This document shows, in pieces, positions 1-64,000 of a stretch of DNA of 64,000 nucleotides. Source of the stretch: Bryum argenteum (Eukaryota > Streptophyta > Bryopsida > Bryales > Bryaceae); the NCBI GenBank assembly GCA_037043015.1, contig CM073325.1, forward strand, positions 1,490,501-1,554,500, written 5' to 3'. Below the pieces are notes generated by a model. That model saw nothing but the letters and a program-made list of their open reading frames with translations. It was not told the DNA's origin and did not search any database. The position numbers and the translations under genes are program-made. How positions within the stretch are numbered: the first letter of the stretch is position 1; each line of letters starts with the position of its first letter.

Positions 1-15
1 AACAAGGCAACGACG

Positions 16-2142
16 ATGACAACCCCCTTCGTGGCGAAGAGTACCCACGTTTCTTTCCTCTCCCAAATTTCGCCACTCGTGGCAAAGACTTCGACGGTCT
101 CGCTCCGGGGTGGTCGAGTGTCAATGAGCTTGCAAATGGAGCAAGCTGCACCAGCAGTGAAGCTGAACCCTCCGACAGTGGTGGAAGTTCGGGTATCCCC
201 CGAGTCACTGGAGGGATTCGAAGCGGAGTACGAGCGCGTGGCGGCCTCCTGGCCTGCGGATTTGGCCACCACGACCGACGACTTGAAGCTGGAGGATTAC
301 ATCAGCTCGGCTCACACGCTCGTGCGGCGATGGCTGCCTGCGGATCTCCTTGCTCGCCTTGAGCGCTTCATTCATGACCCTAATCAGCCTCCCGCGCTTG
401 TTATTCGTGGCTTGCCGATTGATCGCGACTTGCCCCCCACGCAGGCGAATCTGCATGTATGCCCCTACTCCCCAAATCTTTTCGACGCATTTTCATTGTG
501 ATTGGATTCTTTCGAATGTAACTTACTCGATTTTTGCGATGCAGGAGGCCAAGATGGGGAGGTACATGAGCGAGACATGGCTGGTGGGAATCGCCCGTGT
601 GGTAGGTCAAGTGTTCACGTACGAATCGTTGCGAGGGAAATTGACGGGTCCGACTTCGCTTGTTCGTCAAATCTACACCACTGCTGAGAAAGTGAACCAA
701 GTAAGTCTGACAACTCTTTCGATGTATTAAAATCGAGCTCTTTTCTGAAACTTTGGCTCAGGGTGAGGCCAGTGAGTGTTAGTATTTCATGAACAAATTA
801 AAGGATCATTCAACCATGAGGAGAATGGAACCTGCTCAAAATCCGAGCTGCGCCAAGAACCGTTCAGAAAGCTCATCTGTTTGGAAGGATTCTATTCTTC
901 AAGTCCATCTCAAAAATCTTAATCAAATCTAACAAACATCTATGGTATCACCTTCCATAACTAAGTAGAGAAAAGTCCAAGAATCACAATTCTTCTCCAG
1001 ATTCCACATTCTCTTCCACACTCCACAAGAAAGTTGCCATGTTGAATGTTGCTTTGTTTCTGAGTAGGTAACCTTACTGCAAGAAGGGTCAATGTATTTG
1101 GGTGGTATATTCAGCTACAGAATACATTGACAGATGCCCATACAAAATCTATCTGTTCAGAACATTAGGTTGCCATAACGTCTCTCCTCGAATAACATCG
1201 ACTCTTTCGAAATACTAGAATCAGTTTAGGTCATCTTGCTCTCTTACCACAGCAAAGCGTTTACGGGAGAGAATCGAATGTCTGGTAAACGCAAGATCAG
1301 AGTGCTCCGTAATCGCAAGACTGGGAAGTTGCGAATCTTAGGTTAGTTACACTATATCGCGTATGTGCATCACGAATCTGATTGTGAAAGACCCGGTTAT
1401 CCCCAAAGCCTAAAGAATGCGACGTCATTTGGAATCGTGACTTCTCCAATCTTAGCATCGTTTAGGTCATCTCCGTGTCCATTTATGAGCTTGGGCTCTT
1501 CAATCAGACACAGCTCGACTGCAGCGATACTTACATTCAGGTGTATGATTTGAGCAGATAAGTGCAGAAGGCAGCAAGGAGCTACTGGATTTCCATCTCG
1601 ATTTCTTCCAAGTAAAACCTCAGTGCTTCCCCAACGTGATAGCATTCATGGGAATCCGCGGAGCAGAGAATCAACAAGGCAAAACACTCTTGTGCGACAA
1701 TCGTCTCCTCTACAATGCCCTTTCCCCATCCGACATCGAGATACTACGAAGAGAGAGGATCACGTGGAAGAGTCCGTTCTTCCAATTCTCCCGGCACGTG
1801 ATCGAGGGCTCGGAGGAGCACCCACAGATGAATCTGTTCGAGGAGAATCTGCCAGGCATGAAGGGGTTCGATGATATTGTCCAAGCTAGTCCGGAGGCTA
1901 AAGCGGCGTACAAGCGGGTGAAGGAGATTGCGGCCACCATCGTGGACGGCGCATGGCTCGACTCCGGGGACGTTTTATTGCTGAATCAACGGAAGGCTTG
2001 CCATGGCCGGGGATCGTACGAAGCCAAGTATGATGGCACGGATCGATGGTTGCAGCGAACTTATACTAACAGTGGTGGCTTTTGGGAAGCGGGGCTCTCG
2101 CAGTGGCCGCGCCGGACTATCCCGAATGTGGCCGACGAGTGA
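16..2142 (+). CDS. TauD/TfdA (clavaminate synthase-like) Fe(II)/2-oxoglutarate dioxygenase
   Basis: The proposed exons are 16-456, 545-700 and 1558-2142. All junctions are phase 0 with GT-AG ends, giving 393 residues, or 353 if translation starts at the ATG at 136. The Ser/Thr-rich, Arg-poor first 40 residues look like an organellar targeting peptide, which favours the start at 16. Exon 1 carries the family-like motif RGLPIDRDLPP. Exon 3 opens with GSKELLDFHLD, which supplies the HxD iron ligands (His212, Asp214). CHGRGSYEAKYDGTDRWLQR supplies the distal His348 and the Arg that binds 2-oxoglutarate. The fold is that of asparagine oxygenase and clavaminate synthase relatives, which hydroxylate amino acids or related small molecules; the substrate cannot be told from sequence. 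The 857-bp second intron was placed by matching the spacing of the family across the junction. The gene may begin further left, because the ATG lies only 15 bases from the window edge. Confidence 0.8.
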
Positions 2143-2318
2143 TCGATCTCGAATGTGGCCGACGAGTGATCGATCTCGAATGTGACCGATGAGTGATCGA
2201 TCTCGATTCTCGAATCGAATGTGGCCGATGAGTGATCGATCTCGATTCTCGAATCGAATGTGGCCGATGAGTGATCGATCTCGATTCTCGAATCGAATGT
2301 GGCCGATGACTGATCTCT
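2121..2318. repeat. Short tandem array overlapping the stop codon of the dioxygenase
   Basis: Six copies of GAATGTGGCCGAtgAGTGA followed by TCGATCTCGA are strung together. Early copies have a period of about 27 bp. Later copies are about 41 bp because GATTCTCGAATC has been added. The first copy is the last coding segment of the dioxygenase (residues NVADE plus stop), so the array appears to have grown out of the gene's own 3' end into the UTR. Confidence 0.9.
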
Positions 2319-3137
2319 GACATGGTCATGAATCGATCGCTGTAACGAGTTAAGATGTATATTTATTTGAGTAGGGATTGCAATTACCTATAGGACTTTT
2401 TCATACGGTGTGAGATTACACCCATTTTGTTGTAATTTTGATAAAGAAGAAATCAACTTTGTGTAGCATAAATTCTAATTATGTCTAGATAATGTTGGGC
2501 TTCACAGAAGCTGATTTTCACTCTGTTTTTTCTTCATGTTGACGTGCCTATAATTTATCAATTGGTGTAACGAGTACACGAGTTTTTGAGTAGAGATTGT
2601 AGGTGATCTAAAGAATCTATGAGTATGGTGTGAGAGTTTCCCCATTGTTGTAATTATGATAGAGAAAGAGTCAAGTATTTGTAGCACAAGGTTCTGTCTA
2701 CGTTCACTTGTTCTTTGAAGATGGTCCTGTGAAGCATTCAAGATTGGAAATCATTCTTATTTTTAGGTTTGAGTAAAGTAGTAATGAATTCAAACTCCTT
2801 GTTTAGTAGCCAATGACAGTTAGTCATGTGCAGGAGAGTGAGAGTGGGAGTTATTTTTGTCAATAAGAAAAAGGCATGTTCTAATATTATTGTATATAGT
2901 TGCTTATGGCATGCTTGGATTTCTTGTTGTTTTTTGGGTTATATAAGATTATAGTGATGTGTGTACTCATAGTTATTTTTACTTTGGTACATAAATAATT
3001 ATAGTGGTACATATAAGAAACATTAGTGTATATATACATGTGATTTAAGAGAATTCTTTATCATCTTTTTATATTCATTGTACAAGATTATATATAACTT
3101 TCATTGAGATTACCATCCATTGGAAAGAGAAAGAATA
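2319..3137. other. Intergenic, AT-rich
   Basis: This is the 3' flank of the dioxygenase and the upstream region of the zinc-finger gene. Two related stretches (about 2350-2440 and 2570-2660) share the pattern of an ACGAGT start, a GAGTAG-GATTG block and a GGTGTGAGA-TT-CCCATT-TTGTAATT block, which suggests a local duplication. I see no gene here. Confidence 0.5.
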
Positions 3138-3590
3138 ATGGATCAACAAGATGATATTGTTAAACAGATGGATGATATGAATATGAATGAAGATATTGAA
3201 CAAGAAAACTTGGAAGGTGATGAGAAAGTGAATGAAGAGGATACAATTATTGAAAAAGAAGAAGATGAAATTATTCCCAAAAACATATCAACACCAAGAC
3301 AATTGATCAATTACACAAGAAAGAATTTGAGAGAGCATATACAATGTTCAGTATTATCACAAAGTAATGAGTATACTTGTCCAATAAAAGCACAATCTTG
3401 TGAGCAATGGAGTGAGGAAGAACTAGATGCTGCCAGTACCATGGTATCTATATTGAAATATCCACAAAAGAAATCTAACGATTCTCCTTCTCCAAGTGAA
3501 GAAAGACATATTTGTCCAAATTGCTCAAAAGCTTTTATTACTGGTCCAGCCTTAGGTGGTCATAGAAAAGCATGTGGTAAGGTAGTATAG
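3138..3590 (+). CDS. Single C2H2-type (C2HC variant) ALGGH zinc-finger protein
   Basis: This is an intronless reading frame of 150 residues from the first ATG at 3138; the frame is open slightly further upstream but has no ATG there. The N-terminal 45 residues are extremely acidic and Met/Asp/Glu-rich. A Ser/Lys linker follows, then one zinc finger at about residues 124-145: CPNC, a hydrophobic core SKAFITGPALGGH, and RKAC. The PALGGH block is a variant of the plant-specific QALGGH DNA-contact helix. The last ligand is Cys rather than His (H-x3-C). Plant proteins with a lone finger of this type are usually transcription factors, often repressors, but no EAR-type LxLxL motif is visible here. 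The acidic N-terminus could be an activation or protein-interaction region (inference). The gene is AT-rich like its surroundings and looks native. Confidence 0.8.
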   Translation: MDQQDDIVKQMDDMNMNEDIEQENLEGDEKVNEEDTIIEKEEDEIIPKNISTPRQLINYTRKNLREHIQCSVLSQSNEYTCPIKAQSCEQWSEEELDAASTMVSILKYPQKKSNDSPSPSEERHICPNCSKAFITGPALGGHRKACGKVV

Positions 3591-4304
3591 ACTTATAAAG
3601 TAGTTAGTTCACCTTTGAAAGTTGAGGCTATTTAGAATCTCTTAGACATATTAATTCTCAATTAAATTTCTCAAAATCAAACTTAAATACTACACTTTGA
3701 GAGAGTCGGTAAGTAAAAAAAATTAAAAATTAAAAAAATTCTTATCAATTAAACAGACAATCGTACTTGAAAGGGTTGCAACCATTAATACCATCAATCC
3801 TCCATAAGTACCACAATTTTGGCATTTATCAAGTGAAATTTTACATAGCACATGCACGATACAATGTACTTTTCTTGTATTTGAAATGGATCCACACCTT
3901 TATTAGGTTTGATCTCAACAAGAAGTTGGAATACAAATTTACGCAGTTCTAGTCAGCTATTGAAATTCCAGTTTAAAACTTCTTGTTGATAGCAAAGGCC
4001 ACTTATACGGCATCGAATCTACTATCCTCATGGGACGTTTAACCGTGAGTCGAATGCAAAAGGTTACCTCCATCAATAAGGATATGCCGAAGAGTCAAAA
4101 CAAGTGGGTGTACGCCAAGTGTTCCATGCTGTGTTCCACCACCTGGCCAAAAGCAAAACACCCATAATGGCAGCTCCACTGAAGCCAAAAGCTCTCGATC
4201 AAGCTCTCCCACTTCAGTTCCCAGAGAGCATCCAGCTTAGAGTATTCTTCGTCACATACAAATTCCTCTTAAGAATTGTTGGAGGATCATTTTGCGAGCT
4301 TGAC
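3591..4304. repeat. Intergenic region holding one copy of a dispersed ~200-bp repeat (3845-4045)
   Basis: From about 3845 to 4045 the sequence matches, in the same orientation and with many substitutions, the stretch at about 38890-39090. Shared landmarks include ACAATGTA-TTTGTATTTG, CACACCTTTA-TGGGTTTGA and TTCTTGTTG-TAGC, and the order of blocks is the same. The remainder is the promoter and leader of the LysM gene. A 20-bp word (4094-4113) recurs exactly at 6254-6273, on the far side of the gene. Confidence 0.65.
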
Positions 4305-5832
4305 ATGGCTATGGCGATGGTGGGGAGTTCCGTGATCGGAGCTGCGGCTCCTGCTGCTGCTCTGCTTCTTCGCTCTAATGATACCGCACAGCTCGCTGCA
4401 AGCCCCACTGTCTCTTTCCCGGTATGCTAAATTGATCACCATTCACCGCCACATTCCTTTTTCTTCTTACCCAGCATGGTTTGCCGGTTCGAGAATGTTA
4501 GAAGTCTTGCTCATAAGTTAGGTTCAAGAACGATGATTCAAGCAGAACAAAACGAGTCATTTCAGTACGATGTAACTGATTGGTTCAGGTTTAGGAGTGT
4601 TTCTTTAAGTCATTGAAGAGAGTTTTGTGGACGAGAATTTTTTTTTTTAGTTCCAGTGGAAATGTATGTTGATTAATATTGTTGTGGTGATGTACACAGA
4701 GACAGAGATCGTTCAGAACAGTAGTGCGAAGCTCCAGGTTGCCGTTGAATCCAAGGGAGGCAAAAGAAATGGCTGAAGGACGTGAGCCCGAGCGACCGAA
4801 CGAAGGTGGCGGTGGAGGAGGCGGGTATGTTCATCAACCCTAGAAATGAAAGTGCCACTTTCATGAAGGTTCTGCAATGGCATTTTGAGCTTCACTACTT
4901 GATGTTTAGCTTTTTGGTTGTATGTTTCTGATTAGTGATTGCATGACAGGCCCAACCCGCTTAGATTCTTCCAGAACTTCAAGGATGGCTTGTTCGCGGA
5001 TCACAAGAAACTTCAAAGGGAGAAGAACTTGGTAATGTTCAAGACACTCTTGAAAACTGTCTCTCAAGCGGTATTGTAGTGATTTTTATTCTTATTTTTT
5101 ATATTGACAACGTTGGGGATTTTTTGAGCAGCCCAAAGGCGACATCCTGTACACAGTTGAGAAAGGAGATACATTGACTTCTATCGCTGATCGGCACGAC
5201 TGCACTTTGGAACTTCTCATTGCGGTAAATTGATAGATTCATGCACTATATGGCAGTCTGGCATGGAATTTATATTGGCATTTGTAAACAAAAAGTCCAG
5301 TGAAATGGGTGAATTGATGGACGCGGTTTTGTAACAACGATTTTCTTTGTGTAGGCAAATGGCATTGAAGACCCCAACAACCTGTCAATTGGAGAAGACA
5401 TTTGGGTACCCCGAACCCATCAGATTAAACATGTACGCTTTTTTTTGCTGAATTACTTTCCCTTACTCCGGAGCTCTTTATTTGAAGTTGGACAAAGAGA
5501 TGTTGATCTATTATGGCTGGCAATGGCATCACAGGGTGACACACTGTACTCTATTTCGAAGAAGTACAACGTGAGTATCGAAACCATCCAGCGCGCCAAC
5601 GGAATCGATAATCCCGACTTCATTCAAGAAGGTAAATTCATGGCTGCTATGCTCATGAACATACGTTTTTAGTTATGAAAATTCTCCTCTTTTCTTGTGA
5701 AGGAAGCTGAATCAAACAAGCTGTAAACACAGTATATATGAAGTTGTCTTTACGAAAGATGGACTTCTGACTTGTGTGAACTTATCAGGAGACTACATCG
5801 CTGTTCCAGTTGAAGACTCGGACTCGGACTGA
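4305..5832 (+). CDS. LysM-domain protein with two LysM repeats, probably plastid-targeted
   Basis: Seven exons fit without a break: 4305-4421, 4700-4824, 4950-5031, 5132-5224, 5355-5432, 5535-5631 and 5789-5832. They encode 211 residues. The Ala/Ser-rich, acid-poor N-terminus (about 50 residues) resembles a chloroplast transit peptide. A basic Gly-rich linker follows, then LysM 1 (about residues 112-157: ILYTVEKGDTLTSIADRH, then AANGI) and LysM 2 (about 162-206: KHGDTLYSISKKYNVS, then RANGI). The protein ends in an acidic EDSDSD tail. LysM modules bind N-acetylglucosamine polymers. In plastid-targeted plant proteins the ligand may be peptidoglycan-like material, which some bryophytes retain (established for that group, inferred for this gene). 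There is no transmembrane segment or kinase domain, so this is not a LysM receptor kinase. A decayed partial copy lies at 10568-11990. Confidence 0.85.
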
Positions 5833-6511
5833 GCCCTGTTACCTTATGTGGGTCACTCATCAAGCTACCTCGTGAGCATGGGTCTTGGTAGTTGTACATT
5901 TGAATTCGTGAACATAGGTTTTTCTCTGGAAGGATTTGTAAAGCTCAATTATTGAGAGCAGAATGTATAGTATTTTTTTTTATATGATCTTGTTTATTTC
6001 ATTGTTCATATTGAGATCGCAGCATGTGCATGGAGGTGTTCAATGTTTTACTAGTGAACTTTGATCCTACTCTACAGCTGGAAGAAATTCTACAGACTAT
6101 CCCTAGAATAGTACTCATTCAGTATTTTGATTTGAACATGGAAGAATTCAAGTAACTAATGTGATACGAATGCTGAACGATTAATCAATATCACATCATT
6201 CAAAGTGTTCATTCCTTTCTTGGCCACCTTACTATAGTGAGTGGCACCTAAGCGTCAAAACAAGTGGGTGTACCCCAATGTCTCAATTTTGAACATATCT
6301 CAAGAGCACTCTACTACAATCTGATCATAGTTTAGAGTTGTATAACTCTTGGAATAGTTTAGGAAATACATCATACACACTAAACTATTCTGACTACTAC
6401 ATGACATACCTCTAAGGTGTAGCTTGTTGCTCTTCAACTCATGCAATAGGATGTCCCCCCTATTGTTTTATTTTGCAAAGCGGCAAGATTGGAAGACAAT
6501 ATTAGCTCTTC
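5833..6511. other. 3' flank of the LysM gene
   Basis: This contains the 3' UTR and flank. About 5840-6230 is matched by the downstream part of the decayed copy (11320-11990). The word GTCAAAACAAGTGGGTGTAC at 6254-6273 exactly repeats 4094-4113, so the LysM gene sits between 20-bp direct repeats 2,160 bp apart. No gene is seen. Confidence 0.5.
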
Positions 6512-7373
6512 CTAGTTACATGAAGAAGAGGACGAAGAGATAAGACTTAAAGATTTGTCTTCACAACTATAAAAAGAGTCCTCGTCTGTTGTCTCCACAA
6601 CGCCCCTTGTCTCTACAACGCCCCTTGTCTCTACAACTTCCAAATCACATGGCTGACGCTTTCTTCTCACTGTCTTAGAGCTTCCTTCTTTGAGGTAGAC
6701 TTCGAACTCGGTGTCCTTGATGAGAGAGAAGAGCAATGTATCTCCTGCCATGAGGCCATAAAAAGTGGCAAAACCTCTCCAGCCATCAAGGCCGCCACAA
6801 AACTTCACACTATTGCTCTTGCCATTAATCAAACGGAGTAGCACATTCCATGTTGTTGACTGAGATCGAAGAATTACATGTTCACGTATCTTATTTCCGT
6901 ACTGTTCAACAAACCATGAGGGCAATATCTGGAATAAAAACAAGAAGGGAATGGCTTCATCAATCCTGCAATTTCATTAATGTAAGCAACTCTAACAATG
7001 TATGCGGTTGATATTGTATCTGACATAGTGCTTTCATATCATGCCTTATCAAGCATTTCTAAAAAAGTAAGCAACTCTAACAATGTATGTCAAATGAGCA
7101 ATTTTATCACCAAAAGCAATTGTAACAATGTATGTCGTCATTGTATATAGCAATGTACTTCCATACCATGCAAAGAATTAATAGAACCTTGCAAATAGGT
7201 CATAATAGGCTACACAATAAACAAGGTGGAAGTCACCATACCATTTCAGCTCTCGGGCTTCCCTCGCGTGCTACAGCAGAAGCAGGAAGGGTCTTCTCAA
7301 AAGAAGCACTTGTTTTGAGTTTGTGAAGCACTTCCGTATTGTTCAATGACACTAACTTCTCACGTCTTGCCAT
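6512..7373 (-). CDS. Small B3-domain (REM-like) DNA-binding protein, 5' structure uncertain
   Basis: The main exon (about 6967 down to 6512) encodes the core of a plant B3 DNA-binding domain. It has ILPSWFVEQYGNKI, HVILRSQSTTWNVLL, a Gly-Trp segment (DGWRGFATFYGLMAGDTLLF) and a C-terminal strand (EFEVYLKEG). After the domain come a basic RRKRQ patch, an 18-nt tandem repeat encoding VVETRG twice with a partial third copy, and an acidic Ser-rich tail. A likely first exon lies at 7373-7242, starting MARREKLVSL and ending at a GT donor. Its phase does not join directly to the main exon, so a short middle exon is missing from my model or the main acceptor differs. B3 proteins of the REM class bind DNA in the nucleus. 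The beginning of the domain (the first beta strand) is the weak part. Confidence 0.6.
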
Positions 7374-7439
7374 ACTTAGGGGACTCCTGCAATTCATCTA
7401 CACAATATAAGTTGGTCCTATATCAACCTTGATGAAATA

Positions 7440-9470
7440 TAAAACTCTCTCAACTCTCTAACCTCAAGACTTGTAAAGCTCATATATAAAAACACTTGGA
7501 CATAGACTTGAGTAAGGAGAGCAAAAACATCAAAAAGTTGCAACGCTGAGAGTCATTGGTAAGAATTAAAAAAAACTAGCATCGTAGTGCTACAAAACAA
7601 CTTAGTGAAGTAAGATATAACCTAGAAGGTTACAAAGCTCACATAGCTTTGAAAGAATTGAGAAAAAAGCGAGCATTTTAGTATTACAAAAACAACTTAG
7701 TAAGGTGAGCAAAAACCTCAAAAGGTTACAATACTTAGAGACTTTGAGAACAATTCAGAACAACAAGAGCATCCACTGCTACAAAACAACATAGTGGCGT
7801 AAGCAAAAACCTTGAAAGGTTGCAGAGCTTAGAGAGCTTTGCAAGAATTCACAAAAAACGCCAACATGCTACAAAACAACTTAGTGAGGTGAGCAAAATC
7901 CTCAAAAGGTTGCAAATCATAGAGAGCTTCGCAAGAAGTCAGAAAGACAAGAGCATTCCAATGCTACATAACAACTTTGTGAGATGAGAAAAAACCTCAA
8001 AAGGTTGCAAAGCTTAGAGTGTTTGGCAAGAATTTACAAATACACGAGCACTCCAGTACTACAAAACAACTTAGTGAAGTGAGCAGAAACCTCAATAGGT
8101 TGCTAAGCTTAGAGAGGTTCGCAAGAATTCATAAAAACAAGAGCATTCCAGTGCTACGAAACAACTTAATGAGGTGAGCAAAAACATCAAAAAGTTGCAA
8201 AGCTAGAGACCTTGGGAAGAATTCAGAAAATGAAGAGCATTTTAGTGCTAGAAAACAACCTAGTAACGTAAGCAAATACCTCAAAAGCTTGCAGAGCTTA
8301 GAGATCTTGACAAGAATTCATAAAAAGACGAGCATTAGAGTGCTACAAAATAATGCACAACATAGTGAGGTGATCAAAAAGCTCAAAAGAATACAAAGCT
8401 TAGATTGCTTGCCAAGAATTCAGCAAATCACGAGCATTCCATTGTTTCAAAATAACTTAGTGAGGTGAGCAAAAACGTCAAAAAGTTGCAAAGCTAGAGA
8501 CCTTGGGAAGAATTCAGAAAATCAAGAGCATCTTAGTGCTAGAAAACAACTTAGTGGCGTAAGCAAATACCTCAAAAGCAAAGCTTAGAGAGCTTGGCAA
8601 GAAATTGGAAAACACGAGCATTACAGTGCTACAAAACAACTTAGTGAGGTGATCAAAAAGCTCAAAAGAATGCAAAGCTTAGATTGTTTGGCAAGTATTC
8701 AGAAAATCACAAGCATTCTATTGTTACCAAATAACTTAGTGAAGTGAGCAAAGAACTCAAGAGGTTGCAAAGCTTAAATACCTATGTAAGCATTGAGAGA
8801 AACACAAACACGAGCATTGCAGTGCTACAAAACAACTTGATGAGGTGAGTACAAACCTTAAAAGGTTGGAAAGCTTAAAGTGCTTGGGAAGAATTCAGAA
8901 TGATAAGAGCATTTCTGTGGTACAAAACAACTTAGTGAGGTCAGTAAAAATCTCAAAAGGTTGCAAAGCTTAGAATGCTTGGCAAGGATTGAGAAAAACA
9001 CGAGCATTCGAGCGCTACAAAGCTACAAAACAACTTACTGAGGTGAGCATAAACCTCAAAAGATTGCGAAGCTTATAAAGCTTGGCAAGAATTGAGAAAA
9101 ATAAGAGCATTCTAGTGCTACAAAGCAACTTCGTGAAGTGAGTAGAAACCTCAAAAGGTTGCAAAGCTTAAAGAGGTTCGCAAGAATTCAGAAATACGCG
9201 AACATTTGAGCGTTACAAAACAACTTACTCAGGTGAGCAAAAAAGTCAAAAAGTTGCAAAGCTTATAGAGCTTGGCGATAATTCAGAAAAATAAGAGCAT
9301 TCTAGTGCTACAAAACAACGTAGTGAGGTGAGAAAATAACTCAAAAGGTTGCAAAGCTTAGAGTGTTTGGCAAAAATTCAGAAAAACACGAGCATTACAG
9401 TGTTATAAAACAACTTAGTGAGGTGAGCGAATACCTGAAAAGGTTGTAGAGCGTACAGACTACAATAAAC
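7440..9470. repeat. Tandem array of ~95-bp units (about 20 copies)
   Basis: A unit of roughly 95 bp repeats about 20 times. Every unit has CTCAAAAGGTTGCAAAGCTT, then GAGAGCTTGGCAAGAATTC, GAGCATTCCAGTGCTACAA and AACAACTTAGTGAGGTGAGC. Copies differ by a few substitutions and small indels, and the first units (7440-7560) are degenerate. No reading frame is conserved across units, so this is non-coding satellite DNA. Confidence 0.92.
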
Positions 9471-10567
9471 ACAAGTATTTCATTGCTACAAAAGAACTCA
9501 AAAAAGCTCATATACAATCCGTGAACACTTACTGAACAAGACAAAGCGTTGCTCAAACTAAACAGAATTGGAGAATTAAGAACTTGCTTCAGTTACTTTG
9601 CAATATTCTCCAACCTATCAGTGATTCATCTCGAACTACTTCACTTCTATATCTCGAAGTCCTTTTGTGCTTCACTTCGAAGGGGAAACTCCTATCGTAG
9701 CAAGCAAAGTGAGAACCACCACAACGGCAACGACTAATTGTGAGAGAGGAGGATGATGGCATTTGAAACTCGGAGTGTGTCTATCATCATTGTTATGAAG
9801 TGTGACAATCATCATTGATGTGGAGTGTGATAATCACCTTCATAATTTGCACATGTTGATTTGAAAGGTTTCACTATTATCATGAGTTCTACTTATAAAT
9901 GGTAATGCATTACAAAATAATGAAGCTTCATATGTTACTAGCTATAAATTTTAAGAACGGTTGATTTTCAACAAAATTTTATTCTCTTGGTAGAAGAAAT
10001 AGTGTTCAAAATAGTTTCATAGAAAAGTTCATATACAATAGTGCTCATCTAAGTCATGTTAAGGATGACAATAGATTTCATTACAACAATATTTCCTCGT
10101 ATTAAGGCTTATAACGTTGGGAGAAGTTTAAGTATAGTGACAAGCTTTTATGTTATCTGAAACATAAATTTAATATCCACTTCCATGTCACTATTATGCT
10201 TTTGAGGAAAGAAACAACTGATTTTATTTCTCCTAGGGTTACGAAGTTTTCTTTCTTTTTATATATATATATATATATATGTTTTATTTTATTTTTTAAG
10301 AGAGTGATAGTAATGCATACATCAAACATCAAATGAATGAGTTTTACTTGAGAAGCAAAAATTAACAAAATACTTCAATAACCCTTCATAATGGTTGAAA
10401 TATGTGTTCGCACAATAATAAGATCTTCAAAAGTCCTTCCAACCCCTATAGAGAAACCAATACATTTTTTTAAAAAAGTTTCAGAAATAGAAACAAAGGT
10501 AAGTTATTCAAATTTTAAAACAATCTCGTAGGGAGACATATTGTACATCATGTGGGTCATGTACATC
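9471..10567. other. Intergenic, AT-rich, with a TA microsatellite
   Basis: No gene is supported here. A pure TA run lies at about 10260-10279. At 9770-9840 there are three short imperfect repeats of GTGTGA(C/T)AATCATC. The short frame at 9549-9737 has no recognisable features. Confidence 0.4.
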
Positions 10568-11253
10568 ATTATTGTCTCTTACCCGGTACGCCCCCCATGC
10601 TAAGTCGGCCACATTCCTTCTCTCTTACCCGTGTATTCTCCCCACCGTGTTTCGATTCCAGAATGTTACAAGACGCGCTCATAGAAAAACTGTCTCCTAT
10701 GACTCAAAACAGTCTATTCATGACTGGTTTACAGTCATTGTGGATCAGTCATGAAAGAGTGTGTTTCTGCCGGTGAGAAGATTTGTTGATTGCTTGGTCA
10801 TTGATATATTTGTGGTGATGAGACAGCTCCGTTGAATCCCAGGGAGGCACGCGAAATGGCTGAAGGACGTGAGCCCGAGCGACTCAAAGAAGGTGGCGGT
10901 GGAGGAGGACGGTATTTATATATATTCTGTACCGATCATTCTGGTTTTATCATTGAGCCATGTGCTTCAAGATCAGGGTTTAGCAATGGCATCTTCAGGA
11001 GCTTCACATGTAGCACTTTCACCGGTTTTGTTTTCTGATGAAGAAGTGGTGATTGCATGGCAGGCCCAACCCGCTCAGATTTTTCCAGAACTTCAAGGAT
11101 GGCTTGTTCGCAGATCACAAGAGAATTCAGAGAGAGAAGAACTTAGTGAGCAATTTCAAGCAATTCTTACAGCGGCATTTATTATATTAAAAAAACTGTG
11201 GTGCATCTCCATTCCTGATAATTTAGGGGTTCAAAAACTCCAGTTAAAGCGTT

Positions 11254-11308
11254 AAATGACGTTCGGTTTCTACCTTTCTATCTTCTAGTAAGAAACCGAA
11301 CGTCATTT
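11254..11308. other. Perfect 18-bp inverted repeat (hairpin)
   Basis: AAATGACGTTCGGTTTCT (11254-11271) is followed after 19 bases by its exact reverse complement (11291-11308). The stem extends by a GTT/AAC pair after a one-base bulge. The arms are identical, although the surrounding pseudogene has diverged from its parent. It lies at the deletion point of the LysM duplicate. Confidence 0.85.
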
Positions 11309-11457
11309 CAACTCCTGTTACCAACACCGAGGAATGTGGGTGATCAGTGGCCGGTGAGCATGAATCGTGGTAGTTGTACATTTTGATACGTTTTTGTTAC
11401 ACTGTAGTTTTCTCCTTGGAAGGATTTGAAACGCTCAAATTGTGAGAGCAGAATGGA

Positions 11458-11708
11458 CCCCAATTCCGTTAAAATGGCACTATGCCATGTACCATTTTGT
11501 CACACTAGATCTTACATTTGTGCTCATATAAAATGGTATATTCTGTAATATCACAATTTTTTTGTAATATCACTTCTTTATATACATTGTCACTCATTTT
11601 CCCTAATATCACCTTAAAATTCTGTTATATCACATGTTTTTTGAACTACAGTTCAGAAAGTTGAGGTGTGCCATTTTACCCGAATAATGCATTTTAACGG
11701 AATTGAGG
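11458..11708. mobile_element. ~250-bp MITE inside the LysM pseudogene
   Basis: The ends are CCCCAATTCCGTTAAAATG and, in inverse orientation, CCTCAATTCCGTTAAAATG: a 19-bp terminal inverted repeat with one mismatch. The element is absent from the matching place in the parental 3' flank (near 5965), so it inserted after the duplication. It has no coding capacity. I could not identify a target-site duplication, so its superfamily is open. Confidence 0.75.
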
Positions 11709-11990
11709 TTAATGTTAAGTTTAGTGCTTTTCATATGATTCATTGTGTATATTGAGATATTAGCATGTGCACGGTGGCCATGGAGGTTTATATTTGAAGA
11801 AAACTATATTCTACAAATGAACTTTGAGGCCCCATTCTCGAGCAGGAAGAAATTCCTACGGACTATTCCTAGAATAGGATAGTAGTCATGAAGTGTGTTG
11901 AGATTCAAACATTGAAGAATTCAAGGACCAATGCGATACGGATATGGAAAGGTGAATCAACATCAAATCATCCAAATCCATTCATTTTAT

Positions 11991-13552
11991 GAGATATAGC
12001 TTTTGTGTTCATCCAATACCATCCATTCTATGAATAATACTTTTTGTGTTCATTACAAATCAAATGCTTCCACACAGACTAGGATGCTTGATATAGAGAA
12101 ATGGCTATTACTTTATATTAAGATGTGTTAGGACTTAAATTTAAATTACAAGTTGGTATATACTACCATATGGATAAATTTCAACCTTGTACCATCAGTT
12201 GGTATATGCGCAATCACTAAGATTGAATTTGTGAAGTACTTGTCAAACACATGTGTGTAAAATCTATAAAAGCATCAATCATATTAATGATCTTCAATGA
12301 ATCACAAAAGAGAAGGTGAAGATTCAAGGAATATTTTATAAATATCAAAATGGAATGAACATGTATTCATAAACTTTCATCAATCAAAGTATAGTAGTGT
12401 TTCTAAGTTGTGGGTTGTAGGAGAACATGTTTAATTCTAGGGTATATTGATTTAGCCAATTTATGATATGAGTGGAATAGCTTCCACCTTATTTTTGAGG
12501 TCTTTGAAATGCATCATAAATGACCTCGTAAGCATCAAACACAATGAGCTTGGATTTCATTCATCGAGTTGTTTGTTTAATGTCATAACAACTTCATTCA
12601 TAAACCTTACACAACCTTGATTTCCACAACCATGCAAAGTGATTCGCATGAGAAGACAACCCAATGGAGGAAGATAAAGAATGAGTATGTTGCGGCCACC
12701 AGATTTGTACAATTCCTATAAAGTACCACAAAACTAAGTTCGTACAATTATCCAAATTAAGAATTATGTCATCTTGGAAACCATATGTGTATACAACATC
12801 AAAACAATCATTGACCAAATTTGGCCAAATATGTGGATAATTGATACAATCTAGAAGTAGATTATCTAAAAGAATTCATTGAAGTACATAGTATATATAC
12901 AAACATAAGTTTTTGATGAAATTTCATTTTTTATGTCTTAAAAAAATGTTAGAAAAGTTCATTTTGTGAAATTACATGTAGTACATGTACAGATTTGCGA
13001 ACAAGTTCTAGCACTAGATCGATAAGTTGTTCTAGACTGTATCTTTTTTGGGCAAGCCCTTTCACGTTCCGGATCGGATCGGATTAAATATTTTGAGATC
13101 AAATGGAAATATTAAATGCACATGAAAGCATCAATCTTCAAATCTTCAGCAAACTTCAAGATATTGCATAAGCCAATGGATCTTTCTTATTTAGTTAAAT
13201 GCAGCTGCATATAAGAATAAAGAATGTCTTTTATGATTTGTCCTTATAATTGTGTAAGAGAAGGATTGAACATGCATAGACGGCTGCAGTTAGTATCTTC
13301 TGACCAGCCAGACGCCGAGGATGCTAAGTTGACTCCTGTGAGAATGGCATGTCCATGTGCTTGCGGTGACACCTACGGCAGCTGAAGTGGGATGCCAGCT
13401 TTCTGACCTGAAAAACAGCAATACGAGAAGGAAAAGAATTTAAAAAACTTCTTTTACTTTGTAACCCATAAACCGCCCATGAAAGTATTGATCCTTTCCA
13501 GCAACATAAGTAGAACTTGCTCATCACTCGTATTTTTATATCTCTTGTGATC
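11991..13552. other. Intergenic, AT-rich
   Basis: No gene is supported. About 11990-12060 contains two near copies of TCCAATACCATCCATTCTATGA and the related TTTTGTGTTCAT words. The minus-strand frames at 12594-12818 and 13324-13560 lack recognisable domains and have composition like their surroundings. Confidence 0.4.
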
Positions 13553-13945
13553 CAAACCATCTAGACTATCCAAACCATTTAGATCATCCGGACCATTTAG
13601 AGTTTAGACCATTTAGACCATCCGGACCATTTAAACCATCCAAAGTTCCAAACCATCCAAACCATCTAGACCATCTACACCATCTAGACTAGCCTGACCA
13701 TCTACACCATCTACACCATCCAAACCATCTAGACCATCCAGACCATCTAGACCATTTACACCATCTAGACCATTTACACCATTTAGACCATCCAAACCAT
13801 CCAAACCATACAAACCGTCCAAACCATCCAAGCCATCCAAACCATCCAAACCATCCAAGCCACACAAGCCATTCAAACCATCCAAGCCACACAAGCCATC
13901 CAAACCATTCAAGCCATCCAAACCATTCAAGCCATCCAAACCATA
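13553..13945. repeat. 9-bp minisatellite (CCATCYARA)n
   Basis: About 40 units of CCATCCAAA, CCATCTAGA and close variants run for 390 bp. Because the period is a multiple of three, the minus strand stays open and reads as DGL/NGL/DGV repeats over 102 residues. There is no start context, flanking domain or splice evidence, so I treat it as non-coding. Just beyond it (about 14016-14034) is GACGGAGGGAGTACTC, the terminal signature of a Stowaway-like element whose other end is not present nearby. Confidence 0.9.
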
Positions 13946-14542
13946 TGCAACTATATCAATGAGTAATCTAGACCATCAGAAAAATCAACCATTTTCAACG
14001 AATCATGGTGTTTTTCTAAGACGGAGGGAGTACTCTATTAGGTGCTCGTATCGAGGCTCTTCAATCTCTACCTCAACTTGAATATACATACTTCTTTGAT
14101 GCAAGACAATGCTCACTATGAGATCAGATTACATCCTCCTCAACATCATGCAAATAATTGACTTATTCAGGTAACTTACAAATATACATATATACTTCCA
14201 CTATATACAAGGCGATATATCTCTTCACAGAGAGCGTTGATACCCACAGATTGGATGATTTGGATCTGATCCACATAAACATGGTTTTCACCCACACATA
14301 TAGTGAGAGTTATGATAATACATGGGTCTAATGAGTGAGATTATAGTGGTTAAAGTACTCATACACCAATGCCTACTCATATTATAAATTACTTAGGTGT
14401 CATAATTTGTCCTTTCCCATTCACATATTGTCAACTTGTATGAATGCCACGAGTACGAGATAGGAAATAAATCATTCACCTAGTTACTCACAGTTTACCA
14501 AAGCCACCGCCAAGAATATGTTCACACTGTCAACTCTAGTAA

Positions 14543-15103
14543 GAGCTTCTCCAGCGGAGACTCTGGGAGGCCAAGAAAACGGTAACGTGCTGGCAAACTC
14601 AGAAAATAGAATCGCACCGTTAACTCTACAACGGTAGCATGGAAGTCGGGCTCGGCCAAGGAGGCCCCAGGCACGACCAAATCGCAGGATATAGAGAGCT
14701 CTGTATAGAGCACTTAAGAGCTGGTCAAAGCGAATATTCGTGTATTTTGCACCTTTTCGGGAAGGATGGCGGGAAGTGGGAGAGCTTCATCGCATGCTAA
14801 ACCGCTCAAGTCTGGTGCCGCGCTTCTCACCTCTGGACCTGCAGCACCAAAGCCCAAGAAGGGTCGCAATTTCACACCCAAGGAGGAGCAACCATGAGCA
14901 AACTGCTGCAAAGTTGCCCTGTGACAAAGTAAACTGCTGCGAAGTTGCCTTGTGACAGGATAAGGCGGATTTCAGTCTCCTCTGCGAGAGCCACCGATGG
15001 ATGTGGTGCCATTGGTCCGACAAGTCAGACCTTTGCCACATTCCACGAGCTCGGAAGGAGCCTCTGCCAGAGCCATTTCCCAAAGTCTCCGTTGGAGATG
15101 CTC
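14543..15103. mobile_element. Tourist/PIF-Harbinger-type non-autonomous element (561 bp)
   Basis: The left end GAGCTTCTCCAGCGGAGACT pairs with the inverted right end GAGCATCTCCAACGGAGACT. Weaker complementarity extends inwards through the GGCC/GGAGG-rich subterminal parts. The element is flanked by TAA on both sides (14540-14542 and 15104-15106), a 3-bp target duplication typical of PIF/Harbinger. It is GC-richer than its surroundings. The frames inside are not conserved with any protein I recognise. Confidence 0.8.
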
Positions 15104-15106
15104 TAA

Positions 15107-16579
15107 CAGACAGTACCCGGGAAATAAATGTATTTAGCGCCAATAAAACAGAAGTCAAACGATGGTATTCGGACAGAAGTCAGACGATGGTATTCGAACA
15201 GAAGTCATGAACTGGCTCGGACAAAAGTGAAGTAAGCTGCATGACATTTATGACAGAGTCGATGGTGAGTAAGCGAGGAAGTACTTCAAGCGCCTCTTTC
15301 ATCGATCACTTCAGTCTTTCATCCATCACTCCAGTGGCTAGTGAGGAGACCTGTAATGAAAGAGAACATGTCGATCATGGATACACGAGAAAAATGCTAG
15401 TCGCAACGATTGGAAGCTTGCGAGTTCCTTAGGATGTAGATGCGACCATATACAGGAGTAAATTATATTGATATATTGCTCAACCTTAAACCCCTGCACG
15501 ACCACCACAAGCTCAATCGCACCGAGCTCACTACCTCGATGCTCGCTTGGATTCATCTGCAAACTCAGCTTGCAGAGAAGCTATCCTTCTGCACAACAAC
15601 GTATACAATGCTTACGGAAGAATAACATGGGCCCGAACCAGATTAGTCCAATAGTTACAATAACGGTTGTGCGGAGTCAAGGATGTGGAACAATGAAAAT
15701 GGCTAACTAGCCGGCAATGCTTACACTTGTGTCCCTAGAGCCATGAAAATGAAGAGAATGGTGGAGAGGGTGGTGGTACATGAAATCTATGAACTTCATG
15801 CAATTGACAGAGTATCACACAACCTAGTCAACCTATCAAAATCACAAATCAACAAGAAGCAAAATGCTACAAGCAGAAGCGTATTGCTCTTATTTGATCT
15901 TTGTCTGTCAACTCCCCACTCCCCCCCCCCCGCCCTCCCAAAATAAATATTTGCTCTCCACCGCAGATTGATGTCAATAAAACTACATTCCACACACGTA
16001 AGACCCACATTCTTCGTTCACAATGAATTTAACTATGCAACATATAAGAAAATCCTACAACTAATAATCTCATGCGCATAGTAGCAAAGAAATTGTAGCA
16101 AACTGCACCACAATCACATCTGTACTCGCACGATGAGAGATTCGTTCCTGGTATCCCAATTGCCGAACTCCAATTCAATCAGCAACGGAGAGGAAGGTTT
16201 CGAATTCCGTTAAACTGAACCCAAAATCTTCATTAATGAATAAGATTATCTCATTGCAACTTCCTCAGTCACCGATATACAATTGAGCTACACTGCATAA
16301 ACCCTAATTAGCTCGTCCCTGTACTTCGATCTACATCATGTGCTCCTTGCGAAGAAGTTCAATCAGCAACAGCACTTGCCAACAAAGACCTTCCTCCCAG
16401 CGAAAGATGAAGTCAACATCCGAAAATGCTGAAATGCTGATACCTAAACAGTGACTGATGAATAAGACCACTACATAGCAATTTTCTAAGTCACCGATTT
16501 ACAAGCGCTGTTGACTTTTTTCTCCAATCTACATCTTGCGCGTTTGATGAAGGAAGTATATGTTCAATGCTTGGCCACC
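15107..16579. other. Intergenic between the Harbinger MITE and the DsbA-like gene
   Basis: A 27-bp direct repeat (ACAGAAGTCA(A/G)ACGATGGTA with TTCG) occurs at 15149-15203. A run of C lies at about 15925-15936. The nearer part should hold the 3' UTR of the DsbA-like gene. No further gene is supported. Confidence 0.4.
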
Positions 16580-17275
16580 TTATTGGCAGCCGTCCCTCGT
16601 GCAGGCGCCTGTGGGCGCAGCGGCAGCGGCGGCCTGCTGGCTCTCAGCAGCGGCATCAAAAGCCTTGAGAAAAGCTTCAGGAGGCTGAGCACCGGAGATT
16701 TGGTACCGCCCATCAATAACAAAATGGGGCACACCGGAAACGCCGCGATGAAACTGGCGCTCGGAGGTGAGGACTTCCTTCAACCCAGCCTGCGGATCCT
16801 CAAGATAAGCCCGGGCGCCGTCCACGCCCACCTTGTCTGCGGCCGCCACCAGCACCTCTCGGTCACCAATATACTTCTCCTGCGTGAAAAAATTCAAAAA
16901 AAGCTCCTCCACGAGCGCGTTCTGCTTCGCCAAGCTCTGCCGCCCCGCCAATTCAATCAGCCGGTGACTATCCAACGTGCTCCCCGTCTTGCCACCCATC
17001 GAGTACTTGTATCCCAACTGCGCGAACGCGCCCCCCACCCGGTCCAAGATCATCTGCATCCGCCCCGCGCCGAATTTCGCCTTGTAATGCTCCAATTTGT
17101 TAACCCCCTCTTTCGGCGCGTCCGGGTTTAAAAAGAATGGGTGCCATCGAACCTCCACGGAGTACTTGTCTTTGCTTGCTGCGATTGCTTGCTCCAAGTG
17201 CTTCTTCCCGATGAAGCACCAGGGGCAGATCGTGTCCGAGGTCACGTCCACTTGTATCACCTTCTTCGTCGCCAT
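16580..17275 (-). CDS. DsbA/FrnE-family thioredoxin-fold oxidoreductase
   Basis: This is an intronless frame of 231 residues from the ATG at 17275; the frame is open further upstream but without an ATG. The N-terminal strand VIQVDVTSDTICPWC carries the redox CPWC (residues 17-20) at the start of the thioredoxin fold. The helical insertion (about 50-150) is typical of the 2-hydroxychromene isomerase/FrnE branch of DsbA. GVPHFVIDGRY (181-191) supplies the cis-Pro loop (Pro183) opposite the active site. The C-terminal 25 residues are Ala-rich with two extra Cys. No signal peptide is visible, so a cytosolic location is likely. Flowering plants have homologues of this FrnE-like type. The gene is much more GC-rich than its flanks and has no intron, in contrast to most neighbours. 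That would fit an old bacterial or retrocopied origin, but the homologues in other plants argue against a recent transfer. Confidence 0.88.
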   Translation of the reverse strand: MATKKVIQVDVTSDTICPWCFIGKKHLEQAIAASKDKYSVEVRWHPFFLNPDAPKEGVNKLEHYKAKFGAGRMQMILDRVGGAFAQLGYKYSMGGKTGSTLDSHRLIELAGRQSLAKQNALVEELFLNFFTQEKYIGDREVLVAAADKVGVDGARAYLEDPQAGLKEVLTSERQFHRGVSGVPHFVIDGRYQISGAQPPEAFLKAFDAAAESQQAAAAAAPTGACTRDGCQ

Positions 17276-18463
17276 TGCTGCTATGAACCTGCGCCCCAAC
17301 CCGGCTATTGTGATGAAATGGAAATAAGGTTTTCAGATGGGAAGGATTTGATGCCTGCGAATTGTGTTTAACGAGGCCACTGCGAGCTGCGTAATGGAAT
17401 TTATAGGGGTAATTGACGGCGGGTGGGTGTCCGAAAGCGTGCTCGAAAGTCGCAATGTAACAGGGGAGAGCTTCGCCTGAACCATCCTGCCTTCCGATGA
17501 CTGCGCCGCAAGGATGACTTAATTCATCTCATCAGTACAATATTCATCCAATGGTAATCCATGCTAATGGTAACCGATTTCAAAGTCTTGGTTCCAGACG
17601 TAACTTATACTAAGGTGACCAATAATGGCGCAATTTTCGACAGGGAGATCTACTGAGATGTTACTAGTGCAAGCAATTCTCGTGCATGGGAAAAATTAGT
17701 AGAGAGCTAGAGTATGCGGTATCATTATTTCTGAACTCTTCTACAATGAGTTAAAAATATGTTGAAGCTGTTAATATAGGCGTTCCCAAATAGTACCCTA
17801 AACCCTATTTTGGACTGTAGGCTTCATGAACCTCCTGCATTACAAAAATGTATCGAGTCTAAAAGGCCTGCTTCTTGTATTACCGGTAATCTACACCTTC
17901 AAAACATGCACTCAATAGAGACAGAATGCTTTACAGAAAAGTAAGAATAGCCATTTTGAAATCATAAGAAGCTAGTGTGTAAGGTGTCCACTGTAGGAGT
18001 GGCTTTGTTCGATCAATTGATTTCTATGTGAGCAGAATCGAGCCCTGCCGTGGTGCCAAGTCCACATCCCAGATCCTCGAAGAGAGTAACCTCGCTTGCA
18101 CCCTCAATTTACAAAGACGAGTTTCCATTTTCTCGTACCTTCCGTCGCGGAGCTGTCGGTGCGCCCCATTACTTCAATTCGGCGTTCCAATTCTTGTGGC
18201 TTGCAATATCCTTTCGATTTAGCTGCTCCGACCGAGATCATCGCGCTGGGCTTCGCTCACTTTTTATTTTCATAAATCTCGCTGGTACTGTCATTAGACC
18301 AACTAGGGTTTCCTCTTCCATCCTGAAATCAGGTGATCACAAAAGTTAGAAGTCCGGTACAGGTGAAGAATCTCAAATTCCAGAATGCGGGAATCAATCA
18401 GGGTGTGAGTGTTTGGGCGAGCGGTAAAGACTAGAGTGCCGCGTTCGGTGTTCGTTGGAAGCG
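17276..18463. promoter_or_regulatory. Divergent intergenic region between the DsbA-like gene and MED18, with a duplicated leader
   Basis: The two genes are transcribed away from this 1.2-kb region. The MED18-side part (about 18003-18262) is homologous to about 21186-21440 upstream of the next gene. Shared blocks include GTGGTGCCAAGT, CAGATC, ACCTCGCT(T/A)GCACCCTCAA, GAGTTTCC, TTCTCG-ACCTTCC and GGTGCG(C/T)CCCA-TACTTC. Blocks are collinear with small gaps. The segment probably contains the core promoter and 5' UTR. Confidence 0.6.
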
Positions 18464-20226
18464 ATGGAGTGCGTGGTTCAAGGCATCTTGGAAGCTAAGG
18501 TCGGTTAATTATTCAACCCTTACTTCATTTCGTACAGGATTTCGACGTCAACCGCATTTTTGCTCCATGGCCACCTGCGGTCGATATAGTAGATTTAACC
18601 GGTAGTCACACTCTGTTTTCTCAAAAGTAGTAGCACGTTGGCGATTATGTAGACGCAATGCGGAACCGTGACATTGAAGCTATATCCAGCCGCTTGAAAT
18701 GTTTCTGTAGAATACTTACGTTTACTTGTGCCCCAGTATTGTGGCGTGTTTCTTAGTAGAATTCAAAGGAATTACTAGCCACTTGTCTGTCGAACTCTTG
18801 TACGGAGGCCAGTATCAGCAGATTTTCCCATAGTGGAGTTGTTTCTGCAGTAATTTAAATTGCAGTCGTTAGTACTTTGGGAGTTTTACATTTTCTATTT
18901 TTCAGCAGTGGTAGTGTCTCTTGTCTTATTTCTGCTTCTGAGCTAGTTCTTGCCTTGTATCGATCACTTCTAATGTTCGTCATTCCTCTCTCTACCAGCA
19001 CGTGGATGCGCTCGAAGTTTTGTTGCAGGGGCTCTCTGGTGGGCTCCGAGAAACAATTAAAGTACACGAGATGTGTTTGAAGACCGGGCCCAGTTTAGGT
19101 ACCGCACAAGGAACTTCTCTGCAGCTGAATTGAGAGGGGATACTGGAATGCAAGGTCTATTTACTGATACTTTCTTCTGCAGGTGCGGTGGCTTCGGAAG
19201 TCCATCTATGCTGCTCGCTAGCCCAGCCGGAACCTGTCTGGTATGTTAGTCAGTCCTGTGATAACATCATTCAATTTTGGTTAAATATCGAGGAACCGTT
19301 GTTAGCAATTCTTATCATATGCAGGAGTGCAGTAGTCGAATCATCTGAATACGGACCACGACATCCTCTAACCGCGAGATCTTCTGTATCTGATATCATC
19401 AGTCAGAATCTTTGTTTACTGGTGAAGGGTTTAGGGTTTAGATCTGGACCTAAAAAGACTACGACTCTTTCTTTGTTAGAATAGCTTCTGATGTATTGTC
19501 GCATGTGACCCAAGGCAGGTCAGTGCGTCATGTAGGTGGTGCAATGCGAGGAGCTGGAGCAGAGCAGCTTCCTGCTGTGGTGCGTCCCGTTCTAGAAGCT
19601 GAGATCAGTAACAATGCACTTCGCTTCATGTATGCACTTGGCTACAAGCTGGACTACGAAATGCTTCGAACAGGCTTTTCGTTTCAGCTGCACAGAACAG
19701 TGCCCATCGCTGTTACCATCACCATAGCTGTGACGGCTTTGCACAGATTGCCTAAGACTCATGCAGTCGATGACGTACAGCCAATCACACCGGGCTTGCA
19801 AATGGTCCATCTCTCAGCTCCTGCCTCTCCTGACAACTACACCGATGTTGTGAATGCCATTTCCGCTTTGGCTGAACACTTGGCTCCGTAAGCTCTTCCC
19901 CATTCCTCGTAGAGTATATATTCATGCTAATATTTCAGAAAGAACTAGTTATTTGGGCGTTAACTCCGGTCTGTGGAAAGTTGGGGGAAGTCTCTGAAAT
20001 TGTAGTGCAAGCCTTTCTTCGGTGCTACATTTGTGAATCTGCAGTACTAGTGAAGGTCAAGAGTTGCTTTAATTTATTGATGTCCGGGTGATCCACTGAT
20101 TCACTGTTTGTGGTATACAGCCTTGTGCATCTTTCGAAGCCTGGTGTACCTGCCGGTATTGTCCCAACTGCTTCCACTGCTGCAGCTGCCCTTATCTCAA
20201 GAGGTGGCATTACTAAAGTACTGTGA
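18464..20226 (+). CDS. MED18: Mediator complex subunit 18 (head module)
   Basis: Five exons join in frame: 18464-18499, 18999-19098, 19183-19240, 19519-19887 and 20121-20226. They give 222 residues, close to the roughly 219 of Arabidopsis MED18. The N-terminus MECVVQGILEAK and the blocks HVDALEVLLQGLSG, VHEMCLKTGPSLG, SVRHVGGAMRGAGAEQLPAV, NALRFMYALGYKLDYEMLRT, TPGLQMVHLSAPASPDNY and LVHLSKPGV-GIVPTA follow the plant MED18 pattern throughout. MED18 sits in the Mediator head and forms part of the movable jaw with MED20. It links transcription factors to RNA polymerase II in the nucleus and in plants also affects flowering, defence and termination. There is a slight expansion after HRTVPIAVTITIAVTAL relative to Arabidopsis. 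The leader is shared with the downstream gene. Confidence 0.95.
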
Positions 20227-21185
20227 GGAAGGGACACCCGAAATCTCTGATAAGGTCTCCCCTTGGGCTGCCCTTTGAAACTATCTGGTAATTGTGGATG
20301 AGGAAGGATGTAGTGTTAGGCTGAAGACAGAAGGATGCAATTGAACATTTTGTAGAGTTTAGTCAGATATTCTTTGTGTATGAATGGTCCTCGACCCATA
20401 CGTAGGAAACATATGCTGAGTGTAAGGTATTTCAGAACTCATCATTTCCGTCGACGAACAGTTGGGGTAGAGAAAATGTGCCTCAATCTAGGTTCTCTTT
20501 TTCATTTGCAGAGTCCTCCACTACATGGAGTTTCACCTATTATAACATGCCTTGTCCGATTGCCTCAAGTAGTTTGTTGGACTCATCAAGTGCAATCCTT
20601 AGCAACTGCCTCAAGTCGATTCTCCAACATAGGGCGATGATGTACCACCATAATCATGATTATTTTGAAAAAATCAGTCTCGTGTCTTTGAACTCCAGGT
20701 ACATCTGATACATTTGACAAGACTAATATCGTCATCGAACAGGTTTACTCACCAATTTCCCAATTTCCTTTACATGTGTCAATGAAAGTAGTGACTCACA
20801 TTCACTTGTGACAAATGAAAGTAGTGACTCACATTCACTTGAGTCACATTCACTTGAACAGCTAGTCATCATGTCAAAGGAAAAGAGAGGCTAACTCATA
20901 AAATACAACATAGAGGAGATGGTCCACTTAATTTGCGAGTGCCGCATGTGATAAGAGAATAGAGTGAGGGTAAAATAGGATGAAGGCAAATGATTATTTA
21001 TGCCCCCACTTGTCCCCTCGATCAACAAGGGCTCATGTATGCAAGTCTTTTATATACAATCCTAAGTTATATTGTTTTGGACTATAACATATGGGTGTAA
21101 ATTAAGATATTGAACCCAAAAAATAAAACAAAAGCATTATATGTATGTCACACATGTATAATCTAGGTGGTAAATATTACCGTCG
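20227..21185. other. MED18 3' flank and intergenic region
   Basis: At 20784-20860 there are two and a half copies of a unit containing AATGAAAGTAGTGACTCAC and ATTCACTTGTGAC. No gene is supported. The short frames near 20374-20708 are out of step with any splice model I could make. Confidence 0.4.
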
Positions 21186-21440
21186 ATCGATCAGATTAAT
21201 TTCCAGGCAAGCAGAACAGATGTGGTGCCAAGTAAGCAGAATCCAGGTCCGCATACCAGATCTGTAAAAAAAAGGACCTCGCTAGCACCCTCAACATGAG
21301 AGAAGAGTTTCCGTCTTCTCGAACCTTCCATCGTTCAGTTGTTGGTGCGTCCCAATACTTCGATTCAACGTTGCAATTCTTTCGTGCTGAACAATCCTCG
21401 CAATCAAGGTAATCACGCTGATCTCCACTTATTTACCAAG
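21186..21440 (+). promoter_or_regulatory. Second copy of the MED18-type leader, upstream of the Mal d 1-associated gene
   Basis: This segment is collinear with 18003-18262. Both copies lie upstream of, and in the same orientation as, a nearby start codon (about 150 bp away here, about 200 bp at MED18). The coding regions that follow are unrelated, so only the upstream DNA was duplicated. Short indels and many substitutions show an old event. Confidence 0.65.
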
Positions 21441-21586
21441 TTTTTGAATTTCGCCGTTGAATTGTAGAGCAAGGGCTCAATTAGGTTTTCCGCTTCATTG
21501 GTGTGCTCATAAGAGTCGGAATGTTGGTGCAGGTGAATTCGAATTGTCGAAAATCGTACTTGATCAGAGACTCAGCGGTATCAAGT

Positions 21587-22967
21587 ATGGATGTGAGGTT
21601 AATGGCGGTGAGTGAAGAAAGAAACGGAGAGTTTTCGAAAGGTGATGGCAGCGGTTTTTCGCGGAAATTTGATCCGAACGATCCCTGCACCTACAGTACT
21701 ATTCGCAAGTACAAATGTTTCCTCGATAATGGAGAGCAGAAGTGCGAACGAACGGAGCAATTGCTGCGACGATGTCCTGGCCAGTAAGATTGACGTGCTT
21801 TCTAATTTTAGGGTTAGAAACACTATGGGATTTTAAACTTGCTAGGGGAATATCTTTGTGCCTCGCAAAATTCTGTAGAATTCTGCTTTGTCGACCATGA
21901 ATTATCATTTTGCATGGTTGTAACACTCAAGAGGAAAGGATCGGAAGTTTAGTAATCATGATATTGTTACAGGATAGGAAGAAGATCGAAGCTTTTCTGT
22001 GTCCATCTATCAAGTGATTGAAATAGTATCAGTCTCTGGAAGGAATTTATTTTTACCGCGAGGATGATTGAGTTTGTCGAGGCGATTACAGTGGACATAT
22101 AGCATGTCCTGTATGGTTAACAGGGTACAGTAGTCTATGCGCCGCGGTCTAGATGATACGCTTCCTCATGACCAATCTCCACAATCAAGTCAGGAATAGC
22201 TTTTGGTTCTGGATGTCTTCATGTATGTGTGACCGTACTTTGTTGCTGTGTAGCGCAGGCCTGTAGAAGTGGTGGAGTCTGAAACTGAATATACGCAAGG
22301 TGATGCAGCGAGTGGGAGCACATCATCTTGGGGTGAAGAGAACGACGGAGCTTTAGCAATTCCAAGACCAAGAGGGTTTGAGAGGCAGCCGTGGAGTAGT
22401 ACAGTTCCGAAGCCCACTATTGAACCGGATTGGCCCCGGGGGTTCAGACCGAGGGACTCCGAATCTCCCTCTGCTCGAGTGCCTGGAGGTTTTACTGGAT
22501 TTGGAGGCATCATGGATGCTCTTGAGGATGTTGTGAGGGAGACGGAGGACATGGCACAAAGCTTTCTCCATGTAAGAAACTTCGTCTCCTGCTTATCAAA
22601 TGACTGGTGATATGTTAATCTTATTCAATTCAAAGGTGTTATCTAGTTTCCTCAGAGTATATCCAATTCACAAATCTGGGTCGGTAACTCTCTCACATTA
22701 GTGTTGAATGTAAGTTCAGATGCTAAGTTATTAAGTTACTCATGAGTTCTTACGATCATCTGTATCGCGGTGTAGGTATTTGGACTTGATGGAGACGAAG
22801 CAAAGAAATCAGGCAACCCATTTGATCGTTGGTTTGGAGGCGACATGTTCGGAGGATCTGATAGGAGGTTCCCAGGACGATCAGATTCCAATTCAAGCAG
22901 CCGCGCAGCGCAATCGACACCATCGAAACCGGATCATATAGACCCGAAGGATATTCGCGAGGTTTAA
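21587..22967 (+). CDS. Fra a 1 / Mal d 1-associated protein homologue
   Basis: Three exons join in frame: 21587-21783, 22259-22571 and 22776-22967. They give 233 residues. The diagnostic block is CERTEQLLRRCPG, completed across the first intron by QPVEVVESETEYTQ, which matches the CEKTEQLLRRC-GRPVEVVES core of plant Mal d 1-/Fra a 1-associated proteins. Those were found as partners of PR-10 allergens in apple and strawberry; their biochemical role is not established. The middle is Pro/Arg-rich. A helix, GIMDALEDVVRETEDMAQSF, is followed by a conserved-looking NPFDRWFGG and a Ser-rich, polar tail. The protein appears soluble, with no signal peptide or membrane segment. An alternative start at 21602 would remove five residues. 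Confidence 0.85.
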
Positions 22968-23485
22968 ATCTTTTGAAAGCAGAGGTACAGAGGTTTAGTG
23001 TTATTTCGTGAATTTAGTTATGCATCACGTTACCTGTAGATACTGGAACTGTGTTGATTTACAATTTTATCTGCCAAAGCATATCCTCTTTTTTTTTCTT
23101 TTTCAAGTCGTTCAATTTTTATTTCATAGGACACCCGATGACTAATATACTTTTATCCTCATTCATATCTAGAAAGAAATTGTTGCTGGGTGTAAGCTGG
23201 TTGTGTACCACTTTTACAGACGAACAACTAAGTACATGCGGCAGGCAAGAATAAGCCGCCAGGCAACTAAAAGGGTCAGTACAATGTTCTTGTCAATTGA
23301 AAAGGGGTCAATTCACACTAGTGAATCAAATCAGTGCAAGCTACACATTGATATAATTTACACCACGGATGTAAAACAGAAGCAGGCCGTCTTGCAGTAG
23401 AGGCATGACTTTTAGGAGGGAAGGGCCGATTGCTGTAGTGCATCCATTTGCATTCGCCAGTTTGTTTTGACGGCCCCATGGTAGG
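22968..23485. other. Convergent intergenic region
   Basis: This is the shared 3' space of the Mal d 1-associated gene (plus) and the Patched-like gene (minus). It should contain both 3' UTRs. A pyrimidine-rich run lies near 23085-23125. No other gene is seen. Confidence 0.5.
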
Positions 23486-26400
23486 CTAAGGGACGGTGTT
23501 GCCGTTGTGCGTAATCATCGGGGTGTCACCACTATGTTGAGGGCTCGCTCTGTATCTGGAATTTGGCGTGGCAGCTCCGTTCGCTTTTGTGTTCTTTATG
23601 TGGGGAAGCGGTGATGGGCCTACCCAGGACAGAATCACTGGCAGCAGCACGAATCCGTTCACGAAGCCTAGCACGCCCATTATGGTGAACATGGCGAAGT
23701 AGTAGAGCCGGAACGCATGGTACCTAGAAGGAGAAACAGCGAAAACTCAACGGCTTAGAAACTGTTTCGTTGTAAGATAGAATGTGAAGGTTTTGGGTGG
23801 AGCTGATAAGTACGAAGAGCCGACTTACTTCACAAAAATTAGAGGGATCGTGGCTGCGATTTGAGTGCCGAAGCCATGCAGAAGAGGCTCCAGCGTCCAC
23901 TCCAGTGCTTTACCAACTCGGTAGTTTCGTGTGCCATCAACCACAAGAAACGATCTGGCCAAGTAAGTCAACTCCGCCGACATTCCAATCTGAAACAACA
24001 TGCAACTCACTTGTTAACATGAAACATCTGTAACCTCCGAACTTTCAATCATTCGTGAAAACAAGTCGGCATGCGTCAATGTAAAATACTCCTTAAACTG
24101 TGCTTAAGAGACTTACGACGATGCCAAGGTTGACAAGCGACAGAGCTGCAAAAATCCAAGCAATCTCACGTTAGTGAAATCCGAAAGCAATCTAGTTCTA
24201 AATAAAAGAGGCTGAGTTCTGAAACAGCTAGACTACCTCTGAGTTTTAGAGAACTTACAGTTCAATTTAGCGCCGATGATGTACATGAAGCCATAAACTT
24301 CGAGATCGATCATAAGCAACACGAGGACGATGATCAAGGACATGGTGATGCTGAATTGGAAGATCAGCACAGCAACGAACACACCAACTGTTTCGCCAAG
24401 AACAAAAACAACGTTCAGTCGCAGCTCAAAACTTGGAAGATTCCGATGATCACTCAAGCGCGCTTAAATTGCTTACCTAGGGCCAAGCCCACGACAGTGT
24501 AAAGATCGCGGTAGCTGTGAAGATACTGCTCGAAGAAGAGGTACGGAAACCCATACATGTACGCCACTTCTTCACCGAACTTCTCGTTCAGATTATCGAC
24601 AACAGCTCTAGTCTCTTTCATCATCGCAAGGTTGTCGGATGTAGAAGCACCCAAATGAATAGCGAACAACTGCAACAACACAAGCATTAATTAGTGCCGA
24701 GCATTCTCATATGCACGCACTTCATGAAAAAGAAGGCTCTTTTTTACTATGACCATGAACATTTTGGACCCGTCACTTCAGACAAAATGACTACATCCAT
24801 ATTAGTAAAGAAAACCTTGTTTCTCTTGCTTTGTAAAGAACGGGTTTTCTGCTCGTACCGCAGACTTCGTCGATGTGATTCGGAAATTGGGGTTTGGCTT
24901 ATATCCAGGAGCATGAGCGTCTTGGAGACAGCTGAGATGCTCCCCAGTAACGCTATCCTCGCAGTAGAGATCTGGGAGCGAAACAATGCCTGAAATGCCG
25001 AAGCACCTCGTGAGAAAACCACCGACAGTGATAGCAATTACAATGATTGAAGCAAAAAGTACCAAGCGGCCCTGCAGTCCATTGCTTGGTGTAATCGTAG
25101 AAGGTCGTGTTGTCCGTTAAGAATGGGTACGAGTGATTGAATGCGATCCTGCTCCACAAGTAGAAGTTTCCAAGCGGTGCTAACTCCGTAATCTGCACAA
25201 GAAAACACGAATCGAGTTAGAACCACAATCAAACAGATCTCAGTATACAAAGTTTTCGGTTGCGAGATTACCCCTGGTTGCGACGGAGCCCATGATGTGT
25301 TGTCGAGCGCGTTGTAAATCTCAAGCATATTCTTCTCACTTTTCACGTAATCGATGTCTTTCGTCACAATCCACTGCAATCAACACCAAAGTCAACAACC
25401 GACACCTTCACCGACACAAAAATCTCGATGTTCACAAGGATTCAGGTACTCACAACGTCGTAGCTCTTGAATCTGTCCTCCGTGACTTTCGCGAATGTGT
25501 TCTGGTAAGAGCCTGTAGAATCGAAACACGCTTCTTATCGATCTCTGATCATGTATGCTACAGGGGAGAAGGCAAATCATGAGTACAGTTACGGAGCTTA
25601 CCGGTTAGAGTAACATCGGAGAGCTTCAATCCGTGCTCCACTTTCTCGAAACCCAAGTAAGTCATTGACACTAGCAACCCGGCGAACACAATGACCTGTT
25701 CCAACACGATGATGAGCTTGAATGCGATCCCCACGTAACTGAAGGTGAAGATTTGATTGCGATGCTCGACTTACCACAACAATTTTGAAGAGGTTACTCT
25801 CGAACAGGGGCGCGTAATACTTGGCCACCCAACGCGAGATGAAGGAGCTTCCCGAACTATCCTGGAATGACGGGTCCGACACATCGAAGGTGTCTGCGCC
25901 AAGAGCCGCCTCCTTCGTGTAGTGAGCTGGGGTAAAAGTAGCATCATGCGCCTTACTCTTTTTGCGAATACCGCAAAACAGCCACAGATTTGGGTCGTTG
26001 TAACGAGCCTGAACAATCAATTGCACTCCCAGGCTTAAACTCCTGCCAGAATTTAATAGGACATGTGCAAGAGTCAAGAGGAATCGGACATGTGCAGTAC
26101 CTTCACTCGGCGGGCATCAAGGGACATGATCGGCATGAAGATGAGAAGCATGCCAAGCGTGTGAAGTGTAGCAGTCAAGCCCATTTGCCAGCAAAACCAT
26201 TGCGCGACCGGCATCGGATTCTGAATCACGACCACGCTCACGATCAAATCAAGAGCGGAATCAAGCTACTTAAGAATCTCATCGAGGTATACTGAAGCTA
26301 GCTTACCAAGGAGGAGATGAAGAAAGCTGCGAGGACCGAGAATGTGGTAAGCACAACCGATGGACCAGCAAGAGCCAATGCGAGCCGCATCTCTCGTTCT

Positions 26401-29190
26401 GGTACCAAGTCACCGGGCGTGTTGAGTGCTTGTAGCCTTGGATCCTCCAAGAAATTTCGCAAGATGTTCACGAGAACGAAGACATCGTCGATACCTGCAC
26501 ACACAACCCATCAACACTCCCGTCTAATCCAATTCATCACCGACATAAATTTAATCACCTTCACTCACCTAAACCGATTGCAAGAAACGGCACCACCGAG
26601 CCTGCTAACGGTGAGAACGGAATGCCACAAAGCGCCGTGAGCCCGAAACCAGCCAACACCGCCAAAGACACCACCGCCATCCCCTGGCAGAGACAAAAGT
26701 CCACGCACCTTAAAAATCATCTCAAAATTTCTCATCTTAACCGGACTGAGTGAGGGTACCGGAGCTTACCACGAGTGCCAAGCTGGTGTGAGAGTGCACG
26801 GGGTTTCGAACATTGAGAAAAGCGAAGAATCCATACACGGAAACGAGCGCGACGCTGAGGATGAGTTGCCAGAGGGGGGCGGAGCTTGCGTCGGCGATGA
26901 TGTCCCGGGTAGATCTCTGGAATACAAATGAATCCATCAGACCATGAATGGTTCGAGAGTCAAGACATGAAGTGGATTGTAGACGTTGCTTACCCATGCG
27001 TTAAACTCCAATTGGAGATCTTCAAACTGTTCGCCATCACCGAACGACGTGTTCGCGGCATGCTTTCTCTTCGGATCTAGATCTTTAATCATCAGATTCT
27101 CCCAGTCTTTCACTAGATCCTCCCTCTTCTTCGAGCCGATCGTGGATTCCAGTCTGGTGTCAAGATACTCGGCGAACATGGGGTGGTCTTGGTGATAGTT
27201 GTTCGACGCCCACCGCACTCCGCCAATCTGCTCCCACCACATTCCAAAAGTCGAATGAGCATCGAGTGCCTCAATCAATATTGACTAGAAGCAAAATACT
27301 CAATGAGAGAGGAAGCCGCGAACCTTGGTGATGTTCCTGCCCGACGGATCAAACTCTAAGCTTCCGAGCGAAGTCAAAACGGGAAGATGCGCTCCGAACC
27401 ACGTCAAGCAGCATGGCATCTTCTTTAGGATACAATCTACAACCTGCTTCCATACTCACGATCAGGTTGAAGCTCCGACACATCAATCGCCAAACGTAAC
27501 TATGCCACATTATGTCACTTCTGGTCCAAAACTGATCTGAAGGGCCCTTTTTGGACGAAGTAACTACATCTCGGAAAACAGGAATATTTGTTGATAACGC
27601 CCTGAACTTCCATAAAAACTTCAGTAAATTCACCTGAGGCACACCAATATCAGCGCTCCGATGGCGACCATTTTCAATAGCGGTGTTGAAGTGGTTCAAT
27701 ATCTGCATTACTATCCACCATCAGCAACCATATACTCACCGGCGAATGAGTAGGGTGTAAATCCAAGCGTTATCAAATGGAATCAGATTCAAGCTTCAAA
27801 GTCGTCGTCTTACCGCTTCGTTCGAATCGAGCGTAGCGTATGATTTGCGATACCGATAGCCCCAAGTGAAAGCGAACTTCATGACTGTGAGGACCTCGTT
27901 AACAATCTGGGGAGCCACAGGTCACGAACGATTATTAAAGGGGTTCAAATTATTACCGATGTTTTACGACGAGTAGCTAGCGGGGGTGAAGATTTACCGG
28001 ATCAACGTCGTCGAGGGGTCGTCCGGCTGCTTTGAACTGAGCCGTGATGTTGGTTCGCAGCAGGTTCCCGCATTTCACAGGCGCAGTGGTCATTTGGTAC
28101 AATCCAAGAATGACATCGATGACCGTGACGTTTTTGTTACCCTGAACATCCGGTAACGGAGTCTCCAGAAGTTTCATCTCAGCAGGGTAATCGAAGTCCC
28201 CGCCTTCTTTGAAGCAATCCAGGGGCGACAATTTCGTGCATGGGAACTCCGTAATGCCCCAGCCTTCGGGAAGCGCCTTTGACGCGGGTACCATCCCTTG
28301 GTACGCCCAGAACACCGAGCACGTCGACATGAACTGCAGTCCCCATGCGCCCCAGTTGTTGTCCTTGATCGGATTCTTCCCTGGCTTCAATGTTTGGGGC
28401 ACTACTGGCCTCTCGCAGAAGTCCACCTGCACGCCAATCATCCTTCTATCAGTCCCACTTCATACAATCAATCGATGCGTGCTCAGGTTTCAGAGAAGTG
28501 TTTACGTTGCTGAGCGTCTTGGGTGCTCCTGGGCCGACGGTAGTTGCCATGGTGAGGTTGTCATACAGCGGCGCAACGGCGCTTTTCAAGGCGTCCATTG
28601 ATCGTTTCAAGTCGATTTGCTCGTCCGGAGAAGCTCGAGAGGTGATCGTCACCGCTTCCTTGCGTGGGATGCCGCCATACCTATAGAATCACTGACGTTA
28701 GAAATTCGAAAACAACGTTCACAACGTACGAGGTTGTGCTCACAAACCTTTGGTTGAAATACAATCGCTCCTCCACCACACGTGAATTGTGCTCTACCCA
28801 GAGCTTCTCCAAGTCTGTCTCCGTAGTGCGTTTCACGAACCCGACTGTCACGCCGCCCAAAAGCAAGATTCCAATGCTGCAAGAAAAAAACCAGAGCTCA
28901 CGTCGTCACTCACCCAGATGCAGAGGTCTACCATAAAAATAAAAATAAACTTCACATTCACGAGCCTTACATGAAGGGTATCCATGGTTTGCGCGCCACG
29001 AACGAGCCATAGCCTGAGAAAATCTCGTTCATCGACACATGGTATCGATAAAGCATGTGCCGATAGGCATCGGCAAGCTGCTCACAGACACAAACAAGCA
29101 CACGTTACCACCATCTCACTTTTAAAAATCACAAACTACAGCTTTCTTCACGCTGCAAACTACAGCAAACGCCATGAAACTTACCCCCAT
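23486..29190 (-). CDS. Patched-like RND-superfamily membrane protein with a sterol-sensing-domain region
   Basis: Twenty-four exons join in frame with GT-AG introns: 29190-29185, 29080-28971, 28876-28748, 28680-28506, 28426-27998, 27906-27814, 27702-27634, 27422-27324, 27284-26994, 26916-26770, 26683-26569, 26494-26307, 26220-26101, 26008-25775, 25716-25602, 25512-25454, 25373-25272, 25192-25063, 24989-24859, 24669-24477, 24387-24259, 24145-24117, 23989-23829, 23723-23486. The product is about 1,163 residues. TM1 is near residues 37-53, followed by a Cys-containing ectodomain. Residues about 480-657 form the SSD-like TM2-TM6 bundle with GIDDVF (555-560). TM7 begins near 736, a second ectodomain follows, and YGFPYLFFEQYLH (about 953-965) precedes TM8-12. 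TM10 has an acidic IDLEVYGF, and the protein ends with NGFVLLPVILSWVGP. The EQYLH and LLPVILSW-GP motifs resemble Patched more than NPC1, and the Cys-rich NPC1 N-terminal domain is absent. The probable role is proton- or ion-driven export of a sterol-like lipid (inference). The least certain junctions are at 27422 and 25716. Confidence 0.85.
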
Positions 29191-29925
29191 GATTACCGAA
29201 CTCTAGCTCGTTCACCTCCGAAGTGATTCAATCACGTTCTCACTGCCCCCACATTTTCTCACCTGCCACATTGCAGCACTAACTCAACCACTGAAACCTC
29301 TACAAAAACTTCCGCCCTGCTGATTTGTGAAAAACGCAAGCTACACTCGAGGTCTGGGAGTACAAAGCAAAAAGAGCGAGGGGTAGGGATAAAAGGGTGA
29401 GGTACATGCTACATACGGAATAAAACACAACAATGCTTGCACCAGTGATGAAACAGTACTAGTCAGCAGGGAACCAGCTGATCGTCCAAGTTTTGGGGTC
29501 CGTAGAAATAGTACAAGCTAGTGCTCAATTGAGTATGTGGGAGCGTGAGACCTCGGCAAGCGCAGGTTGTAAGGTACAGTCCCCCGGGGCTTGCTCGATG
29601 GTGGAGGTGGTGAGCAAGCGTGTAGTCGATGGATGGATGATCGAGATAAGGCCAAGATCGAAGAATTAGTGTAGTCAAGTGCATGGAGTTGAAATGATAG
29701 AGTACAGTGGGTGAGGGAGGGAGGCGGAGGGGAGAGCGAGGGGGCAAAGGAGGCAGTGGAGTGGCGCGAGGGGAGACGACTTAATGAGCATGTCAGCGGA
29801 GTTGAATGCGCGACGCTCTGGGCGTCACTCGGTACAGTTGGGAGAGCCAGGGCGACTTCATGACTAACTGATCCCGGCCTCCCTCCCACTCGCGCTGCTG
29901 CTTTGTGTTAGCAGTCTACCTTAAC
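29191..29925. promoter_or_regulatory. Upstream region of the Patched-like gene
   Basis: On the minus strand this reads C/T-rich (about 29540-29760, with CTCCCTC and CCTCC clusters), as is common in plant 5' UTRs and core promoters. The first coding exon encodes only Met-Gly, so a regulatory first intron (29184-29081) follows immediately. The overlapping minus frames in this stretch (29463-29889) are low-complexity Ser/Pro/His/Leu and are not supported as genes. Confidence 0.45.
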
Positions 29926-29929
29926 TTAA

Positions 29930-30255
29930 CCCCTACACGTCCTTAGTGTTGAAGCACGACCTTTGAATGATGGGCAGAAACTTTGAAGAGTCATAATTTT
30001 TTCAGAAGAACTTCGTTTTTGACAAATTATTTAAGATGCGTCAAAAATCAAGTCTAGTTTGTATGGTGACAATTGTAGACCCATACAATACAGAATGAGT
30101 AAATGGCTTGCATTTTAGTGAAGGCAGTTCTTGTTTTTGGATTTTCAAACATCTGGCTTGTTTCACCATCGCAAGCCAATTATGTGAGATCAAAAATATT
30201 ACTTCATGAGATTTTTGATTATAAGTTTGATCTTTAGATGCACCCTAATAACTTT
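29930..30255 (+). mobile_element. Copy A (partial) of a ~1-kb TTAA-flanked repeat family
   Basis: It starts with TTAA then CCCCTACACGTCC. It matches the complementary strand of 35204 downward and, in the same orientation, 39547 onward. Shared words include ACTTTGAAGAG, TCAAGTCTAGTTTGT, GCATTTTAGTGAA and GCAAGCCAATTATGTGA. Similarity stops abruptly at about 30255, where the satellite begins. It is non-coding. The TTAA target and C-run ends recall piggyBac-type MITEs (inference). Confidence 0.65.
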
Positions 30256-31930
30256 GTTGTTGCCGCCGACATCCTCGGCCTAGGAATTCTTTGGGAACGC
30301 CCTTTCATTCAATTGGTGGACATCCTCGGCCTAAGGATTCTCTTGGAGCGCCTCTTCAAGCAATTGTCGCCGCCAACATCCTCAGCCTAGGGATTCTCTT
30401 GGAGGGCCTCTCCACGCAAACTGTCGACACGGACATCCTCGGCCTTGGCTACGAATTCTCTTAGAGCGCCTGTTCACGCAATTGTTGTCGTGGACATCCT
30501 CAGCCTAAGAATTCTCGAGCACCTCTCCATGCCAACTGTGGCCGACATCCTCGGCCTATAATCTCTCCTGGAGCGCCTCTTCACGCCTAGTGTCGCCGTG
30601 CACATCCTTGGCCTAAGAATTCTCTTGGAGCGCCATTTCACGTAACTGTCACTGCCGACATCGTTGTCAGCCTAAGAATTCTCTTTGAGCGCCATTTCAC
30701 ACAATTGTCCTTACGGACATCCTCGGGCTAAGAATACTCTTGGAGCACCTCTTCAAGCAATTGTCGCCGCCAACATCCTCAGCCTAGGGATTCTCTTGGA
30801 GGGCCTCTCCACGCAAACTGTCGACACGGACATCCTCGGCCTTGGCTACGAATTCTCTTAGAGCGCCTGTTCACGCAATTGTTGTCGTGGACATCCTCAG
30901 CCTAAGAATTCTCGAGCACCTCTCCATGCCAACTGTGGCCGACATCCTCGGCCTATAATCTCTCCTGGAGCGCCTCTTCACGCCTAGTGTCGCCGTGCAC
31001 ATCCTTGGCCTAAGAATTCTCTTGGAGCGCCATTTCACGTAACTGTCACTGCCGACATCGTTGTCAGCCTAAGAATTCTCTTTGAGCGCCATTTCACACA
31101 ATTGTCCTTACGGACATCCTCGGGCTAAGAATACTCTTGGAGCACCTCTTCAAGCAATTGTCGCCGCCAACATCCTCAGCCTAGGGATTCTCTTGGAGGG
31201 CCTCTCCACGCAAACTGTCGACACGGACATCCTCGGCCTTGGCTACGAATTCTCTTAGAGCGCTGTCACGCAATTGTTGTCGTGGACATCCTCGACCTAA
31301 GAATTCTCGAGCACCTCTCCACGCCAACTGTGGCCGACATCCTCGGCCTATAATCTCTCCTGGAGCGCCTCTTCACGCCTAGTGTCGCCGTGCACATCCT
31401 TGGCCTAAGAATTCTCTTGGAGCGCCATTTCACGTAACTGTCACTGCCGACATCGTTGTCAGCCTAAGAATTCTCTTTGAGCGCCATTTCACACAATTGT
31501 CCTTACGGACATCCTCGGGCTAAGAATACTCTTGGAGCACCTCTTCACGCCTATTGTCGCCGTCGACATCCTTAGCCTAAGAATTCTCTTCGAGTGCCTC
31601 TTCATGCCAAGTGTCGACATTCTCGACCTATGAGTTCTCTTGGAGCGTCTTTTCAGTTTTCACGCAACTGTAACCGCCGACATCCGCCTCTTCACACAAT
31701 TGTCGCCACGGACATCCTCGGCGTGAGAATACTCTTGGAGCGCCTCTCTACGCCAACTGACGTCGCCGTCAAGCCTAAGAATTCTCTTAAAGCGCCTCTT
31801 CACTCAACTATCACTGCACACATCTTCGGCCTAAGAATTCTCCTAGAGCGCCTCTCTACACTAGGTTGCCACGACACCTAGTCTAAGAATTCTTTTGGAG
31901 CCGCCTCTCCACACTAGGTGTTAAGTGTCA
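30256..31930. repeat. Higher-order satellite: ~57-bp monomers in a 397-bp repeat
   Basis: The basic unit is GACATCCTCGGCCTAAGAAT, TCTCTTGGAGCGCCTCTTCA and CGCAATTGTCGCC, about 57 bp, present in about 29 copies. Seven distinguishable monomers form a 397-bp higher-order unit. The word CAATTGTCGCCGCCAACATC recurs at 30361, 30758 and 31155. The first two full higher-order units are almost identical; the third differs at a few sites (for example a short deletion near 31262). The flanking monomers from about 31530 to 31930 are more diverged, the usual picture of local homogenisation. GAATTC occurs in most monomers. Confidence 0.93.
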
Positions 31931-32797
31931 ACCGCTTACGAGTGGGAACAAATTCTCGGTGTCAGAGCATTCTTAGTCCAAGAATTACCAAGTACGCAAA
32001 ATAAAAGAAAGAAAAGAAAATAAAAGAAAATAAAAGAAAATAAAAGAAAATAAAAGAAAATAAATAAAATAAAATATAAAATAAAACCATGTTCATAACA
32101 AAATCACCACTTAAGTTCTAAACAGCTTCAAGTCAAAGAGTGTACCAATTTTTCAAAGGCACCCTCCAAAAGTTTCAAAAACTATATTGACAATGCCCAA
32201 AAAAAAACTTGAGAGTCAAACTTTGGATGTTACGATCTCTCAAATGTTAAACATCCAACGGTCAATTTTTAAAACAACAACTAAAAATAGTCCTAGGTAC
32301 AAATAGTTGCTATTTCAAAAAAAGAACCAAAATCATTTCACAGAAGGATCTTCACAGGTCAACAACTATGAATTTTATCAAGTTTTCCAGTATAGAAACA
32401 TCATCACAAACCAAATACCAATAAACTGTTCAAATTGAAATCTCCCAACACAAAAGTTGTTGAAGATCATCTCTAGATCATAAACATGCTATAAAATTCA
32501 TGATTATGATTATGATTTGCACAATTCACGCACATTGGTAGAACATGCCCCTTGTTTGAAAACCCATAACAATTAACTACTTAACCTAAAATGCATGTCA
32601 TTAATTTATACTTCACTGAATGGGCTCCCACTTCTAATTACACTAAGTAAACTCGATTTCCTCAAAAACAGAGTTTGGTCAGTTGGTTACTGCTCTTCAA
32701 TGTTGTTTTTTTCAGCATTCATCATGATCATAGGTCAATGGCATATTTTAGAGTATGTTCTATTGGGAAAGCATGAATTTAAGTCCTTGAAACTTAA
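31931..32797. repeat. Purine microsatellite and a degraded minus-oriented copy of the ~1-kb family
   Basis: At 31996-32085 there is an AAAAGAAAAT-type simple repeat. At about 32520-32730 the sequence resembles the plus strand of 34930-35170. Shared words include ACATGCC, AAATGCATG-CAT-AATT-ATACTTCA, GGGCTCC/GAGTCTCC and GCTCTTCAA. This looks like a fourth, truncated copy in the same orientation as copy B. No gene is seen. Confidence 0.55.
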
Positions 32798-33057
32798 CCC
32801 CTAAAGGTCCAAGAAAGCGAAAATCGCTATTTGGAATTTCCACATGGAGAAAATTCAGCCAACTTTGACCATTATAATCTCAAGATTGGAGAAAAATTAA
32901 CGGTTCAAATTTGACATTCGAGAAAAGGGTCAAGTTAACTTCAAGATCCTACGGTTGGATCTTCTAATCAATGCTTAGATTGAGTTTCATTGCACCTGAA
33001 GTAGAAGAAGGTTCTTTTTGATAATTTAAACAATTTTGTATCAAGGACCTTTAGGGG
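32798..33057. mobile_element. 260-bp MITE with TTAA target duplication
   Basis: The ends are CCCCTAAAGGTCC and its exact inverse GGACCTTTAGGGG, flanked by TTAA at 32794-32797 and 33058-33061. TTAA plus a C-run terminus is the signature of piggyBac-type elements. A second, more diverged copy in opposite orientation lies at about 38556-38870. It is non-coding. Confidence 0.8.
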
Positions 33058-34191
33058 TTAACTAGATCAAGTTAATCAACCTAGCGGCCATGCGAGATAA
33101 TCATAGCAGCCCCTATTCAGAGTCTTGATTGGGATGTTTCTGCATTTATAAGTCAGTTGACATGACTACAGCGAAAAATCAGATGCACTATAACACAAGG
33201 TTGTCTTCCTCGACACATTTTCGGCAATGTCTGTCAAGTTGTCGTGTTCGTCAGGTGTCTGGTAAGTTAGAGAATTTGGATGAAATATGCTCGAACATCT
33301 AAGAATATGTGGGCATATTCTGGAATATTCTGAGTATATTCCAGGAATATGGTATATTCTGAAACAATGGGTGTGTTGTCTGTCTGACATGTCGTGTTCG
33401 ACGTCGTGTCGAGTTTGTCGCACATGACAACCCTGCTGTAACACATTAAATAGTTGGTATACATGCATAGCATACCATATGCTTGAGACTTCAAACATAC
33501 ATACATACATGTATGTAGTGACTTCCCATACACTATAAAGTGAGCTAAAATGGAGCAAATCCGCAGCTCACTACATTCAATCCTGGTTCTCCAGGGAGTT
33601 GGGGTCCCAGTTTTTGACTTTTTCCAGTTTTACTCCCTCAAGGTCCTTTCATTGAATTTTTGTGTTATTGAAATTTGGGGTCTACGCCCCCATTTTACCC
33701 CATGGGTCCTCTCCATGGAATTTTAAGGGCTTATACGCAAAAAAATAAAAAATACTAAGCACCCTTTTATCAACCCCACTCTATATTTGGGAATTCTATG
33801 GGGTAACCGAGATTGAATTTAGTGTCCGACGAGCACGTTCCATAATCGAGCTATAGCAATCTTCACTTATAGCTAAATAATAGCTTCCCCATACAAAAAG
33901 GATGTGTATACTTGATGAGTTCTAAGATATAAAAGATCTATTTAATTTTTCCAATGTATACATCATGTGCATCAAACGAGCTACCAATTTAGGTTTCACT
34001 GGCAAGCAATCTCCTTCCCACGCAAAATCGAATGTGAATGGCTCAAGATTATCGCCACGGTTGCCTCCACGAACGCAGGCGTGCAACCCAACTCCGCTTT
34101 AGACACAAGCAAATCTAGATGAAGTCACCTTACTCCTCTTCATGGATGCCGAAGTTTAAAAAGCAATCCTAGAGGCCCCTTAGATCCTTAA
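33058..34191. other. Intergenic, AT-rich, no gene seen
   Basis: About 33230-33430 has TGTCGTGTTCGACGTCGTGT-like words and repeated GAATATTC/TATTCT motifs. At about 33830-33900 the words AGCAATCTTCACT and AATAGCTTCCCCATAC resemble TAATCTTCACTGTCAC and AATAGTTTCTCCATAC near 35865-35900, a weak dispersed similarity. Nothing coding is supported. Confidence 0.4.
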
Positions 34192-34515
34192 TTCCTAAAC
34201 GGCCTTGGGTTGTTTTTAGCCAAAAACACATTTTCAAAAATTTGTTATCAATGGAAACGTAGGTAAGCTATTTGAATCTCAACTTTACGAACTTATAATA
34301 GACTTTTTGTAGATCATGAGGACGAGAACTTGACTCATGAGACCTCATAGATAGCGAGATCATAACATATTAGTGCGCAAAGCAAACGACAAAATACCAT
34401 CTTTTTCACTTTGAAGTGAAAATACTACCAACATGAAATTTGCAATAAAAAAATCATCAACTAGAAAGCTATCCATTCTCATCTCAAGACACTCTTTTAC
34501 CAAAAAAACTCATTA

Positions 34516-34550
<35 letters not shown>

Positions 34551-35204
34551 AAATCTTGGCTCAACTAATAGCCTTCCAGTGGTGAAAACTGCCAAATATT
34601 TTACAAAGGAAAAATAGTCCAAACCTAGACCCCTTGCACTCAAATCCATGTCTTATCTTTGATATATCCTCAATTGCATCAAGTTTTCTATCACTAAAAC
34701 AAGACTATAATTAGAATATATTCCAAAAAAAAGTCAAAATCTAACGATGGATGAAGGAAATACTCAAAAATCATCCATTTTTCACTTTTTTCATCATTAA
34801 AATACCATTGCAATCTCAATACTAAAGTTATCCGGATCAAAAATCTTTCTACTACAAAGACGTTGCGATGCATCCAAAGATCACAATTATGTGAAAAAAA
34901 TTCCTGAAGAACTATTTCTGATCTCACATAATTGGCTTGCAACGTTAAAACATGCCAACTATTTGTAAACCCAAAAAACAAAAGTTGCCTTCACTAAAAT
35001 GCATGCCATCAATTCATACTTCATTATATGAGTCTCCAATTTTTACCACACAAACTAGACTTGATGTTTGACTCGATTCAAATGATTTTGTCCAAAATAG
35101 AGTCGAGATATAGACTCCAACTCGACTCTATTTTGGCCATGGCTCTTCAAAGTTCTTGCCTTGCATCCAAAATGTTGTTTTTTGACACTAGGGACGTCTA
35201 GGGG
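34192..35204 (-). mobile_element. Copy B (full-length, 1,013 bp) of the TTAA-flanked repeat family
   Basis: Read on the minus strand it begins CCCCTAGACGTCC after TTAA (35205-35208). It ends in GGCCGTTTAGGAA before TTAA (34188-34191), so the termini are imperfect inverted repeats. It aligns along its whole length with copy C (39547-40467) and, for its first 330 bp, with copy A. It contains a TA microsatellite at about 34516-34549. No reading frame is conserved between copies, so it is a non-autonomous element or a MITE-like relic. Confidence 0.7.
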
Positions 35205-35224
35205 TTAAACGGATCCCGACCACA

Positions 35225-35760
35225 CTAGTAGATGAGGTGCTTGCCAAAGGCGACTACATTCCTTCCCCCAAAGACCAAGAAGCCCAATCTGCCTTCGGGG
35301 CTAATTCTTTGTAGCTTAGTAACCCTCGATGGTTTGTAAAGGGGGAGGCCCCCACCGGAGGGACTCCCGCCTGTGAGGGACCCGACCCGCAGAGGGCGGG
35401 AGCCCGACGAGGAAGGGTCACGAACAGAGCGGGAGACCCGACGCCGAGTGGGGGCATCCACCGGCGTAACGACCAATTTGGTAACGAAATAGGCGGGCAG
35501 CTATGGGCGAACGCGGGCAGCTATGGGCGAACGCGGGCAGCAGTATTCAAATCCGGGCAGCAATTGATAAGATTTCGATTTGTATAGCCTCACAGGGAAT
35601 TCCCTGTGAGATTTCCTCACAGGGAATTCCATGTGAGATTTCCTCACAGGGAATTCCTTGTGAGGCTATACAATTGAAAATTATTCTGCTGAGGGAGGTT
35701 TCGACTATTCAAAGGCGATGTCCGACAGGAGGTCGTTACGGCTGCACCCCTCCCTTATAT
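35225..35760. mobile_element. GC-richer segment with a 276-bp inverted-repeat element (35465-35740)
   Basis: CGTAACGACC at 35465-35474 is mirrored exactly by GGTCGTTACG at 35731-35740. Inside lie two and a half copies of GGGCAGCTATGGGCGAACGC (35495-35545) and the triple palindrome described separately. The DNA just to the left (35330-35460) is strikingly GC-rich compared with the AT-rich flanks, hinting at a larger inserted unit. I could not define a target duplication or assign a superfamily. Confidence 0.5.
35580..35674. repeat. Triple tandem palindrome within a larger palindrome
   Basis: The block CTCACAGGGAATTCC, closed by (C/A/T)TGTGAG, occurs three times at 27-bp spacing, each copy itself a palindrome centred on GAATTC. 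The outer arms TTGTATAGCCTCACA (35580-35594) and TGTGAGGCTATACAA (35660-35674) are exact reverse complements, so the whole 95 bp can fold as one cruciform or as three small ones. In the plus frame it reads as three SQGIPCEI/A units. Confidence 0.9.
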
Positions 35761-38406
35761 CTCCATATCATTAATTTATTTTCCCCAAAAAGAGATTGAA
35801 CTCTAAACAACATTTATGGTAGAGCAGCCAAAAATGGCGCAGTGCCGAAAATGGAGCCCTAGTAATCTTCACTGTCACGTACATAATAGTTTCTCCATAC
35901 AACAGTACCATGTACACGCTGCAAAGATTATAGGGCGTCACTTTAGGGCACCATTTTAGGAACACCTATATTTCCATCTTTAAAAATTCATTACTTACAG
36001 TGGAAGAGTTGAAAAATGATGATTCCACTTGCTCTAGTTTTCTACTAATTTTCCCCATGCACAAAAATTGCTTGCGCTCCCAACATTCCTGTAGATTTTC
36101 TGTGCTGAAAATTGCGCCATTATAGAACACCTTACCATAGCCTCGAAGTTGATCGATCCAAACGAGTACTAGTCCATGGCGGAAGAAAATCTCCCACTTC
36201 ATTAATTAGGTAGTTGTGGAATCACCTCGTAGCACTCTTGTCTTATCACACAAAATTCTTATTCATTTGTCAGACACATTTGTCATAGATGGGATGTACA
36301 TTTGATACATTCAAGACGTCTTTGATGTACATCTCATCTAAATCGTTTGTTTAACAAATGAATAGGAGTTTTGTCTAATAAGACAACTCTACCTTTCAGA
36401 GATAATCATTATTATTTATTTTGTTCCAAACTCCAAATCTACCTTTTAGATATAATCATTATACTTTAGTTTGTTCCAAACTCCAAATCTAAAGACCTCC
36501 TTGTATACTTATGCTCAAAAACCTCAAGATGTTGGTTGTTCTTTAAGCATGTGGATTCTTAGTGATTGTTGTAAATTGTTTTTACTACTACATCAAGTAC
36601 TCACAAACTTTGTGATGGAAGGACCATATAGTTATTTACGCCATTTTTTTAGCAACCATGCCATTTCATTTGTTTCAACAAGTTCTTCTGCCTTGAAGTC
36701 CACACTACATTTCCAAATAAGTTCGTCTTCAACTTCAAAGTCCTTAACAATTTTGACTCAAAACATCTCTACATATTTATACAACAATTTTTCTACAAGG
36801 GTATATCACATGCACATGTACAAAAATCACTATCAAGTAGTTCACCAAAAAAATTGAGCTTGGCGCGATTTATCACTTTTCCGCAAAAGTTTGTCTCTCT
36901 CAAGTATCCTTTTTCCTACCAAAATGTCTTCGTCGATGAACAAACAACAAACTTTTAAACTCGACAAAGACCATGGCATGCAAATCCGATGCAAATAATG
37001 GCTCCACATAGTGCCATAGCATAGGACTCAAGCGGCGGCATCCGCCGAGGGGGCCGCACATAGACCCCACATTCCGGATTGCCGTACTTGCGCATCCACA
37101 TTGAAGGATGCACGTGCGGAAAGTCCCCCACCTAACGAGCTTCAGCTTTTCCGACGGAATTTAAACCTGAGCTTCGCAGAGTTCCTTTATGATGAATAAT
37201 AATAATTCCTTTATAATAGTCCCTTTATAATAGTTTTTATTTTTTTTTATAATGCTCAAACAAAAAGGGGGGGTGATTTTATGGACATGTTGACAACAAC
37301 ATATCATGGGCTTGTTTGTTTGCAAGGACTCCTCCTGCCAAGGGGAAGTGAATCCTACATAATTTAGCTTTTTTCATGGTATCATTATCCCTATCACTTT
37401 CTGAACATTGATCATTTGCGGTATAAATGCCACATGTAGGGACATCATTGCCCATGAACCTTTATATAAGTCAATGAACCGGGACTTAGTGTTATGGATA
37501 CCATTTGATTTTCTCAAGAAACTCGTTTGAGAGTCGAAATGTTGGCGAAAACCGGTTTCTTAAAAAATTTAACTAGAATTTTTTTGAATAATTTTTTTTT
37601 TTAAACCGACCAAAGTGATACCAAAACCGGTTGAAAGTGGACAATGGGTGGTTATTGTAAATTTCTCCTCGGTTTAAGGGTCCATACCAAGGTTATCAGT
37701 GTACATGAGATATTTTGTACTTGTGTCAAGAATCTTTCACATACATACGTTTTTCTTTGTATTTATTTATATTGTGCATTTGACTTTGAAATATTCTAAA
37801 TGTGGATATTTGTAAGTTCCATATATAAATTTTAAGTATGAATAATTTCTGGAAGAAGTACACATTCAACAAGTGGAAAGTGTCAAATATATTTTTGTAC
37901 TTCGGTAACCATGGTCCATACTAGAATAGGAGTACAAATGATTTACCTAACAAATTTTTCAACTAAATGTATAAACATTCCAACACTTATGCTCCAAATA
38001 CTTGCTCTTCTTTATTTTATTTTTTATGAACTACTTAAGTGAAATTTCTAAGGAATAAATTTAACTACAAAAAGAGTTTTCCATCACCTCAATGCTATTG
38101 CAATTTTTTGAGCTTCTCATTGAAACAATCAATTTTTATATTGCTTGCACAAGATATTGAAAAACGGAGGACATTGGTTAGCAATACCAAAATTCTGACA
38201 GTCATCATATCAATTTATTTATTTTTTCCTCTTTATTTCCTTTTTCTTTTTCTTTTTCTTCTTTTCTATCTTTCTTTCTTTTTTCTTTTTTTTTACCAAA
38301 CAAAGTTCAGATGGAATTTATGAGTGGATGATAAATAATGTTTGCGAGTTCATTGTGCTCATTTTTTGGTGCAGTCCCAAGTTGCAATATAAATGCATAA
38401 AATATA
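35761..38406. other. Intergenic, AT-rich, no gene seen
   Basis: Two near copies of the word TCTACCTTT(C/T)AGA(G/T)ATAATCATTAT, followed by GTTCCAAACTCCAAATCTA, lie at 36390-36440 and 36438-36492, a roughly 50-bp tandem duplication. A short GC-rich island at 37020-37130 includes the small inverted repeat CGGCGGCATCCGCCG. A polypyrimidine run lies at 38225-38297. The minus and plus frames here (for example 36471-36857) have no recognisable domain. Confidence 0.4.
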
Positions 38407-38507
38407 CTCCCTCCGTCCCATTGTAGCTGTCAAGTAGGTTTTCTCACATCTACCTTGAGAAGTAGATGTGAGAGAACCTACTGGACAATTATAATGGGCA
38501 GAGGGAG
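38407..38507. mobile_element. Stowaway-like fold-back MITE (101 bp)
   Basis: The ends are CTCCCTCCGTCCCATT and, inverted, CTCCCTCTGCCCATT, flanked by TA on each side (38405-38406, 38508-38509). The complementarity continues almost to the centre (GTAGGTTTTCTCACATCTAC against GTAGATGTGAGAGAACCTAC), leaving a loop of about 8 bases. The element is one long hairpin, typical of Tc1/Mariner-derived Stowaway MITEs in plants. Confidence 0.9.
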
Positions 38508-39546
38508 TACATTACACATGCTGACTCATGTTGGCATCAGCTTTTGTGTAAGCCATAGCCCCTAACTCTCCTTGTTGCAGAACTGTCGAAGTCACAAAAT
38601 TTGACCTTCCTTTAGATTCAGCTCAAAAAATCTCAATCTAAGCATTATTTGAAATATTCAACCGTAAGATCTCAAAGTTCACTTGACATTCATCTCACAT
38701 ACCAAATTTGAACCGTTCATTCTTCCTCGTTTGTGAGATTATAATGATCAAAGTTGGCTGAGTTTTTCTCCTGCGGGAACCTCCGGAACATTTTTACATT
38801 CTTGAGCATAAAGCACATGTGGGTCTTGTTTTGTCAAGAACTGTTCCTCTCTGTACTTGCATTTAACCCCTAAAGGTCTGAGCGTGTCGTGGCGACTAGT
38901 ACAATACAATGTATTTGGTTGTATTTGGAGTGAATGCACACCTTTAATGGGTTTGAGCTCAAAGAAGAAGTTGACATTTGAATTAATGCCGTTCTAGTGA
39001 GCTATTACGATTTCAATTCAGAGTTTCTTGTTGGTAGCCAATCCTAATTATACGACAGCGTACATACTATCCCCAAGGGACTTTTAAGGGTTTATAAAAG
39101 GTGACCTATTCTACAGTTGGTTACTATTCAAGTTTTGTGAGCTTTTTTCAAATAAGCCATGGAATGTAGCAAGGTTAGCAGAGCACAAGGAATGTTCCGT
39201 GACACAAATGATTTCTCAATGGAGGGTGGTGGGGAATGCTCAAACCGGACGTACTCATGATGAACATTCTAGCGTGCGACCACCTACAAGTCCAACTTCA
39301 AAAATTCCTCACAAATCTTAGAAACTGGAGACAAATCTTAACAATTCCAACTTATTCAAAATTCTAACTGAATCTTGCACACACATTGCTAACATGCCTA
39401 ACTTATTTGCCTTCGTGAAAATTGCTTCATTGTTTCCTAGAGCCTAAAAACGAGCCTATGTTGTTTTTGCAAAAACTGAAACTCTCACTCCATTTATCTC
39501 AAGGTCTATACTGTGAATTTTGATAAATATTGATGGGTGGACTTAA
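38508..39546. repeat. Second copies of two dispersed repeats
   Basis: About 38556-38870 is a diverged copy, in opposite orientation, of the 260-bp TTAA MITE. Shared words include AATCTCAATCTAAGCATT, CAACCGTA-GATCT, AAATTTGAACCGTT and GAGATTATAATG-TCAAAGTTGGCTGA. About 38890-39090 is the partner of the repeat at 3845-4045. The rest, up to 39546, shows no gene. Confidence 0.6.
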
Positions 39547-40467
39547 TCACTAAAGGCGCCGAATGCAAAAAAACAACATTGTGGATGGAAGGCATCAGAT
39601 TTGAAGAGCCATAGGTTCTTAATCCAAGGCCCTTTGAGGATGAAATCACTTAGGTTGTCTCAAATCAAGTCTAGTTTGTGGGATTAGAATTGTAAACCTA
39701 TACAATAAAGTATGAATGAAATGACATGCATTTTAGTGAAAACAACTCTTGTTTTTGACTTTCCAAGTATGGGGCATGTTTTACCATTGCAAGCCAATTA
39801 TGTGAAATCAAAAATAGTTTTTTATGATTTTACTCTTCATAATCATGATCTTTAATAAGGTGATTCTTAAAAACTTTCTAGTTGAGAATTTTTTTGATCC
39901 AAATACTTTTCCTATTGGATTTGCAATGATGTTTCTTCAATGAAAAAAGCAAAAAAAATATGAATGATATATTACGAGCTATATCTCCTTCATCCACCAT
40001 TGGATTCCAACTTTATTTTTTGCGATGATTTCCAATTAGAGTCAAGCTTTAGTGGTAAAAACCTTGACAAGATCGGAGATGTTTTGAAGAGTGCAAAGGG
40101 TGTACTTTTCCTTTATAATTTTTTTGGCAGTTTTAACCATTGCAAGAGTGAAATATAAGCCAAGAATTTATTTTTGATGATTGGGCAAAGGTGCTATATG
40201 AGATGAAGACGAACAACTTTGTAGTCACTAATTTTTTTTTATTGCGATATGTTTGTTGGTAGACTTTCCACTCTAAAGAAAGAAAATGATGGACATCTTG
40301 CAATTTGTCTTTAGTACTTTTACACTATGATCTCTGAATCTATAACTCAGATTTTGTTCCACATGACCTACTACAAGTCGATACTCATACCTCATCTTTA
40401 TTTTCATCCATGACACTTTTTTTCAAAACGAAACTTTAAGCTAAATACAGGCCAAGACATTCAGGAG
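39547..40467 (+). mobile_element. Copy C of the ~1-kb TTAA-flanked repeat family
   Basis: It is flanked by TTAA at 39543-39546 and 40468-40471. It aligns with copy B end to end and with copy A over its first third. Its termini have diverged (TCACTAAAGGCGCC on the left), so it is older or less constrained. It is non-coding. Confidence 0.6.
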
Positions 40468-40585
40468 TTAAGACAATTCTAAACAAGATCTCACGGTCAA
40501 ATTTCTCAAAATTGTTTTTTTGTTTTTAAATGTTCACGGATTTCAGATATGACCATCTAGAGATGCACATCTCCTTTACGGGTTA

Positions 40586-41264
40586 GGGCATCCTCAACGG
40601 ACACAGAATACACTCCCTCTAAACCAAATGCTATCTTTTGATTGATTTAAAATTAGAAATTAAAATTATCATCATTAGAAGCGCATGTAAATAAACGTGA
40701 GATATTTCTCTAGAAAAAAAAATTGTGAAATTGGGACGTAGGTGAAATCCCTCATTGAAAACATCACATTTTCAAAATTTAGAGGGAGTGCACCAAATCT
40801 TGCTTAAAAATGGGAAGATCCTCACACGCTCCCTCTAAATTTCAGAAATATAGAGGGAATAAGGGGGGGTCACATACTTTTTGGGCACCACAAGCCTTGG
40901 CTTGGTGGTTAGGGCTTAGGCCCCCAATGAGGAGGTCGTGGGTTCTATTCCCCATGCCGGCGTGGTGCTCACTACTATAGTCCACCCAACTATTGTGGGG
41001 GGTCTTTGGACCTTGTTGTATGGGTACCTCAAAGCCCTTTGGGGGGATACTATGTCAAGTATCTTCAAGGCATTAGTAACTAGGCTAGAAACTAGCGTAG
41101 TTATAGTGTCCACCCTCGAGAGGGGGAAGTAGTATTGTTCCAATTTCCCCTTGTCCGGTGGCCATCGGGATATTAGCATTACAAACGGACACTTCATTCA
41201 CGCCGGCCCCTTAGAAAGGGACGGGAGTTCCTATCTATCTATCTATCATCCATTGAGGATGCTC
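40586..41264. mobile_element. PIF/Harbinger-type element carrying a nested SINE (679 bp)
   Basis: The left end GGGCATCCTCAACGGA pairs with the inverted right end GAGCATCCTCAATGGA. The flanks are TTA at 40583-40585 and 41265-41267, the 3-bp target duplication of PIF/Harbinger. A second set of short inverted blocks (ACTCCCTCTAAA at about 40612 and TTTAGAGGGAGT at about 40780) lies inside, so the host element may itself be composite. Confidence 0.8.
40888..41247 (+). mobile_element. tRNA-derived SINE
   Basis: The 5' part resembles a tRNA gene: an A-box-like TGGCTTGGTGG (40898-40908) and a B-box-like GGTTCTATTCC (40941-40951) at normal polymerase III spacing. A tRNA-unrelated body follows, ending in a (CTAT)n tail at about 41229-41247. 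It lies within the Harbinger-type element, so it inserted later or was carried by it. The minus frame across it (40916-41197) is incidental. Confidence 0.75.
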
Positions 41265-41267
41265 TTA

Positions 41268-42673
41268 TGGAGTGTTATAAGATGAGACATAGCACTTGCC
41301 AAGTTGGCATCATCATCACCGAGCTATTAATTGGTCCTTGATTGTGCTTCCATCACTACATTGATAGCCAACTAACATCAATGAAAAGTCCTGTTCACAG
41401 ACGCGAGGTACCTGCGGCAAGTAGTAATAAGAATGCGGGGGGTCAAACGGCGGACTAGGATGTCTGTACCTTGGGCGGAATGAGCCATGTACACTTCTCT
41501 AGTGCAAACACATAGTCAAGTACGTAGGGTAAGTTTTTGATGGCATTGCGCACTGACAATTGCCCATACGCAGTTGTTGTTGTATAGTGACTGCTACTCG
41601 TGGATTGGCTGCTAGCTAGTGTCTTCCATGGCATGCCATTGTGAGCTTTCGGTATCATCCTGCTAATAGAGCCATTTGAATTTAAAATTAACCCGTAATT
41701 GAGACTATATTTGAAAACCCCTGGACTATTTTTTTAAAATTTTAAAATTTTTAACATTTGATTTTGAGAAATGCAACTGTAGGATCTTGTTCTTAGTTGT
41801 CTAATTACTCTACCCACCAATTGATATCAGATATCACTGTATGGATCTTGAGTTATATTGGGTCGAAGTTTCAGTGTCTGCAAAAATACCAAGTGATTTT
41901 GGAGTCAATTTGCTTAAAATTGAAATCGATCACATTAAACACGCAATTAAGCAATTATGCAATTTGCCAAGTGCACTCAATGGCATGTCAAAACAACAAC
42001 ATTTTCCTCCAAAATGAAAAAAAACAACAAAAATTCCACACAAAACAAAAATAAATTAAATGTGGAGGCACTAAACTTAAACTAATGAGAAATAGTATTT
42101 TTTTAATAACAAATTTGTTGCTAAATCATGTTTTATTGCTTTGTAAATACTACCAAATTATTATTTAAAATATTGCCAACATCTATTTTATTATTTTGTG
42201 TACCATATAAATTTTTGGAATACAAATCCCAATGGATCAATATGAAGGACAATGTCACGTCTTGGAGTGCAAAAATTGAAATTTAAAGAATTTCAAAGAT
42301 TCAATTTTGTCCTTGAACTTCCTATAGTGTTCTTTTTAGATTCAATGCAATTTTGATTATGAACTTCTACGTTGTACATTGCTATATGACATTTATATAC
42401 TATTTTTGGCATTTATACAACAAACATACTTTATAAGAGATAAAAGGCCAACATGTGCTATTCAACGAGAAAATATGTAGCATCTCGCTCTATATTATAT
42501 GAAAATCCATACATAAAATTCATAAACGTACTTTAAAAACTGATAGTAAATACTATAATATAACATGCATAATACTATAACCAAACATCTCATACTTTAC
42601 TCAAACATATCAATCAAACCTAACATGCCACCTAAACATCATATTGACTTGCTACTTATAAATCTCTGATGCT
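41268..42673. other. Intergenic, AT-rich, no gene seen
   Basis: No domain, repeat family member or RNA gene was recognised. The stretch becomes strongly AT-rich from about 41700. The frame at 41455-41658 (minus) has no recognisable features. Confidence 0.4.
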
Positions 42674-45600
42674 CTAATCATCCTCTTCCATTGTCCTACC
42701 GGTACTACCTTTATAGGCCTCATGTACCATACGATCCACTGCCGCCAGCGACACTGCGGGATCAATAGAATCTTGAAGACTGATAGACGCAGACTCCTCG
42801 TACCTGTAACTGCCCGACTCACCGTGGCGAGTGTACCTTATGCCATCGGTGTTATAGTAGAAGCCGTCTCTAAATGTCATCATTGGTGCGAAGGCCTCGT
42901 TGAAAGCTATGGTGTCCGCTGATTCCGTAGATTGTGGAATGGATGGCACCATTGGTCTCGTTTGAATTGGAGTATCTAGAACCACCTTTGGTATCTCTGA
43001 TCATTCCTCAAAACTATTAGGTTCCACAGACGAATGAAGTCCGTTGTCACATGAGTTATGATCAGGCGAGGGTACATCTGTGTCATACTCACGCGGCTGT
43101 CGTACATTTGCCAATGTGTATGGTGCTGGAATAGAAGTATCCGCTTCATCTCCAAGCTCGTCCTCGTCACTACCGCCTTCCTCTGAACCTAAGTTCATCG
43201 GATCTTTGCCCTTGGAAATGCCAACGCTAGTGCTCCTTGTTGCACCTGTCATCTCAGGGATCTGAAATTGTCCTTGGAAGTTGACAAACAACTTTGTATA
43301 CAAGAAGTTTAGCCTTTCTAGGCTATCGTCAATGACAATGATCTCCGATCCATGGAAACCTCCATGAAGGATTGTCGGAATGGCCGTTGTAATGTTATAC
43401 GCAGCCAAACTCCAACCAATTGGCAAATACGCATCCACGAGTCTAGAGAGCTCGGATGGCGATCGCTCGAGTCTATCACCCTCCGACGGTTGATGTGTCT
43501 CACTCCATTGATCGTGAAATACAAGTGGTAGTGGACGGTCCCCAGAAACATAATTCTGGTTGGAGGAAGTATCAACAGGGTGTTGCATATAAACAACAAC
43601 ACCTCCAAATGGTTCCACCGCTTGCTGTAACTGACCACCCTATGTAAAGTTGAGGGCATACTGATCAACCGAGTTTGCGCCAAATGCCCAACATCCATGT
43701 CGTTGAGTGCCACCCTCGGGAAGTTTGAGCTTCGCGAACAACTCGGCATTAGCAAACACGGCTGGTGGTAACAGTAGAATACTGTTCGATCGTTCAACGC
43801 CTGTCATCCACGCTGACAATTGTGCAATAACTTTGGTGAACTGCTCTTCTTCCCAAGGACCGTCTCCATGCCTTCCCCCACCACGTCGACAATCAACAAC
43901 CGACAAGTACGATTGTGTCAACTGCTGGACATCATGATGAAATAATCTTTCCCAAGCTCGAACTATAAGATGATCTGGTGTACTGGTCTGAGTTGGCCTT
44001 CGAACTTGTAACACCCACTTCCATGTGACGGTAGTGGCACCACCCTCATCTACTGATGCTTCCACTTCTCCATGTGTTCTTGTTGCAATGTCTTGATAGT
44101 GAACCTTGATGGAGGTGGGAATAAGTTCACTTATGTCTGCCAACTTGGGCACCTTCTCTCGTGTAGGTTTAGCCCATGCGGCTTTTGTGTATTTGGCCAA
44201 GACCTTGCCAAATGCATCAATTTGCTCCTTGCCCCCCGGAAAATACTTCCGTACAGATATGTGGAAGAACTCTTCCATGGAATTAGGTGAGCACTCTTTG
44301 TTGAACACCATTAACCAACGAGTGATATTAGCGACCGCTTCTTGTCTCATGATCCGGTCAACTGCACCTGCAATAGCACGGGGATCCCTAGACGCATCCT
44401 TGATGGCGTGAAAGTAATATGATTGTCGAGGTCAAGCGGTCGTCCTCCCCACCTTAGCTTAGTCAGAAGACTTGACTAGCCGTAGATATAAGCGGTCGTG
44501 GAACCACATTCAGTGCCTCAACCAATGCATGGTCATTCGCTTCCGATGCTCCCGTACATCCACAAGAGGATCTATGTTGTTCTTGTCTCAAACGCCTTCC
44601 ACTTCTTCTCCTCTTCCTCGCTATAAAAGAGATGGCCATCTTCGTAGTCCTTGCACACTTGAAGGATAGCTTCGAACACCGACGCCGGGATTCCACGCAT
44701 GAATGGTCAAGTCATGATCCGCTTTGCCAACCTCTTGATTGTTATACCTTTGTTGCCCTCAACAAGGTTCTTCAGATTCGCATTAGCCGACACACCAAAG
44801 CTTTAGCCTGCGTTCATCGTCCCAGCACGAACCAAGCTATCGCGCTTCCCATACAACTCCCAAATCTCGCGTAGCTTTCTCAAGTCCTCATCCATGGTGG
44901 AATATTTTGTCCTATTCCATTCCTTCTTGTTGACCCGCGCGGACTTCGCTAGGTACAATGCAGGATCATCGTATACGACAAATGTTGCCTCCCGCATTTC
45001 AAAGATGTTAATAAACTCGCGATGAGAGTTTGTGTTGGGCAACCTCTTCCTTCGCAAAATTGCAGGCTGCAACTATGTGTTGTCTATCCACTGGCTCCCG
45101 AATGATCCTCTCCTGAAGCCAACACAACTGAGAATGTGTTGTACCGTGAATAGACGCTAATCCGTGCGTATCAAATATGCGTTGGAACTCTCGTTGTGCT
45201 CATTCGAGGGGGAATGCCACCTCTTCTCGCCGAACCACACCATCGTCAGTAGTGACATCCACAATGTACTTGATCGGACGAAGAACCAACTTGCTCACAC
45301 AAGTCTTGTTCTCTGGATGTCTCATAAAGTCATAAACCTCTCTAACTCTCTTTGCAGAGAGTACCCGATGGTTTGTCAAAAGACTCTCCACTTGGATAAT
45401 CTTGTCGATCTTCACCTCAAATACAATGTCCCCCCATAGTGATCCTTTCGCAATTTCTGCTTCAGTAGGTATCGGTGCTAGGAACTTACTTGACGTTGAG
45501 GCCTCCAACGCCATCCTCGGTTCCGACTCTGAATCCTCTTCGTCATGGTCCGATACTTCCTGAAACTCGTCCTCCACTGCTAATACATTCAGTGAAGAAC

Positions 45601-46482
45601 TCGGTACATAAGCAGATGCTCCATGCTGAGCTGGAAACCTCATGGTTGTAGACCCACTGCCCCTACCACGTGCCCTCGATCCTCGTCCAGCTGACCTCGC
45701 ACCACTTGTAGCCACATTCGACGATTGTCCACCTGAACCAGATGCTATGTCGCCTCTATCACGTCGTGGCCGCTTTGGGGGACGTCCTCTTCCAGATAGA
45801 GGAACACTTCCTACAGGCGGTTCAGTAGTCGCGATACGCTGGACGGGCACAGATTGTGCAATCTGCTGAAGTGGTTGGTAATCCAACTCACCTCCAATAA
45901 CATAACTACGGTGAATTGGATCCTTCTCTTCTGGTTCAGCTGGTTGACCTTGTGATGTTGCATGTGTCGGATCCGCCTCTAGTAATGCTCGTACTTAATA
46001 TGGGCATCCATAAGAACCATTGCTCGTGCCACATCCTCCTGTGATAACCCTAGACAATGTGACATATGCTCTTGCCTCGCTGTACGTACTGCAGGAGCGA
46101 TATTCAGCCAAAATTTCTGCAAGGTATTGAGAAATTTCACGGACCCAAAACTTGCAAGCAAGCATTCTGGAATGGATGCAAGAAGAAGCTGTCTCGACAG
46201 AGAAGTCTTCTGCATTGCTTCATCAGCATCTGGGACACACATCACATATATCATGTCAGACGATGGGCGGGTAGTAATTGCTTGAATCCCGCCAAAACGC
46301 TTGCCTAACGCTGACGTACAGTCCCTCATTTTAAAAGGTTGGTGCGTCATCCACAAATAAGGCTTTGAGGGGTCCTCTTCTACAATCCACCATCCGTGCT
46401 TCTCCCATGTCTTGTCGATTTTGCAGTTGGTTCCGACGTTGCGAGGCATGGCAACTTGATAATCATTGGAACACAATATCAT
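42674..46482 (-). pseudogene. Decayed protein-coding locus of unknown family (possibly element-borne)
   Basis: Long minus-strand open stretches follow one another with coding-like composition: 46482-45979, 45886-45200, 45072-44803, 44350-43640, 43618-43001 and 42985-42674. Codon use is richer in GC than the flanks. The first encodes a compact basic/aromatic segment (MPRNVGTNCKIDKTWEKHGW). The second has an AT-hook-like GRGRPPKRPRRDRG followed by an RG-rich stretch, an acidic run and EVKIDKIIQVESLL. The fourth has an SMEEFFHISVRKYFPGG block and TVTWKWVLQVRRP. The last two are acidic and Ser/Asp-rich. No reverse transcriptase, integrase, capsid, transposase DDE motif or known plant domain was recognised. 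Several interruptions separate the stretches. Some may be introns, but the overall impression is of a gene that has lost function. Confidence 0.5.
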
Positions 46483-48107
46483 AATGGTTAATATGGTGTA
46501 ATTTAGAGTCTATTTGACAATTGTTTTGATTTCTATTCAATAAAATATTGATAACTTACACCAAAATTCACCATCCGACCACATGGTTCATGTGAATATA
46601 GACTAACATAGGTCATTTTGTTTGTTTTGATTCTAATATGACTCCATGTGGAAGATGTTTTATGGTTGACGACTCTTTAGCCCCGAAAAGCCTAGGCCAT
46701 TATTCTTCAAGAAACACTTCAAATCTGTCACTATCAAGAAGTGGCTTCAAAATCTAGTTTTAGAGTGAAATTTAAGACTTCTAATCCTAGAATCTTAAAA
46801 TAAACATTGATATAAAGCCACCAAATTTTTTAGGCTACTATGCATCGGAAGGATTAAAATATTATAGCATTTGAAATCATAAAAATAATTCATTTGCTTA
46901 ATTGTATTGAGTGGTCTAGCACACTTTAATTTCACTTGGCTTAAAAAAAATTCACTATACAAGGTCTAACTTCTTTAAAATCATGATTGGCATGATCATG
47001 TTGGTTACCTTAAAACCAATTTCTAGACATGGAAAAGGTGTGTAGCATATTCAAAACAAATATGCAAAGGATCGAGATTGAAATTATTTGACAAACTTTT
47101 ATGCCACATTTTATTCTTTTGTGAACTCAACATGCTTTAGAATGAAAATCCAAAATGATTGATAAGAATTTATTTATCACATAAATTTTTCGCTAGAAAA
47201 AAAATTTTAAAAAAATGAAGATCTATAGGTTATATATAGGAAATAGTGTTTTTTTTCTCTCCCTTGACCAAAATGTGTGAACATGTTTGACTGGGGCTAA
47301 ATGCTCTTTTTACAGTGAAGACAATTTTAGAAATTTGGAATCGTAAAAGAATGTAATATTCTTTAGTCTCAAACGACTGTATGTGAAAGATGTTAGTTCT
47401 ACAATATCTACATTAATATTTTTACTATCATGTGTTGCTAAATGTTTTCATTTTTCTTGTTCTTAAGCAAGTAACTATAATGTATGACGGGTATCAATAT
47501 GGGCGGGTATCCCTCGTGGGCGGGTATCAGACGTTTGAAATGGCTTTAATATAGTAAATGGGATGTTTATTGGAGTTCACTTGGTTGATTGTTTCAAGGG
47601 TGTGTCTTGCACACACCCCTTGCAATCTCTCGATACTTTTTTATTATTTCTATTTTTAAAGATTCTTAAATTTTTTTAGGGTTTAGGGTTTTAAGATTGG
47701 GATTTTGGTGGCTTTGGTGGCGGGTGCATGGGCTTTGCAAACAAAGACCACAAAGAGGATGAAGGGAGGAAGACGAAGATTTTAACATATCGAGTACAAA
47801 GTGGATGACTTGAATAGTAGCGTATCTGTCTGAGAGCGAATAAGAACCCAAAATGCACGTCGCAACAAAAATGTAACAACACCAATGATAGCAATGAGGA
47901 ATAGCAACAAGATCGTGAAAGTAGCAAGCATCGATTCGGTAGCAACAAAGAGGCGGCGATCCGGTACAACAAAGAGCAACGATTCGGTACTAGAGCAAGC
48001 AATGATTCGATTGATGCAATGACGGCGGCAAGGAGAATCGGCAAAAAGATTTTTGGTTGCAACAAGTCACGAAACTCTCCTAGTGCTCTCTGATCGTCCT
48101 AGCGGCC
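46483..48107. other. Intergenic, AT-rich, with a telobox-like motif
   Basis: TTTAGGGTTTAGGGTTTT at about 47676-47693 equals just over two plant telomere units; such teloboxes occur both as promoter elements and as interstitial relics. From about 47690 the minus strand stays open in Leu/Ser-rich frames up to the minisatellite, but no domain is visible. No gene is supported. Confidence 0.4.
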
Positions 48108-48445
48108 TTGAAACACGAGCAAAGAGCGGAGGAGGAAGAAAAGGCAATAGCAACCTGCAGAAACACGAGCAAGAGCGGAGGAGGAAGAAACGGCAACAAC
48201 GACCTTCAAAAACACGAGCAAGAGCGGAGGAGGAAGAAAAGGCAATAGCAACCTGCAGAAACACGAGCAAGAGCGGAGGAGGAAGAAACGGCAACAACGA
48301 CCTTCAAAAACACAAGCAAGAGCGGAGGAGGAAGAAAAGGCAATAGCAACCTGCAGAAACACGAGCAAGAGCGGAGGAGGAAGAAACGACAACAACGACC
48401 TTCAAAAACATGAGCAAGAGCGGAGGAGGAAGAAAAGGCAAGTGT
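48108..48445. repeat. 48-bp minisatellite arranged in 96-bp dimers
   Basis: Units of AACACGAGCAAGAGCGGAGG, AGGAAGAAACGGCAACAACG and ACCTTCAAA alternate with units ending AAAAGGCAATAGCAACCTGC and AGA, giving a 96-bp dimer present about 3.5 times. The plus strand is open across most of it (Arg/Lys/Glu-rich, RARAEEEEKA) and the minus strand is open as Leu/Phe/Ser-rich. Both frames result from the multiple-of-three period. Confidence 0.9.
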
Positions 48446-48482
48446 GCCAGAAGATCAGAAGCGGGGAGGTCAGATGAAAAAC

Positions 48483-48570
48483 AAAAGAGGAGGTGGTAGA
48501 GGTGTTCAGACCGCCAGCAAGGCAGGGGCCAGGGGGTGTCCGGGCGAACACCTCTACCACCTCCTCTTTT
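48483..48570. other. Perfect 25-bp inverted repeat with a 38-base GC-rich loop
   Basis: AAAAGAGGAGGTGGTAGAGG plus TGTTC (48483-48507) is mirrored exactly at 48546-48570. The loop contains GGCAGGGGCCAGGGGGTG. The hairpin follows the minisatellite directly and is followed by a run of T and then A. The sequence identity of the arms implies recent origin, gene conversion or selection. Confidence 0.88.
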
Positions 48571-50159
48571 TTTTTGTTTTTTTTTTTTTTTAAAAAAAAA
48601 ATGTCATTTTTTAGTTGATGGATGTCTAATCAAAGGTATTTTTATTCCTGTATTATAGCAATTTTGTTGTATGTTAAGTTTTTTAAAAAACTTTCTATAC
48701 TTATGAAAACAATTGAATGATTTTAGTAGAAGGCTAATGTAATCTACAAGTTATTGTTTCACTAAATTCTTGAAATTTTGTTGTGTGTTGTGAATCATTT
48801 TTTTAATTCTTAAAATTGACTGAAAATGAATTTTTTTTTTTTTTTTTTTTTCTTTCAAACTCCAAGATGACTCAAAATGTAAGTTACTAGTTGAATAATC
48901 TCTAACGCACAAGTGTTTGCATTGCTAAATTCCGGTTTATTTGTTGTATGTTTCCAGGTCTATATATTTTACATCTATTGAAGAGCATGTCTAAGAATGG
49001 ACATGTGGTGTGAACACCACTTGGTTCTAAGCCCTATAAAGCTAACTCATTGAGGTGGGAATAATTTAGTTACAATTTGATTTAATATTTTTTGTTCTTC
49101 TATAAAACTTTGTTCCTACTTGAGTGCAATTGAATCATTGGTTGCAAGTTTTATTCAACTTTCATTTTTATAATGTAGTAGAAGTTAAAGTTAAAGTTTA
49201 AAATTACCATATTTTCCAAACAATGATATATTGCATTCATACAAGAACACATGATAATTCTATCCATCGCTATGATAATAGATCATACAATGAATATTGC
49301 AAATATTATTTTTTCTTGCAAATTTAATTGAACCTATAAGTAAGTTGTAACTTTCTATAATCATTGTCATTGCAATAATTATTCCTTTATCCTAAACAAT
49401 ACCACCATCTTTGTGATTTTATGCACGCTCAAAGCATGATGTAGGATTATAATGGAAATTGCCATAGGTACAAAGTAATTTGACGCCATTTCATGTTGTC
49501 ATTGCCTTTTTTTATTTCAATCAACGATTTTTAGCAATGTATTATGAAACGCAAACAATCCAATTCCTAAGGTGTAACATAGTCTTGGACAAGGTATCAA
49601 ACATGATTATTGTTATTTCCATGTAATCAAAACTTAGCATCGTATTATTTTATCCAACACAGGTCTGTAGAGGTAGGTAAACCGTTAATTTATATATAAA
49701 TAAAGTACACAAGATAATCCTAAGTAATTTAACAACTTTAAACAATCTTAACAATTATATACAATATCATTACGAACTTAGTAACCAACATTAACAATCA
49801 TGTTTGGAAGCAAAAATTTATGTCCTTGAACATATGTTCGTTCGAATGAATGATATTTTCTATTGCTTACACACATATTTTCACATGTTTGCAATGTATA
49901 GGTTCCTATTAGTTCAACAACGACAATCGATACCCAATTTCCAAATCCCTTTAGTACATCAAAACACCCAATCTGAAGCGATGTCATTAATCCGAACGGT
50001 TCGATGGGAGCGCGATTAATCTGAAAAAACTCGTCGTGCGAGGCGGATGGAGATGGTATTACTCGGTCATTTCATCTCAATTGGGAAGGACATTTGAATT
50101 GTTATCGAGACAAAAGAGAAGTTGTCGGCTTGGCAACTAGGAGTATACATTTGAAAACT
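48571..50159. other. Intergenic, AT-rich, no gene seen
   Basis: It starts with long T and A homopolymer runs (48564-48600). Another T run lies at 48830-48850. No coding region or repeat family member was recognised. Confidence 0.4.
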
Positions 50160-53122
50160 CGGCGCGCAATTGCATGGATCGAAGTTATTCCCGTCCGAGG
50201 TGGCGATCTGGCATCACTAGGGTAGACGATGCATTGCGTTGGATTTGGAGAGATTGTGGGAGAGCGTCTTGGAATGTGTGTTGGATTGATCATCCGTTGG
50301 CGCAAGTCTTATCTACGTCGATAGCCATGGAACCCACCATTCAAAATGGCGAGGGCGTATTGAATGGGTCTCAAACGCCACCGTACGAGAGGTTGGCGCA
50401 AGAATTTGATTTCCATGACAACTTCAACACACCCTGGATCCACCGAGATAGGTCTCGGCGATGAGTATAGCTTCAAACCCCGTAGATGAGAACTCTCCAT
50501 TTTCTCAAAGTCTCTTTCCAACATCCGAGATTTGCCCCATGTAGATGGGCTTATTCAATGTCGAGCGGCCCGACGTCCATATTCTATCTGAAAATGTAAG
50601 AAGCGAGATTCCAGGAGACATCTTCTAGAGAAGGTATATCTACGAAGGTATCTCTTCTAAGCGTCAAAGGGCAATAGGGCGAGGAGGATGCAAACAAAAT
50701 TGTTTGAGAGACATTCAAGAACGGTATCTATTGGACATGTGTTATAATGTGTGGGCTTCTACTTATGCAATTCGAAGTACTTGGATGAGACAAATGTTCC
50801 TTTCTTTTTATACACGGACGGAACGTTTCCAACGAGATAAATTTGTCACAAAGTTAGATGGCAAACAAGTTTGTAATGCTTGTTATGCTCTGGGCATTGG
50901 ATATTCACAAAGACGGTTTAAACAACTGAAGAAGGAGTGTTTAATATATGGAAGAGTGGCAGCGATTCACGGTAACAGCCTTTCAAACCCGCTTCGGGAG
51001 AGCACTAGAATGTCAGCGGCAGAGGCCTCATTTACATCATTTGTGGACGAAGCTGGTTGTCTCAACCTCATCGTTCAATTCTTCGTAAGGATGACAACAA
51101 AGTGGTGCCTCTTATTCTCCTGCCCATGAATACTCAGAAGTCTGATATATTCAATTACGTGAACGAGGAGGTGAAGAGAGTTTATAACGGAGAAACCATT
51201 TCAATTAGCTCGTTCCGGACGATGTGGCGCATCAGGTATCCTCATGTCCAGGTACCTCCATTCTCGAGGTTTTCAAAGTGTTATCACTGCTGGGAGTATA
51301 AATGTGCCATGGAGGGAACCACGAATGCGATCTTTCGGATCAAAATAAAAGAGTTGTTTATGATGCATCTGCGTATTCGGATGGAAGAACGGAGGGATTA
51401 TTGGATATTTAAGAGGTCGTGCTATATCGGCGGAGTTGTACATGTGCATCATCATTGATGGCGTGGCTCAAAACACTACCATGGTACCGAGAATCGTCAA
51501 AACCGTGAAGAACATCGAGTATCGGTTTGTGAAGACCCATTTGTGGGAGCCCTCGTGCATGGGATTGGTTTATCTTTGCGATGTGTGGTTCGGCGCGCAC
51601 CACAAACATGATAGCAACCAGGTGGTGAAAGCGCATTGTTGCGCGTGATAGGAGATGTGAAGAGGAGAAAACGCTTTTTGCCTCCAACATTACGTATCAA
51701 GCGGATAATCTGCACAGAGAATAAAAACATTTACATGTTTGCTCTATGTGTTTCATTGGTGGGATTGGGTTTTTTTTCAAGAGGTGGAGCTCTCTTTCCT
51801 TATAGTGGGCCATACACACGAAGATATCGACCAACGCTTTAGTTGTATATCTAATGTGTTGAAGAGGTCGGACATCGACTCATTGAAGAAAATGCTTAGT
51901 CTAATAGAACAAGGTACATCCATAACAGAGCGTTTGTTAGCGCCCGGACTCTTAGAAAATGTGTTGGGTGGAAGTCCTTCATAACCCCTCACTTATCGAC
52001 GGGTGGGGACTCTTTGGTTGGCATAACCTTTCCGCACCACATGCGATTCTATATGGACAATCGAGAGGGGGTCGGTAAGGTTCGAGTACAACACAAACAT
52101 TATAGCAAGGATAAATGGGGACCTGAGTTAGGGACAAAGACGTTGCAATCGCTACCAAATAAAGAAGAACGACCATCGTTTGCAAAGGTGTTTGCGGTGA
52201 TGAAAAAGGGAGTTGAAGGCATTGGATGACTTTATTGCATACAAAGAAAGGTGCATTCAAAGATTCCAACATCCGGAAAATGGTGAAGCTAAAAGAGGCC
52301 AAACATTTGAAACTATACCTAGCCGAATTTCCAAGCAAAGATCGTAGCAACGAGCATAGTTCTTCTTCAGACTTTGGCCTTCGAGAGGTATTAGAGACAT
52401 CACCTCATCGTAGATGCATCAATAGATGTTATTGACGATCGAAATGAATCAAACCACGAGATTACTATTGTGGACCAAATAGTGGCGATGCTTCCAAATT
52501 CTGAGGCTAGAGGATACTTTGGTCATCGAAGAGAGAGGCCACCTAACCAAGCAGTGCGTAGGGCACAAAGAACGGCTCGCAGTCACATCTTTGATGGAAT
52601 TGAAGAAAGAGCGGTATCAGAAGGTACTGACGATCCTTTTCCCCAATTTGATCCTCAATCTGATATCCGTTCTGGACAATTTGTAGCCCTCAGTGTTGAT
52701 CGTGCGAGTAGAGACGAGGTGTTCCATTTTATTTAGGGAAGGTGATTGAAGACGGAAAAGGCCGGAATAAAATCAAGATGAAAGTTTGTTGGTATTGGCC
52801 AATCATTCGAGGGGGAGTTGTTGACGGACCGAGTTCCTCTTTACAACGGTATGCAAACTGTTTGGATTCATTGTGGGACCCATCTGGGGAGAATCACGAT
52901 TGGATAGATAAAGAGGCATGTACTTTTTCATGGGCGGACGAACCAGAAAGAATCATGTCTGGTCATAGTCGGGGGAGAAACCACAATGTCTTTGGAGTGC
53001 AGGTTCCAAGCAACATTTGCATTATCCAATCTGCGAAGGCCCACATATTAGAATATATCGCAATGCAAACCCAAGCTATCGACGATGACCGGTTGCAAGC
53101 CGCATTAAATATTAGTACGTAG
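50160..53122 (+). pseudogene. Decayed DUF7869-type (transposon-associated) gene
   Basis: Coding-like stretches occur in several plus-strand frames. They include a Cys-containing start (IGRGGCKQNCLRDIQERYLL), a KFVTKLDGKQVCNACYALGI block that resembles a zinc-binding module, a FSRFSKCYHCWEYK Cys pair, and LPPTLRI with NKNIYMFALCVSLVGLGFF. The diagnostic VGHTHEDIDQRFSCISNVL lies near 51800-51860. The 3' part has SGQFVALSVDRASRDEVF and a KVCWYWP block near 52780-52800. This order matches DUF7869 proteins, which are patchily spread and multicopy in eukaryotes, as transposon cargo or transposase-like genes are; their function is unproven. The reading frame is broken at many places and splice sites do not account for this, so it is not expected to be functional. 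Confidence 0.7.
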
Positions 53123-53237
53123 TCTATGTGTTTTGTGTACACATGGTGTTTCTAAGTGTATATACGTACTAGATAGTACAAGATCGCAAGGATTATTTTC
53201 AGACGTGTTGTTGCGATGGACATATTGGTTGAATTTA

Positions 53238-53786
53238 GGGAGGGTTTAGACTGGGGCCATGGGCTGAAAAGTGAGCTGGGGTGATAGAAATGCGGTCTTT
53301 TCATTGGTGCAGAGGTTGGGGCTGGCTCCATCAAGTTTACACTACGAGTTGGAGCCAATTAACAAATAGCTTATTTTATTCAACCTGACAATGGCCCCAG
53401 GCCATGGAAAACATAGCACCCAACCTTGTGGGTTCTTTTCCTCTTGTTGAGGCCATTGTCAGAGCATTTACTTGCTTCTAATATTTTATTCGTTGGAAAT
53501 TGAAAAGAAAGAGATAAATTCTAAATTTATGATACTTTAGTCATAATCCATAGAATAATCATAATCATTGGCTTCCAAAACCAGAAAAGAGAAGAGTGGA
53601 GGTGGACCCTCTCTTAATTGCAGCCACCAAAATGGCCCCAACCCCACCTACAGTGGTTTACACATGAAAGCAACAACAAGAACTCAAGTACTTTCTTATT
53701 AATGACCATGTGGACCTATTTGCATGCCACATAGGATGCATTCGCCTCCATTCACAATTGGCCTTGGCCCCAGTCTAAACCCCCCC
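53238..53786. mobile_element. Tourist/PIF-Harbinger-type MITE (549 bp)
   Basis: The ends are GGGAGGGTTTAGACTGGGG (continuing CCA) and, inverted, GGGGGGGTTTAGACTGGGG (continuing CCA), a 22-bp terminal repeat with one mismatch. TTA flanks it on both sides (53235-53237 and 53787-53789). An inner inverted pair (TGACAATGGCCCCAGGCC against GAGGCCATTGTCA) adds structure. It has no coding capacity. Confidence 0.85.
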
Positions 53787-53789
53787 TTA

Positions 53790-54400
53790 GTTGTATTATC
53801 AGTTATATACATAACTTGGTATACATTTAGAATCTGTGTATTTAGATACTTTTCTACCACATATATACAAAGTACAATATGGAGTATATTTTTATTAAAT
53901 GTCCATTGGAACAATTTGGTGCCTACTTTTATTAACAGTTTGGTGCTCGTGTCAATTTGCTCACCAAAAATATATTAACTATAATCTGCACAATTTGTAG
54001 CATATACTAAGCATTTCAAATATCCCTGGACAAAAATATTTGTATTATTCACATGGATTTATACCAAAAATATGTTCACAATGCCATTAGAAGTCTTTTT
54101 ATATTACCACTTCTGACAATACGCAACATTCTTTGCAAAACACCTTTTTTTCTAGAAAAAATCAAGTTTAAAAATAAAAAATTTCATTTTTGCAAGAAAT
54201 GGCCATCGTAGTACCCAAGTGCACTTTTAAATAGCCGGGCGCATAATTGCTTAATTGCGCGTTATTAGGGGTTAAAAGGAATGTTGATTATTGGTATAAG
54301 TATGGTTTGATCCTATGGTTCTATGGGGGCTGAAAACTCATGAACTTTTGGTCATGTACCGCGCATTATTGATGATGAATTACATAGGGCCGATACTTTG
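53790..54400. other. Intergenic, AT-rich, no gene seen
   Basis: No gene or repeat family was recognised between the MITE and the duplicated block that follows. Confidence 0.35.
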
Positions 54401-55130
54401 TTTTGTTTTGCGAGTGACATAATGATTTTGGAAACAGGCTGTGGAATTGGGACACAGAAGGTGTTGTTGGAAGCGGGTTTTTTTGGATAAAGGTGCAGGC
54501 AATGATCGGATTGTGAATTGGGCCGACGGATCCCAAGATATTCAATTTCCAAGTGATTATGGCCCCGAGATCACGAAAAATTACAAAAATTATCTAATTT
54601 TTGGATCTAGCAGAAGAAACCAGAGAGGCATGGTGTAAGTATTTAAGTGGGTGTGGCAACGTCACAAGGGCATACTGGTATATTATATAAGGCAAATACC
54701 TTGTTTATTTTGTTCGTTTGTGATTTTATGATATCGGGGACAACCATTCGGATTAGGCTACATGAGGTGTTGTTGAACGGTTAGCGGGTATTTTTTGTAG
54801 GGGTGTAGGCAACAAGTAGATTACAATGGGACGTGCGGATTTTAAATTATTGGATTTTGAAGCATTTATGGTTTCAAAAATGACCAAAAATTATGAAAAA
54901 TGACCTAATTTTTAATTGAGCAATAAAACAAGAGGAATTGAGTTTTATTAGGTGACACGTTGCTCGGAGCCCTTGGAAATTTACCAAACATAGAAACATG
55001 GGCATACAAGTGTAGAATCTTGGTTTTTTTCTGTTTACGGCAGCGGGGATGGGCATGGTAAAAGTATTTACGTTGGCATGGCAACGTCGCACAAAGTGGA
55101 CTTGTTCATATTAAATAAGCACTTGTAAAG
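54401..55130. repeat. Two diverged tandem copies of a ~330-400-bp unit
   Basis: About 54410-54710 and 54720-55120 share an ordered set of blocks: GGTGTTGTTG-A-CGG, TTTTTTG-A-AGGTG-AGGCAA, a GATT-TGGC/AAGCATTTATGG-CC block, AAAAATTA-AAAAAT-A-CTAATTTTT, GGCATGGT-TAAGTATTTA, and GGCAACGTC-CA. The second copy is longer because of internal insertion. Neither encodes a recognisable protein. Confidence 0.6.
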
Positions 55131-55239
55131 GAAGCTTGAGAATATCACATGAGTACACCCCCCAAAGACGCAGTTTACACTCAAGGTGGGTGTAACTTGC
55201 CACATCATGTCTACTCAATAGTGTAGTGGTTGGTGTACT

Positions 55240-55975
55240 TTTCTACTAGTAAAGGGTGTTAACTACTATTCACTAAATTAGGTGGATCAAAACCACATTT
55301 CCCCCAACCATTCATAGGCGAAAGCAAGTGAGGAGGTAAACTATAGCTTCTAGATGTAATCACATCTAGAATCACTTCTAGATGTAACTTTGATGTACTT
55401 GTTGGGTACATTTTAGGTTGAGTTGATTTGGGTACATCTCCAAATTTCACTTCAAAACTTATGACTATTTCAATCTTAATTCAAAAGTAAGGATTCCACC
55501 TCTTACATACTTTGCCCATATGCAAAAATTCATGCAAAAATTCATTCACTTGGCCAATATGAAATTGAACAGTTTCTGAACCACTTACTACATATTGCAC
55601 AGTATTCAAAAATCGACTACAGAATGCACAGTAATAAAAAAATCAACTAAATATTGCACAGTAATCAGAAAATCAAGTGTTCACCATCAGATCACCTATT
55701 CGAGCGACTTTTCTATTAATGAAGGGTGTTAACGATTGTTCACTATATTGCACAGTATTCGAAAAATCAAGTGATCACCATCAGATCACAGTACTCAAAA
55801 AATCAACTCAGTGATCACCATCAGATCACCTATTCAAGCCACTTCTCTGTTCCAGCCGCTATTCTATTGGTGAAGGGTGTTAACTATTGTTCAGTATATT
55901 GCACAGTATTCAAAAAATCAAGTGATCACCATCAGCTCACCTATTCAATGATCACCTATCCACAATACATCTTTG
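55240..55975. repeat. Irregular tandem repeats around AAGGGTGTTAAC / GATCACCATCAGATCACC
   Basis: The phrase AAGGGTGTTAAC-(A)-TTCA(C/G)TA occurs near 55251, 55720 and 55873. From 55595, units of ATTGCACAGTA(T)TCAAAAAATC, AAGTGATCACCATCAGATCACC and TATTCAAGC-ACTTCT repeat with variable length. No gene is present. Confidence 0.7.
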
Positions 55976-56532
55976 ATTCAGTACAAAGGTGTTGATTAGC
56001 TGACCAAGTGCATTAAAACCGACTGCAACTCATACTTAACCAGCATGAGTGTGATAATGCCCCAAAACCGGATATGATCTTCGAAAGAGTCGAGACAATT
56101 TCAACTTTTCTAGAAGACTCTAGCTTCCGAAAGTGGTTAAAACGAGAACCCCCTCACGATGGAGCATTTTCAGTTACAAGTAGCCTGATTTAAGCATCCA
56201 ATTGGAACTCCGAGCTGCACTTGGTGCTTGTCATGTATGATACAACTTCACGAGGGCACATTAATTATGCAGATTCACGATAGTTCAGTTCATGATAGTT
56301 GAGTTTATGAGGTCAGTCTACCTCCGGCACGAAACGAAATGAACTCTGACTGCAGCCAGACTGAAACAAATAACTCGATTTGACACTCCGTAGACAATAA
56401 TCGATGCAATGATAGAGGTGACAAGACATACAATGAAGTGAATCCATCAAACCAGACAATATGAATTAAGAGGTTGATGGTGAATAAGATAGGGAACAAC
56501 TACATTTGTCAGATCAGCTCAGGTCAGAACAC
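55976..56532. other. 3' flank of RPS23
   Basis: No separate gene is seen. The part nearest 56532 should be the RPS23 3' UTR. Confidence 0.4.
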
Positions 56533-58195
<1,663 letters not shown>

Positions 58196-58300
58196 GGTGG
58201 CGGGCGGAGATTGACAAGACCCTAACGGGCTATGGCGGTGGGGTGCGCCTCGAGCTCCGGCGTCGAAACGAAGAAGGTAAAGAACTTCTACTTCGTCCTG
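58196..58300 (-). promoter_or_regulatory. RPS23 leader and proximal promoter
   Basis: Read on the minus strand, the start codon has the favourable context CCGCCACCATGG. The region just upstream is GC-richer than the AT-rich DNA beyond about 58330 and should hold the 5' UTR and transcription start. Confidence 0.45.
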
Positions 58301-61300
58301 CTCCCCCTTTAGGGCTCCCTGTTACGTTCCCATAGATCCTAACACGTTCCCACCCGATCTTTTATTTTTGGCGTGTTGGCTCCATTTTGTGTCGCAAAAT
58401 AAGAAACAAATAAGCACTGATAGATTAAATTTTACTTCTCATGAAAGAAATTCTCTTTGGATAAGAGTAAATTGAAGTTTTAATGTGACCTTCGGGAGTT
58501 GTATTTCCAGTATTCATCCATTACTTTTGTAGATATACAGTAGAGTGAAGATTTAAATAATGTGTTAAGTGTGTCTTTAGATTCGTTTAAAGTGTTGAGG
58601 TATATATCTACACGGACAAGTTTCATATGAAGGTGAATTGAGATTTACATACAAATGGCTATTTCTCACAAGTAAAACTCAGGTCAAGAAATTACTGTGT
58701 TGAAGAACAAGATTGTTGAAGTATGTTATTGAATACATATTTATTTTCTTACAAAATCTAAATGAAATTTTGTAAAGTTTCAAAATAAAAAATGAATCAC
58801 AAATTTTGTAGAATAAACAGATTTAAAAATATACTTCACTTTTAAACATTCATGGTGATATTGGCTCCCAACATACAAGATATTTCAAAATGGAAATGCT
58901 CTTTCCAATATGGATCAAATATTAAATTGTGTAAATGCAAGCCTTATTAAAACATGAGTCTCATAAACACATGAGAAGATTAGAAGACTTCCTCCTCCTT
59001 ACACAATAACACTCTCGTAGCAGATATCACCTTGGTATACCATAAATCTAACATCGATGCAATTTACTTATAGAACGTTTCAACAATACAAAAGTATATT
59101 AGAATAAAAATAAATTTAAAAAAATATATTCTATTAAAGAAATTCAATGCAATTCTATTTTTCATTTTTTCATTTATTTTTTCTTTTCGTTTTATGTTAC
59201 TTATCGTTTAAATGGATGACAATGCAAGTAGTTTCAAAAGCCCTCTATCCATGCTTGAGAATCGTGTTCTACCTCCGTCCATGCTTATTAACAGCATTTC
59301 GGATTAATGCTCACTCTTATACGATCTAATTGAGTCGACACCCACGACCTTTGAGCGTCTCTTTCTTGCTATAGCTGACGGCGGGACAAGACAGGAAGAG
59401 GAGGTGCTTGTACAAATGCCTTAATAATAGGTGGTCATGGTGCCTTAGGAAGAGATGGTAATGTTACCGGTACTCCTAGTGTTGTCTTGCTTGTTGCCTA
59501 ATTGTTGTCATTTGGTACTTGTTTTATTACTTACACTCAAAAACCAAGCTAACCTTTGAATTTCTTTTCATAAAGTAATGCTTATTGTTATGCATCTCAT
59601 TTTGAGAAGACATGCTGATGGTGCTCTAACTTGCAACATTGGAGTGATTTTTTTTCAATTTTTCTCATTCCGTTGTTATGATAAATAAAGTCGTTATGAT
59701 ATGAAATAAGTATTATAAGAATCTTACATATTTTTAAGTTTTGGAGACAGATAGATGGTTCACAAAATTATTTGCTAAATTAAGCGTGGTTTAGTTGGTC
59801 TTGATGTTAGAGTATTATATTATTCTTAATGTATTTAACTTTGCGCATAAAAACTTACTTCAAGTCTTTTTCTAATTATAACATGTTGAAAAGAGTGGTA
59901 ATGATGCAAACATGGTCAAACTTTTACAATTACATAATGATTATTCAACTTATTGTTGTAACTTTCTCATTATAATTCATATGTTTGTAATATACAATTA
60001 AACTTGGTCTATAAACCTTATGAACCATAGCATATTGAAAGCAAAATATCCCTCTCGTACTACAGATTCTTTTAAACTTCTATCTCTACTCCAAATTGAA
60101 TTTTTAACTTTCTTATGTTAATTCAATTAATTATTCTCGTTCATATTGTATGCACAAGGCTTGAATACCAATCCACAAATTCCATAAACCATAGACAATA
60201 TCAAAGGTAATAAACAAGAAATAATGTGTAATTGTTAATACAAGAAAGCTTCATTAATAGGATCTGTTTCGACACATTTGTTCTCCTTCATCAAGCTCCC
60301 TCTTTAGGGCTCTCTTGTTACGTTCCTATAGTTCCCAAGACGTTCACATGCAATCTTTATTTTTGACGTATTGACCTCCATTTTCTGTCGCAAAATGAAA
60401 ACAAATAAGCAATGATACTGTGGATTAAAATTAAATGCTCATTAAAGAAATTTTCTTTGGTTAAGAGTAAATTGAAGATTTATTGTAACCTTGAGGAGTT
60501 GTATCTTTATTATCAATTTTTTTACGTTCAATACTTTTGTAAATATAGTGTAATCAAATATGATATTTAAAGTGTTCAGATATATCTCTATACCTACAAG
60601 CTTCATATGAAGGTGTATTGAGTTTTATGTATAAAAGGCCAGTTTCTCACGGGATAAAAATCAGGTCAAAAACTACCATGTTGATGAACAAAATTTTTAA
60701 AATATGTTATAGAATATTGTAATTTTAAAAAAAAAATAAAAAATCCAAAAGAATTTTTGTAAAGTTTCAAATTTGAATTTCAAATGAATCACAACTTTTG
60801 TTGAATAATTTAAGCATGTGAGAAGGTGATTCTTAATAAATAAAGTTTAAGATATACTTCACTTTTGAATATTCATGGTGATATTGGCTCCTAACTTACG
60901 ACATATTTTAAAGTAGAAATAATATATCTAAAATAAAATATATGATAACCATACAACATTTGAAATAAATGAATTTAAGCTTGAACAAATAACATGGTCT
61001 ATTTATGTATTGAAACTTGTCATTTTCATCATCAAAGATTGTGGCACTTCAGTATGCTTGTAATAGATATATAATTTAATCATAATGAATTTCAAGGGCA
61101 ATTGTCATCAAATACTAGCATAAAAATAGTTTTGCCTTAAAATAGTTATTCATGCACACAACTCTTTATACACATGCAACAAATATTGAACACATGTTAG
61201 ACTCAACTTGAAGTAAGCAAACTTGACGCATTTCATGTGTTGGAAATTTCAACCAGCCAAAATTTATATATTGTGTGTTTAAAACTGAAAAATAAGTAAA

Positions 61301-61600
61301 TCACAAAATTCAAGTTTCTTACGCAAGAAATCTTTATGGACATTATTTCAAATATATTGCATAATTGAATATTTATAATGATATGACTATTGTTGGATAT
61401 TTTAAAGTACAAAATGTCTTAATTTGAAAAATATGTGATCAATTTACAAATTTTAAATTGTATAAATGCAAGCCTTGATGAATACAATAGTCTCATAAAC
61501 ACAAGAGAAGATTGAAGGACTTCTCTCCCACACTGCAGCACTCTTGTAGATATCACCTTAGTGAACCCTAACCCGCCACCGATCTAATTTACTCATACAA
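58296..61600. repeat. Direct duplication (58296-59060 and 60296-61600) around AT-rich DNA
   Basis: The right half repeats the left about 2 kb downstream: CTCCCTTTAGGGCTC/TTTAGGGCTCTC, GTTACGTTCC-ATAG, ATTTTTG-CGT-TTG-CTCCATTTT, GTCGCAAAAT-A, GTAAATTGAAG, TTCATATGAAGGTG-ATTGAG and, near the ends, AGAAGATT-AAGACTTC-TC and GTAGATATCACCTT(G/A)G. The first copy begins inside the RPS23 5' flank, so part of that flank was duplicated. The interval 59061-60295 shows no gene. Confidence 0.65.
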
Positions 61601-62110
61601 TTTTCCGACAATAAGAAACTGTATCAGAATAAAAACGAGATGAAATCTTTCTACCTTGATGATGAACATAAGACTTGATGTTTTTTTATCTACAAAGTGG
61701 ATTATTATCAAACCCCTATGAGTAATGACAAAGTAAATTTTTGGTAGATAAGTATTGTATTTCGTGAAAAGGTTTTAGAGCGTGTAATCTATTTTGATTT
61801 ATCAACCTTGTAAAGCATTAACGTTCTCCTATAATGTTGCAATTACTAGTAGGTACTCCTATATATTATTTTTGCAAATTGCATCAACAAAATAGTTGAG
61901 ATATTTGAACAAAATTTCATTTATATTTTAAAAATATTTAGATAACTCTGTAACTTTACATTACACACTACTCTCTGCACTACCGTCTCCCCTAGCAGAA
62001 TCTCAGTGTATGTTGCCGTGATTAGCTACCACAAGTGCAATTTCAAAGTGACGTTTCTCATCTCTTTGAAAGCGCAGTTACGCCGCAAAAGTTTTGTTAT
62101 GTTATTTTAT
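61601..62110. other. Intergenic, AT-rich, no gene seen
   Basis: No gene or recognisable repeat family between the duplication and the terminal array. Confidence 0.35.
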
Positions 62111-64000
62111 TTTCAAACAAGTCCTAACCCGTGTCTTCCGGTCACGCACACCAAAAAATGACAAATCTAAATTCATAAAACATGTAAAAATCCGGACCTA
62201 GGTATAATAAAAAATTACAAAGTTGGAGGATTTTGGTAATGTTGAAATTATGGGATATACAATCAATATGCAAGTTCCCTGCTTCTAAGTTGTCTATTCT
62301 ATTTAAGATTTATAGCATGTCCTCCGTTCCCGTCTTTTCGGTTTTTGGTGCTTTTTAAGATTTGTAGCATGTTCTCCGTTCCCTCCTTCGATTGCTCCCG
62401 GTCTCTTGTCTTCTATTATGGTTCCTCATTCTCCATTTTTTTCTTTCTAGTTCCTACCTCTAAACTCCCGTTCATTGTTCCTATCTTTTGTTCTCAGGTC
62501 CCCGTCCCCCAACTTCCATCATTTCTTCTCGATTTCCGTCATTCATTCCTAGTTCCCATCATTCATTTCTAGTTTCATCATTTGTTCCTAATTCTTGTTA
62601 TTTGTTACTGATTTCCATCCTCCATTCCTAGTTTCTATCCTTTGTTCCGGTTCCTAATTCCTCTTCGATGTTCTCTTAATCTCTGTTTCATTGTCTCCTT
62701 CTTTGCTACATTTTCATTTTCCTCATTCCTTGTCTCTTCGACTCCTTGTTATATTATAAGGATCTAAAACTTTCTTAATAACAATCAAATACGGAAATCT
62801 TTCAAAATCTTTAAAACTCTTCAAACTATGAATACATGACAAAATAATGATGACCATGCATGTATAGTGAATTACTAAGGACAGAGAGACAAATCGCAAA
62901 TCGTGTTCTTTTATATATAGAGACAAGCCCTTACCCGTGTTCTCCGGACATCAAAATGGTCAGATTGAAATTTATAAAATGTACAAAAAATCCAGACCTA
63001 GGTATAAAAAAAAACAATGAAGTTGGAGGTTTTTGGTGATGTTGAAATTATGGGATACGGGATCAATATGCAAGTTCCCTGCACTTGGTTCTCCATATTG
63101 TTTAAGATTTATAGTATGTCCACCGTTCCCGTCTTTTTGGTTTGCCGTGTTTTTTAAGATTTGTAGCATGTTCTCTATTCCCTCGTTCTATTGTTCTCAT
63201 CCTCTATTGTAGTTCCCCATTCTCCATTTTTTTCTTATTGGTTCCCTACCTCGAACCTCTCGTTCACGGTTCCCATCTTTTGTTCTCACTTCTCCATCCC
63301 CTGACTTCCCTCATTGGTTTCCATAATTCGTTTCTGGTTCCCATCAATAATTCCTAGTTTCTATCAGTCATTCCTGGTTCTCATTATTTGTTTCTGGTTC
63401 CAGTTCACAGTTCCCCGTTTCCATCATCCCCCTTCACTACTTCTTTGCTTCCATTTTCATGTTTCATATTCCTTGTTCCTTTCCCATCTTGTTATATTCT
63501 TAAGATCTAATAAACTCTTAATAACAATCAAATATCACTTATGCAATCTCTTTAAAAATCCTCAAAACTCTTTATACCATGTATACATGACCAATTGATG
63601 ATGACCATGACCATGCATCGCCAAAGACGGACAAACAGACAAATCCCAAATCGTGTTCTTTTATATGTAGAGATAATCAAATACCACTTACGGAAATTAT
63701 TCAAATATCTTCGTACCATATAATTTACATGACTTAATGATAATGGCCATGATCATGACCATGCACGTACATACATGCACCAAAGACGGACAGACAAATC
63801 CAAAATCGGATTATTTTATATATAGTACAAGTCTTTACGCGCGTCCCCAGGACACGGACATCGGAAAGATCATATAAGAGTTTATAAAATGTGTAAAAAA
63901 TCCAAACCTAGGTATAAAAAAACTTACAAAGTTTGATGTTTTTAGTGATGTTGAAATTATGAGATATGCAAGTTCTCTGCTCTAGTTCTCTATGTTGTTT
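62111..64000. repeat. Tandem array of 0.8-0.9-kb units running off the right edge
   Basis: The phrase CAAGTCCTAACCCGTGT / CAAGCCCTTACCCGTGT / CAAGTCTTTACGCGCGT marks unit starts at about 62115, 62924 and 63829. Each is followed by AAAAATCC-ACCTAGGTATAA, GTTGGAGG-TTTTGGT-ATG, TTGAAATTATGGGATA and GCAAGTTC-CTGC. Each unit also has a pyrimidine-rich tract of short TTCCTAGTTTCCATC-like repeats and a tract with AATAACAATCAAATA and GATGACCATG. Two full units and the start of a third are visible. Confidence 0.85.

Follow-up and report, generated by a model that had tools for sequence, protein, structure and literature searches.

Patched is usually treated as the animal Hedgehog receptor, NPC1 homologues are what flowering plants are known for, and we know of no Hedgehog or Smoothened pathway in plants. 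According to Hausmann and colleagues, RND proteins of the Patched family are the oldest traceable parts of Hedgehog signalling, which is argued to derive from older lipid-transport systems (PMC2698682). In PTCH1, GXXXDD in TM4 and GXXX(E/D) in TM10 form the cation site, and D513Y abolishes function; cholesterol export by PTCH1 is argued to need coupling to an ion gradient, while for NPC1 spontaneous movement of cholesterol is argued to be possible towards import (PMC10446486). The oomycete that carries the protein PsPTL also has NPC1 proteins, and the PsPTL knockout in Phytophthora sojae showed no visible phenotype (PMC8530017). Additionally, Buerglin described Hog-domain proteins in the moss Physcomitrella, with a signal peptide, and in Selaginella (PMC2362128). 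No paper on a plant Patched was found in the literature searched, a scope outside which most subscription papers fall; automated database annotations may exist.

The gene described here, from the moss Bryum argenteum, encodes a land-plant membrane transporter that resembles Patched more than NPC1 and may be either a true relative of Patched or a third branch. Its gene structure, domain make-up and cation-site motifs are established. The protein probably belongs to the 12-helix RND lipid transporters that make up the Patched/NPC1/Dispatched superfamily; within it, the protein probably lies closer to Patched than to NPC1, and it is predicted to move sterol by a cation drive. Patched-like is the best label, and membership in Patched itself is not proven. 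A plant gene of the Patched type would show that the transporter predates its signalling role, and it would offer a Hedgehog-free, phytosterol-containing system for asking which cargo a Patched-type pump carries and which ion drives it.

Gene structure and genomic context

The window, the whole 64,000-nucleotide stretch of DNA that was analysed, carries the gene on its minus strand. Reading exon by exon from 29190 to 23486 joined 24 exons in a single frame into a hand-built model of 1143 residues and a stop, with 23 introns of 67-190 bp that are all GT-AG. The gene is real and intact. Its main features are as follows.

23486 to 29190, minus strand: Patched-like RND transporter gene, 24 exons, 1143 aa (GT-AG model; PTCH1 at E = 7.6e-57; PF12349 and PF02460 above cut-off)
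29185 to 29190, minus strand: exon 1, start codon ATG GGG (sequence)
28971 to 29077, minus strand: exon 2, with the N-terminal cytosolic part and the beginning of TM1 (gene model, hydropathy)
27324 to 27443, minus strand: exon 8, whose 5' junction is the least certain of the model (in frame, canonical AG, weak pyrimidine tract)
25602 to 25695, minus strand: exon 15 (TM7), 5' junction moved from 25716 (alignment to PTCH1 TM7)
23486 to 23614, minus strand: short C-terminal tail of about 42 aa and stop (sequence)

The start ATG stands in a good context (A at -3, G at +4), and 15 bases 5' of it there is an in-frame TAG, at 29203-29205. The rebuilt GT-AG model, in one frame, bears out the intact 24-exon gene of the original prediction; the exon count stood, but the claimed length of 1,163 residues fell by 20, with both doubted junctions, at 27422 and 25716, altered. 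For exon 15 the most likely start is 25695, where the acceptor aacag/GTC gives a TM7 with one extra residue relative to PTCH1, against eight from 25716. For exon 8 the most likely start is 27443, not 27422, since the acceptor gaagcag/GTT at 27443 keeps the frame with exon 7; this junction is uncertain because the pyrimidine tract is poor and this stretch of ectodomain 1 is not covered by any homologue. The model thus joins exons 7 and 8 at 27634/27443 and exons 14 and 15 at 25775/25695.

Elsewhere in the window, coding stretches were observed for a TauD-type dioxygenase (1549-2139), a B3 DNA-binding domain (6515-6973) and a DsbA-type protein (16583-17332), along with a weak Med18 match at 19454-19888. 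Neither Rfam nor a tRNA scan returned anything in the window.

B3 domains are indicative of the streptophyte lineage, and the nearby B3-domain gene supports the plant-type genome that had been proposed from the sequence. It is extremely improbable that the gene comes from animal, oomycete or algal DNA contaminating a plant assembly: it shares an unbroken sequence with plant-type genes such as this one and is far from animal Patched, at 32% identity in the membrane parts. Bacterial or viral relatives were not found either, in two scans of viral contigs (one alignment-based, matching patterns only, without tblastn confirmation) and in an alignment-based scan of prokaryote genomes that likewise matched patterns only, without tblastn confirmation.

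Domain architecture

Membership in the RND/SSD superfamily is indicated by two Pfam profiles above their gathering scores, the sterol-sensing domain PF12349 (82.4 bits, 4e-23, cut-off 22.3) and the Patched SSD PF02460 (65.0 bits, 8.8e-18, cut-off 23).

26003 to 26799, minus strand: sterol-sensing domain, TM2-TM6 region, aa 494-646, across exons 10-14 (PF12349, 82.4 bits)

Hydropathy called 11 helices, corresponding to TM1, TM2-6, TM7 and TM9-12, and placed an ectodomain 1 of about 420 residues after TM1 and a second ectodomain of about 200 residues after TM7. The expected 12-helix layout would be completed by TM8, which is inferred from the alignment to PTCH1 and NPC1 and was not separately called. 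Pfam and hydropathy thereby bear out the two-half RND architecture with two ectodomains that had been predicted, and the layout is that of Patched: a 12-TM RND protein, TM8 by alignment only, with a sterol-sensing domain and two large ectodomains.

The N-terminal, Cys-rich, sterol-binding NPC1_N domain is absent from the 1143-residue model according to Pfam, and from the ten minus-strand ORFs of at least 79 aa found upstream, to 39.0 kb, in a scan that short exons could escape. With the in-frame stop before the ATG, this agrees with the original prediction that the NPC1 N-terminal sterol domain is missing.

Similarity to Patched and NPC1

Among solved structures, PTCH1 was the top match (7.6e-57), followed by NPC1 (1.4e-43), NPC1L1 and yeast NCR1, and phmmer returned no match to DISP1. 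Chance similarity is excluded because of the E-values of the PTCH1, sterol-sensing and Patched SSD matches. On the curated NCBIfam models, the whole protein scored 249 bits for Patched (TIGR00918), missing the cut-off of 1120 by far, and 209 bits for NPC1 (TIGR00917), below the cut-off of 1016.5. The membrane-plus-C-terminal part scored 218 bits on the Patched model versus 160 on the NPC1 model, and aa 1-460, up to TM2, scored 45.7 bits on the NPC1 model versus 28.6 on the Patched model, with the match at aa 15-99 in the TM1 region. As a control, 636 residues of human NPC1 were scored in the same way: the NPC1 model gave 1090 bits and the Patched model 237, the latter about equal to the 249 bits of the Bryum protein. 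The protein is therefore clearly not NPC1, nor is it Patched by that score. The original reading of a Patched-like RND transporter is correct, and RND/SSD membership and the distinction from NPC1 have held; assignment to Patched proper is tentative, at 249 bits against 1120.

A divergent plant NPC1 that has lost its N-terminal sterol domain would accord with the NPC1 homologues known from flowering plants and with the higher score of the TM1 region on the NPC1 model. This reading is very improbable: the human NPC1 match is only 152 bits for the Bryum protein versus 385 for yeast NCR1, TM4 carries DD and not DN, and an in-frame stop precedes the ATG, with no NPC1_N domain in the upstream ORFs. 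In its favour, the oomycete PTL, which also lacks the domain, was grouped among NPC1 homologues in one analysis (PMC8530017).

Short motifs point towards Patched in three places.

28202 to 28243, minus strand: ectodomain 1 motif PCTKLSPLDCFKEG, aa 201-214, matching PTCH1 YPCLIITPLDCFWEGA (shuffle test)
24517 to 24549, minus strand: FPYLFFEQYLH, aa 935-945, Patched-like motif ahead of TM8 (structure-search match, alignment)
23615 to 23659, minus strand: TM12 motif NGFVLLPVILSWVGP, aa 1087-1101 (structure-search match, alignment)

In ectodomain 1, FPCTKLSPLDCFKEGG of the Bryum protein stands against YPCLIITPLDCFWEGA of PTCH1, and the pattern PCxxxxPLDCFxEG common to both is found in neither NPC1 nor yeast NCR1. 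The local score of the ectodomain was reached by 2 of 1000 shuffles for PTCH1, 61 of 1000 for NPC1 and 548 of 1000 for NCR1. This motif is the strongest single indication of Patched kinship; ectodomain 1 is otherwise mostly unalignable to Patched, and no Hedgehog-binding surface is recognisable in the Bryum protein. Towards the C-terminus, GFPYLFFEQYL compares with GYPFLFWEQYI in PTCH1 and VFYVFYEQYL in NPC1, and the TM12 motif NGFVLLPVILSWVGP compares with NGLVLLPVLLSFFGP in PTCH1 and HGLIFLPVLLSYIGP in NPC1, so that the C-terminal motifs lie nearer to Patched than to NPC1, as had been claimed. Among the columns on which all three NPC1 proteins agree, the Bryum protein sides with PTCH1 in 15 and with NPC1 in 19, and in 25 conserved columns PTCH1 matches the NPC1 clade and the Bryum protein stands alone. 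Taken column by column, the conserved-site patterns are balanced between PTCH1 and NPC1.

Phylogenetic placement

The tree comprised the Bryum protein, PTCH1, human NPC1, NPC1L1, yeast NCR1 and DISP1, aligned in N-terminal, SSD, TM7 and C-terminal blocks. The tree sequences come from, or were confirmed against, Protein Data Bank alignments, with the letters of the deposited chains used for NPC1, PTCH1, NCR1 and DISP1, and PTCH1 combines a human first half with a second half from the deposited chain 7k65.

The best tree joined the Bryum protein to PTCH1 (UFBoot 82, SH-aLRT 87); an earlier five-taxon tree without NCR1 was undecided. Both placements within the NPC1/NPC1L1/NCR1 clade were rejected (AU p = 0.00025). 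The protein is thus excluded from the animal and fungal NPC1 clade, which refutes NPC1-clade membership insofar as the clade is represented by its animal and fungal members. Neither a sister position to the whole NPC1 clade (AU p = 0.19) nor one at the base of Patched and NPC1 together (AU p = 0.063) was rejected, and the root is soft because the outgroup is very distant. A sister position to PTCH1 is weakly favoured by this comparison. The phylogeny suggested as a check on the original prediction accordingly rejects a place inside NPC1, for the clade as represented by human NPC1, NPC1L1 and yeast NCR1, and weakly favours uniting the protein with Patched, at a bootstrap of 82.

These two placements correspond to a separate third lineage of eukaryotic SSD/RND transporters, branching either next to NPC1 or below Patched and NPC1 together, whose Patched look would stem from the missing NPC1 N-terminal domain and from ancestral residues such as the TM4 DD, which DISP1 also has and which may therefore be ancestral. 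The 25 conserved columns that set PTCH1 and the NPC1 clade against the Bryum protein also speak for it, as does an identity between PTCH1 and NPC1 (31.0%) like that between the Bryum protein and PTCH1 (31.8%). Such a lineage is possible but doubtful, given that the best tree groups the protein with PTCH1, that the Patched profile scores above the NPC1 profile, and that PLDCFxEG is hard to see as ancestral unless both NPC1 and NCR1 lost the motif.

Cation site and proposed mechanism

The transporter nearer to Patched than to NPC1 carries both halves of the Patched cation site, GXXXDD in TM4 and GXXX(E/D) in TM10, and the acidic pair and TM10 acid noted earlier correspond to D544, D545 and E1017.

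26484 to 26489, minus strand: TM4 acidic pair D544-D545 in GXXXDD (G540), aligned to PTCH1 D513/D514
23972 to 23974, minus strand: TM10 acid E1017 in GXXXE (G1013) (alignment)

At the TM4 site, NPC1, NPC1L1 and NCR1 have DN, in contrast to DD in the Bryum protein, PTCH1 and DISP1. A nearby threonine, T591, is kept. The TM10 histidine four residues past the acid is absent (AELTYL in the Bryum protein), against EFxxH in PTCH1, NPC1 and NCR1 and DFxxH in DISP1, and the PTCH1 site-2 residues H520 and D1128 are replaced by N551 and H1049. Since this histidine and the site-2 equivalents are missing, coupling may differ from that of PTCH1.

In the proposed mechanism, a sterol or similar isoprenoid lipid would be taken from the membrane via the sterol-sensing domain and then handed along both ectodomains, driven by cation flow through D544, D545 and E1017, with the proton as the most likely ion in plants. 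Having no NPC1 N-terminal domain, the protein should accept no sterol from an NPC2-type carrier but would use a membrane-resident lipid, like Patched. The likely activity is that of a cation-driven pump that extracts or exports a membrane sterol, with no NPC2-type hand-over; substrate, direction, coupling ion and cellular site are all predictions.

The secreted Hog-domain proteins of moss make a lipid-linked partner for the transporter conceivable. A stronger version, in which a true Patched orthologue persists in early land plants and is paired with the Hog-domain proteins of moss and Selaginella, as an ancient lipid-linked ligand and RND transporter that preceded animal Hedgehog and was lost in flowering plants, is improbable.

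Comparison with known systems

Dispatched (DISP1) shares the RND/SSD layout and the DD in TM4, but is only 17% identical to the Bryum protein in the aligned part and gave no phmmer match. The oomycete PsPTL (SCP3), compared by its published description only, likewise combines SSD and Patched domains without NPC1_N outside animals. NPC1, NPC1L1 and yeast NCR1 (TIGR00917) share the superfamily, the SSD, the 12-helix RND core and an alignable C-terminal half, whereas the Bryum protein lacks the N-terminal Cys-rich sterol domain, has DD and not DN in TM4, and falls outside their clade by the AU test. It differs from Patched (PTCH1; TIGR00918) in being about 32% identical in the membrane parts and far under the curated Patched score, in an ectodomain 1 unrecognisable beyond one motif, in its short C-tail, and in lacking the TM10 EFxxH histidine and the site-2 H520/D1128 equivalents. 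In common with PTCH1, it has the 12-TM two-half RND layout with an SSD and no NPC1 N-terminal domain, together with GXXXDD in TM4, GXXXE in TM10, PCxxxxPLDCFxEG, GFPYLFFEQYL and NGFVLLPV.

Neighbourhood of the Patched-like gene

A short way upstream of the gene encoding the Patched-like RND transporter lies a higher-order minisatellite (30318-31619), in which a 397-base unit, itself composed of shorter repeats, is present in 3.3 copies with a 97% match. A simple repeat array of AAAAT / AAAATAAAAG occupies window positions 31998-32086. Repetition is also found within an open frame on the plus strand (13698-14081), which consists of Pro-Ser/Lys-Pro repeats (PSKPSKPSKP) and is probably a coding-like minisatellite. 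On the minus strand, long open frames adjoin one another at 43004-46509; no Pfam match was obtained for these frames, which possibly represent a degraded mobile element.

Coding stretches elsewhere in the window that gave a domain match are listed below, among which the B3 DNA-binding domain is a plant-lineage marker.

Domain matches in other coding stretches
Dioxygenase fragment of the TauD/TfdA type: 1549-2139 on the plus strand (Pfam 6.7e-10)
B3 DNA-binding domain: 6515-6973 on the minus strand (Pfam 1.2e-9)
DsbA-type (FrnE-like) thioredoxin-fold protein: open frame in a single exon, 16583-17332 on the minus strand (Pfam 3e-31)
Med18 (Mediator subunit): weak match slightly below the curated cut-off, 19454-19888 on the plus strand
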